NCBI RefSeq assembly: GCF_003610465.1
Contig: NZ_RAQI01000002.1
Coordinates: 620,001 to 684,000 of the forward strand
DNA from: Xenorhabdus ehlersii
Lineage (GTDB): Bacteria > Pseudomonadota > Gammaproteobacteria > Enterobacterales > Enterobacteriaceae
Direction of reading: 5' to 3'
DNA: 64,000 nt
The notes beneath the pieces were generated by a model. The model worked only from the letters and a program-made list of their open reading frames with translations. It was not told where the DNA came from and did no database searches. Positions 1 through 64,000 of this stretch are shown here, piece after piece. The first letter of the stretch is position 1; each line of letters starts with the position of its first letter. Made by a program: the position numbers and the translations under genes.

Positions 1-368
1 TCCAATTCTGGTAAAGTAATTTGAGAAGAGTCAAATCCAGAGACCAAAATATATCCACCAATACGAAGATGCCGAGAACGCATCGATTCTAAATGCCGCA
101 ATAGCGTAATACAACCGAGACTATGACCAACAAAAATCGAGCCTTTGTCTACTTCAGGCACGATATCCATCAACATCTTAGCCCAGGCTTCAGGTTTAGG
201 AGATGATGTATCAGGCATTGTGGGTATGATAACCTCCGCACCCTGTTCAGTAAGTTTCTCTTTTAACCAAGGGAACCAATGTGATGAAGGTGAAGCAGTA
301 TATCCATGAACAATAATTATTTTTTTGCCAGAAAACTTCCCTTGACCACTTATTTTTTCTGATATCAC
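1..368 (-). CDS. RBBP9/YdeN-type alpha/beta-hydrolase, C-terminus cut by window edge
   Basis: The reading frame runs leftward out of the window, so only about 122 N-terminal residues are visible. It starts at a GTG (366-368) behind an AGGAGA Shine-Dalgarno sequence about six bases upstream. The protein begins MISEKISGQGKFSGKKIIIV and continues with HGYTASPSSHWFPWLK, an early strand plus oxyanion loop typical of the small serine hydrolases of the RBBP9/YdeN family. A GHSLG nucleophile elbow follows at about residue 90. The catalytic Asp and His would lie outside the window. The substrate is unknown. It is the last of three leftward hydrolase genes. Confidence 0.7.
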   Translation of the reverse strand, partial: MISEKISGQGKFSGKKIIIVHGYTASPSSHWFPWLKEKLTEQGAEVIIPTMPDTSSPKPEAWAKMLMDIVPEVDKGSIFVGHSLGCITLLRHLESMRSRHLRIGGYILVSGFDSSQITLPEL

Positions 369-485
369 TAATTTTCTCCTATTTAATAATTTATCTATTT
401 GGAGTCAACCATCTAATTATTAAGAGCTTGAAACTGAGATAAGTCAATAATCAAATACATGATCATAAGTTAGTTACCACTTAAC

Positions 486-1313
486 TCATACATTCCGAAT
501 AAAATTCTTTATCCTTGCGCTAAAAACGGCTGGCTGTTCTATAGGGAACATATGCGTCATCCCTGTGATAATTTCCGATTGACAATTGGGAATGTTTCTT
601 GCTGCTGACACACTAACAAGTTGAAACAATGGACGAGAGTATTCACCATAAGCAACATGCACTGGCAATTTTATCGTCCCCAAAACGTTTACGCTTATAT
701 CTGGTTTCTCATTCTGATTCAATTGCTTAATTACCGTATCTGCTTGGGCTAATTGAGCCATACGCACAGCTTCAGGTTGTGATGCAAAATAACCTTTTTG
801 ATTTCCTGAACCATCAATCAGAATTTCCACCATTTCAGTCAGTTTTCTTTTTCCTATTAATGCAAATAAAGGGCCAAACATAGCTTGAGCATCTACCATA
901 AATAGTGCTAATTCATCCTTGGTTAAATAAGAGGGATATCCAAGCTCATAAAGAAAAAGACTACGAAACAATTCAGGAGCTTTTAATACTGCTAATAATG
1001 CTACATCAGCGCCATAAGACCATGCGACCAGATGTAGCGGAGAACAGCCTATTTTACGGATAACTTCAATAACATCATTAGCATGAGTTTCAATACCAAA
1101 GTTACCCACTTTTGCAGAACCTCCAAAGTGGCGCAAGCTCAAAGCTATTGGTGACACTGTATCTTCCAATTCGATCATATGTTGATGCCACATATAACTA
1201 TCAGCCAACGCACCATGCAGAAACAATAAGGGTGTTTTAGTATTCTCATGATTATGGAGATACACAAATTGAGCATCATTAACAGTGATTTTCTTTTCTT
1301 GATATCTGATCAT
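486..1313 (-). CDS. alpha/beta-fold hydrolase
   Basis: 275 residues, the usual length for a single-domain alpha/beta-hydrolase. LLFLHGALADSYMWHQH near residue 30 is the HG oxyanion-hole region. The nucleophile elbow reads AWSYG near residue 98, with Ala in place of the first Gly of GxSxG. A late acid candidate is the Glu in AYGEYSRP and the catalytic His is in GMTHMFP near the C-terminus. This resembles cofactor-less haloperoxidase or ester-hydrolase members, but no substrate can be assigned. It lies 93 bases downstream of the type II thioesterase gene on the same strand, so co-transcription is plausible. The ATG has only a weak GGAA-type ribosome site. Confidence 0.75.
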   Translation of the reverse strand: MIRYQEKKITVNDAQFVYLHNHENTKTPLLFLHGALADSYMWHQHMIELEDTVSPIALSLRHFGGSAKVGNFGIETHANDVIEVIRKIGCSPLHLVAWSYGADVALLAVLKAPELFRSLFLYELGYPSYLTKDELALFMVDAQAMFGPLFALIGKRKLTEMVEILIDGSGNQKGYFASQPEAVRMAQLAQADTVIKQLNQNEKPDISVNVLGTIKLPVHVAYGEYSRPLFQLVSVSAARNIPNCQSEIITGMTHMFPIEQPAVFSARIKNFIRNV

Positions 1314-1406
1314 TGCTTTTCCGTTATAGCGTATTGTCTATTTTTTATATAAAAATACCCTGAATTTTCTAAATTGCTGCTTTGTTATTAGATTATAATT
1401 TTTAGC

Positions 1407-2162
1407 CTATCCTGCTAGTTTTCTCGCTTGTTTTTCGAGCCAAGAAACCACTGCATAATTATTGAACAAGTAAAAATGCCCTCCTGTGAAAATTTGTTGC
1501 TCTATTGGCGCCGGTAACACTCGCCACCATTCCGCCAAACGAGAAACAGGAACTCTATTATCCCGATCTCCTCCTATCACATAGGTTGGGATATTCAACT
1601 TTACTTTCGGTAATAAAGACAAAGAATCCAACAAAATGAGATCGTTTTTCATTGTTTTGATTACATAATTACGTAATTCTGGGTTAGCAAGAATATCTGT
1701 AGGTGTTCCTTCACATTGCTCAAGAATATTCAAAACATAAGAGTCAGAATATTCCTCACATGGCTTATTTTTAAACCTTTCGGGATCAGTAAAACCACGG
1801 GCTGAGATAATAAGTGCTAGTTGCTTTTCTGGTAATTCACTCTCCAGCCTACGAGCAACCTGATAAGCCAGTTCTGCACCCAAACTGTGCCCAAACAGTA
1901 ATAAAGGTTTATCCTCTCCTAACCTTAAACGCTTTATTGCGGCAAGGATATCAGACAAAATAGTTTCAACATCCACCTGAAAAGGCTCTGAAACACGCAT
2001 TCCCCTACCTGCAAGCTCCAAACAATAAACCTCGATAAATTCCGATAACTTGTGAGCCAACTCAATGTAGGAAAAACAAGAGCCTCCGGCGTGATGAAAA
2101 AATAACAGTTGTGCTCCGGCCTCTGGCCTTTTAATCGCAGAAAATAAAACTGAATCAGACAA
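1407..2162 (-). CDS. type II thioesterase of an NRPS/PKS cluster (GrsT-like)
   Basis: 251 residues, typical for stand-alone thioesterases that remove wrong or stalled acyl groups from carrier-protein phosphopantetheine arms. Visible family features are LFFHHAGGSCFSY near residue 20, the ELAGRGMR loop, the GHSLGAELAYQ nucleophile elbow around residue 92, the GGDRDNRVP acid region and GGHFYLF with the catalytic His. Start is TTG at 2160-2162, chosen because AAGGAA lies seven bases upstream. Its natural partner may be an NRPS beyond the left edge; the NRPS at 41.7-53.3 kb is almost 40 kb away. Because that NRPS lacks its own thioesterase, action in trans is possible but unproven. Confidence 0.85.
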   Translation of the reverse strand: MSDSVLFSAIKRPEAGAQLLFFHHAGGSCFSYIELAHKLSEFIEVYCLELAGRGMRVSEPFQVDVETILSDILAAIKRLRLGEDKPLLLFGHSLGAELAYQVARRLESELPEKQLALIISARGFTDPERFKNKPCEEYSDSYVLNILEQCEGTPTDILANPELRNYVIKTMKNDLILLDSLSLLPKVKLNIPTYVIGGDRDNRVPVSRLAEWWRVLPAPIEQQIFTGGHFYLFNNYAVVSWLEKQARKLAG

Positions 2163-2442
2163 GATGAAGTTCCTTTAGCAGATAAGAGATATCCCATGAA
2201 TTCTTCAAGCTATTGCTTTGTTGTTTACAACTGTAACTTGAAATCGATTGAATATAAATAACTTTGAAAAACACTCATTAGGGAAAGAATAATAACTATT
2301 TATTTCCTTTTCTATAACAGAAAAAATTGATTAGCTTATAATTATTAATTAACTCACAATGTTAGATTTGATGCGGTTGCGTGCAAAGCAAAAGAAAATC
2401 AGTAAATGCCTAAGACATAGATAACGTGATGATTACAATGAA
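2163..2442. other. A+T-rich intergenic region, no gene seen
   Basis: The stretch between the thioesterase start and the terminator of the NADAR gene has no convincing reading frame on either strand. It must carry the promoter for the leftward hydrolase genes, but I could not pick a clear -35/-10 pair. Confidence 0.5.
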
Positions 2443-2476
2443 AAGTATAGAGCCTATCAGATCAGGCTCTATACTT
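2443..2476 (-). terminator. rho-independent terminator of the cro-like/DUF2335/NADAR unit
   Basis: A perfect 13-bp inverted repeat (arms 2443-2455 and 2464-2476, loop of 8) lies five bases past the NADAR stop codon. On the minus strand the stem is followed by a short T-rich tail. Confidence 0.75.
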
Positions 2477-2480
2477 AAGT

Positions 2481-2959
2481 TTATATCTTTAATTTATCGC
2501 GCACAGCCATTAATGCAAACCCGAGTAAGTTGAGGCCATCCCACATCAAAGGGTTATTAATGTTAAGGGTGTCTTCTGATAATCCGATCCCCCAAATGCG
2601 GTCAACGGGACTAGCCTCAACTAATATTTTATCCCCAGTATTCAATAAAAACTCTGCCAAGGACTTGTTTTGAGAAAACTTCGCTAAGTTTCCTTCAACC
2701 ACTATATTTAACCGATGTTCATCCCAAACCGACTGGTTAAACCCACGTATTTCACGCCCATATGCTTTTGCCGCACCTGGATTTTTAGCATTGATAATTT
2801 TTTTCAGCACTTCGTGATCATTAAACAAACGGGCTTTACCTGCCATCATATAATGTTCCGCACTGACATATTTTATATTATCAACAATAAATGGAGCTGG
2901 ATACCACTGACTTAAACAAGACTTAGTTATGTGGTTGGAATGATTGGTTTTATGCCCCC
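2481..2959 (-). CDS. NADAR/YbiA-family protein with no canonical start codon
   Basis: NADAR proteins (YbiA, DUF1768) act on ADP-ribosylated or riboflavin-pathway N-glycosides. The first ATG in frame is at 2849 and gives 122 residues, but the homology clearly begins upstream. The same frame reads FFWGHKTNHSNHITKSCLSQ, then WYPAPFIVDNIKYVSAEHYM, before the ATG-encoded MMAGKARLF. That is the conserved NADAR N-terminus, including the EHY-MxxKA segment. The frame stays open to a TGA at 3004-3006, yet holds no ATG, GTG or TTG. Either a rare start (ATA or ATT) is used, the run of seven T in the coding strand carries a frameshift or error, or this is a recent pseudogene. The frame overlaps the end of the DUF2335 gene. 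The start given here is approximate. Confidence 0.7.
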
Positions 2960-2991
2960 AGAAAAAAAGATATATTCGTATTATTCTGAAA

Positions 2992-3444
2992 TTATTTAAT
3001 ATTCAATTTACGGCCAATGGCAAATACAGAAACCAATCCCACCAAATCTATAGTGATTAAAGTACCCGCAAATAATATTTCTCCTCTAAAAGCAAAAACT
3101 GTCGCAATGATTAAAATAAATATGGTAATGAAAAAGCCCATCCATTGCCCTCGTCTATCCCTGTTTATCACCCCATCCAACGCCTTATTCTGCTTTTCAT
3201 GTTGAAAAACCTGCTCTTTTTCTCTGAGAGTAAATACTCTTTCAGCGTAACCTGGTAAAATTGTTTCATAACTCTTCAATACTTCAGGGGATGGAAATGA
3301 ATCAAGACAATGAGATATCTCTTTATTTTCGAGTAAATATCCATCCGATGAATCAGCATCTAAAGCATTGCGGTAATCATTTACGGGCATAATGTCAAGA
3401 ATGCTCCCTATCGCTCTGAAGTAATGACCAATGTTAAAGTTCAC
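2992..3444 (-). CDS. DUF2335-type membrane protein
   Basis: About 150 residues. The central PSPEVLKSYETILPGYAERVF and the following KEQVFQHEKQNK match the DUF2335 signature (P-x-x-L-xx-Y-xx-xx-PG-x-A-x-R and an E-x-EQ helix). Two hydrophobic segments follow at the C-terminus (GFFITIFILIIATVFAF and TLITIDLVGLVSVFAIG). A longer frame opens at a GTG at 3466-3468. I prefer the GTG at 3442-3444, because GGGGGAG stands five bases before it, the same AGAAATCGT context as the cro-like gene start. Function unknown; the family is often found in prophages and islands. It lies 110 bases after the cro-like gene and overlaps the NADAR frame, suggesting one transcript. Confidence 0.7.
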   Translation of the reverse strand: MNFNIGHYFRAIGSILDIMPVNDYRNALDADSSDGYLLENKEISHCLDSFPSPEVLKSYETILPGYAERVFTLREKEQVFQHEKQNKALDGVINRDRRGQWMGFFITIFILIIATVFAFRGEILFAGTLITIDLVGLVSVFAIGRKLNIK

Positions 3445-3554
3445 GATTTCTCCCCCAGCAATATACACAAAAAACGCTTTAATAAAATCAGTGAGATAAT
3501 TAAGTTCAACCTATAATAGAGATGAATTAATCGTACTTCTGATATCTTCGTTAT

Positions 3555-3752
3555 TCACAATACACCTTGCTTTTGGCTAGGGAACGGGCGGCACTCTTCA
3601 GCTTTGTAGGTTCCATCTTCTTGACGAATCAAAAATATTTTCCGGCCTGAACGCAATGCCTTACTGATCGCTGTTTGATGAACACCTACTAAACGTGCTG
3701 CTTTAACTTGACCATTCAACTTTACATACTCTGATAATGGGATTTTTTCCAT
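3555..3752 (-). CDS. lambda Cro-like repressor
   Basis: 65 residues, the size of lambda Cro. The helix-turn-helix reads GQVKAARLVGVHQTAISKAL, with Q and A-I-SKA at the recognition positions, followed by SGRKIFLIRQEDGTYKAEE and PFPSQKQ, the beta-hairpin and tail of Cro. Start ATG follows GGAG by seven bases. It is divergent from a CI-like gene 97 bp away, the standard layout of a lysogeny switch, and probably heads a leftward transcript with the DUF2335 and NADAR genes. No phage structural or replication genes lie next to it. Confidence 0.85.
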   Translation of the reverse strand: MEKIPLSEYVKLNGQVKAARLVGVHQTAISKALRSGRKIFLIRQEDGTYKAEECRPFPSQKQGVL

Positions 3753-3849
3753 ACGATTTCTCCTTCCCTCAAAATAATATCTAAAGTACTAAATATTTCA
3801 ATACTTTTAGTATTTATCATTTTAATAGCGTTGGTATTAAAATGATCCC
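3753..3849. promoter_or_regulatory. operator/promoter region between cro-like and cI-like genes
   Basis: The 97-bp divergent region holds a perfect inverted repeat AATACT-TTT-AGTATT at 3800-3814 and a second AGTACT palindrome at 3785-3790. Both share the AGTAyT half-site, so they are candidate operators for the flanking repressors. The CI-like ATG at 3850 has no clear Shine-Dalgarno, which would fit a leaderless or near-leaderless maintenance transcript as known for lambda cI. Confidence 0.6.
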
Positions 3850-4563
3850 ATGAAAAAGAAACTTACAGCAGAACAAATTGCAGATGCAGCACGCTTAAAA
3901 GAGCTATTTGAGTCTAAGAAAAAACAGCTCGGCATCTCTCAGGAAACGCTTGCAGAAGAAATTGGCAAGACACAAAGTGCAATTTCACACTATCTCAACG
4001 GGATAAACGCCCTTAACTTGGAGATCGCGGCCTATTTTGCCCAAAAACTGGAAGTCAAAATTGCAGATTTCAGTCCATCGCTAGATAAACAAGCAAGAAA
4101 ACTTGTCTCTGTTCTTTATGGTGATAATGCTGCATTTGCCAGTCATATGCTCCTACATAAGCAATATCCATTACTCGACTGGGTAAATGCAGGTAATTGG
4201 TGCGAAGATCCCGCACCAAAGTACCAAACAAACCGCACAGCAAAGGTATATGAAACCTGTGTTGAATGTTCACAACGTGCTTTTTGGCTGGAAGTAAAAG
4301 GTGATTCAATGGTATCGCCGAATGGGCTAAGCATCCCGCAAGGCATGATTATTTTAGTTGATCCAGAAGTTAAGCCGACTCCCAACAATTTAATCGTAGC
4401 AAAACTCGATGGAGAAAAAGAACTGACTTTCAAACAACTGATTACAGAAGGATATGATACGTTTTTAAAGCCATTAAATCCCCAATACAATATGATTCCC
4501 CTTAGCAATCAAGTACATATTATTGGAGTAGTTGTGGAAGCGAGGATTGGGAAATTACCTTAA
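3850..4563 (+). CDS. CI-like phage repressor (XRE HTH plus LexA/S24 domain)
   Basis: 237 residues, matching lambda CI in length and layout. The N-terminal half has an XRE helix-turn-helix (LGISQETLAEEIGKTQSAIS, residues about 30-49, then HYLNGINALN). The C-terminal half is an S24 autopeptidase-like domain: an Ala-Gly pair in DWVNAGNW (about residue 115) is the candidate cleavage site, VKGDSM carries the Ser, and AKLDGEKELTFKQL carries the Lys. It should therefore be able to respond to RecA and DNA damage. Divergent from the cro-like gene. It presumably represses the Cro-side transcript including DUF2335 and NADAR. Confidence 0.85.
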   Translation: MKKKLTAEQIADAARLKELFESKKKQLGISQETLAEEIGKTQSAISHYLNGINALNLEIAAYFAQKLEVKIADFSPSLDKQARKLVSVLYGDNAAFASHMLLHKQYPLLDWVNAGNWCEDPAPKYQTNRTAKVYETCVECSQRAFWLEVKGDSMVSPNGLSIPQGMIILVDPEVKPTPNNLIVAKLDGEKELTFKQLITEGYDTFLKPLNPQYNMIPLSNQVHIIGVVVEARIGKLP

Positions 4564-4686
4564 AAATAGTAAGTTGTCTGAGAATGATTAACTAGACTTA
4601 CTCGTTATCAAATGACATTAGCAGTTATGAAAACAGCATTATCAGCAATGATCGGGGTACTATCTATTTTTTGTTATAAAATCAAT

Positions 4687-4704
4687 CTAATATATTGATT
4701 TAAC
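4687..4704. repeat. 18-bp dyad repeat, copy 1
   Basis: CTAATATATTGATTTAAC occurs here and again, without mismatch, at 9413-9430. In this copy it forms the right part of an inverted repeat AAATCAAT/ATTGATTT (4679-4701). It lies in the 225-bp gap after the CI-like gene, where no other feature is seen. Confidence 0.6.
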
Positions 4705-4788
4705 AAGCTATAGAGTGTTATTCGACCCCGATCGAGTGGTAAAACCGGAGTTTACTACTAGTTGTAAAAACAAGCACCAACATTTTTG

Positions 4789-5007
4789 CTAGATTTCATT
4801 ACTGATTCCGTGTGTCAGGTACAAATTGTCAGTATCAATGTCCCTATCAAATATGACATATCTTGGCAAAACTTCGCCTTTAATCCACATTCTTATGCTG
4901 CAATTCGCTTGAGTCACTTCAACATCATAATGATCAATTTTATAACGTAAATCAGGATAATGCTCATCAAGCGCTAATAAAACTCTCTCTTCCAAGTTCA
5001 TACTCAT
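4789..5007 (-). CDS. small hypothetical protein
   Basis: About 72 residues beginning MSMNLEERVLLALDEHYPDL. A slightly longer frame reaches 5022, but GGGAGGT six bases before the ATG at 5005-5007 decides this start. Acidic, soluble, no membrane segment or signal peptide. I do not recognise the family. It stands alone between the CI-like gene and nqrE, which is divergent. Confidence 0.6.
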   Translation of the reverse strand: MSMNLEERVLLALDEHYPDLRYKIDHYDVEVTQANCSIRMWIKGEVLPRYVIFDRDIDTDNLYLTHGISNEI

Positions 5008-5098
5008 AAATCTACCTCCCATTTTTTTAAAAGATAGCTTTAAGTAATTTACTGTTTTATTTAGACTATAGAAAGATTATCATACATAGGAGGAAATT

Positions 5099-5698
5099 AT
5101 GATTGAAAATCACTTAAATATACTCATTAAAGCAGCTTTTATTGAGAATATGGCCCTAAGTTTCTTCCTTGGAATGTGTACTTTTTTAGCTGTTTCTAAA
5201 GAGGTTAAAACTGCATTCAAACTGGGTATAACAGTCACAGTATTGCTTATATTATCCAATCAAATCAATAACTTAATTTATAATTACATACTCAAAGAGA
5301 ATACGATCATTGAAGGAATAAATTTATCATTTCTTAGTTTTATAACCTTTATTGGTGTTTTATCTGCTCTTGTCCAAATTTTGGAGATGTTTCTAGATAA
5401 GTTTATTCCCTCCCTTTATCACTCACTAGGAATTTTCTTGCCATTGCTCACTATCCACTGTGCGATTTTTGGCGCCACTATATTTATGGTTGAGCGAAAC
5501 TATAATTTTGCTGAATCTATTACTTATGGCGCAGGTTGTGGCATTGGCTGGATGCTAGCGATTATTGCCCTGGCCGGACTACGAGAAAAAATGAAATATT
5601 CAAATATACCCAAAGGATTAAAGGGATTAGGAATTACTTTTATCACTGTCGGCCTTATGTCACTTGGATTTATGTCATTCTCTGGGATATCGATTTAA
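5099..5698 (+). CDS. nqrE: orphan NqrE, subunit E of Na+-translocating NADH:quinone reductase
   Basis: 199 residues with six hydrophobic segments, the usual length of NqrE. Key family stretches are [20 protein letters not shown] at the N-terminus (with the conserved Cys of the half-membrane iron site), [20 protein letters not shown] in the middle, [20 protein letters not shown] with the second Cys, and [20 protein letters not shown] at the end. NqrE rather than RnfA is favoured by the ERNYNFAES and [15 protein letters not shown] segments. In a normal nqr operon it sits between nqrD and nqrF; here no other nqr gene is adjacent, so this is a solitary, probably extra, copy. AGGAGG lies seven bases upstream. 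Confidence 0.9.
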
Positions 5699-5723
5699 TA
5701 AAATCAATAAATTAACTGAGAAA

Positions 5724-5757
5724 AGCAAAAAAGCCCCGCAAACGCGAGGCTTAAATA
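5724..5757 (-). terminator. terminator of the chloramphenicol exporter transcript
   Basis: AGCCCCGC-AAAC-GCGAGGCT (5732-5751) forms a GC-rich stem. On the minus strand it is followed by six T, so it terminates the leftward exporter gene. It lies in a convergent gap and could also stop nqrE transcripts. Confidence 0.8.
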
Positions 5758-5883
5758 GTAAATACAATACAGCCCTTTCGTGAACTGTAATAATAAAATT
5801 AGATTCATCGTACTTTACCGGACAACACAGCACAAATCCTCAAAATGAAATAATCCGTATAGCAGTATTCGTAAACCATTCAC

Positions 5884-7098
5884 TTAATAACTTTGATCTG
5901 TTTGTTTTTGCTCCCCATTGCTAATAAAGCAGGACAGACAAAGTACTACTGTTGCCAGAAGCAGGCAGTAAGCGATAATCGGCCAGGTAGTAGCATTGGA
6001 TAAAATTGTAATGGTGAGTGTTCCACCTATTCCCAACAATAACCCTCCCAGACAGGAATAGAATGCTGTTGCAGTTCCGGCCATATGATCAAAACCTTGT
6101 AGTGCGCCATTAGGTGCTACTGAAATCGCCATAGAGATCCCGACAGCGACAAGCCACATTGGGACGATGAAGCCAATTACCGACTCAGGTATGAGCGTTT
6201 CGCCAACAGATAGCAACAACGCTCCTGTCATCAGGCAAAACATTCCCACCCGCAACGTATTTAGGGTTCCCCATCGGGTAATCAAACTACCCACACTTTG
6301 CGCAGTCATCATCATTGCGATAGCCACAGTTGCAAATAGCAAACTGAAAGTAATTTGTGATAATCCTTGTCGGCTCATCATTACCCAAGGGGCAGTTGAA
6401 AAGAAGACGAAGAAGCTCCCCAAGCCTGCACTGTAACAGAGTGTGTACATCCAGAAATTCAGACGTTTTACAGGAAGAAGTAATTGTGACCACGGTAAGT
6501 CTACCGTCCATTGCCGCCGAGTTTCTGGACAGAATTTCCAGACCACAATAACCGTAACTGCCATCGCACATCCTAATAAACCAAAGATTGCGCGCCACCC
6601 CAACCAAATGTCAATCAGTGTTCCGAGCAAAGGAGCTACTGCTGGAACCATGGCAAGCATAGAGCCGAGCAAGCCATAGATCACGTTGATTTCTTTACGG
6701 CCCGAATAGATATCGCGTACAGCCGCGAACATGGCTACGAGACATGCTGAAGCCCCACAGGCTTGAATAATGCGAAGACCCAAAAAAACTTCGGGGGATG
6801 AAGTAATGGCAAGGCCGAATGAAGCAACCGTATAAGCAATTCCACCGCTAAGCAAAACAGGACGGCGGCCAAACCGATCTGATAGAGGGCCAAATAGAAG
6901 CTGGCCGACTCCTAACAGGATCATATATGCAGTCAGCGTTAGCTGGATCGTTCCTATTCCGGCACTAAGTGCATCAGCGATGAAAGGCATTACGGGCAGA
7001 TACATATCCATAGCCAGTGATGCCAGTAAATTGAATGGTGATAACAGTAATACTGTGGCGGTAAGAGAATATTGCCAGAAAAAATCTTTTGATTGCAC
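5884..7098 (-). CDS. Cml/FloR-type chloramphenicol exporter (MFS, Bcr/CflA family)
   Basis: 404 residues with twelve predicted membrane segments. The N-terminus LLSPFNLLASLAMDMYLPVM is the hallmark LASLAMDxYLPV of the CmlA/FloR branch. It is followed by QLTLTAYMILLGVGQLLFGP and LSDRFGRRPVLL (MFS motif A). The conserved antiporter-motif region is GLLGSMLAMVPAVAPLLGTL with GWRAIFG. The family pumps chloramphenicol, and in FloR also florfenicol, out of the cell. Start is GTG at 7096-7098 with AGGAG eight bases upstream; an ATG nearby is in another frame. The gene is preceded by a short leader peptide and competing hairpins, the arrangement of inducible cmlA. Whether it confers resistance cannot be read from sequence alone. 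Confidence 0.85.
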   Translation of the reverse strand: MQSKDFFWQYSLTATVLLLSPFNLLASLAMDMYLPVMPFIADALSAGIGTIQLTLTAYMILLGVGQLLFGPLSDRFGRRPVLLSGGIAYTVASFGLAITSSPEVFLGLRIIQACGASACLVAMFAAVRDIYSGRKEINVIYGLLGSMLAMVPAVAPLLGTLIDIWLGWRAIFGLLGCAMAVTVIVVWKFCPETRRQWTVDLPWSQLLLPVKRLNFWMYTLCYSAGLGSFFVFFSTAPWVMMSRQGLSQITFSLLFATVAIAMMMTAQSVGSLITRWGTLNTLRVGMFCLMTGALLLSVGETLIPESVIGFIVPMWLVAVGISMAISVAPNGALQGFDHMAGTATAFYSCLGGLLLGIGGTLTITILSNATTWPIIAYCLLLATVVLCLSCFISNGEQKQTDQSY

Positions 7099-7125
7099 GA
7101 ATCCATCTCCTAAAGTTAAGGATTT

Positions 7126-7198
7126 GGCGGCGTGCTCATAGAATTAAGTGCTTCTTGAGAACGCCGCAACAACCGAAAAAAACTGTGGTTGCTGCGGC
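7126..7198 (-). promoter_or_regulatory. translational attenuator of the Cml exporter
   Basis: Read in transcript direction, the first arm GCCGCAGCAACC (7198-7187) follows the leader stop codon directly and pairs with GGTTGTTGCGGC (7173-7162), 11 of 12 bases. The 3' part of that second arm can instead pair with ACGCCGC(C) at 7133-7126, nearer the exporter start. The two structures exclude each other. A ribosome stalled at the end of the leader would cover the first arm and switch the fold. Confidence 0.75.
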
Positions 7199-7234
7199 TT
7201 ATTTATCTGTTTTGTGCTTATTAAGGGTACTCAT
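7199..7234 (-). CDS. Cml leader peptide, 11 residues
   Basis: An ATG at 7232-7234 opens an 11-codon frame encoding MSTLNKHKTDK and ends in TAA at 7199-7201, just before the attenuator stem. An AGGAT ribosome site lies about nine bases upstream. It resembles the known cmlA leader (MSTSKNADK) at its start, and its end KTDK matches the stalling part of the cat-86 leader (MVKTDK). Both known peptides inhibit peptidyltransferase and stall ribosomes when chloramphenicol is present. The gene is too short for routine gene finding. Confidence 0.8.
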   Translation of the reverse strand: MSTLNKHKTDK

Positions 7235-7303
7235 ATATAGGTTATCCTGTAGTGAATTCGTATCGTAAGATCTCATGCTGAGATGCAAAGAGCCTTAAAT
7301 TAT

Positions 7304-7338
7304 GGGTGGTACTTTATAGACGGGTGGTGCTTTATAGA
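7304..7338. repeat. tandem 18-bp direct repeat
   Basis: GGGTGGTACTTTATAGA (7304-7320) is followed one base later by GGGTGGTGCTTTATAGA (7322-7338), 16 of 17 bases the same. It lies about 70 bp upstream of the Cml leader and could be a regulator site or part of a promoter region. Confidence 0.6.
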
Positions 7339-7539
7339 TAATAGTTCATCTTCAGATGGATAACTAGATGGTGTCGTCATGAGAAATTTCGTGCAATAAT
7401 AATGCCCCATCATTCCATCATAAGAGTTGATTAACCATGAGTACACCTGCACACCGCCGCCACGATTAAAGCGCTCGTTAATATTTTTAATTGTGCATTC
7501 TACGCAGAGTGGCTACAAAAAGATGATGAATTCAAAGCA

Positions 7540-7845
7540 TTGGTCAATAAAGGAACAGATTTAGGTATCCCACTCATTAAAGAAATAAAATCCCATCAAC
7601 TTCCTAATGGAAACATACCTGAAGAATTTGGATCAAAGATTCCGATGGTATTGCTAACCACTCTTTTTTCATCTTCTCCAGAATTTTCGCTAGGAATGAT
7701 GTACACAACACTTAATCAAGTAAATAAAGCTACTATTTTTCGAGATGAAGCGGGAAATTTACGAGCAGATAGCGAATCGCGTAAACTTTTGCTTCAGAGC
7801 TATAACGAGTCTAATTGCAATAGGCTTGCTTACCCGGACAAATAA
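7540..7845 (+). CDS. hypothetical protein, possibly truncated at the N-terminus
   Basis: The frame from a TTG at 7540 gives 101 residues (VNKGTDLGIPLIKEIKSHQL and so on). It is open upstream to a TGA just before 7441, and the upstream stretch TIKALVNIFNCAFYAEWLQK reads like real protein, but has no convincing start codon. An ATG at 7437 lies in another frame that stops after ten codons, so a frameshift near 7440-7470 may have broken the gene. Family not recognised. The proline- and lysine-containing helical pattern suggests a soluble protein. Confidence 0.35.
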   Translation: MVNKGTDLGIPLIKEIKSHQLPNGNIPEEFGSKIPMVLLTTLFSSSPEFSLGMMYTTLNQVNKATIFRDEAGNLRADSESRKLLLQSYNESNCNRLAYPDK

Positions 7846-7975
7846 TCGCCACAAGTCAACCATAGAAATATTTCAGCAGTTGGAGATAAAAGTGCGTCAG
7901 TACCCAGGATGTATTACATATAATCTGACTACCACAGCGAACAAGGACGATATTGATGTTTCTGCAATGGATTAA
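7745..7975 (+). pseudogene. fragment resembling an antibiotic-biosynthesis monooxygenase
   Basis: The last 50 codons of this frame read IEIFQQLEIKVRQYPGCITY-NL, which is like the EPGCIxYNL strand of quinol or antibiotic-biosynthesis monooxygenases. The first 30 codons overlap the previous frame in another phase and are unlikely to be real. Best seen as a decayed gene end. Confidence 0.25.
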
Positions 7976-8180
7976 GCGGGCTCTTATCTGGATGATAAAG
8001 GATATTTTTAATGATATCAGATGGATGACGTCAACAATGTTTGGGTTATTCGCTCTCATTGGCTTGTTTGTTGCACACGAATTCAAATTAACTCTGTTCT
8101 TTTTTGTTCTGGCAGTAATCCCCTGCTTCCCTGAAATTTGGCGGTTCCTGAAAGCCAGGATAAACAATAAAAATAGGTGA
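7956..8180 (+). CDS. small membrane protein
   Basis: 74 residues starting at the ATG at 7956, with AGGA eight bases upstream. Two hydrophobic stretches (FGLFALIGLFVA and LTLFFFVLAVIPCF) and a basic C-terminus (RFLKARINNKNR). Family not recognised. Follows the monooxygenase-like fragment with a 20-base overlap. Confidence 0.5.
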   Translation: MFLQWIKRALIWMIKDIFNDIRWMTSTMFGLFALIGLFVAHEFKLTLFFFVLAVIPCFPEIWRFLKARINNKNR

Positions 8181-8257
8181 CTTTTAAAGACCAATAGTGT
8201 TTATCTATCAAGTTAGTATCATGAAGTTTTTTCTCTTACTAATTACAGAATGTATCT

Positions 8258-8791
8258 ATGATATATAGTGCGGAGTTTCGCGGTGTTGATCGTCATTTCG
8301 ATGAGTCTATCCCGCGTATAGATATTAATCAGTTTGCAGGTGATTACTCACTGAGCGAGAGAGTTTCTATTTGCAAAGATGACTAGTTATTCCTGATTCT
8401 CAATGTTTATACTGAAATTGATAAAGATGGTTTTTTATGTGAATAATGCTTTAAGCAAATTCTAATTGGTGAACAAAAAATAGCTATATTACATGGTAGG
8501 CATGTTCATCTACACTTGCATTTCATAGTCGCTTATTCAGAAGTGGCAATGTTTTCTCCGATTTCAAATCGGGAAAATCAGCTTTCTCTTTTAGCGGGTT
8601 CATTGGGCGAAAATTTGGCTGATGGACAGGCCAAAGTAAGCATATCGATAACAGATCGGTACTTTAAATATGCTGAGCTATTTTTAACCATATCTCTTAA
8701 AGAGGGTAGCCCCTGTGTTCGTTTCCATTGCCTCCGTTTCAAGCGGAACGATGATATAGCACTAAACCTGCATCATGCAGAAGATAAGTAA
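8258..8791 (+). pseudogene. single gene interrupted by two in-frame stop codons
   Basis: From the ATG at 8258 one frame runs to 8791, broken only by TAG at 8384-8386 and TAA at 8444-8446. The text reads naturally across both: DYSLSERVSICKDD-stop-LFLILNVYTEIDKDGFLCE-stop-CFKQILIGEQKIAILHG, then VAYSEVAMFSPISNRENQLS. Without the stops it would encode about 177 residues. Family not recognised. The C-terminal 91 residues remain an open frame from 8516 and might still be made. I read this as a recent pseudogene in a decaying stretch. Confidence 0.6.
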
Positions 8792-8984
8792 TATCAAGGT
8801 ATTAAAGGTGGTTTTACGTGAAAAAAGCCGCATTAAGCAGCTTTGAATAGATTGGCTGATTTAGTTCAGTCTGACTATCTCACACTACCGAAGCATTTAT
8901 AACTACAGTATTCAGTTGTTCGGAATAACCAAATATGTGAAACTCATGTCAAATAACCATCAGTAAATATTATAAGGATTTAAT

Positions 8985-9197
8985 ATGTCACAATTTAAAA
9001 AATTACCACTCGGAGATAAGACACCTCGAGCATTCATCTTTGGTGGGATATTTTTACTCGCGCTATCAATTTTAAAGTGGATGACATCTGAAATTGAAGT
9101 GGACTGGCTATATAACTCATTTGAAAGTTTACTAGCCATTTATTTTGTCACTCTTGGGTTCAGATTACGTAAAAAGTACCGAAGTAATAACGAGTAA
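8985..9197 (+). CDS. small membrane protein, hypothetical
   Basis: 70 residues, with AAGGA six bases before the ATG. Two hydrophobic segments (AFIFGGIFLLALSILKW and LLAIYFVTLGF) are separated by an acidic loop, and the C-terminus is basic (RLRKKYRSNNE). No family recognised and no obvious partner gene. Confidence 0.55.
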   Translation: MSQFKKLPLGDKTPRAFIFGGIFLLALSILKWMTSEIEVDWLYNSFESLLAIYFVTLGFRLRKKYRSNNE

Positions 9198-9746
9198 GTT
9201 TGAACTAAACGGAATTACCGGATATTTGAGCTTGTAGAGATGGTTTGCCGGTTGGAATTAAAATCCATCGAAATCATCGCACGATTCGAATTCATCTTTC
9301 ATGGGGTGTTCTCTTTCCTACTAAGAATCATATTAACCACCTGATTTATATAGCATGAAGGGACGTTCTCTAATCCCAAACAGTATGTTGACCGAAACAT
9401 ATCAAATCACACCTAATATATTGATTTAACTATGATATAGGTGTTGAGCGGCCCGTTCTAACCACTTGATTTTGTTCCGTTATGGGAGCTTCTTTATTGA
9501 TGATTTAATAATCTAAGCAGGCTCTCTGAAGTATTAATTTTCATCAGTCTTCTGACAAACTCTATTAATTCTCTACCTGTCATTTTATGTCATCCTGCCA
9601 ACAAAACATGCTACCTATCAAATATTAGTCAAGCCGTATTTTCCCGTATTGATGAACCCTTTTGTTGATGTTCACCGGCGGAGAAGTCTCCCACCGCCTT
9701 CATGTTATTTAGCAATGTGTATTGTTGATTAGATGAGGGAATAATT
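9198..9746. other. intergenic region with the second 18-bp dyad repeat
   Basis: About 550 bp without a supported gene. It holds the second copy of the repeat seen at 4687 (here 9413-9430) and a GC-rich hairpin GGCGG/CCGCC near 9676-9693, just before the tail-fibre gene. Confidence 0.5.
9413..9430. repeat. 18-bp dyad repeat, copy 2
   Basis: Exact match to 4687-4704 (CTAATATATTGATTTAAC). The flanking inverted repeat is weaker here (AAATCA/TGATTT). The two copies bracket the segment with nqrE, the Cml exporter and the small genes. Confidence 0.6.
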
Positions 9747-11090
9747 ATGCAAGATAAGAAGCCTGATGTACCTGTCTCAGAAGATGGCAATCTCGTGATT
9801 GTTACAACACCGGAATATGTCAAAGAAGCGATAAATGAGCACGCCCAAAGCCGTAACCATCCAAATGCAACATTACAGGATAAAGGTTTTGTTGTCCTGA
9901 GTAATGATACTGGCAGTGATAGCGAAACGATGGCTGCAACACCCAAAGCAGTGAAAGCAGCATATGACCTAGCCAATACTGCAAACAATAATGCCGGTGA
10001 CCGTGTTCCAATTGGGCGTAAAGTTAATGGTCATGCCCTATCTGCTGATATCACTCTGAACGCAGAGGATGTCGGAACTTACACTAAAGCAGAAACTGAC
10101 TCTCATATCAGTGAAGTGAACACATTAGCAACCACCGCAAATCAGAATGCTATCAATGCCAATACCAATGCCGAAAGTAGGCTAGCTAAAAATCAGAATG
10201 GGGCTGATATTCCTAATAAACAAGAATTTATTAGTAACATAGGCGCAGTATCCGAAAATGGTGGAGTTTATCCAGGCTCTTTCCAATTTCAACAAATAGA
10301 AACAACACCGAAAGAAGCGAACCCTGTAAAGATCGTATCTGCGCCTCATCAAGAAGCTAATAAGCTTGTAGCCTTCACTAATTATGGTTGGTACTGCAAT
10401 GATATTCAAACAGGTATTGTACGAGGTGGTAGCTCTGATACTTTAGGATATGCAGTAGACATTAACACTCGACGTGCATTCACAGTAGATCCGTGGGGGA
10501 TAGGCGTAAATCCAAACATACCAAGGGGAGGTATAAATATGTTCCGACCCAATGGAACATTTTGGAGGATAGAAGGGCTCCCTAATGATGAAAAGACTTT
10601 GCTTTACTTTCTAGACAGAAATGCAGCAGGAAATAAAAACGAATCTGTTCAAGCCCTACCAAAAGGATTTGGTACCATTATGTCAACCTCTCAGCATTAT
10701 ATTGATGCTAGCGGATTTGTGAAAAACATTACCCCGGTAATCAATCTATTTTCTGATGGTTCGCTGAAAAAAAATGGTGGCTCTGAAGGTGCAACTGCTG
10801 AACGAGTCTCCAAGGGTATTTACCATATTAAAGGTGTTTCCGGTTTTAATACCAGAGATATATGGAGCAATATAGAGATACCACTTTGCCTGAACAAATT
10901 ACCACTAGTTTGGGTAAATCACGAAACCCTACCCGATGGCTCTATCAAATTAATGACCTACCACCGCGAACATTCAGACGCTCCCATTTTCGCCAGAAAT
11001 ATACGGGAAGGTTACTCAGACGGTGATTTAATCGATATTCCCGATGGCAGATTTATTTCTGTCCGGGTGCAAATGCCGGACACTAAATAA
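9747..11090 (+). CDS. phage tail-fibre protein
   Basis: 447 residues. The N-terminal part holds short tail-fibre modules: AATPKAVKAAYDLANTANNN, then RKVNGHALSADITLNAEDVG-TYTKAE, the VNG-x-x-LS-x-DITL motif of Mu/lambda-type side-tail fibres. The C-terminal domain (IYHIKGVSGFNTRDIWSNIE, then DIPDGRFISVRVQMPDT) is the tip type common in prophages and R-type tailocins of this bacterial group. The attachment module that joins a fibre to the baseplate is not obvious at the N-terminus, so this may be a fibre cassette rather than a complete fibre. GAGGG lies seven bases before the ATG. No tail, capsid or lysis genes are adjacent, and the usual fibre-assembly chaperone gene is missing; a lectin gene follows instead. 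Confidence 0.85.
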   Translation: MQDKKPDVPVSEDGNLVIVTTPEYVKEAINEHAQSRNHPNATLQDKGFVVLSNDTGSDSETMAATPKAVKAAYDLANTANNNAGDRVPIGRKVNGHALSADITLNAEDVGTYTKAETDSHISEVNTLATTANQNAINANTNAESRLAKNQNGADIPNKQEFISNIGAVSENGGVYPGSFQFQQIETTPKEANPVKIVSAPHQEANKLVAFTNYGWYCNDIQTGIVRGGSSDTLGYAVDINTRRAFTVDPWGIGVNPNIPRGGINMFRPNGTFWRIEGLPNDEKTLLYFLDRNAAGNKNESVQALPKGFGTIMSTSQHYIDASGFVKNITPVINLFSDGSLKKNGGSEGATAERVSKGIYHIKGVSGFNTRDIWSNIEIPLCLNKLPLVWVNHETLPDGSIKLMTYHREHSDAPIFARNIREGYSDGDLIDIPDGRFISVRVQMPDTK

Positions 11091-11141
11091 CTACAATTTT
11101 AATTCTTCTTCCGCTTTCAAAATATAATTCGAGGTAATGCT

Positions 11142-11504
11142 ATGTATGATTGGACTGGAACTGTTTCTGGAAAACTTCAACAAGGTCAACCCACGGGACT
11201 TGTACTCAAAAAAGGTGACGTGATCTCTATTACTGCTTCGGGATGGGTTCGGTACACTCTTGATAATACAAACCCTTGGTCTGCCCCTCAAGGCGTACCT
11301 CCTCGCCCTCCCGGAGGGGCTTTAGTCGCAAAGATTGGCGACAACACCTATGAGATTGGCAATGGAGTTCTCCACAGGACAGTTCCCACAGATGGTGAGT
11401 TAACCCTTATATTTTTAGATAGCGCTTATGAAGATAATTCTGGTGGCTTTGATGTCAACGTTAAAATAGAGTCACGTTATTATCCTCTTCAGGAAATCAA
11501 ATAA
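11142..11504 (+). CDS. PA-IL/LecA-like galactophilic lectin
   Basis: 120 residues, the size of Pseudomonas LecA (PA-IL). It follows the fold's sequence closely: DWTGTVSGKLQQGQPTGLVL, KKGDVISITASGWVRY (LecA: PGDVITIVAAGWASY), GGALVAKIGDNTYEIGNG (LecA: CGALVMKIG) and FLDSAYEDNSGGFDVNVKIE (LecA: D-VPGTYGNNSGSFSVNI). The Tyr, Asp and Asn-Ser-Gly used for calcium and sugar binding are kept; the LecA Thr104 position looks replaced, and this loop is two residues shorter. No signal peptide, as in LecA. GAGG precedes the ATG. It is 51 bp downstream of the tail-fibre gene, so the two are probably co-transcribed. Confidence 0.85.
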   Translation: MYDWTGTVSGKLQQGQPTGLVLKKGDVISITASGWVRYTLDNTNPWSAPQGVPPRPPGGALVAKIGDNTYEIGNGVLHRTVPTDGELTLIFLDSAYEDNSGGFDVNVKIESRYYPLQEIK

Positions 11505-11518
11505 ATAATCTTAAAGAT

Positions 11519-11540
11519 AACCCGCAATTTTTTGCGGGTT
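11519..11540 (+). terminator. terminator after the lectin gene
   Basis: AACCCGCA / TGCGGGTT arms of 8 bp with a six-base loop, 15 bp after the lectin stop. The T-run lies in the loop, and the following bases are AATC. Confidence 0.65.
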
Positions 11541-11550
11541 AATCATTCCC

Positions 11551-11664
11551 TTACTCCACCAATTCAGTATGATCAAGATCAGTGGCAACCTCCACCACCT
11601 TCTGCTTCACATTCCACACTGAATTTTTCGGCATCTGGACACGGACGTCTAGGACGTCTAACAT
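11551..11664 (-). CDS. possible 37-residue protein
   Basis: Frame MLDVLDVRVQMPKNSVWNVK then QKVVEVATDLDHTELVE, from ATG 11662-11664 to TAA 11551-11553. The composition is protein-like (mixed charged and hydrophobic, ending in an acidic tail), but I know no homologue and see no good ribosome site. It may be the end of a lost larger gene. Confidence 0.3.
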   Translation of the reverse strand: MLDVLDVRVQMPKNSVWNVKQKVVEVATDLDHTELVE

Positions 11665-11823
11665 CAAGCCTCACCAAACGGCGGTATTTCATGATATTGC
11701 CGCTTCCTGCTGTCGTTAATTTATAGTGAATCTTATTGTTTCTTATTTTGCATCATTAATTTTATTTGCTGCATATATTGCAACAATATGACTGTATAAA
11801 TTATCAGCGATTGAGGTGTAAGT

Positions 11824-11988
11824 ATGAAAATCGATAACAAAGCCATCTTACTGACTCGTCAGCAGATGGATGCCCTACGCCAGATACAGCGGGACGAGTA
11901 CAGCCGTTCAGAACTGGGTATTAAACCCACGCTTCACGAAGTGGCTCGCAAGCTAGTAGACAAGGCTTTATTGCAAACAGGAAAATAA
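11824..11988 (+). CDS. small 54-residue protein, possibly DNA-binding
   Basis: Begins MKIDNKAILLTRQQMDALRQ and ends in a basic helix (HEVARKLVDKALLQTGK). GAGGTG lies six bases before the ATG, a good ribosome site. The strand-helix-helix pattern with an early KAILLT strand would fit a ribbon-helix-helix protein, but this is only inference from the pattern. It heads the decayed 12-kb region. Confidence 0.5.
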   Translation: MKIDNKAILLTRQQMDALRQIQRDEYSRSELGIKPTLHEVARKLVDKALLQTGK

Positions 11989-12006
11989 CAAATGGCAAAT
12001 TAAACG

Positions 12007-12402
12007 ATGTCCGAGATACTGGGATTAGGTCGCTTCAAACGCAAAGCAGCTCACAAACAGAACAAAGACCAACAATACAACTTTAGTCAATTGTCAGCAC
12101 GGGTTATCGCCACCTCAGTCAATACACCACACGCAAGATGGAAGCTATCTGTTCAGGCTGGGAACTATTAGACGATGAAGACAAGAATCTGGAAGCCTTC
12201 AACTACAGTCTGAGGACCAATGATGCTAACGGATATGCTACAAGTTATGCCCTATGGTAAAGATTGCTTGTTGTATCTGATGGATGGGCTTCCCGCAGAA
12301 ACCAAGTTTAACGATTTAAGCCAGTCATACAGCATAAAAGCGAATGTGCTGGTAAAACCCAACCCAGAGATTAAGCTATTCTCATCGGCGGAATTTAGGT
12401 AA
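12007..12402 (+). pseudogene. decayed coding region in several frames
   Basis: Three overlapping pieces look like translated protein. They are a 54-residue frame from 12007 (MSEILGLGRFKRKAAHKQNK), a second frame reading KMEAICSGWELLDDEDKNLE up to a TAA near 12260, and a third from about 12220 (GKDCLLYLMDGLPAETKFND) to 12402. They follow each other with frameshifts, as expected for one broken gene. Family not recognised. Confidence 0.3.
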
Positions 12403-12418
12403 CTCATTGATTTAACCA

Positions 12419-13593
12419 AATTCCCGCACGGTGCAGGAATTCCGGTTCTGAGCGGGAATTGTGGAATATCAATCGGTTAAAAAGGCTTTCAAATCCCATT
12501 TAGCGTAACCCATTAATTTTACTAATTTCCGGCACAGAGACAGAGTTATTAACAATCAATAGGTTACGGTTAACATTAATGCATCTATTTGATTTTAATC
12601 ATGAAGAAAAAACCAGATCATCTCAAGATGGGCTATCCCACCTTGGGTATTTCGATTTCCGAAACACCTTTTACTTTAGTACATGCGTGATCTTCCCGTA
12701 TATAACTTAATGGCTACCGACGAATCTGACGGTAGAGCAAAGTCCGAATTCGGGCTTAGGTGATAACCCATTGAGATTCAATCAAACGCCAGATTTGGCA
12801 TTTGCTTATATTTTGAGTGCTTCAAAATCGGAGAGCGCAAAATACCATCAACAGTGTTCGAGGCAAGCACTGCCCCGATTATTTCGGGTCAGTTTGGCCC
12901 CTCGATAAAATCAGCCTGGTGATTTTATGGCTAAAATAGCATCTAACCAATTGATATTTAATCAGATCCCGAACTTGGGATCTGATTAAATTTTGAGCAT
13001 CGATAATATCGGTATGCAAAACCCAATATCCGATAATCGGACTTTGAGCGTAACTGATAGTTACTTGCAAAATTTGCGCGGCAGTAATACTGACTCACAA
13101 AACTTGCACAACTCAATAAGAGGTGTGCCCAAAAGAGTGAGCTAGAAACAAAGGGTTAAGTCGTTTTTTCCAGCACATAAAGTAACCGTTGGGATTTCCC
13201 CAACGGTTGGAATAAAGACGAATTTACGGAAGAGATGTCTCGGGTAGTCAAAGTGACGGCCTCGGAGAAATCAATGAGTTAAGCAACTAGGGTGGAAATC
13301 ACCACGGTTGCCACAGGTCATTGCTTCCGTGAGCGGTGGTACAGATATGGCGCAGTTATTTTTCGTATCCGCACCACCTTAATTGATTGATATAAAAGTA
13401 AAATACTCCAAGTGGTACAGTTATTTCGCGTTTTTTTCGTTAGAGCGTGATTTTCGAATAAATTGGCTAAATCTCTATTGTGGAAATCACAACGCAGGAG
13501 GGCTTGAGTAAGCCGTCCATAAAAAGCCCTATAAAACAACATGGTCAAAATCGTGACCATCTTTAAAGTGGGTATCACCATTTCGATGATACC
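12419..13593. repeat. tract of at least 14 perfect inverted repeats
   Basis: About 1.2 kb with no intact gene but many short perfect palindromes. Examples: 12419-12427/12452-12460 (9-bp stem), 12744-12753, 12770-12782, 12788-12799, 12874-12888, 12905-12928 (9-bp stem), 12956-12991 (15-bp stem, loop of 6), 13001-13011, 13029-13041, 13050-13064, 13082-13092, 13184-13208 (10-bp stem), 13501-13514, 13541-13560 and 13571-13593. Stems differ in sequence, so this is not one dispersed repeat. Structure on single-stranded DNA or RNA seems to be the conserved feature. Confidence 0.7.
12811..13102. repeat. four degenerate 31-nt hairpin units
   Basis: Units at 12811-12842, 12991-13021, 13042-13072 and 13072-13102 share an outer frame TTTTGAGC ... 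TGCAAAA around a variable palindromic core (for example CGATAATATCG, GTAACTGATAGTTAC, CAGTAATACTG). The last two units join directly. Cores differ while ends are kept. Confidence 0.55.
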
Positions 13594-13696
13594 TTTTGCT
13601 GAATGTAACTGACTCCATACGTATTACGTTCGCAGTGATTTAACTTATTGATTATTATCATGGTTGAAAAACCAGTTCATCTATAGACGGTGGAAA

Positions 13697-13981
13697 ATGG
13701 CACGAAGAAAGCAAAAGAACGCATCATCGATAGTCGCCACAGTCACAGGGAAGATAACCGTTGCCCCCAAGCGCATCAAATGCCAGACAGATAAAGTGAT
13801 GGTAGTTGCTACTATGCAGGTACAGAGCGAGAAGCGCAGTGATTATCCGCTGCGTGTCGTTGGCTTTGATGAGATGGCGCTATCGGTGATGCTATTGCGG
13901 AAAGGTCAGGTGATCACTGTTATGGGGAAATCTTCTTACTGGCAGGGCTATCAGTTGGCTGTCAGTTCTATCGCTCAATAG
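13697..13981 (+). CDS. small OB-fold, SSB-like protein
   Basis: 94 residues from ATG 13697, with GGTGG a few bases upstream; a longer frame from a TTG at 13664 is less likely. The pattern VATVTGKITVAPKRIKCQTD, YPLRVVGFDEMALSVMLLRK, then KGQVITVMGKSSYWQGYQLA follows the strands of a single-stranded DNA-binding OB fold (V-x-G-x-I at strand 1, F-x-x-x-A before KGQ-x-V-x-V-x-G, Y-x-x). No acidic SSB tail is present. It is the only intact gene in the palindrome tract, which fits a former replicating or conjugating element. Assignment is from pattern only. Confidence 0.5.
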   Translation: MARRKQKNASSIVATVTGKITVAPKRIKCQTDKVMVVATMQVQSEKRSDYPLRVVGFDEMALSVMLLRKGQVITVMGKSSYWQGYQLAVSSIAQ

Positions 13982-13985
13982 GTTC

Positions 13986-14107
13986 CGACGCAAAACGTCG
14001 CAACCTCCATAGCTTAGAACGTTAAACGTACTAACCTACTTAATCTCGACGAAATTCGTCGTCAGTCATTAGCTCAGGACGTTTAGTGTGCTGACTCTGC
14101 TTTATTG
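13986..14107. repeat. two degenerate 61-bp tandem units with CGACG/CGTCG hairpins
   Basis: Unit 1 (13986-14046) starts CGACG-CAAAA-CGTCG; unit 2 (14047-14107) starts CGACGAA-A-TTCGTCG. After each hairpin comes a related segment, TAGCTTAGAACGTT in the first and TAGCTCAGGACGTT in the second. The array begins five bases after the SSB-like stop codon. Confidence 0.55.
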
Positions 14108-14225
14108 ATAATGGAATATCAGGTTATCACTGGATATATTTGAAATTAATGAATAGCGCGGCTTGGATAACGGCTATTGCTATACGTTAGGCTATACCAC
14201 CTCATTAATAGATAAATAAAATCAC

Positions 14226-14234
14226 TATATAACA
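14226..14234. repeat. 9-bp target duplication, left
   Basis: TATATAACA, repeated at 15247-15255 directly outside the inverted ends of the insertion sequence. Confidence 0.85.
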
Positions 14235-15246
14235 ACGCGATGCTCGACTTTAACATCTTATAACGTTGGCTTGTTGAAGCCAGTCGCGTTGACTTTTACC
14301 TTGTTTAAAATTGGCAAAAATACCCAACGTGTGAGAAAGAAGTTTTCTAGCAATTCGATTACTCAAATGCCACAAATCCCGTGCCCAGCACTTCTCGATA
14401 GCAAATTGTCCGGCGAGTTGACCAATCACGGTTTCAATTAAACGGCGTTTGGCGTTAATCATTCTTCTCGTTTCCTTGGGAAGAGGATCATCCATATTGG
14501 TACGCATCGGGGTAATCATCTCAATGCCCTGTTTCTTCATTTCCAGTTTAAACTCAATGCCTAAATAGCCTTTATCACCGAGCAGATACCCTTTTATCGG
14601 GGGCGGCCAAATCCCAGGCGGCTTCACGCTCACTGACACTGGCGGGAGTCAACGTGATCCCTGTTAACACACCGGTTTCATCTATCATCAGATGCCCTTT
14701 AAATCCGTAGTAAGTTTCGTTCTTGGCGGCACAGTACCCGTAATCGGCTTGCCCTTTAAAGTTGGCGCTCCCTTTAGCTCTTTTGAACCCACAGACTGGC
14801 AGCGGAAATCCGTCGATAATATGTACCGGCCTGTCGAGGGCGCCCAATAATATCGCTAGCTTTTCCTGCAATTTTTGTTTTATAACCCAAAGGTTCGAGG
14901 CTTGTTTGGCAAAATTGGCTCGTGAACCGAGTCCTGGAAACCACTCACGCCAGTGGTGACAAAAATACGTCCAAATCCCTTTATCTGTTGAAAAACCCAA
15001 GTATTCACCAATAACCTCTATCGTGATGACTTCTGCGTCACCCAACTTGGGTGGGCTCCCCCGGCTTCTCAATCGTGTGCCTTGCTGTAACTCCGTTAAA
15101 TTATCCTCTACCCAACAAAACACCCAAATGATAAAATCTTGTTGTGACATAGCCTTTTGTTCCTTTATTTCTCTTTGTTTGTCAACTTAAAGTTATAAAG
15201 GAGCGGCTATGTCATTTCAACTCACCATAAAAGTCGAGCATCGCGT
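14235..15246 (-). mobile_element. IS982-family insertion sequence, 1012 bp
   Basis: Terminal inverted repeats ACGCGATGCTCGACTTT at 14235-14251, matched by the complement at 15230-15246. The element is flanked by the 9-bp direct repeat TATATAACA. One transposase gene on the minus strand fills the element. Intact ends and duplication indicate a fairly recent insertion. Confidence 0.9.
14250..15150 (-). pseudogene. IS982-family DDE transposase, frameshifted
   Basis: Two frames join into one protein of about 299 residues. The first part (15150 to about 14600) holds HIIDGFPLPVCGFKRAKG with the first catalytic Asp. The second (about 14600 to 14250) holds GYLLGDKGYLGIEFKLEMKK with the second Asp, and RRLIETVIGQLAGQF with the Glu. 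The switch falls in a run of five C on the coding strand (14599-14603): removing one C restores LAAPIKGYLLGDKGYLG. Family members normally have one uninterrupted frame, so this copy is probably inactive unless ribosomes slip there or the run is misread. Confidence 0.85.
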
Positions 15247-15255
15247 TATATAACA
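15247..15255. repeat. 9-bp target duplication, right
   Basis: TATATAACA, identical to 14226-14234. Confidence 0.85.
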
Positions 15256-15853
15256 ACAAATTACATCACCATTTGACATTCCAAATCGACATTTCACTTC
15301 AACTGTTGCCATTTAATTTCTCCGAAAAGAGGGAATTATATTCCACCATCAACGGATTGAATACGTGACCCAGTAACATCAATCTTTGCCGTCTGAATAT
15401 TTTCCAAATAGGCATACTATACTTGGATTCAATAAATTGATGTCACTACCCACTCACTCAATTAATAACAACAGAAACCAGACAATAATTAAACAGGGAG
15501 ATATCAAAATTTAACAGAATATTGCACCTCCATTACCAGAAAAATCAGCTCAATACGCCCATTACGGTATCACATTAGCAATTAAATAGAGTGAATTGTG
15601 CGTTAGTTAATATTTTATCCCGCCAATAGTTCATTGTATATTTTTGACAAGAATGAAATAAAAAAATATTATTGCGATTGGTGTCAGAACCACTGCCGAA
15701 AATATATCGCTTAAATAAAGCGAATATGAATAAAACTTAAACTTAACAATGCCGAGATGGTGGTGAATATAATACCCAGTAATGGGGAATCAGCCCAGCC
15801 TTTCAGTGGTAGGCTTCTGAACATTTTGGCGCCTTAATTAGGGATGTTTAAAA
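15256..15853. other. region without an intact gene
   Basis: About 600 bp. On the minus strand, 15330-15415 reads ENIQTAKIDVTGSRIQSVDG before a stop, and 15256-15317 reads MATVEVKCRFGMSNGDVIC up to the insertion site. These may be a gene end and a gene start cut by the insertion sequence, but neither can be assigned. Confidence 0.3.
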
Positions 15854-16198
15854 ATGAAAGCATTATCTATTATTGCTCTTGTATTTGCTGCTTTGTCTAT
15901 CTTTATTCCAGTTGGTGGCGTATTTATCGCTATGTTCTGTAGTGTTCTTGCTCTAATGTCATTTTATAAAAGCCCAACATTATCTGGTGTAACATTTGGT
16001 ATGAACATCATTTCCACGGCTTTTTTATCTCCAAGCCTCATGGTGACGGCGGCCTCAATACACAGCGATGGTGGCGATGGCGTAGGGCTTTATTGGTTCT
16101 ATGTTGGCTTTCATATAGTTCTTTTTGTATTGGCAATTATTATCTCAATGATTTTGAAGAAAAAAGCAAGTAAAAAAGAAACCGTTACAGCAAGTTAA
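15854..16198 (+). CDS. hypothetical membrane protein
   Basis: 114 residues with about four hydrophobic segments: IIALVFAALSIFIPVGGVFI, AMFCSVLALMSFY, the MNIISTAFLSPSLMVTAA stretch, and YVGFHIVLFVLAIIISMIL. The tail is basic (KKKASKKE). Start ATG follows AGGGATGTTTAAAA, a modest ribosome site. Family not recognised. The OB-fold protein gene follows 131 bp later on the same strand. Confidence 0.6.
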   Translation: MKALSIIALVFAALSIFIPVGGVFIAMFCSVLALMSFYKSPTLSGVTFGMNIISTAFLSPSLMVTAASIHSDGGDGVGLYWFYVGFHIVLFVLAIIISMILKKKASKKETVTAS

Positions 16199-16329
16199 CT
16201 GCAAATACCCCCTAAAAGGAAAGGGTTAATAATTACACAATATCTGTATAAAAAACCAAAAACCTTGACGTTAGATAATTAAATACGCAATTAAAATAAT
16301 TAGATAACTTAATGTATGTGGATATATAA

Positions 16330-17139
16330 ATGAAAAACGTATTGAAATGGGTAGGGATAGTATTTGTTGTTCTTATCGTTATAGGCTTCATTGCAGGAAA
16401 TGATGAAAGTAAATCATCAAGTAGCAATTCCTCTGCGGCAACATCATCAAAAAAAGCAATTAAGTTGACCGAAAATGAACTAAAAGCCGTCAAAGAGATG
16501 ATTTACGATGAAGTGGAAACCAGCTTTGATGGAGGTAGTTCACAACTAGATACAGAGTATTTAGCTGTATCAGCCAGAGAAATGCAAAAAGTCTACGCAG
16601 ACAATGAAGCCAGAGGTGATAAGATCTACAAAGGTAAAAAAATTATCGTATCTGGTATTATTGATTCAATAGATTCTAGCTTTGGCGATATTCCTGTTGT
16701 GACATTAAAAACAGGTGATATGTTTAATAAAGTGCATGTCAATTTTTCTAAAAAATATAGAGACCTTGCCGCTGAGCTAAATAAAAATCAAAAGGTTAAA
16801 TACGCCTGCGTTGGTAGTAGTGTCATTATAGGATCTCCATCGGTGAGGGATTGTACTCCAGTTTCGGTTGCCGTAGATGAATTGACCGATAAGCTTGTAT
16901 CATCTGCAAATAATGCTTTAAAAAATCCAAGTAAAGCAAGCGAGTATGATAAACAAATAATTCTTTTTGTTAAGGTTGCTTCTGTAGCAACAGAAGATTT
17001 TAAAACATGCAACGCCATTGATCAGAAATGTTTATCCTCTGCTATCTCTAAGTACGGCGAAGATAATTTGAAAAATAACGAAGAGATTAAAGCAGTAATG
17101 GAAAAATTAGGAGTAGACCCCGCTACACTAGAAATATAA
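16330..17139 (+). CDS. membrane-anchored protein with tRNA_anti-like OB domain
   Basis: 269 residues. An N-terminal hydrophobic segment (VGIVFVVLIVIGFIAG) serves as uncleaved anchor or signal and is followed by a Ser-rich linker. The middle (YADNEARGDKIYKGKKIIVS, GIIDSIDSSFGDIPVVTL, then NKNQKVKYACVGSSVIIGSP-SVRDC) is the OB-fold pattern of the tRNA_anti-like family, with two Cys that could form a disulfide. The C-terminal third is helical with another Cys pair (KTCNAIDQKC). Exact role unknown; such proteins occur in many accessory regions. Confidence 0.65.
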   Translation: MKNVLKWVGIVFVVLIVIGFIAGNDESKSSSSNSSAATSSKKAIKLTENELKAVKEMIYDEVETSFDGGSSQLDTEYLAVSAREMQKVYADNEARGDKIYKGKKIIVSGIIDSIDSSFGDIPVVTLKTGDMFNKVHVNFSKKYRDLAAELNKNQKVKYACVGSSVIIGSPSVRDCTPVSVAVDELTDKLVSSANNALKNPSKASEYDKQIILFVKVASVATEDFKTCNAIDQKCLSSAISKYGEDNLKNNEEIKAVMEKLGVDPATLEI

Positions 17140-17142
17140 ACC

Positions 17143-17162
17143 AGCCCCGAAAGGGGCTTTTC
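17143..17162 (+). terminator. terminator
   Basis: AGCCCC-GAAA-GGGGCT (17143-17158) followed by a T-run, directly after the OB-domain gene. Confidence 0.85.
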
Positions 17163-17236
17163 CCCTTCTAAACTTTGCTCATATTTTGTGTTTCCCGTCA
17201 GTAAAACAGCCCCCAAATTTCAGATATACCATTACG

Positions 17237-17411
17237 ATGGCAGTCTACACTCAGCACCTCGATAAAATCGAGACCTTTACAGGAGGAACGGAGATGCCTA
17301 AAGGTATCGCGATCCACGCTCGTTGGTTTTGAGAATGGTAAGGTTACGAGAATTATCAATAAACCCGACCACAAGCTGATCGATGGATATAACAAATCAG
17401 CCCCTGAATAA
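17237..17411 (+). pseudogene. small frameshifted gene
   Basis: From ATG 17237 a frame reads MAVYTQHLDKIETFTGGTEM, then PKGIAIHARWF and stops. Removing one T from the TTTT near 17327 would continue it as ENGKVTRIINKPDHKLIDGY-NKSAPE to the TAA at 17409-17411, giving about 57 residues. A terminator hairpin overlaps its end. Family not recognised. Confidence 0.4.
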
Positions 17412-17430
17412 TCAGAGGCTTTTTATTTTA
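17400..17430 (+). terminator. terminator between the small remnant and putP
   Basis: AGCCCCTGA-ATAA-TCAGAGGCT (8 of 9 pairs) followed by TTTTTATTTT on the plus strand. It stops rightward transcription ahead of the convergent putP end. Confidence 0.7.
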
Positions 17431-17435
17431 TTGGG

Positions 17436-18920
17436 TTATTTGGTCTTATAATGCGCTTCTGCATCAGCAAAACGTTGTTGTGTTGCCTGACTTGGTGCTT
17501 TTCCTAGTAAACTCACCGCAATAATAGCAATCGTCGCGAAGATAAAGCCTGGAATAATTTCATACAGGGAAAACCAGCGGTACTCCATCCAAACCAGTAC
17601 AGTGATAGCTCCCACCAACATACCAGCCAGCGCACCGTTACGGGTCATACGTTTCCAGAGTACTGACATCAGTACCACAGGGCCAAATGCTGCACCAAAT
17701 CCTGCCCAGGCATTACTCGCCAGTGCTAACACCTTATTATTCGGGTTAGTTGCAATCACAATCGCGATAGCTGCTACCAACAGTACCATCATACGTCCAA
17801 CCCATACCAATTCTTTCTGACTAGCTTTGGTACGGATAAATGCTTTATACAGATCTTCCGTCAATGCACTGGAACAAACCAATAGCTGACAACTTAAGGT
17901 ACTCATAACCGCAGCCAGTACAGCAGATAGCAATATACCAGTGAGCCACGGATTGAACAAAATGACAGACAGTTCTATAAAGATGCGCTCACGGTTCTGC
18001 AATACAGCAGCAGCCTGTCCTGGATATAATTCAAAATACGCGATACCAAAGAAACCTACTGCCACGGTTCCCCCTAAACACAACAGCATCCACGTCATAC
18101 TAATACGGCGAGCCTTATGAATAGTCTGGTGGGAATCTGCCGCCATAAAACGTGCCAAAATATGTGGTTGGCCAAAATAACCAAAACCCCAGCCCAACAG
18201 GGAAATAATGGCAATGATATTCAGCCCCTTGAACATATCCAAGTAAGCCGGGTTTTTGGCTTCAACGATATCGATTGCAGTACCAACACCTCCCACTTTA
18301 AGCAGGATCAGCACCGGCACCAAAATCAAGGCAAAAATCATCAAAGTTGCCTGAACCGTATCCGTCCAACTCACGGCCAAAAAGCCGCCGAGGAAAGTAT
18401 AGGCAATTGTCGCCAATGCACCTAGCCAGATAGCCTTTTCGTAGCTGATGCCGAACGTGTTTTCAAACAACAATCCACCAGCAACAACACCCGATGCACA
18501 ATAAATGGTGAAAAAAATCAGGATAACCAGCGCGGAGATAATACGTAGGATTTTACTCCGGTCTTCAAAACGATGGGTGAAATAGTCTGGTAAAGTTAAC
18601 GCGTTATTATTTATCTCAGTATGCACACGCAATCTGCCCGCTACCCAACGCCAGTTCAAATACGCACCCAGCAAACAGCCCAACGCGATCCAACTTTCTG
18701 AAATACCGGAGAAAAAGATCACTCCCGGCAATCCCATCAATAACCAGCCACTCATATCAGAAGCGCCAGCAGATAATGCGGTTACCACACTACCTAATTT
18801 CCGTCCACCCAATATGTAATCATCAAAATTCTTGGTGGAACGATAAGCCGCAAAACCTATCAACAACATCCCTGCGATATAGATAATGAAGGTAATGAGC
18901 ATTGGTGAATTTACTGTCAT
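17436..18920 (-). CDS. putP: sodium/proline symporter PutP
   Basis: 494 residues with about 13 membrane segments, as in E. coli PutP (502). It imports proline with Na+ for use as carbon, nitrogen or osmolyte. Family marks: YILGGRKLGSVVTALSAGAS-DMSGWLLMGLPG near residue 35-65 (Na+ and proline site, with the Asp and Ser residues of helix II), LTLPDYFTHRFED, and the GWGFGYFGQPHILARFMA motif in the middle. Divergent from putA across a 516-bp control region. Confidence 0.95.
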   Translation of the reverse strand: MTVNSPMLITFIIYIAGMLLIGFAAYRSTKNFDDYILGGRKLGSVVTALSAGASDMSGWLLMGLPGVIFFSGISESWIALGCLLGAYLNWRWVAGRLRVHTEINNNALTLPDYFTHRFEDRSKILRIISALVILIFFTIYCASGVVAGGLLFENTFGISYEKAIWLGALATIAYTFLGGFLAVSWTDTVQATLMIFALILVPVLILLKVGGVGTAIDIVEAKNPAYLDMFKGLNIIAIISLLGWGFGYFGQPHILARFMAADSHQTIHKARRISMTWMLLCLGGTVAVGFFGIAYFELYPGQAAAVLQNRERIFIELSVILFNPWLTGILLSAVLAAVMSTLSCQLLVCSSALTEDLYKAFIRTKASQKELVWVGRMMVLLVAAIAIVIATNPNNKVLALASNAWAGFGAAFGPVVLMSVLWKRMTRNGALAGMLVGAITVLVWMEYRWFSLYEIIPGFIFATIAIIAVSLLGKAPSQATQQRFADAEAHYKTK

Positions 18921-19436
18921 GCAGGTTCTTCTCCATAGTGTTTTTATAAATTATGTCTCTGCAAATGGGTTATTTGCGTAAATAATGTCATCTATGCTTG
19001 AAGTACCTTTAAGTGATACCTCATCTTCTTGACCAGGCTGTAACAAGTTGTACCTGAAGATGCCATTAGTTTTCATATGTACTATTTATACTTGTAATTA
19101 TTTTAGAATTACATTCTATCCTAGTTTAGCTAAAATATTTTTAACAACTAATTAACTGTATTTTTATAAAAAACGCTTGCTAAATCACATTTATCGCCCC
19201 AGAAGTTGCACTTGAAATTGAATAACTGGTTATACCTGAAATTTAACAATTATAATAAAACCAATAAATATCAATAAAATAAATAAAAATCAATAATAAG
19301 TTTCACTGAAAAAATAATGAAAACAAGATTAATTTCACAAATTTAGAATGACTGCTTTTAACAAAGTTGCACAAAGTTGCAACATGAAAGATATTGTTAT
19401 GTAACTTGTTATAGTCTTACCTATTAAGGAGTAAAA
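18921..19436. promoter_or_regulatory. put control region with GTTGCA sites
   Basis: The A+T-rich gap between divergent putP and putA contains GTTGCA at 19205-19210, 19366-19371 and 19376-19381, the last two in tandem ten bases apart. GTTGCA is the known binding core of the PutA ribbon-helix-helix domain in E. coli. This indicates autogenous repression of both genes when proline is absent. Confidence 0.7.
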
Positions 19437-22400
19437 ATGGGTAGTACCACTATGGGTGTAAAGCTCGATGAAGCAACGCGTAATCGAATCAAAGCCGCAG
19501 CACAACGAATTGAACGCACACCACACTGGCTAATTAAGCAAGCCATTTTTAATTATCTTGAACGTCTGGAAAATGAGGGAAAGCTTCCAGAAATATCAGC
19601 AGGTCAGGATAACAAAGAAGAAATGATTTCCGAAGTAGAATCACAGATTGAGGCACCTTATCAACCATTTCTGGATTTTGCCGAACATATTTTACCCCAA
19701 TCGGTGAAACGTTCTGCAATTACTGCGGCCTATCGTCTCCCCGAAACTCAAGCGGTTCCTATGCTGCTGCAACGTGCACAGCTATCAGAAGAACAAACGA
19801 AGGCAGCTCACAAACTCGCTTATTCTATTGCCGAAAAACTGCGTCAACAAAAACAGGGCATTGGCCGATCAGGTTTAGTTCAGGGATTGTTGCAAGAGTT
19901 TTCACTTTCTTCACAGGAAGGGGTGGCATTGATGTGTCTCGCCGAAGCTTTGTTACGTATCCCCGACAAAGCAACCCGCGATGCCTTGATCCGCGATAAA
20001 ATCAGCAACGGCAACTGGCATTCTCATTTAGGCCAAAGCCCCTCCATGTTTGTCAACGCTGCAACATGGGGCTTGTTGTTTACTGGCAAGCTGGTGTCCA
20101 CCCATAATGAAGCCAAGTTATCCAAATCCTTAAACCGTATTATCAGCAAAAGCGGCGAGCCGTTGGTACGCAAAGGTGTGGATATGGCGATGCGCCTGAT
20201 GGGTGAGCAATTTGTGACGGGAGAAACCATCGCCCAAGCCCTTGCCAATGCACGCAAACTGGAGGAAAAAGGCTTCCGTTATTCTTATGATATGCTCGGC
20301 GAGGCCGCATTAACCGAAGAAGATGCGCAAGCCTACATGGTTTCCTATCAGCAAGCGATCCATGCCATTGGTAAGGCATCAAACGGCCGTGGTATTTATG
20401 AGGGGCCAGGTATTTCCATCAAACTTTCTGCCCTGCACCCGCGTTACAGCCGTGCCCAGTACGAACGTGTTATTGATGAACTCTATCCTCGCCTGCTTTC
20501 CCTCACCTTACAGGCCCGTCAATATGATATCGGTATCAATATTGATGCAGAAGAAGCGGATCGTCTGGAGATCTCCCTCGATTTGCTGGAAAAATTGTGT
20601 TTCGAGCCAAAACTGGAAGGCTGGAACGGTATTGGTTTTGTCATTCAGGCTTACCAGAAACGCTGTCCTTTCGTCATTGACAGCATTATTGATTTAGCAC
20701 AACGTAGCCGTCACAGATTGATGATCCGGCTGGTGAAAGGGGCTTATTGGGATAGTGAAATTAAACGTGCCCAAATCGATGGTTTGGAAGACTATCCGGT
20801 GTATACCCGCAAGGTCTATACCGATGTTTCTTACCTTGCCTGTGCCCGCAAACTGCTCGCTGTTCCTAATCTGATCTACCCACAATTTGCTACCCATAAC
20901 GCTCATACTTTATCCGCTATTTATCACCTGGCTGGACAAAACTATTATCCCGGACAATATGAGTTCCAATGCCTGCATGGCATGGGTGAGCCGCTTTATG
21001 AACAAGTTGTCGGCAAGATCTCAGAAGGTAAACTCAATCGTCCATGCCGTATTTACGCACCGGTAGGCACACACGAAACATTACTGGCCTATCTGGTGCG
21101 CCGTTTACTGGAAAATGGGGCTAATACTTCGTTTGTTAATCGCATTGCCGATACGTCACTGCCGATTGATGAATTGGTCGCTGATCCGGTAAACATTGTA
21201 CAAGAATTGGCACAAATTGAAGGGCAAATCGGCCTGCCACATCCTAAAATCCCTCTGCCACGTGATTTATACGGCAAAAACCGTGTTAACTCATTAGGGC
21301 TAGATCTCTCCAATGAACATCGTTTAGCTTCTCTTTCCAGCGCCCTGCTCAGCTCTTCAATGGAAACGTGGAACAGCGAACCGTTATTAGGTGGTAGCTA
21401 CCAACCGACAGGAGAACTGCCTACAGCTAAGCCGGTGAATAATCCAGCCATAAATTCCGATATCGTGGGTTATGTTCGTGAAGCCACTGAACAAGAAGTC
21501 AGCCACGCGCTGGATGTGGCTACCGATGCCGGCGCAATTTGGTTTGCCACTCCCCCTTCAGAACGTGCCGCAATTTTAGTGCGTGCAGCGGAGTTGATGG
21601 AAAATGACCTGCAATCTTTGCTCGGCATTCTGGTTCGTGAAGCGGGTAAAACATTCAACAATGCGATTGCCGAAGTGCGCGAAGCCGTAGATTTTCTCCA
21701 TTATTACGCTAGTCAGGTTCGCCAAGACTTTGCCAATGATACCCACCGCCCGCTGGGACCTGTCGTGTGTATCAGCCCGTGGAACTTCCCGCTGGCAATT
21801 TTCACCGGCCAAATCGCCGCTGCACTGGCAGCAGGCAATAGTGTCCTGGCAAAACCCGCAGAACAGACGCCACTTATTGCCGCCGTTGCAGTAAAAATGT
21901 TGCACCAAGCGGGTATTCCTCGCGATGTGCTGCAATTACTGCCCGGACAAGGGGAAACGGTGGGCGCACTACTGGTTGGTGATGAACGTATACGCGGTGT
22001 GATGTTTACCGGCTCTACCGCAGTTGCCAGCTTGTTGCAACGTAATATTGCCGGTCGTCTTGATGCACAAGGGCGCCCGACACCGTTGATCGCAGAAACC
22101 GGTGGCCTGAATGCCATGATCGTCGACTCTTCCGCGTTAACCGAGCAAGTTGTTACCGATGTCATTGCTTCTGCTTTTGACAGTGCAGGCCAGCGCTGTT
22201 CTGCCCTGCGTATCCTGTGTATTCAGGAAGATGTCGCTGAAAGGACTATCGCCATGCTGAAAGGAGCGATGGCTGAATGCCGGATGGGTAATACTGAGCA
22301 CTTATTCACAGATATTGGCCCCGTCATTGATGCAGAAGCGAAAGCGGGTATCGAACGTCATATCCAAACCATGCGTACCAAAGGTCGGACAATTTATCAG

Positions 22401-23417
22401 GCGGCATACGAAAATGCCACCGACAGCCTGGCATGGTCACAAGGCACTTTCGTCCAACCAACGCTTATCGAGTTGGAAAGTTTCGATGAATTGAAGAAAG
22501 AAATTTTCGGACCAGTCCTGCATGTTGTCCGTTTTAAACGTAATGAGTTGGATAAGCTGCTGGATCAAATCAACGCTACGGGTTATGGCTTGACGTTGGG
22601 GATCCACACTCGTATTGATGAAACCATCGCCCAAGTCACAGGTAAAGCAAAAGTCGGCAACATATATGTCAACCGCAATATGGTTGGTGCCGTCGTCGGC
22701 GTGCAGCCATTTGGTGGTGAAGGCTTATCAGGCACAGGGCCAAAAGCCGGTGGGCCGCTGTATCTGTATCGCTTACTGTCACAACGCCCTCTCAATGCTG
22801 CCAGCCAAACCCTGGAACGACAGGATACAGAGTATGAGCTTGATGCCAAAACCCGTGTGGATCTGCACTCACCTCTCTACAAACTGGCGGATTGGGTAAC
22901 CGAACAGAATAATGAAGCATTAGGCCAGGTGATTCAGGAATACAGTTTACTGGCACAAGGCGGGACAATACGTTTATTGCCGGGACCAACCGGAGAGCGC
23001 AATACTTATACCCTATTACCGCGCGGTCATGTTCTTTGCCTTGCAGACAATGAACAGGATGCATTGGTGCAATTAGCCGCAGTACTCTCTGTCGGTTGTC
23101 AGGTCCTTTGGGAGAAAGACGAACTGCATCAAGGGCTACAACGCCAGTTACCGAATGAAATTCACCGGCATATCCATTGGGTTAACGATTGGCAGAATGA
23201 AGAAACAGCGATGGAAGCGGTTATTTATCATGGCGATTGCGACCAATTGCGCCGAGTATGTGAGGTGATTGCCCAACGTAAGGGGCCGATTATCGCCGTA
23301 CAGGGGTTTGCCCGTGGTGAAACCAATTTGATGCTAGAACGCTTACTGCATGAACGTTCATTAAGTGTTAATACGGCAGCAGCAGGCGGTAATGCGAGCT
23401 TGATGACAATTGGTTAA
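19437..23417 (+). CDS. putA: trifunctional proline utilisation protein PutA
   Basis: 1326 residues, as in enterobacterial PutA (about 1320). Residues 1-47 form the ribbon-helix-helix repressor domain (TTMGVKLDEATRNRIKAAAQ). The proline dehydrogenase barrel covers about 260-560 (GISIKLSALHPRYSRAQYER, RLVKGAYWDSEIKRAQ, YPQFATHNAHT), binding FAD. The P5C dehydrogenase domain covers about 650-1130, with ISPWNFPLAIFTGQIAAALA, the GLNAMIVDSSA stretch with the preceding Glu, and FDSAGQRCSALRIL with the catalytic Cys. It oxidises proline to glutamate at the membrane and represses the put genes when not substrate-bound. AAGGAG precedes the ATG. Confidence 0.97.
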   Translation: MGSTTMGVKLDEATRNRIKAAAQRIERTPHWLIKQAIFNYLERLENEGKLPEISAGQDNKEEMISEVESQIEAPYQPFLDFAEHILPQSVKRSAITAAYRLPETQAVPMLLQRAQLSEEQTKAAHKLAYSIAEKLRQQKQGIGRSGLVQGLLQEFSLSSQEGVALMCLAEALLRIPDKATRDALIRDKISNGNWHSHLGQSPSMFVNAATWGLLFTGKLVSTHNEAKLSKSLNRIISKSGEPLVRKGVDMAMRLMGEQFVTGETIAQALANARKLEEKGFRYSYDMLGEAALTEEDAQAYMVSYQQAIHAIGKASNGRGIYEGPGISIKLSALHPRYSRAQYERVIDELYPRLLSLTLQARQYDIGINIDAEEADRLEISLDLLEKLCFEPKLEGWNGIGFVIQAYQKRCPFVIDSIIDLAQRSRHRLMIRLVKGAYWDSEIKRAQIDGLEDYPVYTRKVYTDVSYLACARKLLAVPNLIYPQFATHNAHTLSAIYHLAGQNYYPGQYEFQCLHGMGEPLYEQVVGKISEGKLNRPCRIYAPVGTHETLLAYLVRRLLENGANTSFVNRIADTSLPIDELVADPVNIVQELAQIEGQIGLPHPKIPLPRDLYGKNRVNSLGLDLSNEHRLASLSSALLSSSMETWNSEPLLGGSYQPTGELPTAKPVNNPAINSDIVGYVREATEQEVSHALDVATDAGAIWFATPPSERAAILVRAAELMENDLQSLLGILVREAGKTFNNAIAEVREAVDFLHYYASQVRQDFANDTHRPLGPVVCISPWNFPLAIFTGQIAAALAAGNSVLAKPAEQTPLIAAVAVKMLHQAGIPRDVLQLLPGQGETVGALLVGDERIRGVMFTGSTAVASLLQRNIAGRLDAQGRPTPLIAETGGLNAMIVDSSALTEQVVTDVIASAFDSAGQRCSALRILCIQEDVAERTIAMLKGAMAECRMGNTEHLFTDIGPVIDAEAKAGIERHIQTMRTKGRTIYQAAYENATDSLAWSQGTFVQPTLIELESFDELKKEIFGPVLHVVRFKRNELDKLLDQINATGYGLTLGIHTRIDETIAQVTGKAKVGNIYVNRNMVGAVVGVQPFGGEGLSGTGPKAGGPLYLYRLLSQRPLNAASQTLERQDTEYELDAKTRVDLHSPLYKLADWVTEQNNEALGQVIQEYSLLAQGGTIRLLPGPTGERNTYTLLPRGHVLCLADNEQDALVQLAAVLSVGCQVLWEKDELHQGLQRQLPNEIHRHIHWVNDWQNEETAMEAVIYHGDCDQLRRVCEVIAQRKGPIIAVQGFARGETNLMLERLLHERSLSVNTAAAGGNASLMTIG

Positions 23418-23451
23418 TATTATTACGGTTAGCATGATTTTTTTCGTTGAA

Positions 23452-23481
23452 GCCACTTATTTAGTAATTAAAATAAGTGGC
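23452..23481 (+). terminator. hairpin after putA
   Basis: Perfect 11-bp stem (23452-23462 with 23471-23481), 35 bp after the putA stop. No long T-run follows. Confidence 0.55.
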
Positions 23482-23510
23482 TAAATTAAATGGTTAAAAG
23501 TAAATACATA

Positions 23511-23541
23511 GAGGGGAATACGTGATAATCGCATTCCCCTC
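23511..23541 (-). terminator. hairpin after fliZ
   Basis: GAGGGGAAT / ATTCCCCTC, a 9-bp stem with a 13-base loop, 45 bp past the fliZ stop in a convergent gap. Confidence 0.5.
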
Positions 23542-23585
23542 TGAAATCGTTTCAATTTGACAACATTATCTATCGGTATAATTAA

Positions 23586-24101
23586 TCAATGACGACCATT
23601 CTGTTGCCAACTCAGATATTGTTCATATTTACGCAGTGCAATATTGTAATTGCTGAAAGCAGATTGGGATAATTTTTCGCTGAGTTTTTCCTGAATCTCT
23701 TTTGTCGTAAACTCACCGGTCGGATAATTACTTGAAGTCAGCAATTCATCCAAACGCCTTAAACGCACCACATATTCACGCACAGTACTATGACTCATCT
23801 CTGTTTGCTCAAACAGATACTGTTTAAATGACATAATGTCAAAATAATCAGTCTGGCTATTGCAATAAATCTCACTACAAAAGCGGCACAACGCCACAAA
23901 TTTACCCTGCAACTCATTCCAGGTTTTGTCATCCACCAATTCAGTCATCTCAGAAATAGCTTCTTTATTGATGACCTGACCGTTAAAAACCAGCGAAATA
24001 CGGTCAAGGGTTTTATGACAGTGCAGACAATGAGTCTGGCTGTGTTTATAATCTTTGATATAACGGCTAAGAGGCCGTTTCTTTTGTGTTGTAATAGACA
24101 T
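23586..24101 (-). CDS. fliZ: flagellar regulator FliZ
   Basis: 171 residues from the ATG at 24099-24101; a frame extending to 24146 is rejected because homology begins at KRPLSRYIKDYKHSQTHCLH, as in E. coli FliZ (RRPLSRYLKDFKHSQTHCAH). The middle has Cys pairs (HCLHCH, CRFCSEIYC). The C-terminal half looks like the core-binding helices of tyrosine recombinases (STVREYVVRLRRLDELL). FliZ represses sigma-S promoters and supports flagellar class 2 expression; in Xenorhabdus it also links motility to haemolysin and lipase genes. Follows fliA by 53 bp; fliY is not next to it. Confidence 0.92.
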   Translation of the reverse strand: MSITTQKKRPLSRYIKDYKHSQTHCLHCHKTLDRISLVFNGQVINKEAISEMTELVDDKTWNELQGKFVALCRFCSEIYCNSQTDYFDIMSFKQYLFEQTEMSHSTVREYVVRLRRLDELLTSSNYPTGEFTTKEIQEKLSEKLSQSAFSNYNIALRKYEQYLSWQQNGRH

Positions 24102-24154
24102 AAGAGATAAAGCCCTGTGTATAGTCTTAACAAAAAAAACAAACAAGCAAAAAG

Positions 24155-24877
24155 TTACTTCTCTGGATTCAAACGCGCCCTCAACCTTTTTATCGCCTGG
24201 CTGTGAAGCTGACTTACGCGGGATTCTCCCACATTAAGCACCGCGCCGATCTCTTTAAGATTCAGTTCTTCCTGATAGTACAACGTAAGAACCATCTTTT
24301 CCCGTTCAGGTAACGATTCTATGACCTCGATGACCCGCTGACGAAGATCACCTTCCAGTAATTGTTGCAGAGGGTTTGCCTCATGCTCCTCCTCAATCAC
24401 TGGCTCACAGCTTTCACCGTGAATTTCGTGCCATTCGTCATAAGAAAACAGTTGACTGTTATTCGTGTCTAACAGTATTTGCCGATATTCTATCAGATTA
24501 ATCTTTAATTCTTTAGCAACTTCCTGCTCACTGGCTGGACGGCCTAACTCTTGCTCAAGTTTACGGATGGTCTGCGTGACTTCACGTGCGTTACGCCGCA
24601 CACTACGCGGAGCCCAATCACGGCTCCTCAACTCATCCAACATTGCACCTCTGATGCGCTGTACCGCATAGGTGGTAAAGGCGGTTCCCTGCATGGAATC
24701 AAACCGCTCCACCGCATTCAGTAAGCCTATGCCACCGGCCTGAAGCAAGTCATCGAGTTCTACGTTGGCAGGTAATCTGACCTGTAGCCTCAATGCTTCA
24801 TGGCGAACTAGTGGTACATAGCGCTTCCAGAGGCTATTTTTGTCCATCACGCCTTCGGCGGTATACAAATCGCTCAC
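24155..24877 (-). CDS. fliA: flagellar sigma factor sigma-28, FliA
   Basis: 240 residues. The whole chain matches enterobacterial FliA: LYTAEGVMDKNSLWKRYVPL, LDDLLQAGGIGLLNAVERFD (region 2), ELRSRDWAPRSVRRNAREVT (region 3), and YYQEELNLKEIGAVLNVGES-RVSQLHSQA (region 4 helix-turn-helix). It directs transcription of flagellin, caps and chemotaxis genes and is held in check by FlgM. Two GTG starts are possible. The one at 24875-24877 leaves SDLYTAEGV, best aligned with E. coli (NSLYTAEGV), and has AAGG about eleven bases upstream; the one at 24889 would add four residues. Confidence 0.95.
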   Translation of the reverse strand: MSDLYTAEGVMDKNSLWKRYVPLVRHEALRLQVRLPANVELDDLLQAGGIGLLNAVERFDSMQGTAFTTYAVQRIRGAMLDELRSRDWAPRSVRRNAREVTQTIRKLEQELGRPASEQEVAKELKINLIEYRQILLDTNNSQLFSYDEWHEIHGESCEPVIEEEHEANPLQQLLEGDLRQRVIEVIESLPEREKMVLTLYYQEELNLKEIGAVLNVGESRVSQLHSQAIKRLRARLNPEK

Positions 24878-25058
24878 AACAACAGACACCTTTGGATAAG
24901 AGACTGGATACCATTATCCAATCCCCTAATCGGTACAATCGTTTGAACAATGAAGTAAAAGCACTTCTTTTTCACCTATGCGAAATTTTTTATGTCCGAC
25001 CAAATGCATAGCAAGTTTCAGGCTGCCCTTGACGGTCTTTATAAAATTATGACCAAAA

Positions 25059-25086
25059 AATAAGGATCGGCGAACCGATCCTTATT
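25059..25086. terminator. bidirectional terminator after fliC
   Basis: AATAAGGATCGG-CGAA-CCGATCCTTATT, a perfect 12-bp stem with a tetraloop. A run of A precedes and TTTTAT follows, so it works for leftward fliC transcripts. Confidence 0.9.
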
Positions 25087-25143
25087 TTATAAGCGTCATT
25101 TATGCCGGTTACCCTGCATAAATACTCAACTGGAAAATAACAA

Positions 25144-26205
25144 TTAACGCAGCAGAGACATAACGGTTTGTGGGATCTGGTTCGCCTGAGCCAGAACAGC
25201 AGTACCCGCCTGTTGCAGGATGTTGCCACGGCTCATGTTGGAAACTTCAGTTGCGTAGTCGGCGTCTTCGATACGGCTTTTTGCAGCGCTCAGGTTGTTA
25301 ACGGTGTTGTTCAGGTTGTTAACCGTGGATTCCAGACGGTTTTGTACTGCACCCAGGGAGCTACGCAGGCTGTCAACATCTGACAAGGCTTTATCCAAAA
25401 CCTCCAGTGGCTTGGGCTTGGCAGTAATTTCTGTAGGAGCCTTCACTACAGACTTAGCACTTGTGCTATCAACAGTTACATCGTAGTATTTGGTCTTACC
25501 ATCCTTATCAGTACCTTTTAATACAAATTTATCTGCAATCTCATTGCCATCTTTATCAAGAGCATGATTTACTTCCGTACCTGTCAACTTCAATGCCGTA
25601 ATACTAGCATCGGCTAGATCAATATCTTTACCCGCTATTTTAGTTCCTGCAGATTTACCATGAGGCGCTTTTCCGCCAGCCACATTAAATTTTTCCAACT
25701 TCAGTTCTTGACTATCGATCTTTTTCAGATCAATGTTGATAACTTCGCCATCATTAGCACCAACCTGAACCTTCATAGTTGTATTGTCATTCAAGACTTT
25801 AATGCCGTTGAATTGAGTTTGTTCAGAAATACGATCAATTTCTTCTAAACGCTGTGTAACTTCTTTCTGAATGGATTCTATATCGCTCTTAGAGTTGCTA
25901 CCGTTTTGTGACTGAACAGCCAATTCACGGATACGTTGCAGGTTGTTATTGATTTCGTTCAGAGCACCTTCGGTAGTCTGAGCAATGGAGATACCGTCGT
26001 TAGCGTTACGGGCAGCCTGAGTCAGACCTTTAACGTTCGCCGTAAAACGGTTAGCAATCGCTTGACCAGCAGCATCATCCTTCGCGCTGTTAATACGTAA
26101 ACCAGAGGACAGACGCTCAATAGCTGTACCTAAAGCACCTTTAGATCGGGTCAGGTTATTTTGAGCCAGCAGAGATGAATAGTTGGTATTAATGACTGAT
26201 GCCAT
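25144..26205 (-). CDS. fliC: flagellin FliC
   Basis: 353 residues. The conserved ends are clear: [20 protein letters not shown] and [20 protein letters not shown] at the N-terminus, [20 protein letters not shown] and [22 protein letters not shown] at the C-terminus. They form the D0/D1 helices of the filament and carry the TLR5-type region. The variable surface part (about residues 180-270) is short compared with the 498 residues of E. coli FliC. It contains a Lys/Asp-rich stretch ([24 protein letters not shown]). Expressed from its own sigma-28 promoter. Confidence 0.95.
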
Positions 26206-26283
26206 AGTAGAGTTCCTTTTAAAATCAAGTCGATATAATTAGCTTGAGCCTTTTGCTCACGGTGTTCACCACCGCCAACAGTT

Positions 26284-26310
26284 TTATCGGCTGCTTAAAA
26301 AGAACCTTTA
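26284..26310 (-). promoter_or_regulatory. sigma-28 promoter of fliC
   Basis: On the minus strand TAAA (26310-26307), 15 bases, then GCCGATAA (26291-26284): a perfect match to the sigma-28 consensus, about 79 bp upstream of the fliC ATG. Confidence 0.92.
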
Positions 26311-26417
26311 ATATTTCTTGAAAAAACTTTTTTATTTTTTTCCCGCTTTTCCTCGATAACCCAAATAGCGCCTGTTCTCATCAACTATTCCATCCATCAA
26401 AAAAATTATTTTGTCAG

Positions 26418-26444
26418 TAAACTTTTCGTAAATTAATCCGATAA
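26418..26444 (+). promoter_or_regulatory. sigma-28 promoter of fliDST
   Basis: TAAA (26418-26421), 15 bases, TCCGATAA (26437-26444); one base off the -10 consensus. It lies 36 bp before the fliD ATG. Confidence 0.9.
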
Positions 26445-26480
26445 CATGTCCAGTGATGCTTTTTATTAAAAGGAGTCAAT

Positions 26481-27944
26481 ATGGCTAGCATTTCCTCTTC
26501 GGCAGGAGCCTTATCCGGGTTAGATCCAAATTTATTGGATAAGCTTGAAGCAAGCGAAAGAAAACGTTTACAACCAATAACCCAGCAACAAACCAGCTAT
26601 AAAGCTAAACTTACTGGTTTCGGTACGTTAAAAGGGAGTTTGGAAAAATTAAAGAGTGCATCTGAAGAACTCAAAAAATTTGATAAACTCAATACCACTA
26701 AAACCAGCGAAGATCATAAAACATTTACTCCGAGTACAGATTCAAAAGCCAGTCCGGGTAACTATGTTATTGAAGTTCAACAGCTTGCCAAGGCTCAGTC
26801 TTTGCAATCTAAGGCATTTCCTGATGTAAAAGCCCAATTAGGGGAACAGGGTAAAGGCTCCCGTACCATTATTATTACGCAACCAGGTGAAGAAAAAGCC
26901 GGTGAAGAAAAAGAAAAGCCAATACGCATTTCCCTGAAAGATAATGAAACTTCTCTGGTTGAAATTCGTAATGCGATTAATAAACAAGAAAGCAACGTTA
27001 ATGCCAGCATTATCAAAGCAGAAGATGATAAAAACTATTTAATCCTGACCTCGAAAAAAGCAGGCACAAAATCAGTTATGACGATTGAGGTTCAGGGTGA
27101 TACTAAACTGGGTGAGTGGCTGAACTACAAGTCTGACGACAAAGGCAGTGGCACTGGTAAAATGACACAAGTGGTGGAACCTGCCAATGCAAAATTAACA
27201 ATCAATGGCATTAAGATTGAACGCCAGACTAATGAAATAAAAGATGCACCAGAAGGCATTACGCTGAATCTGAAAAAGGTTTCAGAAAAAAAAGAAGTCG
27301 AAATCAACGGCAAGACTGAAAAAAGACCGGTACCAGAAACACTGGTGGTTTCTCGTGACATTGAGCCAATGAAAGAAGCGATTAAAAAGTGGGTTGATGC
27401 CTATAATGAGCTACAAAACACGTTCAGTTCATTAACCAAATACAAGAAAGTTGGAACAGGTGAAGCACCTTCAAAAGATAATGGTCCCTTGCTTGGTGAC
27501 AGTACTTTAAAAGGTATTCAAAGCCAGCTAAAACACCAGCTCGTTGCAGCACAAAATGTTGCTGATATTGCTACTCTAAATAAACTGGGCATCAAACAAA
27601 AATTGGATGGTACACTGGAAATCAGTAACGAAAAACTGGAAAAAAAACTGAAAGAGAAATCAGCCGATGTTAAGGCTTTCTTTATGGGTGATGGAGAAAA
27701 AACCGGTTTTGCAACCACAACTTATAATTTCTTGAAAAAAACCTTGGATAGCCACGAAGGGACTATCGCAACAGTTACCGAAGGTATCAATAAAAGTCTG
27801 AAGACACTGGAAAAACAAGCAGAACAGACGAATAGAAATATTGAAGCCACAATGCAACGTTATAAAAAACAATTTACCGCGCTGGATAAACTCACCACTT
27901 CAATGAATCAGGCAGGTTTATCCCTGGCCCAACTTTTAAGATAA
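26481..27944 (+). CDS. fliD: flagellar filament cap FliD
   Basis: 487 residues, near the usual size. MASISSSAGALSGLDPNLLD at the start and QFTALDKLTTSMNQAGLSLA-QLLR at the end are the coiled ends that sit on the filament tip. It forms the pentameric cap that folds flagellin subunits as they arrive. The middle is very rich in Lys and Glu (EEKAGEEKEKPIRISL, KKVSEKKEVEINGKTEKRP). AGGAG precedes the ATG. First gene of fliDST. Confidence 0.95.
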   Translation: MASISSSAGALSGLDPNLLDKLEASERKRLQPITQQQTSYKAKLTGFGTLKGSLEKLKSASEELKKFDKLNTTKTSEDHKTFTPSTDSKASPGNYVIEVQQLAKAQSLQSKAFPDVKAQLGEQGKGSRTIIITQPGEEKAGEEKEKPIRISLKDNETSLVEIRNAINKQESNVNASIIKAEDDKNYLILTSKKAGTKSVMTIEVQGDTKLGEWLNYKSDDKGSGTGKMTQVVEPANAKLTINGIKIERQTNEIKDAPEGITLNLKKVSEKKEVEINGKTEKRPVPETLVVSRDIEPMKEAIKKWVDAYNELQNTFSSLTKYKKVGTGEAPSKDNGPLLGDSTLKGIQSQLKHQLVAAQNVADIATLNKLGIKQKLDGTLEISNEKLEKKLKEKSADVKAFFMGDGEKTGFATTTYNFLKKTLDSHEGTIATVTEGINKSLKTLEKQAEQTNRNIEATMQRYKKQFTALDKLTTSMNQAGLSLAQLLR

Positions 27945-27957
27945 TAAAAGGACACTA

Positions 27958-28368
27958 ATGTATCAACGTTCGGCAAGCCAGTTATACGCTCAGGTAGATC
28001 TTGAGAGCGAAATTATGAATGCCTCTCCCTATCAATTGATTCAGATATTGTTCAACGGGGCGCTCAGCGCCCTGCGTCGTGCAATCATTCTGATGCAACA
28101 AGGGAATATTCCAGAAAAAGGGATAGCTATTTCAAAGGCGATTAATATCATTGATAATGGTCTCAAAGAGGGATTAGATTTCGAGAAAGGCGGCGAGATT
28201 GCCCAGAATCTTTTTGCTTTATATGATTATATGGGTCGCCGTTTACTCCATGCCAATTTACGCAATGATGAGAAGGCTATTACCGAAGTGATTGATTTAC
28301 TTACCGAGATTTCAGATGCTTGGCGGCAAATAGGTCCTCATTACAACGCCAGTCAGGATATTGTTTAA
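27958..28368 (+). CDS. fliS: flagellin chaperone FliS
   Basis: 136 residues. LESEIMNASPYQLIQILFNG, the all-helical core, and LYDYMGRRLLHANLRND are characteristic. It binds the C-terminal helix of flagellin in the cytoplasm and stops early polymerisation. The gene starts 13 bp after fliD and its stop overlaps the fliT start (TAATG). Confidence 0.93.
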   Translation: MYQRSASQLYAQVDLESEIMNASPYQLIQILFNGALSALRRAIILMQQGNIPEKGIAISKAINIIDNGLKEGLDFEKGGEIAQNLFALYDYMGRRLLHANLRNDEKAITEVIDLLTEISDAWRQIGPHYNASQDIV

Positions 28369-28742
28369 TGAAAAATGATACGGATCTTTTGTCAGCTTAT
28401 CAGCAGATCCTTAGTTTAAGTGAGCAAATGATTGATTTAGCTAGAAATGAAAAGTGGGATGAACTGATTGATATGGAGATCACTTATCTGAAGGCAGTCG
28501 AAGTGGTTACTTTACTATCAGAAAATTCAGACGCACCTATTTCATTACAACAGCAATTGACCAAAATTTTGCAAACTGTCTTGGATAATGAAAAAGAAAC
28601 TAAGAGATTGTTGCAAAAAAGGTTAAATGAACTCAGTGACCTGATTAAACAGGAAAGTTGTAAACAACGCTTACATGATACATACGGACAGTTCCCGACT
28701 AATAACTATGAAATGGAGTTAATTACGACGGAATCGAAATAG
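28368..28742 (+). CDS. fliT: flagellar chaperone and FlhDC regulator FliT
   Basis: 124 residues from the ATG that overlaps the fliS stop codon; a frame from 28320 is longer but lacks support. Four-helix pattern (LLSAYQQILSLSEQMIDLAR, KWDELIDMEITYLKAVEVV). FliT binds the cap protein FliD and, when free, inhibits FlhD4C2. Last gene of the operon. Confidence 0.9.
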   Translation: MKNDTDLLSAYQQILSLSEQMIDLARNEKWDELIDMEITYLKAVEVVTLLSENSDAPISLQQQLTKILQTVLDNEKETKRLLQKRLNELSDLIKQESCKQRLHDTYGQFPTNNYEMELITTESK

Positions 28743-28997
28743 ATATCACAAAGGCACCCGTGATTCCATTTAACAATAACTCTGATTAATGGTGTCATTT
28801 ATTTTTTATTTCAGGTGGTGTTAATTCGTCACTATCGTTTTTTGGGTTAATCTAATTCGGCACTTTATTGTATTGATATTTTGCAAACAATCAAGGTATC
28901 TTATCTATATTTTTTAACAAAAATTTAACCATCAAATGATAGTGGCGATTCTGCTACTATGAGGCAATTAACAGGCGAATCCAAGGAATAATACAAA
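28743..28997. other. A+T-rich gap after fliT
   Basis: No gene or clear terminator seen. It leads into the remnants on the minus strand. Confidence 0.4.
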
Positions 28998-29123
28998 TCA
29001 AAATATCTGATAATAACCGGTACCGAGTTTAATCACAGTAGTACCCTCGGATTTGTCGTTGATGATGAATTTGCCATCGGGATAGATTTGGATGATAGGG
29101 GAAACCAGCCCCCTAAGTTTTTG
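28998..29123 (-). pseudogene. C-terminal fragment of a phage tail-fibre gene
   Basis: The minus-strand frame reads LVSPIIQIYPDGKFIINDKS then EGTTVIKLGTGYYQIF and a TGA at 28998-29000. It aligns with the tail-fibre at 9747-11090 (ITPVINLFSDGSLKKNGGSE, then GATAERVSKGIYHIKG). It is in the same frame as the Sel1-like fragment upstream, separated from it by a TAG. Only about 40 codons survive, with no start. Confidence 0.6.
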
Positions 29124-29357
29124 CTATTGGTAATTAATTTTTTCTTTTAATTCTTTTATTTTACTTTCCAGATTGGGAACATTTTTACTGGCAGCTTGTT
29201 GATAATGTTCAAGTGCTTTTTCATAATCTTGAGGTTCAATCTGACCACGTTCATAAATCATTTCCAAATTTAAGTGAGCGTAACCATCATCTAACGCTGC
29301 TGATGTAAGAAACCATTGCATAGCCTTGCGTGGATGCGTGAAAATAGCGATGACCAA
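29124..29357 (-). pseudogene. Sel1-repeat protein fragment
   Basis: The frame holds one and a half Sel1-like repeats: KAMQWFLTSAALDDGYAHLN, then LEMIYERGQIEPQDYEKALE-HYQQAA. This is the A-x-x-W-x-x-xAA ... A-x-x-x-x-x-x-xY-x-x-G pattern. The first dozen residues (from a TTG) do not fit, so the true N-terminus is lost. On the opposite strand 29334-29423 could encode 29 residues (MRENSDDQIKLLNEKLAVAP), perhaps another gene end. Sel1 proteins are protein-interaction scaffolds. Confidence 0.5.
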
Positions 29358-29453
29358 ATTAAATTACTCAATGAAAAACTCGCAGTTGCCCCATATATGC
29401 CCCAAGAAATTAATGAAAAATAAATATTTATTTTTTATCAACGAGATAAATAT

Positions 29454-29765
29454 CTAAACCTGCATATTCATAATCTCGTGATACGCACTGACCAGTTTAT
29501 TCCTCACTTGAATACCCATTTGCAGAGAAATAGTCGATTTTTGCATATTCACCATAACATCATTTAGCTCCACCCCTGGAACTCCCAGAGTGAAATCTTG
29601 TGCCTGCTTCGTCGCTCTCAGGCGTGTTTGGTTTATTTTTTCCACGGCCGCAGTCAGTTGACTGGCAAAACCACCTTGTATTGGAATAGGTTTGGCAATG
29701 TTTGCTGCTTGTAAAGCCTGAACCTGCATCTGTTGCAGTACACCTTCAATTGCCGGAATTGACAT
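29454..29765 (-). CDS. fliE: flagellar hook-basal body protein FliE
   Basis: 103 residues, the normal length. MSIPAIEGVLQQMQVQALQA at the start and STISLQMGIQVRNKLVSAYH-EIMNMQV at the end are the family's helical ends. FliE joins the MS ring to the rod and is needed for export of rod proteins. As in E. coli it is divergent from fliF. Confidence 0.93.
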   Translation of the reverse strand: MSIPAIEGVLQQMQVQALQAANIAKPIPIQGGFASQLTAAVEKINQTRLRATKQAQDFTLGVPGVELNDVMVNMQKSTISLQMGIQVRNKLVSAYHEIMNMQV

Positions 29766-30049
29766 AAAAACCTCGCGTTAAATCACCCTATTGATTATGT
29801 GATTAAGTGCCATATTAGCCGTGGGCTGGTTGGCAATTTTCCACTACTGCCACCGTAACATAGCCTTTTTAAACTAAAGCGGGTAATTGAAGTAAAAATT
29901 CGAAGCTTATTGTGCCATTAAAAGAGGTGTGAACAGCGAATAATGACGGGATTAATAATAGGAAGAATCTTTTCGCTTGCGTATGGGGAGTCTGTTTTGT
30001 TACGCCACGCTTTTAGTATTCATGTTGACCAGCAAGGCAAGGATCGTCT
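29766..30049. promoter_or_regulatory. divergent fliE/fliF control region
   Basis: 284 bp between divergent class 2 flagellar genes. In relatives FlhD4C2 binds here; I see no unmistakable FlhDC or sigma-28 site. Confidence 0.4.
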
Positions 30050-31762
30050 ATGAGTGCAGCAACAACCGACGTTGAAAACCAAAATAAAGGCTTCAACGCT
30101 ATCATCAGCAGGATAAAAACTGATCCAAAAGTTCCGTTATTAGTTGCTGGCTCTGCTGCCATCGCTATCTTCGTCGCCCTGTTTCTCTGGTTGCGCAGTC
30201 CCGACTATCGGGTACTTTACAGCAATCTGAGCGATAAGGATGGTGGCGAGATTGTTACGCAATTAACCCAAATGAATATCCCTTACCGTTTTGCCGAGAA
30301 TGGTGCGGCACTCATGATACCTACCGATAAGGTGCATGAAACGCGTCTGAAACTGGCACAACAAGGGTTGCCCAAAGGGGGAGCCGCGGGTTTCGAACTA
30401 TTGGATAAAGAAAAATTCGGTATCAGCCAGTTTAGTGAGCAGGTAAATTACCAACGCGCGCTGGAAGGTGAGTTGGCTCGTACCGTGGAATCGCTCGGCC
30501 CAGTCCAGAGCGCGCGCGTCCATCTGGCTCTGCCTAAGCCTTCTTTGTTCGTTCGTGAACAAAAATCGCCGTCAGCCTCAGTAACTGTGGGGTTGCTACA
30601 AGGCCGTGTACTGGATGAAGGACAAATTAATGCTATCGTGCATATGGTTTCAAGTAGTGTTGCCGGCTTACCCGCAAGCAATGTCACGATTGTAGATCAA
30701 TCCGGTCGCCTGTTAACACAAAGTGATGCCACTAGCCGCGATTTGAATACCACTCAGTTGAAATATACACAGGAAGTGGAAAACCGTTTCCAGCATCGGA
30801 TTGAAACCATCCTGGCGCCGGTGGTCGGCCGGGGCAATGTGCATGCACAGGTCACTGCACAAATTGACTTCTCTCGTCGCGAAGAAACAGCAGAAGAATA
30901 TAAACCTAACCAGCCACCGAATCAGGCTGCTATCCGTTCTAAACAGAGCAGCACCAGCGAGCAAAGCGGCGGACCATTGGTCGGGGGCGTGCCAGGGGCG
31001 TTGTCAAATCAGCCAAGTGCTGCACCAAGTGCACCAATCGAAAAACCGAACGCAAATGCCAAAGGCAACGGTGACGAAAAATCTGACCAACAGCGCAGTA
31101 ACGCTAACAAAAACAATAGTTACGAGCGTATGTTAAGCAACAACCGCAATAACCGTTATGACGAAACCACTAACTATGAAGTAGATCGCACCATTCGTCA
31201 TACACAATTGCAGGCTGGCGCAGTGGAACGCCTTTCGGTTGCAGTTGTGGTCAACTATGCCACCGTGAAGGGAGAAAATGGCCCTGAAACACAAGCGCTG
31301 ACACCAGAACAGCTATCACAAATCGAAGGGTTGACTCGTGAAGCAATGGGCTTCTCTGCTGACCGTGGCGATAGCCTGAATGTGGTTAACACACTGTTCA
31401 ATGACACCAGCGAAGTGATAGAACCTTTGCCATTCTGGCAGCACTCTGCCCTGCTGGAGAAACTGTTAGAAGCAAGTCGTTGGTTACTGTTGGTACTGGT
31501 TGCATGGCTACTGTGGCGTAAGATGATCGTGCCACAAATCGCTAAAAAACGTGCCGCAGAAAAAGCTGCGCTGGAAGCGCAAAAGAACCCGCCGAAACAG
31601 CAAACAGAAACCAATGCTGAATTGGACGAAAAAATGCGCCGTAAGCTAGCTCGCCAACGTGTCAATGTTGAGCTTCAAAGCCAGCGTCTGCGTGAACTTG
31701 CAGAAAAAGATCCTCGCGTCGTCGCGCTGGTGATCCGTCAATGGATGAGTAACGAACAATGA
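30050..31762 (+). CDS. fliF: flagellar MS-ring protein FliF
   Basis: 570 residues. First membrane segment [20 protein letters not shown] near residue 30, then the YscJ-like ring domains ([63 protein letters not shown]). A low-complexity periplasmic loop follows at about 280-360. The second segment is [16 protein letters not shown], and the C-terminal tail ([32 protein letters not shown]) binds FliG. It builds the MS ring that houses the export gate. First gene of the fliF operon; its stop overlaps fliG. Confidence 0.96.
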
Positions 31763-32751
31763 GCCTGACCGGAACAGAAAGAAGTGCCGTCATGTTAATG
31801 ACCTTGGGAGAAGATCAGGCGGCCGAGGTGTTCAAACACCTGAATTCCAGAGAAGTGCAACAACTGAGTGTCGCGATGGCGGGGATGAAACAAGTCTCTA
31901 ACCAGCAACTGGTTGAAGTACTGGCAGAGTTTGAAGAAGATGCGGGACAGTTTGCTGCCCTCAGCATCAACGCAAATGACTATCTGCGCAATGTACTGAT
32001 CAAGGCATTGGGCGAAGAACGGGCTTCCAGCCTGCTTGAGGATATCCTTGAGTCCCGTGATACGACGACGGGCATCGAAACCCTCAACTTTATGGAACCG
32101 CAGATGGCGGCCGACATGATCCGCGATGAACATCCGCAGATCATCGCCACCATTTTGGTTCACCTGAACCGTGGTCAGGCTGCTGATATCCTCGCCCTGT
32201 TTGATGATCGCCTGCGTAACGATGTCATGCTGCGTATCGCTACTTTTGGGGGCGTACAACCATCTGCGTTGGCAGAATTGACGGAAGTACTGAATAACCT
32301 GCTGGATGGTCAGAACCTGAAACGCAGCAAGATGGGAGGTATTCGTACTGCGGCTGAAATCATCAACTTGATGAAAAGCCAGCAAGAAGAAGGTGTCATT
32401 GAGGCAGTTCGTTCCTACGATAACGAACTGGCACAGAAAATTATTGATGAAATGTTCCTGTTCGAAAATCTTATCAGCGTGGACGATCGCAGTATCCAAC
32501 GCCTGTTGCAAGAGATTTCCACCGATTCCTTACTTGTGGCATTGAAAGGTTGCGATCAGGCATTGCGCGATCACTTCCTCAACAATATGTCGCAGCGTGC
32601 TGCTGAAATCATGCGCGATGATTTGGCAAACCGTGGCCCTGTACGGATGTCTCAAGTGGAAGCCGAACAGAAAGCCATCCTGCTTGTTGTTCGTCGTCTG
32701 GCAGAAAGTGGCGAAATGATCCTAAACGGTGGTGACGATACCTATGTCTGA
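31759..32751 (+). CDS. fliG: flagellar motor switch protein FliG
   Basis: 330 residues, as in E. coli (331). Contains [20 protein letters not shown] (the EHPQ motif), the GGxxxAAEIxN stretch [20 protein letters not shown], and the C-terminal torque helix with charged residues (DVGxxxR-type region [20 protein letters not shown]). It couples stator ion flow to rotation and direction switching. The start overlaps fliF by four bases. Confidence 0.96.
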
Positions 32752-33448
32752 TAAGTCGAATAATGGAAACTGGCGGCCATGGCAGCCAGGCGAATTGACT
32801 CAGTGGGAAACCCTGCGGGCAAAACTGGAACCCATAGATGAGGAACAGCAGCCAAGCGAACAAGATCGGCTGCTGGAACAAGCAAGAATACTGGACGAGC
32901 TAAAAGAGCAGGCGCGTCAGGCTGGTCATGTGCAGGGCTTTGCAGAAGGCCAGATTCAAGGCTATGAACAAGGGGTTCAGGAAGGCCGCCAAGCCGGATT
33001 GGAACAAGGTTTGCAGGAAGCCAAACAACAACAGCAAGTTATTACTGATCAGTGGAAAGCCTTGCTAACGGACTTTAGCCATTCACTGGATGGGTTGGAT
33101 ACCGTGATTGCTTCCCGCCTGATGCAACTTGCATTAACTGCTGCCCATCATATTCTGGGGCAACCTGCGGTTTGTGATGGCACTGCCCTGCTGAATCAGA
33201 TCCGCGAATTTATCCAGCAAGAACCTATGTTCAGCGGCAAACCCCAATTGCGTATCCATCCACAAAATATTCCTCTGGTTGAGCAGCAACTGGGGGAAGT
33301 TTTGGCGCTACACGGCTGGCGTTTAGTTGCGGATAACAAACTGCATCCGGGCGGCTGTAAAGTCAGCGCCGATGAAGGGGATATGGACGCCAGTTTAGCT
33401 ACCCGCTGGCATGAAATGTGTCGTCTGGCAGCACCGGGAGAATTGTGA
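32744..33448 (+). CDS. fliH: flagellar export protein FliH
   Basis: 234 residues from ATG 32744, overlapping fliG by eight bases; the longer frame from 32729 is a shadow extension. The N-terminus has [18 protein letters not shown] with the Trp residues that dock to FlhA/FliN. Next comes a GxxxG repeat helix ([20 protein letters not shown]), a hallmark of FliH, then the FliI-binding domain. It inhibits and positions the export ATPase. Confidence 0.93.
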
Positions 33449-34812
33449 TGACGGCAAGATTGGGTCGCTGGTTGGCAACTTTGGATTCATTAGAAAAGCG
33501 GCTGGAAAAAACACCAAAAGTACGTCGCTATGGGCGCCTGACCCGCGCCACAGGCTTGGTACTGGAAGCCACTGGCTTACATATGCCTCTCGGTGCTACC
33601 TGCCTGATCGAGCGCCAGAATGGCAACGCCATTGAAGAGGTTGAAAGTGAAGTCGTCGGCTTCAATGGCGAAAAACTGTTGCTGATGCCACTGGAAGAAT
33701 TAGAAGGTATTGTGCCAGGCGCTCGCGTCTATGCCCGTTCTTATGGCGAAGATGCGAGCGCCGGACGCCGATTACCTCTGGGAGCGGAATTACTCGGCAG
33801 AGTTCTGGATGGTGCAGGCCGCCCCCTTGATGGTTTACCTGCCCCCGATACAGGTTATCGCGCCCCCTTGACAACAACGCCATTTAACCCCCTGCAAAGA
33901 ACCCCTATCAGCAATGTATTGGACGTTGGCGTTCGTGCCATCAATGCCCTACTGACAGTGGGACGTGGGCAACGTATGGGATTATTTGCCGGTTCCGGCG
34001 TCGGTAAAAGTGTGCTGCTTGGCATGATGGCTCGTTATACCCAAGCTGATGTGATCATTGTGGGATTAATTGGTGAGCGTGGTCGTGAAGTTAAAGACTT
34101 TATCGAAAATATTTTGGGCACGGAGGGATTATCACGCTCGGTCGTCGTTGCCGCTCCCGCCGACGTTTCACCTTTACTGAGAATGCAAGGCGCCGCTTAT
34201 GCAACGCGCATCGCCGAAGATTTCCGAGACAGAGGCAAACATGTCTTGTTGATCATGGATTCTCTGACCCGTTACAGCATGGCACAACGTGAAATTGCAC
34301 TGGCTATCGGCGAACCACCAGCAACCAAAGGTTATCCTCCTTCTGTATTTGCCAAGTTACCGGCACTGGTGGAAAGAGCCGGTAATGGTGTCAGTGATGG
34401 CGGCTCTATTACTGCATTTTACACCGTGTTGACAGAAGGTGATGACCAGCAAGATCCAATTGCCGATGCTGCGCGAGCCATCCTGGATGGTCATATCGTA
34501 CTATCACGTTCACTGGCGGAATCTGGTCATTATCCTGCTATTGATATCGAGGCTTCTATCAGTCGTGCCATGACCGCGCTGATCGACAATACTCATTATC
34601 GGCGAGTACAACATTTCAAACAGTTGCTTTCCAGCTATCAACGCAACCGGGATTTGATCAACGTTGGTGCCTATGCTGCGGGTAGTGATCCTCTGCTTGA
34701 CAGGGCGATTGAGCTTTATCCTCATATGGCCCAATTCCTGCAACAAGGCATTGACGAGCGCAGCGAATACGATGAAGCCTGCACTCAGCTTCAACAATTA
34801 TTGCCAACATAA
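33448..34812 (+). CDS. fliI: flagellum-specific ATP synthase FliI
   Basis: 454 residues from the ATG that overlaps the fliH stop (TGATG). Walker [21 protein letters not shown], the Walker B region [20 protein letters not shown], and [20 protein letters not shown] are those of the F1-beta-like export ATPase. It releases chaperones and unfolds export cargo. The N-terminus ([19 protein letters not shown]) matches relatives. A 139-bp gap before fliJ is unusual for this operon. Confidence 0.96.
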
Positions 34813-34860
34813 TATTTTGCCTATGGGAGTTTAACCAAAAAATACTTTTGCCAAGGGGTA

Positions 34861-34887
34861 TAACATTTATCAATACGGTGCCGATAT
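34861..34887 (+). promoter_or_regulatory. candidate sigma-28 promoter upstream of fliJ
   Basis: TAAC (34861-34864), exactly 15 bases, GCCGATAT (34880-34887), each half one base from consensus (TAAA and GCCGATAA). It is in the 139-bp fliI-fliJ gap, 65 bp before fliJ. Confidence 0.6.
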
Positions 34888-34951
34888 AAATTTACTATTG
34901 ATGTCATTCAGTAACGCTGATGTCTGTTTGGTGATTAATACGAGGAAATAC

Positions 34952-35398
34952 ATGCAACAACACTCCCCTCTCATGACTTTGCGTGAACTTGCCCAGGATG
35001 CGGCAGAAAAAGCAGCATCGCAACTTGCGCAGATTCGGCAAAGTCACCAACAAATGGAGCAACAACTCACGGCGTTAATGAATTATCAGGATGAGTATCG
35101 TACCCGTCTGAATGACACGCTCAGCAGTGGTATGTCCTGCTCTACTTGGCAAAATTACCAGCAGTTTATGAGAACGCTGGAAATGGCAATTGAACAGCAC
35201 AGATTACAGCTCAACCAATGGAAAAAGCGTCTTGAACAAGCCATGTCACAATGGCAGGAAAAACAGCAACGCCTGAATGCCTTCGACACACTGCAACAGC
35301 GGGCAGAGCATAATTTGAAGTTACACCAAAATCGCATGGAGCAAAAACAAATGGACGAGTACGCACAACGCGGTGCACAACGGAGAATGAAACAATGA
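34952..35398 (+). CDS. fliJ: flagellar export chaperone FliJ
   Basis: 148 residues, starting at ATG 34952 behind GAGGA; a frame from 34898 is longer but does not fit the family. MTLRELAQDAAEKAASQLAQ and the long coiled coil (MNYQDEYRTRLNDTLSSGMS, WQNYQQFMRTLEMAIEQHRL-QLNQWKKRL) match FliJ, ending MDEYAQRGAQRRMKQ. FliJ acts as the stalk of the FliI hexamer and escorts chaperones. Its stop overlaps fliK by four bases. Confidence 0.93.
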   Translation: MQQHSPLMTLRELAQDAAEKAASQLAQIRQSHQQMEQQLTALMNYQDEYRTRLNDTLSSGMSCSTWQNYQQFMRTLEMAIEQHRLQLNQWKKRLEQAMSQWQEKQQRLNAFDTLQQRAEHNLKLHQNRMEQKQMDEYAQRGAQRRMKQ

Positions 35399-36837
35399 AT
35401 CTCACTCTTTTGCCTACTGATTTAAAATTCACGGACAAAGGTACGGATAAAAGTCAGCCGACTTTAAATAATACCGTGATCGGTAACCATTCTTCTCAAT
35501 TTGGGCAACTTCTCAATGCAGAAACAACCTCTATGCGGAAGCCCACTACTCAAGTGGATAAAAATAGTCTGAAAGAGGAAAAATCCACCTCTGATAAAAC
35601 AGCAGAAAGCAGCTGGCCGCAATTGGCAGCAGTGCCAGATAACAGCATGGTCAAGGATAAATCATCGGTAGAAACAGCACCGCAAGAAAACAGTGCCGAA
35701 TTTGCTGTATTAAAAGATGAAGATCTCTTATCAGCCGAAACATTAAGTGCGACGATACCAATCCAGCTTGCTGAGCTGCTGACTCCTCATACAAATTCCG
35801 CTGTTCTTACTGAAAACTCACAGGGTTTGATGGGCAATGAATTGTTAGAAAATAAATTGCTGGAAAATTCTTCACCAGAAGATGCATTGCCGGAAACTGC
35901 CTGGCTGGATAGCGAAAACAGCCCTGCTAATACACTGTTGGTCAGCAACGCCAAAGATAGCAGATTAACTGACAACAATTTTGTTGAACTGTCTAAAGCG
36001 GGTGAACAAGGTGAAGACATTCAACTTTCGGCTAAACAGGTGGCGCTCCCTCTGAACAATAAGACAGAGAGTTCTGTCAGCCTTCAATCTGAATTGGCAC
36101 CGCTCGCCGGACAACTCAAACTGGCTACCAATAACCTTGCCACCAATAATAAGGTTGAATCTGGCAAGGCTCTTCTCAAAGAGACAATCTCAGGCAATAG
36201 CAAAGATCCAAATCTGCTCCAGATGGCAATTCAGGCAACGCCTGCATTGCCATCTTCGACGGCAGAAACAGCTTCTATTGACTCACCTACGGTATTGGCA
36301 ACCCCTTCCCTGCTTTCAACCGGACAGCAGTTTCAGCTTAACAGTACCACTACACCTTTATTAAAGGCTCATCTTGGCAGCGAAGAGTGGCAGCAACAGC
36401 TCAATCAACATGTGCTGTTCTTTAACCGTAACGGTCTACAACAGGCAGAACTTCGCTTACATCCTCAAGAACTGGGAGCATTGCACATCCGCATGAGTGT
36501 TGAAGACAATCAGGCACAATTGCATTTTGTTTCTGCCCATCAGAATGTTCGTGCGGCTCTGGAAGCGGCATTACCCGGGTTACGCCATGCATTGGCTGAA
36601 AACGGCATTCAATTGGCACAAAGCAGTGTCAATAGTGATGCCCAAGGCAACAGTCAACAAAAGTATTTTGCTGATAACCATGCCAATAACCCGAACAGCA
36701 ATTCTGATTCCCATGCTGAAACGCAAGAGTCTGGTTTAGTGGCTGCAACCGGGATCACAACCCCCTCTGTATCAGCCATCAGGGTGACACCTCAACAACT
36801 CACCTCGGCCAGAGGAGGTATTGATATTTTTGCCTAA
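35395..36837 (+). CDS. fliK: flagellar hook-length control protein FliK
   Basis: 480 residues (E. coli 375), with the extra length in a low-complexity N-terminal ruler region rich in Ser, Glu, Asn and Leu (LLENKLLENSSPEDALPETA). The conserved C-terminal domain is clear: EEWQQQLNQHVLFFNRNGLQ, AELRLHPQELGALHIRMSVE, then ALEAALPGLRHALAENGIQL. It measures the hook and makes FlhB switch export specificity. The longer ruler may give a longer hook, an inference only. Confidence 0.92.
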   Translation: MNLTLLPTDLKFTDKGTDKSQPTLNNTVIGNHSSQFGQLLNAETTSMRKPTTQVDKNSLKEEKSTSDKTAESSWPQLAAVPDNSMVKDKSSVETAPQENSAEFAVLKDEDLLSAETLSATIPIQLAELLTPHTNSAVLTENSQGLMGNELLENKLLENSSPEDALPETAWLDSENSPANTLLVSNAKDSRLTDNNFVELSKAGEQGEDIQLSAKQVALPLNNKTESSVSLQSELAPLAGQLKLATNNLATNNKVESGKALLKETISGNSKDPNLLQMAIQATPALPSSTAETASIDSPTVLATPSLLSTGQQFQLNSTTTPLLKAHLGSEEWQQQLNQHVLFFNRNGLQQAELRLHPQELGALHIRMSVEDNQAQLHFVSAHQNVRAALEAALPGLRHALAENGIQLAQSSVNSDAQGNSQQKYFADNHANNPNSNSDSHAETQESGLVAATGITTPSVSAIRVTPQQLTSARGGIDIFA

Positions 36838-37052
36838 TTACCACCTAAACATTAGCCTAATTTCGTGGGACGTCGGAATAAAACGAAAACAGGTCGATAA
36901 CAAACGTGTGAGTTAATGGTTTTTTCCCCGTTTGTTCCAGCCATTGCCGAAACAAAGACGCGGGATAATTGATCTCGATTTTGATGGATAAGGGCTTCGC
37001 CACGGAATGCGCGGAGACTTATTCGCAACAGAAAACAGGAATTTATCTGTCC

Positions 37053-37529
37053 ATGTCTGATTATAGCTACGAGCATAAACGCACAAATCCAATTTGGATG
37101 ATACTGTTAGTACTGATTGCTGTTCTTGGTGTTGCCATCGGAGGGTATAGCTGGTGGGTAATGAATCAGTCAGCCAATAACAGTACAGAAAAAACCAAAG
37201 CCATTGATGCCCCCGTATTTATGACCTTGGAGCCTTTTACCGTCAATTTGATCGACAACGAAGAGCATTTCGATCGTGTTCTCTACGTTGGCATCACATT
37301 GCGTCTGACTGACGAGAAAACCCGTCAGCGCTTCCATGAATATCTGCCAGAAGTTCGTAGCCGCATGTTGCTGTTATTATCTCGTCAGGAAGCCACCGAT
37401 CTGGCAAAAGATGATGGCAAGAAGCATTTGGTGACAGATATCAAACAGATACTACACCCGACACTAATACCCGGTGAACCCGATCAAGAAGTCACCGATG
37501 TGTTATTCACCACGTTTATTCTGCGATAA
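37053..37529 (+). CDS. fliL: flagellar basal-body protein FliL
   Basis: 158 residues from ATG 37053; the frame extends upstream to 36969, but homology starts at MSDYSYEH. One membrane segment (WMILLVLIAVLGVAIGGYSW) is followed by the periplasmic domain (FMTLEPFTVNLID, YVGITLRLTDEKTRQRFHEY, LPEVRSRMLLLLSRQEATDL). FliL forms a ring around stators and raises torque. A 215-bp gap separates it from fliK, so a separate promoter is possible. Confidence 0.93.
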   Translation: MSDYSYEHKRTNPIWMILLVLIAVLGVAIGGYSWWVMNQSANNSTEKTKAIDAPVFMTLEPFTVNLIDNEEHFDRVLYVGITLRLTDEKTRQRFHEYLPEVRSRMLLLLSRQEATDLAKDDGKKHLVTDIKQILHPTLIPGEPDQEVTDVLFTTFILR

Positions 37530-37534
37530 TCACA

Positions 37535-38542
37535 ATGAGTGACAATATTCTTTCACAAGCAGAGATCGACGCTCTGCTCAATGGTGACAGTGCCTCTGCT
37601 GATGACGTAGAACAAACTGCGTCCCGAGAAAATGAGGTTCGCCCTTACGATCCCAATACACAACGCCGTGTTGTACGCGAACGTTTGCAGTCACTGGAAA
37701 TCATCAATGAACGTTTTGCCCGCCAATTCAGAATGGGGCTGTTTAACATGCTACGCCGTAGCCCGGATATTACGGTCGGCGCTATCAAGGTTCAGCCTTA
37801 CCACGAATTTGCCCGCAATCTGGCCGTGCCAACCAACCTCAATCTGGTTCACCTGAAACCATTGAGGGGAACGGCGCTATTCGCTTTTGAACCCAGCTTA
37901 GTTTATATCGCCGTTGATAACTTGTTTGGGGGTGATGGCCGTTTTCCAACCAAAGTGGAAGGTCGTGAATTTACCTATACCGAACAGCGGATCATTAATC
38001 GGATGCTGAAACTGGCACTGGATGCCTATCGTGATGCATGGGATTCCATCTTTAAACTTGAAGTGGAATACGTGCGTTCCGAAACGCAGGTGAAATTCAC
38101 CAATATCACCACTTCACCGAATGACATCGTGGTGACTACACCGTTTCAAGTAGAAATCGGTGCATTGACCGGGGAATTCAATATTTGTATTCCATTCGCC
38201 ATGATCGAGCCTCTGCGCGAGCGCCTGACCAATCCCCCAGTGGAAAATATACGTCAGGAAGAGAGCCAGTGGCGTGAAAGTTTAGTGAAGCAAGTTCAAC
38301 ATTCAGAATTAGAACTGGTGGCCAACTTTGTTGATATCCCTTTACGGCTGTCAAAGATCCTTGAATTGAAAAAAGGCGATGTCTTACCGATTGAAAGACC
38401 CGAACGTTTAATCGTTCACGTTGATGGTGTGCCTGTGCTCACCAGTCAATATGGAACACTAAACGGGCAATATGCCCTGCGTGTTGAACACCTGATTAAC
38501 CCTGTTTTAACTGCTCTGGATGAGGAAAAGCCCAATGAGTGA
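37535..38542 (+). CDS. fliM: flagellar motor switch protein FliM
   Basis: 335 residues. The N-terminal LSQAEIDALLNG binds phospho-CheY. The middle (GTALFAFEPSLVYIAVDNLF-GGDGRF) contacts FliG, and the C-terminal SpoA domain (LKKGDVLPIERPERLIVHVD) pairs with FliN. The gene starts five bases after fliL and overlaps fliN. Confidence 0.97.
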   Translation: MSDNILSQAEIDALLNGDSASADDVEQTASRENEVRPYDPNTQRRVVRERLQSLEIINERFARQFRMGLFNMLRRSPDITVGAIKVQPYHEFARNLAVPTNLNLVHLKPLRGTALFAFEPSLVYIAVDNLFGGDGRFPTKVEGREFTYTEQRIINRMLKLALDAYRDAWDSIFKLEVEYVRSETQVKFTNITTSPNDIVVTTPFQVEIGALTGEFNICIPFAMIEPLRERLTNPPVENIRQEESQWRESLVKQVQHSELELVANFVDIPLRLSKILELKKGDVLPIERPERLIVHVDGVPVLTSQYGTLNGQYALRVEHLINPVLTALDEEKPNE

Positions 38543-38942
38543 TGCTAAACAACCTACAGATACCAGCTCGACTGAAGATATGTGGGCAGAAGCGCTGGAA
38601 CAACAGGCCGCACAGCAAACCTCTGACGGCGGCGCGTCAATATTTGAGAATCTGGAAGCGCAGGATGCGTTGGCCCAGCTTTCCGATATTGATTTGATCA
38701 TGGATATTCCTGTCAAGCTTTCTGTCGAGCTAGGCCGTACTAAAATGACCATCAAACAACTGTTGAGACTGTCACAAGGCTCAGTCGTTCCCCTTGATGG
38801 TCTGGCGGGAGAACCATTGGATATTCTGATTAATGGTTATTTGATCGCGCAGGGAGAAGTGGTTGTCGTATCCGATAAATACGGTATCCGTATCACAGAT
38901 ATCATCACTCCTTCTGAGCGTATGCGTCGCTTGAGTCGTTAA
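38535..38942 (+). CDS. fliN: flagellar motor switch protein FliN
   Basis: 135 residues from the ATG eight bases inside the fliM end. The acidic N-terminus is followed by the SpoA domain (MDIPVKLSVELGRTKMTIKQ, LLRLSQGSVVPLDGLAGEPL, then VVSDKYGIRITDIITPSERM-RRL). Part of the C ring and the docking site for FliH. Confidence 0.97.
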   Translation: MSDAKQPTDTSSTEDMWAEALEQQAAQQTSDGGASIFENLEAQDALAQLSDIDLIMDIPVKLSVELGRTKMTIKQLLRLSQGSVVPLDGLAGEPLDILINGYLIAQGEVVVVSDKYGIRITDIITPSERMRRLSR

Positions 38943-38944
38943 CT

Positions 38945-39442
38945 ATGATGGCGAACCAGCCTTTCGTTCATACCTCTTTTCAACAGGATGCAGCACTTGA
39001 TGCTGCACCTGTTAACACGGCCGCCAGCCATGCCCATGTGAATATGATCAAACAGACAGGCAATAGTGATCCCCTGCCAGCCAGTCAAACGCTGATGCAA
39101 GTCAGCAGTGCCCTGGGCGGTGTTTTATTGCTGATTTTCTTCATAACATGGCTAGTTCGCCGTTTGGGTTTTTCCCCGGCTAAAAGCAAAAATCATCGTT
39201 TGCTAAACGTTAAGGCAAGCTGTTCCCTTGGGCCGAAAGAACGGGTTGTTGTGGTAGAAGTCGAGGATAACTGGCTAGTTTTAGGAGTCACATCCCACCA
39301 GATCAATATGCTGCATCAAATGCCTGCCCCCCCTGACAACGTGGACAAGGAGACCGCGCTCAAGTCGCTGCCATTTGGTCAGATGCTAAAAAATACACTC
39401 CAGCGAAACAGCAAAAATGACAAGGACGATGATGAAAAATAG
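38945..39442 (+). CDS. fliO: flagellar biosynthesis protein FliO
   Basis: 165 residues, longer than E. coli FliO (121) because of its N-terminal extension. One membrane segment ([22 protein letters not shown]) is followed by a small cytosolic domain ([32 protein letters not shown]). It assists assembly of the FliP ring. Its end overlaps the fliP start. Confidence 0.9.
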
Positions 39443-40226
39443 CGTTTTTTTTATGACAGGCAAAAAATTTGTCTCGCGGCTTTATCCAATGCGTTTGACG
39501 GCTCTGTTTATGGCGCTCCTGCTGCCACTGTTCCCCATGAACGCGGCAGCCGAGTTTCCTGGTATCATCAGCCAGCCCTTAGCCAATGGCGGACAAAGTT
39601 GGTCATTGCCAGTCCAAACCCTGATTTTCATCACGGCACTGGGGTTCATCCCTGCTGCTCTGCTAATGATGACCAGTTTTACCCGCATCATCATTGTACT
39701 TGGTTTGCTGCGCAATGCGCTGGGAACGCCTTCTGCCCCGCCTAATCAGGTTATGTTGGGTTTGGCGTTGTTTATGACTTTTTTCATTATGGCGCCAGTA
39801 TTTGACAAAGTTTACCAAAACGCTTACCTACCCTACAGTGAGGATAAAATCACACTGGAAGTCGCACTGGATCAGGGAGCCAAACCTTTACGCCAATTTA
39901 TGTTACGTCAGACACGGGAAAATGATCTGGCACTGTTTGCCCGTCTTGCCGATCAGGGCGCATTTGAAACGGCGGATGCTGTTCCAATGCGCGTGCTCGT
40001 TCCCGCGTTTATTACCAGTGAATTGAAAACCGCATTCCAAATTGGCTTTACCCTCTTCATTCCGTTCTTGATCATCGATCTGGTTGTTGCCAGTGTCTTG
40101 ATGGCGTTGGGGATGATGATGGTTCCACCAGCTACTATCTCACTGCCGTTCAAACTTATGCTGTTTGTTTTGGTAGATGGCTGGCAACTCTTGCTTGGTT
40201 CACTGGCACAGAGTTTTTATGTTTAA
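39432..40226 (+). CDS. fliP: flagellar export gate protein FliP
   Basis: About 264 residues. Three in-frame ATGs (39417, 39429, 39432) overlap the fliO end; AAGGA is five bases before the one at 39432. A cleaved signal peptide ([19 protein letters not shown]) is followed by [33 protein letters not shown]. Later come [20 protein letters not shown] and [20 protein letters not shown], the known FliP membrane helices. FliP forms the pentameric core of the export gate with FliQ and FliR. Confidence 0.95.
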
Positions 40227-40292
40227 TCAATAGTGTTATGTCTAGCGTGAAATCTTATTGGAATAAAGAGCAAAAAGCGGTTTGAGAAAATT

Positions 40293-40562
40293 ATGACTCC
40301 AGAATCGGTAATGGCCCTCGGTGTTGAAGCAATGAAAGTGGCGTTAGCACTGGCTGCCCCCCCCCTTTTATCTGCCTTAATCAGTGGCTTGATCATCAGC
40401 TTATTACAGGCGGCAACTCAGGTAAACGAGATGACCTTATCGTTTATTCCGAAAATCCTGGCCGTCTTCGTGACTATCGTCACTGCCGGACCATGGATGC
40501 TAAATTTATTGCTGGATTACATGCGCACGCTGTTTAGCAGTATTCCGACTATTATCGGTTAA
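40293..40562 (+). CDS. fliQ: flagellar export gate protein FliQ
   Basis: 89 residues with two membrane helices (LALAAPPLLSALISGLIISL-LQAATQ and LAVFVTIVTAGPWMLNLLLD). MTPESVMALGVEAMKVALAL at the start is standard. It wraps around the FliP/FliR core. Confidence 0.95.
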   Translation: MTPESVMALGVEAMKVALALAAPPLLSALISGLIISLLQAATQVNEMTLSFIPKILAVFVTIVTAGPWMLNLLLDYMRTLFSSIPTIIG

Positions 40563-40564
40563 TT

Positions 40565-41347
40565 ATGATCCCGTTTGATAGCGAAACACTTTCCCGCCTC
40601 GTCAGCGATTTTTTCTGGCCATTGGTGCGTCTGTTGGCCTTGTTCAGCACAGCCCCCATTTTCAGTGAAAAGCAGATACCGATAAAAGTTAAAATTAGTC
40701 TGGCCTTAGCGATCACCGCTTTACTCGTTCCAACTCTCCCCTCCCCGCAAATTCCGATTTTTTCTGTTGCCGGAATTTGGGTCTTGATACAACAAATATT
40801 GATTGGTATGGCCTTGGGACTGACCATGCAAATCGCCTTTGCCGTAGTGCGGCATGCAGGTGAAGTACTCGGCTTACAAATGGGACTTTCATTCGCCACA
40901 TTTTTTGATCCTACTGGTGGCCCGAATATGCCTATCTTAGCCCGCATCCTCAATATGATGATGATGTTGCTGTTCCTGGCTCTTGATGGACATTTATGGC
41001 TATTATCAATTCTGGCAGATACGTTTTATTCCATTCCCGTTCAATCAGCCCAATTGAATCCAAAGGGTTTTCTGTTGCTATCCCAAAGTGCCAGTCTAAT
41101 TTTTATCAATGGCATGATGCTGGCAATGCCAATGATTACCCTACTTTTGGTTTTGAACTTCTCCCTGGGCATGTTAAACCGCATGACACCACAACTTTCT
41201 GTATTTGTGGTCGGTTTTCCGTTGACTCTGACTGTAGGGATTTTCACGCTTTCCCTGTTATTTCCAACATTGGTGCCATTCACTGAGCGGTTATTTGGAG
41301 AAATGTTTGACCATTTGGCGATAATCATTCATGAACTGGTACTGTAG
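40565..41347 (+). CDS. fliR: flagellar export gate protein FliR
   Basis: 260 residues, six hydrophobic segments. Family stretches are FFWPLVRLLALFSTAPIFSE, GLQMGLSFATFFDPTGGPNM and LNRMTPQLSVFVVGFPLTLT. FliR completes the gate helix. It starts two bases after fliQ and is the last flagellar gene here; flhB and flhA are not in the window. Confidence 0.95.
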   Translation: MIPFDSETLSRLVSDFFWPLVRLLALFSTAPIFSEKQIPIKVKISLALAITALLVPTLPSPQIPIFSVAGIWVLIQQILIGMALGLTMQIAFAVVRHAGEVLGLQMGLSFATFFDPTGGPNMPILARILNMMMMLLFLALDGHLWLLSILADTFYSIPVQSAQLNPKGFLLLSQSASLIFINGMMLAMPMITLLLVLNFSLGMLNRMTPQLSVFVVGFPLTLTVGIFTLSLLFPTLVPFTERLFGEMFDHLAIIIHELVL

Positions 41348-41654
41348 CTGTTATTTTTCTGATCAACCCGCCAATCTGGCGGGATAACTTCCATCTTGTC
41401 CTGATATTCCTCTTCAACCATCCACCATAGTACCCGCATCTAAAATTAACACTTTTACAACAAAAAATATCGACATAGAGTATTTATTTTAGTTAATTTA
41501 ATTTTGTAATGTTACTATCAAGTATGTATTTAGCATAAAAATTCGACAAATAACCTATAGCTAGTTCATTTTCACGAAAAAACAGTTATCGGCAGTATTT
41601 ATTTTATTTTCAGATGGACGCAACAAATTAAAACCAAATAATTACAAAGGAGAA
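41348..41654. other. gap between fliR and the NRPS, with a hairpin
   Basis: CCCGCCA-ATC-TGGCGGG (41367-41383) lies 20 bp after fliR and could end the flagellar operon, though no T-run follows. The next 270 bp are A+T-rich and must hold the NRPS promoter; no clear consensus found. Confidence 0.55.
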
Positions 41655-44600
41655 ATGAAAATGTTACATAACAACTCTTCACAAACTTCCTCAGTAATTT
41701 GTAATAACAACTCTCTCTCTTCTCCTACCTATCCTCTTAGTTCTCCCCAGCAAGCCATCTGGTTTGATCAGGCTATTCATCCCCATTCTTCTAACTACAA
41801 CCTCAGCATTTTTATCTGCATTGAAGGAGAATTGAAGGAAACATTATTTGCCCGTGCCTTTGAATCTGTTGTTGATTGTCATGACACTCTGCGTTTGCAG
41901 TTTATCAACACCCACGCTTTACCCAGCCAAAAAGTTGTTCACTCTCTCCCTATCACCCTGGATATACAAGATTTTTCATCCCGTCCAGATGCTGAAACCA
42001 GAGTAAAACAATACATGGATGCCGAGTTCATGCGCCCATTTCACCTGAGTGAGACCCTGTGGCGCACCACATTATTGCGAGTCAGCAATACCTGTCGGTA
42101 CTGGCAATTTTGCTGTCATCATTTGGTCATTGATGGCACAGGGATGTTCCTACTCATCAACAAGGTTATTGATGCCTATAACCGCCTGATGAAAGGAGAA
42201 ACCCTGAACAACTCCGCTCACTCTTATCTGGATTTTATTACGGATAACCTCAATTATCTTGCTTCCGAACACTACTCACACGACAGGCAATTTTGGTTGA
42301 AACGCTATGAAAACCTGCCTCCTCCCTTGCTCCAGCCTGTCAATGGCAATAACACGACAAACCATAAACAAACCAAACCCGCTGCTCCTCAGCCTGTCAT
42401 TTGGTCAATCGATCAGGCTCTTTTTAAACGTATCGAGAAAGTGGCTGGCGGACAGGGATTACCCTTCCTGCATTTCATGTATGCCATCCTGACCTGCTAT
42501 TTCACCCGAACAACAGGTGTCAATGAAATTGTCATTGGTGTTCCCGTGCACAACCGCAAAAATACGCGACAAAAGTCCACGATGGGAATGTTCGCATCCG
42601 TGCTCCCTATTGGTATCACCCTTTCACCGGAAGATACGTTTCGTGATGTCATGCGCAAAGCCGCAACTGAAATGAGTCTTTGCCATGAGCATCAACATTT
42701 TCCCATCGCAGAACTCAACCGACAAATACACTCGCGGCAACAAAGCGGAAATGCGCGATTATTTGACGTGACTTTATCTCTCGAACCGTTTAAAGCCAAT
42801 TTGCATATGGAAGGAGAAAACGTCAACGTCAAACAGTTAGAGCTACATTCTGGTATTCCCTATCCTCTTTGTATCAGAATGAAGCAATACATAAATACCG
42901 CCTGTCCTGAAGATACTCATTCCCCGATTTCCATTGAATTCTATTTTTCTCCTGATTATCTGAGTATCACAGAAGTTATGGCGCTCCGCTCCCGTCTTGC
43001 TGTCCTGCTTGACGCCGCTCTCACTTCTCTGGAGATGCCCTCTCTTACGCAGACAAAAATAGTCAATCTGCCAATCCTGCCCGATATTGAACGCCAACAG
43101 GTATTGATGGATTTCAATACCACCCAAGCCGAGTTCCCGCAAGATACTCTGATTCATCAACTGTTCGAAGCACAAGTGCGGCGCACACCAGATGCCATTG
43201 CCGTGGTCTTTGAAGAGCAATCGCTGAGCTACGATGAATTGAACAAACGCGCCAACCGTCTGGCGTATCAACTGATTGCTCTCGGCGTGCGTCCTGATGA
43301 TCGGGTGGCAATTTGTATTGAGCGTAGTCTGGAAATGGTGGTCGGTTTATTAGCTATTCTCAAGGCCGGTGGCGCTTTCGTTCCCCTTGATCCGACTTAT
43401 CCAACCACGCGGCTGGCATATATGCTCAATGACTCAGCCCCCGTGGCGCTGGTTACTCAAACAACGATGACAAAAATAGGGAACCGTCACCTGCCAACCA
43501 TTCTGCTGGATATTCCAGACTATTCTGTTTTGAATGAAAAATCGGAAGAAAACCCAGAGATCCAAGCATTGGGGCTGACCTCCCGTCATCTGGCTTATGT
43601 TATCTATACTTCCGGCTCCACCGGACAGCCCAAAGGGGTCATGATAGAACATCGCAGTTTGTGTAACTTGATTACCACCCAGCAAGACATGCTAGCCATC
43701 ACTCCAAACAATCGGATCTTGCAATTTGCCTCAAACAGTTTCGATGCCTGTATTTGGGAATGCTGCATGGCGCTATTGGCAGGTGCTCGCCTTTACCTTG
43801 CCAGGCGGGAGAGCCTGCTGCCGGGAACAACCTTGTCTCACTATTTAGAGACTCACGCCATTACTCACACCCTCTTGTCCCCCACTGCTCTGGCAAGCAT
43901 GGACACACTTCCGGCAACCCTGCAAACCTTATTGGTGGGAGGGGAAGCATGTCCACCTACGCTGACCAAACGCTGGGCACAAGGACGGCAGATGATCAAT
44001 GCATATGGCCCGACAGAATCCACAGTGTGTGCTACTCTTTGCCGATGTGAAAGTCAGGAAGACAATGCCCCACCGATTGGCCGTCCCATCGCCAATACCC
44101 AGATCTATATCCTTGACATGCACGGTCAACCCGTCCCGCGAGGAGTCGTGGGAGAAATTCATATCGCTGGGGTCGGTGTTGCCCGCGGTTACCTGAACCG
44201 TCCCGAACTCACTGCCGAACGCTTCCTTGCCGATCCGTTTTCCCAGAATCCAAATGCTCGTATGTACAAAACCGGCGATCTGGGACGTTGGCTGCCCGAT
44301 GGCAACATTGAATATCTCGGCCGTAATGATTTCCAAATCAAACTGCGTGGTTTCCGCATTGAGCTAGGAGAGATCGAAGCAAGGCTACGGCAATGCCACG
44401 GCATACGTGAAGCCGTGGTACTGCCCTGTGAAAACAGTCCCGCATCAAAACAGCTGGTCGCCTACTTGCTACCGAAGACAGATACTGAACTGGAACCAAT
44501 GGCATTACGGCAACAACTCGCACAACACCTTGCAGAATACATGATACCCAGTGCCTTCGTAACACTCGACGCTTTCCCACTCACACCTAATGGCAAACTT

Positions 44601-47600
44601 GACCGTCAGGCTCTTCCCAAACCCGATCATACGGCAATCGTCACACGCAGTTACCAAGCCCCCAGAGGAGAAACAGAAACCATCCTGAGTCAAATTTGGC
44701 AAATGTTGCTCGGAGTGAAATATGTCAGCCGCTGCGATCACTTTTTCGAGCTTGGCGGGCACTCGCTGATAGCCGTTAGCCTGATCGAACAACTACGTGA
44801 ATTGGGCTGGTCTATTGACATTCAGGTTATATTCACTAAACCCGTATTGAAAGAGATGGCAAAAACGCTACTGTCGGTTCAAAAAAATACCGTTCAAGGA
44901 AATACAGAGCAAGAAAAGACAACGGTATTCACTGTACCGCCCAATCTCATCCCTGAAGGCTGTACTGCCATTACCCCAGATATGTTGACGCTAGTTTCCC
45001 TATCCCAACACGAGATTAATGCCATCGCCGCAACTCTTCCTGGTGGGGCAGCCAATATCCAAGATATCTACCCTCTCGCACCGCTACAGGAAGGTATTTT
45101 GTTCCATCATCTGTTGCAGAAACAGGGCGATACTTATCTGTTACGCAATTTACTTGCCTTCGACACCCGCGAACGGCTCGATACCTTTCTGGCAACCTTA
45201 CAACAGGTTATTAACCGTCACGATATTTTGCACACTTCAATCTGCTGGCAGGGATTGGCACAACCAGTGCAAGTCGTCTGGCGACAGGCATCTTTGACCG
45301 TTAATACATTCTTACCCAATGGCGAACAGGATATCTCCTCCCAATTACTGGCGCACACCAATCCCCACCAGTACCGTCTTGATGTGAGTCAGGCACCACT
45401 ATTCTCCGCTGACATAACCTATGACCCGCATCAGGATGAGTGGTTACTGGTTTTGTGCATCCATCATTTAATCTGTGATCATGTCACACTGGAACGTATC
45501 ATTGATGAAATTGATGCATTATTACCTGACCATACCAAGAATAGTTATCTTGACAACCGTCATACTGACAAATTACCCCCAACATTGCCTTATCGTAACT
45601 TTGTCGCTCAATCCCTGTATTTGCCGACTTCAGATCATGAAGCCTATTTCCGTCAGGTACTCTCTGATATCGATGCACCAACAGCGCCTTTCGGGATACT
45701 GGATATTCACAGTGAGGATAAGCAGATATCAGAGGCTAAACAGCCACTGGATGTGACATTGTCCAAGGCCATCCGCACACAAGCCCGACGTCAGGGGGTC
45801 AGTCCCAGTATATTGTTTCATGTTGCTTTAGCACTGGTGCTGGCAAAAACCAGTGGGCGCGACGATGTCGTCTTCGGTACGGTATTGCTGGGACGTATGC
45901 AGGGCAGTACCGGCATTGATCACGTTATGGGGCTGCTTATCAATACCCTGCCCATTCGGATCAGGCTTACAGATAATAGCGCACAGGCAACCGTTCAAGA
46001 GACCTACCTCAATTTGATGAAGTTGCTGGAACACGAACAAGCAACGCTGACGCTGGCTCAACATTGCAGTAACGTGATCCCTCCTTTGCCACTCTTTAAT
46101 ACACTACTCAATTATCGTCATAGCCAGGCGGATACCACTTTTGCTAAATGGGAAAGTGTGCGTCTGCTGATGCAAGAAGAGAGAGTCAATTATCCTATCG
46201 GTTTGTTTGTTGATGATTGGGGTGATGGGTTTAGTTTAGTTGCCCAAACCGTATCGGGCATCGATCCAATTCGTCTGATCGGCTATATGACTACTGCCCT
46301 GACGGGGCTGACCGAAGCGCTAGAAACCTCACCCCACCAGCCAATTTTGACTATTTCTATTTTACCCGTTGTGGAGCGCCAACAACTGCTGGTGGATTTC
46401 AATGCGCTCCAATCTTCTCAAGACGCTATATTCTCCCAAAATACAGCCACTGACCTCCCACAAGACACGTTTATTCACCAACTGTTTGAAAAGCAAGTAC
46501 AGCAAAACCCCGATGCAATTGCTGTCATCTTTGAAGAGCAATCGTTGAGTTATGTTGAATTGAACCGTCAAGCCAATTGCTTAGCGCATTATCTGATTAC
46601 CTTAGGTATCCGCCCTGATGATCGGGTGGCAATTTGTTCTGAACGCAGTCCGGCCATGATGGTGGGATTACTCGCTATCCTTAAGGCCGGCGGTGCCTAT
46701 GTCCCGCTTGATCCAGGCTATCCAGCCGAACGACTGGCTTATATACTTGAAGATGCAGCTCCCGTTGCCTTGCTCACCCAGACTTTATTCACCCAAACAA
46801 CGTTAATCAATCGACTGCCCAACGTACCCATTGTGGATCTCAATAATCTTGCATTCTTTACAGCAAACATGCCAATCAATAACCCAGATCCCAAAGTGCT
46901 TGGCCTAACCTCACGCCATCTGGCTTATGTGATTTATACCTCTGGTTCAACAGGCTTGCCCAAAGGGGTAATGAATGAACATCGTGGTGTCGTGAATGGT
47001 CTGCTTTGGTCACAAAAGGCTTATCAACTAACCCCGCAGGATCGGGTCTTACAGAAAACACCTTTTAGTTTTGATGTTTCCGTTTGGGAGCTATTCCCAC
47101 CCCTGATGTTTGGAGCACAATTAATTTTGGCTCGCCCCGATGGTCATAAAGATCCACACTATTTACTGTCTGAGATAGAAAAACGCCAGATTACTATTAT
47201 CTATTTCGTGCCTGCCATGCTACAGCAATTTGTCCACGCCATTCCTGCCGGATGTTGCCCTTCTTTACGCCATATTTTATGCAGTGGTGAAGAGTTTCCT
47301 TATGTCTTGCAGCAGAAATGTCTGTCCCATTTTGCGCACTGTCAGTTACATAACCTATATGGCCCAACTGAAGCTGCAATTCATGTCACCGCTTGGCAAT
47401 GCGTGCCTGACCGTTATATCGGACGAGTACCGATTGGGAAACCCATAGCCAATATTCAAATTTATCTGCTTGATAGTCACAAAAAACCCGTGCCAATCGG
47501 TGTTACAGGGGAGCTTTACATTGGCGGAATCGGGGTTGCCCGCGGTTATCTGAATCTTCCAGAACTAACCGCAGCACGCTTCCTTGCTGATCCTTTTTCT

Positions 47601-50600
47601 TCAGATCCTGATGCCCACCTATATAAAAGTGGTGATCTGGCTCGTTGGTTGCCTGACGGTAATATTGAATACCTTGGTCGTAATGATTTTCAGGTCAAGA
47701 TCCGTGGTTTCCGTATCGAACTCGGCGAAATTGAGACGACATTGGCGCAATGTCGCGGTGTGCGAGAAGCGGTTGTGATTGTCCGAGAAGATACACCGAA
47801 TGAAAAGCGCCTGGTTGCTTATCTGCTCGCCGAACCCAATACGATATTGATACCAGCAGAACTACGCCAGCAACTGGCACAACACCTCGCTGAGTATATG
47901 CTACCCAGTGCCTTTGTGACGCTTGAAACCTTTCCATTAACACCCAATGGCAAACTCAACCGTCAGGCACTGCCAGTGCCAGATCAAACAGCACTCGCGA
48001 CCCGCAATTATGCAGCGCCCATCGGAAACATAGAAACAACGTTGGCCAAGATTTGGCAAGAATTGCTGACATTGGAACAAGTTGGTCGTCATGATCATTT
48101 CTTTGAACTCGGCGGGCATTCCTTACTCGCCATTCAGCTTGCCACACGCATACGCCAGAAACTGACGCGAGAATTGCATTTGCAGCAACTCTTTTCCCAT
48201 CCTGTCCTGGTGGATTTAGCTACCTTGCTCATCGACACGCCTATGACAACCCAAGTCGTTATTCCCGCTACCAATCGCAATCAACCACTGCCACTCTCCT
48301 TCTCCCAACAACGCTTGTGGTTCCTTGCTCAACTCAATACCAAAGCCAATCTGGCCTATAATATCCCGATAATCCTGCATCTTAACGGGTATCTCGATCA
48401 TGCTGCACTTACAGCTGCGCTTGATCATCTCGTCAGCCGACATGAAAGTTTGCGCACCCGTTTTATCCTGATTGATGAACAACCTTACCAACACATCGAT
48501 AGTGCAGATACGGCTTTTTCTCTGACCTATCGGGATCTGCGCAAATTAGACAAAACTTCCCACATGGCCCGTATTAACGAATTCGCGGAACTTGAAACAC
48601 AAACCCCATTCGATTTCGCTAATGAGTCAATGATTCGAGGTCAATTATTACAACTGTCTGATGAAGAACATGTGCTGATCCTTACCCAGCATCACATCAT
48701 CACCGATGGCTGGTCAGTAGGAATATTGCTCCGCGAGCTGAGTGCCCTCTACCGTATTGCACAAGGGAAATGTAGCGATCCTTTACCCCACCTTCCCATC
48801 CAGTATGCGGACTATGCCGTCTGGCAACAGAAATGGCTGCAAGGTGAGGTTCTCACTGCACAACGGGATTTCTGGCAGAAACAACTGGAAAACGCACCAA
48901 CATTACTGGCTCTCCCTATTGATTACCCACGTCCGCCAGAACAAAGTTATACAGGCGCTCATGTGCCCGTTCACCTGAATGCTGATTTATTGTCGGCTCT
49001 CAAAGCGCTCGGACAACGGCAGGATGCAACATTATTTATGACTTTGCTTACAGCCTGGAGCATCGTGCTTGCCCGTTTGAGCGGACAAGATGATATTGTC
49101 ATTGGCACTCCTGTTGCCAACCGTTCATTAAGTGAACTTGAGGGTTTGATCGGCTTTTTTGTCAACACCTTACCTTTACGCATCAAACTGGAACAGTGCA
49201 ACTCGGTGGCAAATCTGCTTACTTATGTTCGTGAACAGACGCTGGCAGCTTATGCACATCAAGACCTGCCTTTTGAACAATTGGTGGAAGCCCTAAAACC
49301 TGAACGCAGCTTGGGTTACAATCCGATTTTTCAGGTTATGCTGGCCCTGAACAATACGCCCACTCAATCCCTTGAATTACCCGATTTATCAGTCTCGTTG
49401 ATGGCGCCGCCCCACCACAGCGCGTACTTCGACCTGACACTGTCACTGACCGAAAGCCAGAGTGGTCTCAGTGGCTATCTGGAATATGCATCAAGTCTAT
49501 TCGACCGGACGACAGTTGAACGCATGGTAAGTTATCTCACCAATGTACTGACTGCCATGACAACCGATGAAACACAGGCTATTGCTCGCCTGCCGATGTT
49601 GCCCGTTACAGAACGCCAGCAATTATTGGTTGATTTCAATGCCCCTCAAGCTGACTTTCCGCATAATACGTTGATTCACCAATTGTTCGAAGCTCAGGTA
49701 CAACGCACACCAAATGCTACGGCGGTGATCTTTGAAGAACAATCCTTGAATTATGACGAACTGAACTGCCGAGCCAACCAACTGGCACATAGTTTGATTG
49801 CTTTTGGTGTACGCCCTGATGACCGCGTAGCAATTCAGGTTGAACGGGGTTTGGATATGATCGTTGGTCTATTCGGGATCTTAAAAGCAGGTGCCGGTTA
49901 TATCCCGCTTGATCCAGAATATCCTGCCGAACGGCTGATTTATCAGTTATCAGACTGCAATCCTGCCATATTGCTGACCCAGAAACATTTACACACACGC
50001 TTACCAATACAAGATATTCCAATCTGGTTGTTGGACGATGAAATTCATCAAGATAACCTGCAAAAACAGCCTAAATATAATCCTGACAGCAGGCAAACAG
50101 GCGTTCAGCCGCATCATTTGGCCTATATCATCTACACCTCAGGTTCAACCGGAAACCCCAAAGGCGTCATGCTGGAACATCGCAATGTTGTCAGCCTTAT
50201 CCATGCTCATTGCCAGATCAGTGAACCTGCCTTGGGGGATCGTATTCTGCAATTTGTGACCTTCGCATTTGATATTTCAGTGTCAGATATTTTCCCTACT
50301 CTGGCATCGGGTGCCACGCTGGTTCTGCGCCCACCTCATATCAAAATACCGAATAGCACGTTTGTTGATTTTTTACGTGAACAGAAAGTGACAATCATTA
50401 ATATACCGACTGCTTTCTGGCACCATTGGGCGCAAGAAATGAAGGCTAGACGTGTCGGTTTCAGCCCCTATATACGCACCGTTATTGTTGGGGGAGATAA
50501 AGTGGAACACCGCTATTTAATGGATTGGCTGTCGTACCCGGAAACCCAATCCTGCCGCTGGTTTAACGCTTATGGCCCGACAGAAATTACCATCACGGCT

Positions 50601-53267
50601 ACGGCTATGCTGATAGATAAAGCAATGGTGATAGATAACAAACATATTCCGTCCATCACCAATAATATTCCGATTGGCCGGCCACTGTCCAATACACGTA
50701 TCTATATTTTGGACTCACTTGGTCAACCGGTTCCTATCGGCGTGAGTGGCGAAATCTATATCGGCGGAATGGGGGTCGCCCGTGGTTATTCCAACCGACC
50801 AGAGCTGACAGCAGAGAAATTTGTTGTCGATCCCTTTAGCGAACATTCCAACGCTCGCATGTATAAGACCGGAGATTTGGCTCGCTGGCGATCTGACGGC
50901 AATATCGAGTATCTTGGCCGCAATGATTTTCAGGTCAAGCTACGCGGCTTCCGTATCGAACTGGGAGAAATCGAAACCAGATTGATGCAATGCCCCGGCG
51001 TGCGTGAGGCTATCGTGCTTGCCCGTGAAGATAAACTGGGTGATAAGCGCCTGATTGCTTATCTGATCGCCGAACCGAATATGAAACTGGGACCGACAGA
51101 ACTGCGTCAGCAACTGGCACAACATCTCGCCGACTATATGCTGCCCAGCGCATTTGTGATACTAGATGCTTTTCCGTTGGCGCCTAATGGCAAGATTAAC
51201 CGCCAGGCACTACCGATGCCAGATCAAACATCCATTGCAACCCATACTTATGAAGAGCCGCTCGGTGAAATGGAAATTGCCCTGGCTGAGATTTGGCAAG
51301 CATTATTAGGGCTGGAAAAGGTTGGGCGTTATGATCATTTCTTTGAACTCGGTGGTCATTCCCTGATGGTTGTCAACCTGATTGAGCGGCTACGCAACCG
51401 AGGTTGGCACCTTGATGTTCGTACTGTATTTTCCACACCAACACTGGCGAAAATGGCGAAAGTAATGCAGGAAATTCAAGATGATGAATCCTCGCTTACC
51501 GCTCCGCCCAATCTCATCCCCGATGGTTGCTCCACCATTACTCCCGATATGCTGCCGCTGGTTTCTCTGACACAGCACGAGATTGAGACTATCGCTGATA
51601 CCGTTCCTAATGATGCCAACAATATTCAGGATATCTACCCACTTGCGCCATTACAGGAAGGTATGCTGTTCCATCATCTGCTACAAACACAAGGAGATGT
51701 TTATCTGTTGCACCTCTTGCTTGCTTTCAACACCCGCGAGCGTCTTGATGCTTTTCTGGCTGCTTTACAACAGGTTATTAATCGTCACGATATTCTACGC
51801 ACTGCCATCTGCTGGCAGGGTTTAACACAGCCAGTACAAGTTGTTTGGCGCCAGGCACCTCTGTGTATCAAAACCTTTGTGCCAGATAACGATAAGGACG
51901 TTCCGTCTCAATTGTTGGCACAGACAGATCCATACCAACACCGCCTCGATATCAGCCAGGCTCCGCTATTCTCTGCTGATATCACGCATGATCCGAATCA
52001 GGGCGAGTGGTTGTTAGCGTTGTGTTGCCACCATATCCTCAATGACCATATATCGCTGAATATCATCATTGCTGAAATCAATGAACTCCTGCATCATCGT
52101 ACTGAAAAATTACCGTCTATCTTACCGTACCGCCATTTTATCGCCCAATCCCTGCGTGTGCCGATGCCAGATCACGAAGCCTATTTCCGGAAAATACTCG
52201 CTGATGTGGATACACCAACTACGCCTTTCGGCATATTAGATGTTCACAGTGGAAACAGACCTGTCACTGAGATCATCAAGCCACTTAATGCAACACTAAC
52301 CCGTGCTATTCGCAAACAGGCACGCCGTCAAGGAGTTAGTCCCGGAGTCTTGTTTCATGTCGCCTTGGCACAAGTTCTGGCAAAAATAAGTGGGCGAGAT
52401 GATGTCATCTTCGGCACAGTCTTGTCAGGACGTATGCAAGGAAGTGCCGATATTGAGCGAATTCTGGGACTGTTTATCAACACCCTGCCCGTGCGGATCA
52501 CGCTTGCGGGGAACAGCACACAAGAAACTGTGCAAGCAGCTTACCGCAATTTGACGCAGTTACTTGAACATGAACAGGCACCACTGGCGCTAGCTCAACG
52601 TTGCAGCGGTGTAGCACATCCTCTGCCGCTTTTTAATACACTCCTTAATTATCGCCATAGCCAACCAAATGTTGCCAATACCCTATGGGAAGGTATACGT
52701 CTGGTAACAGGACGAGAAAGAACTAACTATCCCATCTATCTGGCTGTAGATGATTTGGGGAAAGGTTTCCTGCTGACAGCTCAAGCTATACCAGGAATCG
52801 ATCCGGCACGCCTGATTGCTGATATGACAACTGCTTTAGCGGATCTGGTAAAAACATTGGAAACCGAGCCACAAAAACCCATCATGAACATTGCTACCCT
52901 GTCTGCCACAGAACGCCAGCAGCTACTGACCGATTTCAACGCTATTCAGGCTGACTTACCGCAAGACACACCAATATCAGGCCAATCTACTATTGGGACA
53001 ATTTCCGGTTACGAAGCGCCTCTCGGTGATGTGGAAACTGCTCTGGCTGAGATTTGGCAAAAATTGCTGAAACGGGAACGAGTCGGTCGTTATGATAATT
53101 TCTTTGCATTGGGAGGTCATTCATTGATAGCAATACAATTGTTGGCTCGTATGCATGAACAAGACATGGCAATTCCATTAGCGACCTTGTTCACTCATCC
53201 TACACTATGTGAACTGGCCAGGGTTATAAACTCAAATCGCTCAACTGTAGCAAATAGCCCAAACTGA
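41655..53267 (+). CDS. nonribosomal peptide synthetase, four modules, last without A domain
   Basis: 3870 residues. Domains (approximate residues): C1 30-470 with HHLVIDG (His155, His156, Asp160); A1 490-995; T1 about 1000-1075 (Ser1037 in LGGHS); dual C/E 1095-1570 with the extra N-terminal HHLLQKQGD motif (His1151) and HHLICDH; A2 1600-2110; T2 (Ser2156); LCL-type C3 2205-2650 with HHIITDGWS; A3 2670-3190; T3 (Ser3236); dual C/E 3280-3745 with HHLLQTQGD (His3340); then T4 (Ser3823) and the end. No A domain stands between the last C/E and T4, and no thioesterase follows. A-domain specificity residues read DAWLLGAVC (A1, hydrophobic, Leu- or Phe-like), DVWYLSLIH (A2, Ser-like but altered) and DISNIGAIT (A3, unknown). 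Dual C/E domains predict D-configured residues 1 and 3. AAGGAG stands before two ATGs, at 41655 and 41661; the second has better spacing. C1 resembles starter or EntF-type condensation domains, so an acyl cap is possible. Confidence 0.93.
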   Translation: MKMLHNNSSQTSSVICNNNSLSSPTYPLSSPQQAIWFDQAIHPHSSNYNLSIFICIEGELKETLFARAFESVVDCHDTLRLQFINTHALPSQKVVHSLPITLDIQDFSSRPDAETRVKQYMDAEFMRPFHLSETLWRTTLLRVSNTCRYWQFCCHHLVIDGTGMFLLINKVIDAYNRLMKGETLNNSAHSYLDFITDNLNYLASEHYSHDRQFWLKRYENLPPPLLQPVNGNNTTNHKQTKPAAPQPVIWSIDQALFKRIEKVAGGQGLPFLHFMYAILTCYFTRTTGVNEIVIGVPVHNRKNTRQKSTMGMFASVLPIGITLSPEDTFRDVMRKAATEMSLCHEHQHFPIAELNRQIHSRQQSGNARLFDVTLSLEPFKANLHMEGENVNVKQLELHSGIPYPLCIRMKQYINTACPEDTHSPISIEFYFSPDYLSITEVMALRSRLAVLLDAALTSLEMPSLTQTKIVNLPILPDIERQQVLMDFNTTQAEFPQDTLIHQLFEAQVRRTPDAIAVVFEEQSLSYDELNKRANRLAYQLIALGVRPDDRVAICIERSLEMVVGLLAILKAGGAFVPLDPTYPTTRLAYMLNDSAPVALVTQTTMTKIGNRHLPTILLDIPDYSVLNEKSEENPEIQALGLTSRHLAYVIYTSGSTGQPKGVMIEHRSLCNLITTQQDMLAITPNNRILQFASNSFDACIWECCMALLAGARLYLARRESLLPGTTLSHYLETHAITHTLLSPTALASMDTLPATLQTLLVGGEACPPTLTKRWAQGRQMINAYGPTESTVCATLCRCESQEDNAPPIGRPIANTQIYILDMHGQPVPRGVVGEIHIAGVGVARGYLNRPELTAERFLADPFSQNPNARMYKTGDLGRWLPDGNIEYLGRNDFQIKLRGFRIELGEIEARLRQCHGIREAVVLPCENSPASKQLVAYLLPKTDTELEPMALRQQLAQHLAEYMIPSAFVTLDAFPLTPNGKLDRQALPKPDHTAIVTRSYQAPRGETETILSQIWQMLLGVKYVSRCDHFFELGGHSLIAVSLIEQLRELGWSIDIQVIFTKPVLKEMAKTLLSVQKNTVQGNTEQEKTTVFTVPPNLIPEGCTAITPDMLTLVSLSQHEINAIAATLPGGAANIQDIYPLAPLQEGILFHHLLQKQGDTYLLRNLLAFDTRERLDTFLATLQQVINRHDILHTSICWQGLAQPVQVVWRQASLTVNTFLPNGEQDISSQLLAHTNPHQYRLDVSQAPLFSADITYDPHQDEWLLVLCIHHLICDHVTLERIIDEIDALLPDHTKNSYLDNRHTDKLPPTLPYRNFVAQSLYLPTSDHEAYFRQVLSDIDAPTAPFGILDIHSEDKQISEAKQPLDVTLSKAIRTQARRQGVSPSILFHVALALVLAKTSGRDDVVFGTVLLGRMQGSTGIDHVMGLLINTLPIRIRLTDNSAQATVQETYLNLMKLLEHEQATLTLAQHCSNVIPPLPLFNTLLNYRHSQADTTFAKWESVRLLMQEERVNYPIGLFVDDWGDGFSLVAQTVSGIDPIRLIGYMTTALTGLTEALETSPHQPILTISILPVVERQQLLVDFNALQSSQDAIFSQNTATDLPQDTFIHQLFEKQVQQNPDAIAVIFEEQSLSYVELNRQANCLAHYLITLGIRPDDRVAICSERSPAMMVGLLAILKAGGAYVPLDPGYPAERLAYILEDAAPVALLTQTLFTQTTLINRLPNVPIVDLNNLAFFTANMPINNPDPKVLGLTSRHLAYVIYTSGSTGLPKGVMNEHRGVVNGLLWSQKAYQLTPQDRVLQKTPFSFDVSVWELFPPLMFGAQLILARPDGHKDPHYLLSEIEKRQITIIYFVPAMLQQFVHAIPAGCCPSLRHILCSGEEFPYVLQQKCLSHFAHCQLHNLYGPTEAAIHVTAWQCVPDRYIGRVPIGKPIANIQIYLLDSHKKPVPIGVTGELYIGGIGVARGYLNLPELTAARFLADPFSSDPDAHLYKSGDLARWLPDGNIEYLGRNDFQVKIRGFRIELGEIETTLAQCRGVREAVVIVREDTPNEKRLVAYLLAEPNTILIPAELRQQLAQHLAEYMLPSAFVTLETFPLTPNGKLNRQALPVPDQTALATRNYAAPIGNIETTLAKIWQELLTLEQVGRHDHFFELGGHSLLAIQLATRIRQKLTRELHLQQLFSHPVLVDLATLLIDTPMTTQVVIPATNRNQPLPLSFSQQRLWFLAQLNTKANLAYNIPIILHLNGYLDHAALTAALDHLVSRHESLRTRFILIDEQPYQHIDSADTAFSLTYRDLRKLDKTSHMARINEFAELETQTPFDFANESMIRGQLLQLSDEEHVLILTQHHIITDGWSVGILLRELSALYRIAQGKCSDPLPHLPIQYADYAVWQQKWLQGEVLTAQRDFWQKQLENAPTLLALPIDYPRPPEQSYTGAHVPVHLNADLLSALKALGQRQDATLFMTLLTAWSIVLARLSGQDDIVIGTPVANRSLSELEGLIGFFVNTLPLRIKLEQCNSVANLLTYVREQTLAAYAHQDLPFEQLVEALKPERSLGYNPIFQVMLALNNTPTQSLELPDLSVSLMAPPHHSAYFDLTLSLTESQSGLSGYLEYASSLFDRTTVERMVSYLTNVLTAMTTDETQAIARLPMLPVTERQQLLVDFNAPQADFPHNTLIHQLFEAQVQRTPNATAVIFEEQSLNYDELNCRANQLAHSLIAFGVRPDDRVAIQVERGLDMIVGLFGILKAGAGYIPLDPEYPAERLIYQLSDCNPAILLTQKHLHTRLPIQDIPIWLLDDEIHQDNLQKQPKYNPDSRQTGVQPHHLAYIIYTSGSTGNPKGVMLEHRNVVSLIHAHCQISEPALGDRILQFVTFAFDISVSDIFPTLASGATLVLRPPHIKIPNSTFVDFLREQKVTIINIPTAFWHHWAQEMKARRVGFSPYIRTVIVGGDKVEHRYLMDWLSYPETQSCRWFNAYGPTEITITATAMLIDKAMVIDNKHIPSITNNIPIGRPLSNTRIYILDSLGQPVPIGVSGEIYIGGMGVARGYSNRPELTAEKFVVDPFSEHSNARMYKTGDLARWRSDGNIEYLGRNDFQVKLRGFRIELGEIETRLMQCPGVREAIVLAREDKLGDKRLIAYLIAEPNMKLGPTELRQQLAQHLADYMLPSAFVILDAFPLAPNGKINRQALPMPDQTSIATHTYEEPLGEMEIALAEIWQALLGLEKVGRYDHFFELGGHSLMVVNLIERLRNRGWHLDVRTVFSTPTLAKMAKVMQEIQDDESSLTAPPNLIPDGCSTITPDMLPLVSLTQHEIETIADTVPNDANNIQDIYPLAPLQEGMLFHHLLQTQGDVYLLHLLLAFNTRERLDAFLAALQQVINRHDILRTAICWQGLTQPVQVVWRQAPLCIKTFVPDNDKDVPSQLLAQTDPYQHRLDISQAPLFSADITHDPNQGEWLLALCCHHILNDHISLNIIIAEINELLHHRTEKLPSILPYRHFIAQSLRVPMPDHEAYFRKILADVDTPTTPFGILDVHSGNRPVTEIIKPLNATLTRAIRKQARRQGVSPGVLFHVALAQVLAKISGRDDVIFGTVLSGRMQGSADIERILGLFINTLPVRITLAGNSTQETVQAAYRNLTQLLEHEQAPLALAQRCSGVAHPLPLFNTLLNYRHSQPNVANTLWEGIRLVTGRERTNYPIYLAVDDLGKGFLLTAQAIPGIDPARLIADMTTALADLVKTLETEPQKPIMNIATLSATERQQLLTDFNAIQADLPQDTPISGQSTIGTISGYEAPLGDVETALAEIWQKLLKRERVGRYDNFFALGGHSLIAIQLLARMHEQDMAIPLATLFTHPTLCELARVINSNRSTVANSPN

Positions 53268-53290
53268 TACCATTAGCCAAAATAAAATTA

Positions 53291-53314
53291 AGTGGTTCCA
53301 CAGCCTGTGGAGCC
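53291..53314 (+). terminator. hairpin after the NRPS gene
   Basis: GTGG-TTCCACAG ... TGTGGA-GCCAC forms a strong imperfect stem 24 bp after the stop. No T-run follows. Confidence 0.5.
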
Positions 53315-53378
53315 ACCTTCGACAAACAATGCCGGATAAATAATATTTCCTCTGAACCGTACCTTTCAGAAAACGCCT

Positions 53379-54137
53379 TTAATTAAAATTAGGTTGCCCA
53401 TTAGATGCGTTTACCCCGCCATCTATCGGTAAGTTCACCCCATTAATGAAACTGGCATCTTCGCTAGCCAAAAATGCAATAGCTGCTGCCACTTCAAAAG
53501 GTTGACCCGCTCTTTTTAGCGGAATACGACTATCGAAATGCGCAAGGGTTTCATCATCAAAACGAGCCACCATTGGCGTCAATACTAAACTTGGGCAAAC
53601 AGCATTGACACGAACTCCTTGTGAACCATGATCCAGCGCCATCGCACGGGTTAAATTCACGACAGCACCTTTTGCTGCGCAATAATGAGCGCCTCCCCAA
53701 TCTCCCCCCAAGCCAGATACCGAGGCATTATTGACAATACATCCTTTACTTTTTAGCAAATAAGGTAAAGCAGAATAGCTACAATTGAGTACACCATTGA
53801 GATTCGTAGCCAGTACTGCATTACCGTCTTCTTGTGAAGTACTCAATAAATCACCAACCACATACAAACCTGCGTTGTTCACCAAAATATCTATTCGGCC
53901 AAAATGCCTGACTGTTTCATCAACCATATTTTTAGCCGATTCTCGGTCCGCAACATCTGTCTGAATCACTAACGCTTTGCCCGAAGGCAATTCACTCAAT
54001 ACACGATTAAGCTTCTCTGTATCGCGCCCAGCTAACACCACAATGGCTCCTTCTTGTGAGAAACGCTTTGCTGTAGCCTCGCCAATGCCACTACCTGCGC
54101 CAGTAATAATGACAACTTTATCCTCAAATCGAATCAT
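53379..54137 (-). CDS. short-chain dehydrogenase/reductase (SDR)
   Basis: 252 residues of the classical SDR type. TGAGSGIGEATAKRF is the NAD(P)-binding motif, DILVNNAGLYVVGDL the NNAG motif, NNASVSGLGGDWGGAHYCAA-KGAVVNL holds Ser and YxxxK. AGRDTEK after strand 2 suggests NADP is possible. The C-terminus (ASFINGVNLPIDGGVNASNG) is standard. The substrate is unknown. Convergent with the NRPS, so not in its operon; it could still tailor a metabolite. Confidence 0.88.
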   Translation of the reverse strand: MIRFEDKVVIITGAGSGIGEATAKRFSQEGAIVVLAGRDTEKLNRVLSELPSGKALVIQTDVADRESAKNMVDETVRHFGRIDILVNNAGLYVVGDLLSTSQEDGNAVLATNLNGVLNCSYSALPYLLKSKGCIVNNASVSGLGGDWGGAHYCAAKGAVVNLTRAMALDHGSQGVRVNAVCPSLVLTPMVARFDDETLAHFDSRIPLKRAGQPFEVAAAIAFLASEDASFINGVNLPIDGGVNASNGQPNFN

Positions 54138-54837
54138 TTTATTACCCTCATTGATATATTTTTAAAGCTAACCGTGTGATATCAAATACAATTAACAAAT
54201 GGGTTCTATTTTTAAGGACAGGAACAAAATCTCATTACACAATTCTTTATGGTCAGGTGATACCAAATATTTTTATAACTGAGATTGGTTCTCGACCCCT
54301 AAATGGAGAATCAAGCAATACCATTGACCTCATTTCTTCTTAGAATTTATATATCAGTTAGCATGGTGTATTTAAGGTATTGACTTAAGACTGGATATCA
54401 ATTTATCCAAAATAGATGTTATCTCGTTGCCAGATAGTGCGTTTTAATTTCATAAAAAAACATTCAATCATCATATCTCCCAGAATATTATTTTTTAATT
54501 ATCTTGCTATGTCTTTTTTTATACTTGGTTAATCATTAAATAGTTGATAACGTGTTGAACAGAGTTTCCCCTCAATAAAATTAGATTAATTAATCACAAT
54601 GTAAAATATTACTCATCTAATATTGAATATAATGTGCTTATTTACATATCTGACAATTATAGCTAGTTACCAACAATTATTAAGTGTTATAAAATCAAAA
54701 ATCCAGATGTATATTAACGACTGTTTTAGGTTAAGAAAAATAAATCAAATTGATTAACCATGTACACTTTACCTTATATAAATAATTTTTTCGCAAGGAG
54801 TGCAATACCTAATTAATTCATATAACTCAAGGGGAAA
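54138..54837. other. 700-bp A+T-rich region with a transposase-like remnant
   Basis: No intact gene. On the minus strand 54403-54474 reads MMIECFFMKLKRTIWQRDNI, like the catalytic-Glu end of IS3-type transposases (E-x-FF-xx-LK). The rest is very A+T-rich and may hold the promoters of the SDR gene and the esterase gene. Confidence 0.35.
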
Positions 54838-55767
54838 ATGATGACATACAAACAGCTTCACTCTCCCGAAACAAAATATCCATCATGGAAATCCAATGAT
54901 GCTCCATTATTTATCATCCTTGGACAATCTAACAGCTATGGTCATGGCACACAATTGCCGCCAAATAAAAGGATTACTCAAGGTTTAAATAATGTATTCA
55001 CTCTATCCCTACCAGAGGTCTATAGCACTCACTTTTCCAAAATTCACTGGACAGGATTAACCAGCTTCGGAAGTGCCAATATTGGTGCTCCCATCGGTTT
55101 ACCTCGCGGCAACCAAGATCATCCTTACAACGCAGCCAACCGCTTTGCTAAATTTTGGCAAGATCATATCAATCAGGGAAATGCACTGTATTTACCGGAT
55201 CTTTACGTGATTTTAATGGGCTGGGGAGGACAAGGAATGTATCTAGATAATTCCCCTGATAACCGCTGGGCACCAGAGCGTGATGCCAGGGATGTGGAGT
55301 CCCTCTATCCCCGTGTCATTAGAACCTTACGCATGGCAATTCATTCATTGCGTAATATGGGCAAAAAAACGCGTATTTTGGCTATTCATTGGAATCAATG
55401 GGAAGCAGAAACAGAGAGTTTAGATGCAGCCAAAGCATCAGAGATGAATTTTACCCGCATTATTACAGGTATTAACGATGCTATCGGCTCTCATAATATT
55501 CCGTGGCGGTTATATTACCCACTTTCAGTCGCTTTTGATCCCATCAATACCAGCTATGTGAATGAAGCAATTAAAGATGTTATTGCCGCTGCACCTAAAT
55601 ATCGTACTTTAATTGATGCAAGGAATTCGCCAAATTACACTGGCATTGCTTCTGAATATGGCGTCTTCCTACCCGATGAAATGCATTATAATGGCAAAAC
55701 TCAAACCTGGTTCGCCCAACAAGAATGGGAACGGATTTTGACCGGTTATCGCGGCAATGAAATATAA
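54838..55767 (+). CDS. SGNH hydrolase, sialate O-acetylesterase-like (SASA family)
   Basis: 309 residues. FIILGQSNSYGHGTQLP (about residue 23) is the GQSN block with the nucleophilic Ser, VILMGWGGQGMYLDN is a Gly block, RILAIHWNQWEAET corresponds to the WxQGExD block (here WNQWEAE), and LPDEMHYNGKTQTWFAQQ carries the D-x-x-H pair. It should hydrolyse O-acetyl esters on sugars or a related ester. No signal peptide, so probably cytoplasmic or released by other means. AGGGG precedes two ATGs. Confidence 0.8.
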   Translation: MMTYKQLHSPETKYPSWKSNDAPLFIILGQSNSYGHGTQLPPNKRITQGLNNVFTLSLPEVYSTHFSKIHWTGLTSFGSANIGAPIGLPRGNQDHPYNAANRFAKFWQDHINQGNALYLPDLYVILMGWGGQGMYLDNSPDNRWAPERDARDVESLYPRVIRTLRMAIHSLRNMGKKTRILAIHWNQWEAETESLDAAKASEMNFTRIITGINDAIGSHNIPWRLYYPLSVAFDPINTSYVNEAIKDVIAAAPKYRTLIDARNSPNYTGIASEYGVFLPDEMHYNGKTQTWFAQQEWERILTGYRGNEI

Positions 55768-55772
55768 ATAAT

Positions 55773-55792
55773 ATGGCGGTTTATGCCGCCAT
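55773..55792 (+). terminator. hairpin after the esterase gene
   Basis: ATGGCGG / CCGCCAT with a six-base loop, a few bases past the stop. Confidence 0.55.
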
Positions 55793-55843
55793 ACAAATTA
55801 ATATATAGTTTGGCTTATTTTATTTAGGCTACTGGTTATTGCA

Positions 55844-56728
55844 TTATTTTAGATATTCGCCGCTACGAAGGGCTTCAATACGCTTATCCAACGGCGGATG
55901 AGATAAGAATAACTCACTGAAACTCTTAGCTTTGCCATTAATACAGAATGCCATCATTCTCCCCTCTTCCTGAGGTTCATAACTGGTCTTAAGACGTTGC
56001 AATGCTGCAATCATCTTTTCGCGACCAACCAATTTCGCTGATCCTGCATCCGCATGGAATTCACGGTAACGGGAGAACCACATGGTAATAATACTTGCCA
56101 GAATACCAAATACGATCTCCAACACCATGGAAATCACCATGTAAACAATTGGATTACCATTACTGCTGCTTTCACTTTCATCATCGTTGCTGGAAAGGAA
56201 ACTTGCAGCAGCTTGTGCAATGATACGTGAAATAAAGATAACGAATGTATTCACAATACCCTGCAACAATGTCATCGTCACCATATCACCATTAGCAATA
56301 TGGCTAATTTCATGTGCAATGACGGCTTCAGCTTCATCACGGCTCATATTGTTCAGTAACCCTGTACTAACAGCAACCAGAGAAGCATTACGGCGTGCCC
56401 CTGTAGCAAATGCGTTAATATCCAAGGCATCATAAATAGCCACTTGTGGCATAGTAATTCCAACTTGATCCGCCTGACGACGTACAGTTTCCATCAACCA
56501 GGCTTCAGTTTCATTGGAAGGTTTTTCAATAACCTGACCACCAACAGAGCGCAGAGCCATCCATTTCGACATTAACAAAGAAATGAATGCACCACCAAAA
56601 CCAAACAAACCAGCCATAATCATGAGGCCAGCAACACTGCTCCGCTGAACTCCTGTAAGTGAAAGTATTATTCCAAACACCACCATGACAGCAAGGTTTG
56701 TGAGAAGGAATAAGGCGATTCTCATCAT
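55844..56728 (-). CDS. htpX: membrane zinc metalloprotease HtpX
   Basis: 294 residues (E. coli 293). Two N-terminal membrane segments ([40 protein letters not shown]) precede the active site [14 protein letters not shown] (HExxH), with two more segments after it and a late Glu in [20 protein letters not shown]. It degrades damaged inner-membrane proteins together with FtsH. Next to prc as in E. coli. Confidence 0.96.
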
Positions 56729-56907
56729 ATAAATTTGCTTCCTTTAATTATCAAACAGTTCAACTAAGAGTTAAACTATAAGGTGGGGACTAACCCCATA
56801 TTATTCAAGTTTTTTAAGACGTTAAGCGATAGAAACAACATAACTTTACAATATGATAAAAAAGGCCGACTAACAAGCCGACCTTTTATCTATAACGAAT
56901 TTTAAAA

Positions 56908-59013
56908 CTACCTCGTTACAGCCATTTCAGCAGGCTGATGCGCCAAATCCAGGGCAATTTTTACAGATTCATCTAAGTAAGGATCCGGCCCTTTATAATC
57001 TTTTGGTAAATCATCAAGCGATTTGAGCGGTTTTTTACCTTCCCGTTTAAAGCGTTCATTAAGACGATTCAATTTGTTTGTTTCGTATTCCTTGTTTTCT
57101 TTCTCTCTTTGAGCATAGTTCAAGGAGTAAACGCCGTTACGTTCTTTGATGACTTTATAGTAAGCAATATCCTGTTTGATATATTTAAACTCAGGATCAT
57201 TAGCAATCCGTTGATTATACAGCTTAGTCAGTAGTGGGGTTAACTCTGAAATCACTTTCAAGGAAGTATAATGCGCAGGCTGAATGCTGTCCCAAGGTAA
57301 CGCATTATCCTCTTGACTTTCCCCTATTTCAGACGGTTCTTTTCCTGTCGGCATAATGATATCAGGCGTTACCCCCTTAAGCTGGGTGCTACCACCATTT
57401 ATCCGATAGAATTTCTGGATCGTGTATTGCACAGAGCCAATTTCAGGCCATTCAGGTCGTAGCATTTGATCATAAATACGATTCAAAGGGCGATATTGCT
57501 GAACGGTACCTTTACCGAAAGAAGACTCTCCCACAATTAATCCACGTCCATAATCTTGCATCGCAGCCGCAAAAATTTCAGATGCAGAAGCACTTCTATT
57601 GTCAATCAGAACAACCAGAGGCCCTTTATAGTATCTTGCCTCATCTGTATCTGCCTCCACTTTAACTCTACCGGTATTGTCCCGAATCTGGACAACGGGA
57701 CCAGTAGGAATAAATAAGCCAGATAACGATACCGCTTCTGTTAGCGCTCCACCACCATTGCCACGCAAATCAATAACAACCGAGACAACCTTCTGTTTAG
57801 TGAGTTTCTGTAACTGCACTTTTACATCGTTAGTCAAGCCGACATAGAAACTTGGTATATCCAAAACACCAACCTTCTCTTTCCCTACCGTTTTCACCGA
57901 CATCTTGACAGCATTATCTTCAAGGCGGATATTCTCGCGGGTTAAGGTAACAATGTGGTTTTTTGCCCCTTTTGTACTTGGAGTGATTTCAAGGCGGACT
58001 TTACTCCCCTTCGGCCCTTTAATAAGAGCAACAACATCTTCCAAACGCCATCCAACAACATCGACAATTGGCTTGCCTACTTGCCCAACACCAATGATTT
58101 TATCTCCAACTTTCAATAAATTGCTTTTGGCCGCCGGACCGCCTGCAAGCAATGAACGAATGGCAATATACTCATCATCATATTGTAAAGCAGCGCCGAT
58201 GCCCTCAAGAGATAAGCTCATCTCTGAATTAAACTGTTCTGTATCACGAGGAGAGAGATAACTGGTATGCGGATCTATTTCACGGGCAAAAGCCATCATA
58301 ATGCTTTGAAAAACATCCTCACTCTTGGTTTGTGTGAGGCGTTTTAATAACGTCCGATAGCGCTTAGTCAGAGTTTCTTTAATTTCTTTATCATCTTTTT
58401 TGCCGGATAACTTGAGGTTTATCCAATCAAATTTGATTTTGGCATCCCAAAGCCTATCCAACTCTTCAATACTCTTTGGCCATGGTGCTTTGATACGGTC
58501 GGTTTCAATGGTGTCATGACCGTTTAAGTCAACGGGTTGTTCTAAACGGGAGAGCACATATTGATAACGTTCAAAGCGGCGCTTTTGCATAAGATTAAAT
58601 AGATCATAAGGAAATTTTAGATCGCCATTTTCAAGCTCTTTTCCTAATTCTCCCTTTTGAGACGCGAATGGGACGATATCAGATGCCAAAAAAACATTGT
58701 GTCCATAATCCAGTTGATTCAGGTAACGATCAAAAATTTTTCCTGAAAAATCTGCATCCAGATAAAACTGGCGATAATGAGAACGAAGAAAGCGGGAAAC
58801 AATCCGCTTACTTACTGTGAGATGCTGTGGTTCCGGTTTTAAATCTGGCAGTTGGCTCAGGCTGATAACAGCCGTATTGTGATCATTAATGACATTGGCG
58901 TTAGTAGCGTGGCTACCATTCGCGACATTGTCATTAATAGTATCTGCATAACCTATACTAGAAAATGATAGACCTAAAACGAAAGCCAATGTAATGAGTT
59001 TGTTCATGCCCAA
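56908..59013 (-). CDS. prc: tail-specific protease Prc (Tsp)
   Basis: 701 residues (E. coli 682). Signal peptide KLITLAFVLGLSFSSIGYA. A PDZ domain lies at about 240-320 (LEGIGAALQYDDEYIAIRSL, AAKSNLLKVGDKIIGVGQ). The S41 catalytic part has VVIDLRGNGGGALTEAVSLS, NRSASASEIFAAAMQDYGRG (catalytic Ser) and GESSFGKGTVQQYRPL (catalytic Lys). It trims C-termini of periplasmic proteins such as PBP3 and, with NlpI, MepS. Follows proQ by 13 bp. Confidence 0.96.
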   Translation of the reverse strand: MGMNKLITLAFVLGLSFSSIGYADTINDNVANGSHATNANVINDHNTAVISLSQLPDLKPEPQHLTVSKRIVSRFLRSHYRQFYLDADFSGKIFDRYLNQLDYGHNVFLASDIVPFASQKGELGKELENGDLKFPYDLFNLMQKRRFERYQYVLSRLEQPVDLNGHDTIETDRIKAPWPKSIEELDRLWDAKIKFDWINLKLSGKKDDKEIKETLTKRYRTLLKRLTQTKSEDVFQSIMMAFAREIDPHTSYLSPRDTEQFNSEMSLSLEGIGAALQYDDEYIAIRSLLAGGPAAKSNLLKVGDKIIGVGQVGKPIVDVVGWRLEDVVALIKGPKGSKVRLEITPSTKGAKNHIVTLTRENIRLEDNAVKMSVKTVGKEKVGVLDIPSFYVGLTNDVKVQLQKLTKQKVVSVVIDLRGNGGGALTEAVSLSGLFIPTGPVVQIRDNTGRVKVEADTDEARYYKGPLVVLIDNRSASASEIFAAAMQDYGRGLIVGESSFGKGTVQQYRPLNRIYDQMLRPEWPEIGSVQYTIQKFYRINGGSTQLKGVTPDIIMPTGKEPSEIGESQEDNALPWDSIQPAHYTSLKVISELTPLLTKLYNQRIANDPEFKYIKQDIAYYKVIKERNGVYSLNYAQREKENKEYETNKLNRLNERFKREGKKPLKSLDDLPKDYKGPDPYLDESVKIALDLAHQPAEMAVTR

Positions 59014-59026
59014 GTTGGCCTCCGTA

Positions 59027-59737
59027 TCAGAACTTTAAGTGTTCTGCGCGTACAATCATTGCTAAACCAGTAGGTAACTGCACTCTGACACCATCTTTTG
59101 CAATTTCAAGCACAGATGCATCCATTAAACTTTTTCCTACGTTTATTTTGATAGTCTGACCGACTTTCAAAGAGGATACGTCAGTGACTGAGTTTAACTC
59201 AGGTTGTGCAATTTTTTTTATGGTTTTATCTGCTGGTTTACGCGATTGTTGCGGGCGGTTTTGCGAACGCACCGGACGTTTTTCACCCTCACCTGATCTC
59301 TTTTGACGGTGAGGAGCCGGCTTTTTATTCACAGGGCGTTCATTTTTCTTGTCAGATACGTTTTCAGTTTCACGTTTCTTGGCACGCTGTTCAGATCGTT
59401 GAGCCTGTACCCGTGCTTTCGCTTCTGCCAGTTGCTGACGCGCATGTTCAATATGTTCAATTTCCAGCTCGCCACACATGTTTCCGTCAAGGTCAACACG
59501 CTGGGCTCCTTCTTTTACACCATAGAGATAACGCCAACTGGAGGTATACAAGCGCAAAGCAGAACGGAGCTGTGTTTTACTCAAACACTCCTCATCCTGA
59601 ATACGTTCAACGATGTCCTGGAAGATCCCGATCTTCAAAGGACGTGCTTCACCTTCTGCTACAAAGCAAAGCGGGAAGCGCTCAGCCAAGAAAGCAATGA
59701 CTTCTTTACTACTGTTCAACTTAGGTTGATTTTCCAT
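59027..59737 (-). CDS. proQ: RNA chaperone ProQ
   Basis: 236 residues. The FinO-like RNA-binding domain covers 1-120 ([44 protein letters not shown]). A basic, disordered linker follows ([20 protein letters not shown]). The C-terminal Tudor-like domain is [20 protein letters not shown] then [18 protein letters not shown]. Binds many sRNAs and 3' ends. Confidence 0.96.
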
Positions 59738-59832
59738 GAAATTTCCTGATTACAACGGTTTTGCCAACCAGCGCAGGCATGAACAGGCGACATTATAATA
59801 GCGTTGCTGATAAATGCCACGTTATACGTATG

Positions 59833-60330
59833 TTAAGTTACGTTCTGTTGTAGATATTTTGACACAACACATTGTTCCAAATGACTACAAAGCCTGATAA
59901 CTAGCGCTTTCAAGCCATTTTCATCATTCTCGTCAAACCGATCAAAAACTGTGCTATCAATATCCAAAACGCCAATAACTTGCCCATTGATTTCTAAAGG
60001 AAGTACAATTTCAGCATTACTGGTGGCATCGCAGGCTATATGACCGGGGAAAGCATGCACATCAGAAATACGCTGTATACTCTTATTTGCAACAGCCGTT
60101 CCGCATACACCTTTTCCTACAGGAATACGAACGCAAGCGATCTTACCCTGAAATGGCCCTAAAACTAGGGTATCATCATCAACTAAATAAAAGCCAACCC
60201 AATTAACAATATCCAAACGTTCGTATAACAATGCGCTTGTGTTAGCAAGAGAAGCGATAAGATCGTACTCCCCTGATAGCAGTGCCATCAGACTATCTGC
60301 TAGCTCTTGATAAAATTCATTCTTATCCAT
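59833..60330 (-). CDS. msrC: free methionine-(R)-sulfoxide reductase MsrC
   Basis: 165 residues, a single GAF domain. NTSALLYERLDIVNWVGFYL, then GPFQGKIACVRIPVGKGVCG-TAV and HIACDATSNAEIVLPLEING hold the three redox Cys of the family. It reduces free methionine-R-sulfoxide using thioredoxin. Neighbour of proQ, as in E. coli (yebR). Confidence 0.94.
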   Translation of the reverse strand: MDKNEFYQELADSLMALLSGEYDLIASLANTSALLYERLDIVNWVGFYLVDDDTLVLGPFQGKIACVRIPVGKGVCGTAVANKSIQRISDVHAFPGHIACDATSNAEIVLPLEINGQVIGVLDIDSTVFDRFDENDENGLKALVIRLCSHLEQCVVSKYLQQNVT

Positions 60331-60597
60331 AAGCTCCTACGCAATAGACAATATTTAACAAAATAAAAACAATGATTTTACATAAAATTTTTACCATATT
60401 TAACAGACTATTTCTAAGCATAATCTGCCACTATGATTTAAATTTTCTTTCAGAATACCGTCTCTCTTCCTGAATTTAAATTTTCTTTAATTATTTTTAC
60501 CAGTATTCACTTGTAAAATTTAGGGAGATATCACAGCTTATTTAAAAACTAGCGTGACTTGCACCCAGGATCGTGTCTTGTTACTTTAAGCACAAGC
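60331..60597. other. A+T-rich spacer upstream of msrC
   Basis: Nothing beyond the msrC promoter area is visible. Confidence 0.4.
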
Positions 60598-60632
60598 AAA
60601 AAAAAGGCCGAGTTCACTCCTCTACTCGGCCT
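60598..60632 (-). terminator. terminator of the yobA-yebZ-yebY transcript
   Basis: AGGCCGAGT / ACTCGGCCT, a perfect 9-bp stem with a 10-base loop; on the minus strand it is followed by seven T. Confidence 0.88.
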
Positions 60633-60744
60633 AGGGAAAAATAGCTCTATCAAAGAGCCTTGCGCTAAAAGTTGCCATTGAGACGTAGAACAACTTACGA
60701 CTTAAAGCGTAGTTGACATACAATGATTTACCAAATTTTAACCA

Positions 60745-61095
60745 TTACCGGTTGGATAGATGGTCACATAAAGCCAATGCCGCTTTCTGGAATGGCTCAA
60801 CGCTCATTTTTTGATTGGGATGATCGGGATCATTTAAAAGGATTGTCTCTAATGATGATGCAATCACTTTATTGGCTTGCATAAGTTGTGTTGCTCGATC
60901 ATTCAACGGATACTGCATCAATGTGCTGGGATTTATCACAAACAACGCGCCATTTGCTCGACAATCAAGCATAACCTCTTCGCGAGTAAATGCCCACTGT
61001 TTGCCAAACTGTAGCTTGCTAATGGTTTTTATTGGTGCAGCCACTCCCTGAAAAGAGAGAAGCAAAAGAGGCAGAGCCCAAAATAGTCGTTTCAT
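60745..61095 (-). CDS. yebY: YebY, secreted DUF2511 protein of the copper operon
   Basis: 116 residues. Signal peptide [20 protein letters not shown]. The mature part ([44 protein letters not shown]) matches E. coli YebY, with Cys residues in VMLDCRANG and ALALCDHL. The function is poorly known; always found with yobA-yebZ. Confidence 0.92.
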
Positions 61096-61180
61096 TATTT
61101 TTCCCCTGATAGAGACATACCGTGATTTTATCGTTAATTTTCCTGTTTATGTACCCAGATTTGCACCAATCATTCAAGAA

Positions 61181-62104
61181 TCACGCAGGAGGTTGCGTTG
61201 CAAAAATCGCTACGCATAGCAATGCGGTTGTACCCAGAATAATTTCCAGCCAGCTATTGATCATCAATTGCTGATAGCACCTTTTCTGTTTTAACTTAGG
61301 AACTAAAATATAGCGGTTAATCAAAGCCAAAAGAACCATTCCAATAACCAAAACTATTTTTAACCATAGCATGGATTGGTATTCAGACAGAGCTCGACTG
61401 AAAATGGGCCAATCTGGAATGAGAATCACACTACTCACAATTCCTGTCACAATCACCAGAAACACGGCAAAATGCCCATAAAGAGAGAATTTTCTCATGG
61501 CTATTACGCTATCTGCATATAGGTTAGTCGCATTCGGCGATAAGTTTGTTTCTGCTGGCGGCCGTAATCGCAAGAATTGCAGACACACTAAGAATGGCCA
61601 CAATCCACCAAACCAGTAACCTGCACTGAGTAAATGGATAACCTGATTGGCTTGAAGTAATAGCCCTATGCTTCCTTCATACATAGCTGCATGTCCAATG
61701 AAAGCATGGTTTGAGAGTAAAATAATCGAGCAACCTAACAACAGGAAATTTCTGACTTTAATATTGGAAAGGAACAGTCCACCAACAGCAAGTACAGCTA
61801 TCAATAACTGCCATCTCCATACTTGCCCAAAAGAGGTTCCCAAGACAGCCAGCCAGATATCCAGAGCATAAACATCGTGCCAGCCATCCCCCATTAATCC
61901 AGCCTGTACAATAAACCAGATGATTGAGGTTATCAAAGCCAGCACAGTGCTGATTAAGATTCCAACTTTTAACCGTTCTCTCATTAGGATCGAGAAATGC
62001 CCAGAAACAAGCATTACGGTGAATAAGCTAAGGCCGAACATCAATATGACGACCACAAAATGAGAGAAACGGCAGAATATGTATAGCGCCTCTAGAGAGA
62101 TCAT
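61181..62104 (-). CDS. yebZ: copper-homeostasis membrane protein CopD/PcoD-like YebZ
   Basis: 307 residues with about eight membrane segments. HFVVVILMFGLSLFTVMLVS at the start, LLSNHAFIGHAAMYEGSIGL and VIHLLSAGYWFGGLWPFLVC carry conserved His residues proposed to bind copper or haem. The start ATG overlaps the yobA stop (TAATGA). Likely acts with YobA in copper uptake across the inner membrane. Confidence 0.92.
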   Translation of the reverse strand: MISLEALYIFCRFSHFVVVILMFGLSLFTVMLVSGHFSILMRERLKVGILISTVLALITSIIWFIVQAGLMGDGWHDVYALDIWLAVLGTSFGQVWRWQLLIAVLAVGGLFLSNIKVRNFLLLGCSIILLSNHAFIGHAAMYEGSIGLLLQANQVIHLLSAGYWFGGLWPFLVCLQFLRLRPPAETNLSPNATNLYADSVIAMRKFSLYGHFAVFLVIVTGIVSSVILIPDWPIFSRALSEYQSMLWLKIVLVIGMVLLALINRYILVPKLKQKRCYQQLMINSWLEIILGTTALLCVAIFATQPPA

Positions 62105-62490
62105 TATCTTACGGTAAAACTATAAACGCCTTTTGTTTTATGACCATCGACAGAGAGTACACTCCAATCAACACTGTATTTTCCCGCAGTAAGTTTGCCT
62201 TCAACTGGCAGGATTAACTTGGTTTTGGTTTCAGGATCGAGTTCCAACTTACCTGTTTTCACTACGGCTCTTTCTGGGCCAATCAATTTTACCTTACTGA
62301 ATCCAAGTTCAATACGTTCTGAGAAGTTCAAGGTGATAGTTTGTGGGGCAGCTTCAACCGTTGTATTTTCTGCGGGAGTCTGATCTTTCAAATGTGCATG
62401 GGCCAAAGCCTGCTGACAAGACATGCCGACAAACAGAACCACAAGAGTAGATAATTTGGTCCAGAATGAACGGATGTTAAGAATAAACAT
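62104..62490 (-). CDS. yobA: periplasmic copper-binding protein CopC-like YobA
   Basis: 128 residues. After the signal peptide (STLVVLFVGMSCQQALA) the mature protein begins HAHLKDQTPAEN, whose N-terminal His gives the Cu(II) brace. The rest is the CopC fold (ITLNFSERIELGFSKVKLIG) and ends with the DWSVLSVDGHKTKGVYSFTV motif containing the second His. First gene of yobA-yebZ-yebY. Confidence 0.94.
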   Translation of the reverse strand: MFILNIRSFWTKLSTLVVLFVGMSCQQALAHAHLKDQTPAENTTVEAAPQTITLNFSERIELGFSKVKLIGPERAVVKTGKLELDPETKTKLILPVEGKLTAGKYSVDWSVLSVDGHKTKGVYSFTVR

Positions 62491-62726
62491 ATAGATAACC
62501 CTTTAATATGTAGATGAATTCTTTATACTTGAAGGGAGATTCTATACCAAAAAATCTGTTTAATCTGCGGTAATTGACGAGTAATGTCCTGACCTGTGAG
62601 ACACTACGCAAAAATGGGGATAAAAGAAGGAGAACCGTAACCCCGGTTTCACCATGCATGAAAAAACACGCAAAGAAACGGGAGTTACGATGGAAAAACC
62701 GATCAAATTGAAAGACGAAGGCTATA
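62491..62726. other. gap between ftnA and yobA
   Basis: Holds the yobA promoter. A plus-strand frame MHEKTRKETGVTMEKPIKLK (62655-62750) overlaps the end of ftnA and is not convincing. Confidence 0.35.
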
Positions 62727-63233
62727 TCAGGCGTGTGCCGGTACCATAGACAATCCCTTAAGTTCTTTATCCAACAGGAACAGAGCTTTTCCACTTTCGC
62801 CCACCATCTCCAGTTTGTCCAGAATGGATTTGAACAGTTTCTCTTCTTCATGCTGTTCAGCAACATACCACTGCAAGAAATTAAAAGTGGAATAGTCTTG
62901 TGTCGTCATCGCTACATGGGCAAGTTTATTAATCTCTTCTGTGATCAATTTTTCATGCTCATAAGTCTGATTAAATACATCAGAGATAGACTTGAATTCT
63001 ACAGGCGGGGCCTGAATAGCGCCCAATACAGGCATTGAACCAGTGTCACCTAAATAATCAAACAAACGTTGCATATGTTGCATCTCTTCCTGTGAATGAG
63101 TCTTTAAAAACGCTGCAGCGCCTTCATATCCTTTATCACTGCACCATGCACTCATTTGCAGGTATAAATTCGCAGAATAAAATTCCAGGTTTAATTGCTC
63201 ATTTAATTTTTTGATCATTTCTTGTTTTAACAT
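62727..63233 (-). CDS. ftnA: non-haem ferritin FtnA
   Basis: 168 residues. The four-helix bundle with ferroxidase ligands is visible: [20 protein letters not shown] (Glu17 type), [20 protein letters not shown] (E-x-x-H) and [20 protein letters not shown] (E-x-x-x-Q/E site). It stores iron in the cytosol. The C-terminus ends [10 protein letters not shown], differing from E. coli. AGGAG precedes the ATG. Confidence 0.96.
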
Positions 63234-63569
63234 CGGCCAACTCTCCTAATAACTCATTAAACTTGGCGTATTATGCCAATTAAAACCACACAATACAAAA
63301 AACAAAATAAAAATATATAAGAATTTGATAAATAAGGTTTTATTCACAACAAATAAACAAGAATAAATCTCATTAAATATGAGAAAATAAGAATCAGTTT
63401 TGTTTAATTAAATTTTTATTCAAAAAAACATTTTTAATAAAAATGAGAATTGATATTATTTATGTTTATTAGATGTATTTTTACCCTTTTTTAAACAACT
63501 TGCTAAACAAAAAAGAGTCTATTAATTTTCTTTTAGAGAAATTAAAAATGAGTTTTCAGAGAGGCCAAA
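63234..63569. promoter_or_regulatory. divergent ftnA/holE control region
   Basis: 336 bp, very A+T-rich. It must hold both promoters. AAATGAGAATTGATATTATTT (63441-63461) is a weak Fur-box-like stretch, not strong enough to call. Confidence 0.4.
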
Positions 63570-63800
63570 ATGGAACATAACTTAGCCAAATTATCTAAAG
63601 ATGAAATGAATAAGGTCAATGTTGATTTAGCCGCATCCGGTGTTGCTTTTAAAGAACGTTATAACATGCCTGTCATTCCTGACACTGTTGAACAATCACA
63701 ACCAGCACATCTGCGGGAATATTTCCAACAACGCTTACAGCATTACCGCCAGCAATCAAAATTACTGTCACGCCTGCCTTATGAGCCTAAAAGTCGCTGA
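63570..63800 (+). CDS. holE: DNA polymerase III subunit theta, HolE
   Basis: 76 residues, same size as E. coli Hol[21 protein letters not shown] then [19 protein letters not shown] and [11 protein letters not shown] are nearly the E. coli sequence. It stabilises the epsilon proofreading subunit in the core polymerase. Confidence 0.95.
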
Positions 63801-63816
63801 AGGAATGATATGAGAA

Positions 63817-63848
63817 AAGATAACCACCCGCAACGTGGTGGTTATCTT
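63817..63848. terminator. terminator between holE and the proline iminopeptidase gene
   Basis: AAGATAACCACC / GGTGGTTATCTT, a perfect 12-bp stem with an eight-base loop, in a convergent gap. Confidence 0.75.
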
Positions 63849-63865
63849 AACTATTTCCAGTAAAT

Positions 63866-64000
<135 letters not shown>

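Follow-up and report, generated by a model that had tools for sequence, protein, structure and literature searches.

A chloramphenicol-responsive translation attenuator of the cmlA kind very probably precedes the chromosomal Cml-type exporter gene of Xenorhabdus ehlersii, where it would make translation of the exporter depend on the drug. The exporter gene lies on the minus strand at 5884-7098 of the window, meaning the whole 64,000-nucleotide stretch of DNA that was analysed, and profile matches together with sequence comparison indicate that it encodes a chloramphenicol exporter of the MFS type with 404 amino acids. The protein scored 538.6 bits against the CmlA/FloR model NF033134, above the cut-off of 450, which assigns it to that family and agrees with the Cml exporter named in a preliminary description of this DNA; its best family, CmlB1, was matched at 676.5 bits, under that model's cut-off of 900. 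A protein named from Xenorhabdus sp. TS4 matches it at 100%, and its identity to integron CmlA1 is 66%. The gene had also been called chromosomal, which holds at least for two relatives whose Cml genes lie on single contigs of 4.3 and 4.8 Mb (G010 and G030). No integron was noted next to the window gene, and no integrase was found among the eight neighbours run against Pfam, which represent part of the neighbourhood. A gene for an Rnf/Nqr-type membrane subunit (5099-5698; PF02508, E 1.2e-52) adjoins the exporter gene. At 9747-11504 the window also holds two genes in succession, one for a phage tail fibre (PF03406, PF25670) and one for a PA-IL-like lectin (PF07828); the SdsR/RyeB and SraC/RyeA RNA pair, matched in Rfam, lies on opposite strands at 60595-60737.

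The sensing part of the attenuator would be an 11-codon leader frame on the minus strand, MSTLNKHKTDK (codons 7234-7202, stop 7201-7199), whose stop codon directly abuts a stem beginning at 7198, just as the preliminary description had it. Judged from its sequence, the leader would have its own ribosome binding site, a presumed AGGA at 7248-7245, 10 bases upstream of the leader ATG; relatives carry AGGA, GAGA or a similar motif. Initiation at an in-frame ATG further upstream would instead give a leader of 25 codons. A likely promoter was assigned from its position and consists of TTGCAT (7288-7283), 15 bases, and TACGAT (7267-7262), all on the minus strand; comparison by eye with the window indicated a 17-base spacer in the promoter region before cmlA1 and before an Acinetobacter cml gene. 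The promoter scan gave no minus-strand prediction near the leader. According to a review, cmlA1 has a working promoter 145 bp upstream (PMC8876359). Between the presumed promoter hexamers of the window lies a perfect inverted repeat, ATCTCA-GCA-TGAGAT (7270-7284), and since the same repeat is perfect at this place in L003 and imperfect in L008, it could be either chance or an operator. The leader ends in TDK and thus fits the chloramphenicol stall context of Ala, Ser or Thr, any residue, Lys or Arg, and stop. No Rfam family reached its gathering score in the leader, and at a relaxed threshold the single match was a weak one to a microRNA model, which at 15.7 bits fell far short of that model's gathering score of 60. 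A scan of both strands of the window for a short ATG frame ending in [AST]x[KR]-stop before an 11-of-12 stem found this one site, and the same scan on both strands of 60 resampled windows found one match, with criteria that were chosen after the site was known.

Downstream of the leader, four RNA arms can be recognized on the minus strand. Arm 1 (GCCGCAGCAACC, 7198-7187) pairs with arm 2 (GGTTGTTGCGGC, 7174-7163) at 12 of 12 positions if one G-U is counted; the preliminary description had seen this stem correctly and undercounted it as 11 of 12. An overlapping part of arm 2 (GCGGCGTTCTCA, 7167-7156) pairs alternatively with arm 3 (TGAGCACGCCGC, 7138-7127) at 11 of 12 positions. The earlier second pairing of 7161-7167 with 7126-7133 was therefore real, and its extent has been lengthened. 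A third pairing, absent from the preliminary description, joins arm 3 to arm 4 (7111-7095, placed by the RNAalifold consensus) through 7135-7131, 7127-7125 and 7122-7119 with 7099-7095, 7105-7103 and 7111-7108, respectively, and encloses both the ribosome site of the exporter (AGGAG, 7111-7107) and its GTG start (7098-7096). The region 7080-7240 folds at -43.2 kcal/mol (z -4.3), and none of 200 shuffles folded as well. Its best fold is a mixture of 2:3 with a 1:2 stem shortened to 9 pairs, and the start codon is paired with leader bases; with one base more upstream and six more of the gene, the best fold becomes 1:2 plus 3:4. When arm 1 was covered in silico, the probability of 2:3 in the window rose from 0.21 to 0.87. 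The same layout of leader plus stem is found in transcription attenuators of other antibiotic genes, some of them treated in PMC5418344, and stem 1:2 could in principle terminate the transcript unless a stalled ribosome prevented it. Such a mechanism is highly unlikely here, as the stem is followed by GTTCTCAAGAAG, which lacks a T run, the terminator scan found no terminator on the minus strand, and conservation of 3:4 at the start codon would be without purpose.

For translation attenuation, we propose a course of events in which stalling and induction follow the logic of the arms. Without drug, the leader would be translated and released, arms 1 and 2 would pair, and arm 3 would pair with arm 4, hiding the GTG start of the exporter, as folding prediction and conservation suggest. 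With the drug bound, a ribosome is predicted, by analogy with studied leaders, to stall with Thr (in relatives also Ala or Ser) as the penultimate residue, Asp in the P site and the last Lys or Arg codon in the A site, which in the window would be the Lys codon at 7204-7202. The stalled ribosome would cover the first bases of arm 1, allowing 2:3 to form; arm 4 would then be freed and the exporter translated.

Evidence for the conserved pairing came from 23 aligned leaders, for which RNAalifold returned a consensus of 1:2 and 3:4 without prompting. Paired cells made up 99.3% of 276 for 1:2, 88.7% for 2:3 and 93.1% of 276 for 3:4, against 25-74%, 34-52% and 27-53%, respectively, when the arms were slid out of register. 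Covariation in 1:2 stood above that in shuffles and was reached by 3 of 500; in the 16 distinct arm pairs that 35 rows provide for this stem, 184 of 192 cells were paired, a count reached by none of 500 shuffles. Covariation was rejected as proof of 2:3 and 3:4, being no higher than in shuffles; for 2:3, only the count of paired cells was rare among them (14 of 500).

The effect of a stalled ribosome was modelled by masking the part of arm 1 that lies within 13 bases of the start of the A-site codon. Across the 23 rows, the mean probability of 2:3 rose from 0.10 to 0.72 and that of 3:4 fell from 0.73 to 0.36, with 2:3 increasing in 23 of 23 rows and 3:4 decreasing in 22; changes were small in L006, L009 and L010, where 3:4 persisted. 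Mean openness of the start codon increased from 0.19 to 0.67, with a gain of at least 0.4 in 16 of 23 rows, against an unchanged 0.32 and 3.5% with such a gain among 460 shuffles. When folding began at the stop codon, L002 and L026 showed a less open start codon under the mask, and the gain stayed below 0.2 in L005, L010, L022 and L027; cmlA1 itself gained 0.35. When the RNA was begun 40 bases further upstream, openness of the start codon rose in all 23 Cml-type rows. Openness of the ribosome site barely moved, from 0.21 to 0.23, and increased in 16 of 26 rows; among the 26, L031-L033 were measured at the second codon and not at the start. These folds suggest, for most rows and not for all, an off state of 1:2 and 3:4 with the start codon paired and an on state of 2:3.

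The ending of the leader peptide is the part kept among relatives. All 31 distinct leaders end in Lys or Arg, and their third-last residue is Ala, Ser or Thr in 29 and Val in the other two; at the remaining inner positions, Ala, Ser and Thr account for 57 of 181 residues. The residues kept at the leader end are encoded variously (AGA, AAA, AAG or CGC; ACA, GCA or TCA). Leaders were picked by requiring the stop codon to lie next to a stem arm, with no requirement on the end residues, so the abutment of stop and arm 1 in all 31 is built into the rule. Identical leaders and duplicate loci were counted once (L045, L046, L049, L051 and L056 bring no new peptide), and the leader tables leave out L029 (N-terminus and leader missing), L034 (no leader stop), L035 (a fragment) and the distant exporters L036-L041. 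Because the 31 leaders include kin by descent, they do not represent 31 independent events. Among 18 distinct Xenorhabdus Cml-type leaders, 10 end in TDR and 2 in TDK, while AER, SDR, AEK, AIK, VDK and VVK occur once each; given this variation, the idea that KTDK combines two known endings does not hold up. The two Val leaders, ending in VDK and VVK (L024 and L025), depart from the Ala/Ser/Thr rule and largely retain the RNA arms.

Chloramphenicol is reported to arrest translation when Ala, Ser or Thr is the penultimate residue (PMC8066774), and toeprints reported for the cmlA leader place the stall with Asp8 in the P site and Lys9, the last codon, in the A site (PMC11190716). By analogy with this published context, the kept ending would mark the expected stall site. 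The same switch could nonetheless have another peptidyl-transferase inhibitor as its natural inducer, made by a neighbour in the insect cadaver or by Xenorhabdus itself, with chloramphenicol acting as a stand-in. The usual Thr of Xenorhabdus leaders, in place of Ala, described as the stronger residue (PMC8066774), and the Val of two leaders are in keeping with this idea. We hold it possible and somewhat improbable, since the exporter family and the leader motif both indicate phenicols and no candidate inducer has been identified.

A phenicol-responsive attenuator also agrees with the distribution of leader and exporter. Of 30 Xenorhabdus genomes, 19 carry at least one Cml-type gene, for a total of 21 copies; a FloR-like gene was found in 4 and a fragment in 1, and the other 6 had none of these. 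Leader and stem precede 20 of the 21 Cml-type copies, the exception being L029, which also lacks a match to the first 29 residues; conservation of the leader alongside the exporter, on which the preliminary description had made its reading depend, is thus what was found. The FloR-like copies are 44-47% identical, and three of the four have a leader (MAPALQTVR, MSLIPQTVR or MAPSLQTVR) with the same kind of stem. In the fourth (L034, genome G013), no stop precedes the stem, and the leader would be read through it. Such cases could suggest a decayed relic, with leader and stem inherited and the exporter now constitutive: L029 lacks N-terminus and leader, G011 retains a C-terminal fragment only, L034 has no stop at the leader end, and L012 and L017 have a stop inside the matched stretch. 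This is quite unlikely, as 20 of the 21 Cml-type copies retain the end of the leader and the stem despite drift in the upstream DNA and inside the peptide.

Searches outside the genus extended the distribution of the attenuator. A search of 84,980 species, each represented by one genome, detects close relatives only; all 9 loci that it gave were from Xenorhabdus. In 6 genomes from the same family outside Xenorhabdus, the best match was at most 30% identical or absent; if Photorhabdus is among them, it offers no Cml for comparison. With an E limit of 1e-80, CmlA/FloR matches were found in 3 of 369 genomes of the class (one being the nearest Xenorhabdus) and 13 of 398 of the phylum (two being Xenorhabdus). 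The class and phylum searches together gave 11 different loci outside Xenorhabdus, and leader and stem were present at all 11. Partial matches to the leader DNA occur in 1230 of 72,556 plasmid records, in no case covering 80% of the query, and 40 of the 40 matches listed are at cml or cmlA genes. Six distant exporters (26-34% identity, L036-L041) showed no such leader and stem in the stretch inspected; a looser rule found an inverted repeat after the stop in three of them, with unrelated sequence.

Evidence for common descent came from alignment of the leader regions. The leader region of the window could be aligned with its counterparts before integron cmlA1 (L011) and before an Acinetobacter plasmid cml gene that lies beside a transposase (L010); few gaps were needed between the stop codon and the GTG start, and the alignment takes in the arms, their spacing and the ribosome site. 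On the evidence of sequence, the Xenorhabdus attenuator is a homologue of that of integron cmlA and shares common descent with its leader. In favour of convergence between Xenorhabdus and integron cmlA, the inner parts of the leaders differ, and very short leaders could form more than once; such an origin is exceedingly unlikely given the aligned arms and spacing between stop codon and GTG start and the position of both exporters on the same side of the exporter tree. That tree has 50 rows and was rooted at the midpoint for drawing only. It unites the Xenorhabdus Cml proteins in a single clade (100/99) and places integron cmlA1 together with Pseudomonas CmlB and Halomonas; the other side holds FloR-type proteins, including plasmid floR and the Xenorhabdus FloR-like rows. 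An origin of integron cmlA from within Xenorhabdus was ruled out, given the 100/99 clade and the pairing of cmlA1 with Pseudomonas CmlB. The Xenorhabdus clade, standing beside integron cmlA, is its sister. The preliminary description is accordingly supported in its proposal of a non-integron version of cmlA-type control, with homologous leader, stem and alternative pairing, and was mistaken in offering a parallel origin; the tree lends no support to its alternative, a version ancestral to cmlA.

Common descent of the attenuators may extend further. The switch shares an ancestral element with that of integron cmlA and probably with that of floR. As leaders occur on both sides of the tree, one ancestral attenuator is the simplest reading, with exchange a possibility. 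Confidence is evenly divided on whether the attenuator predates cmlA and floR, having arisen once in the CmlA/FloR ancestor, been kept chromosomally and been mobilized as a ready-made sensor. A natural exchange between two attenuators is seen in L046 (G283, about 1350-1410), which resembles cmlA1 in its upstream stretch and leader codons and switches, within a shared block at the end of the leader, to the floR2 stem and gene.

The attenuator mechanism is already known, and Xenorhabdus provides a conserved chromosomal case of it. No paper on the Xenorhabdus leader was found among the titles and abstract openings searched, a coverage that mostly excludes subscription papers. Through the relatives, one drug-sensing leader is available in a set of natural forms, and the published stall rule can be compared with them: 29 of 31 obey it and two do not. 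The relatives also indicate that cmlA control is not peculiar to integrons. The translation attenuator of cmlA in the integron of Tn1696 was reportedly described by Stokes and Hall in 1991. A review treats cmlA as an established attenuator that has stem-loops in two alternate pairs (PMC8876359), which makes Stokes and Hall the probable source of the four-arm logic for cmlA. Common to cmlA and Xenorhabdus are a short leader with the stall motif, a stop codon abutting arm 1, alternate stem-loop pairs, homologous DNA and, by prediction in Xenorhabdus, a sequestered ribosome site and start; unlike that of cmlA, the Xenorhabdus leaders have 7-12 codons and mostly end in TDR or TDK.

For floR, two papers describe a putative attenuator whose hairpin does not overlap the ribosome site and whose part is unclear (PMC5890775; PMC8256890). 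Like the Xenorhabdus leaders, that of floR (MGNSKSADK) ends beside an inverted repeat whose sequence is of the same kind; unlike them, it has been described with a single hairpin, and its exporter is 47-48% identical. Folds of plasmid floR (L044 and L045) leave the start codon closed, and the ribosome-site region opens in L044 (0.27 to 0.56) and not in L045 (0.30 to 0.23). Among 12 FloR-type loci, the start-codon switch is clear in L031-L033 and L054, slight in L047, L055 and L057, and absent in L044, L045, L050, L052 and L053. The folds thus weakly support a four-arm switch in plasmid floR. Such a switch may explain how the floR hairpin could act far from the ribosome site, giving a testable answer to the question, raised by the two floR papers, of regulation by a hairpin that does not touch that site.

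Two further systems share single elements with the window. The cat-86 leader of Bacillus, MVKTDK, stalls ribosomes with chloramphenicol; it resembles the window leader in its ending, KTDK, and differs in its gene product. The ermC attenuator has a macrolide-sensing leader and switches from 1:2 and 3:4 to 2:3. A review likens it to cmlA (PMC8876359), and it shares with the Xenorhabdus attenuator the logic of these pairings, although its gene is unrelated and its leader senses a macrolide.
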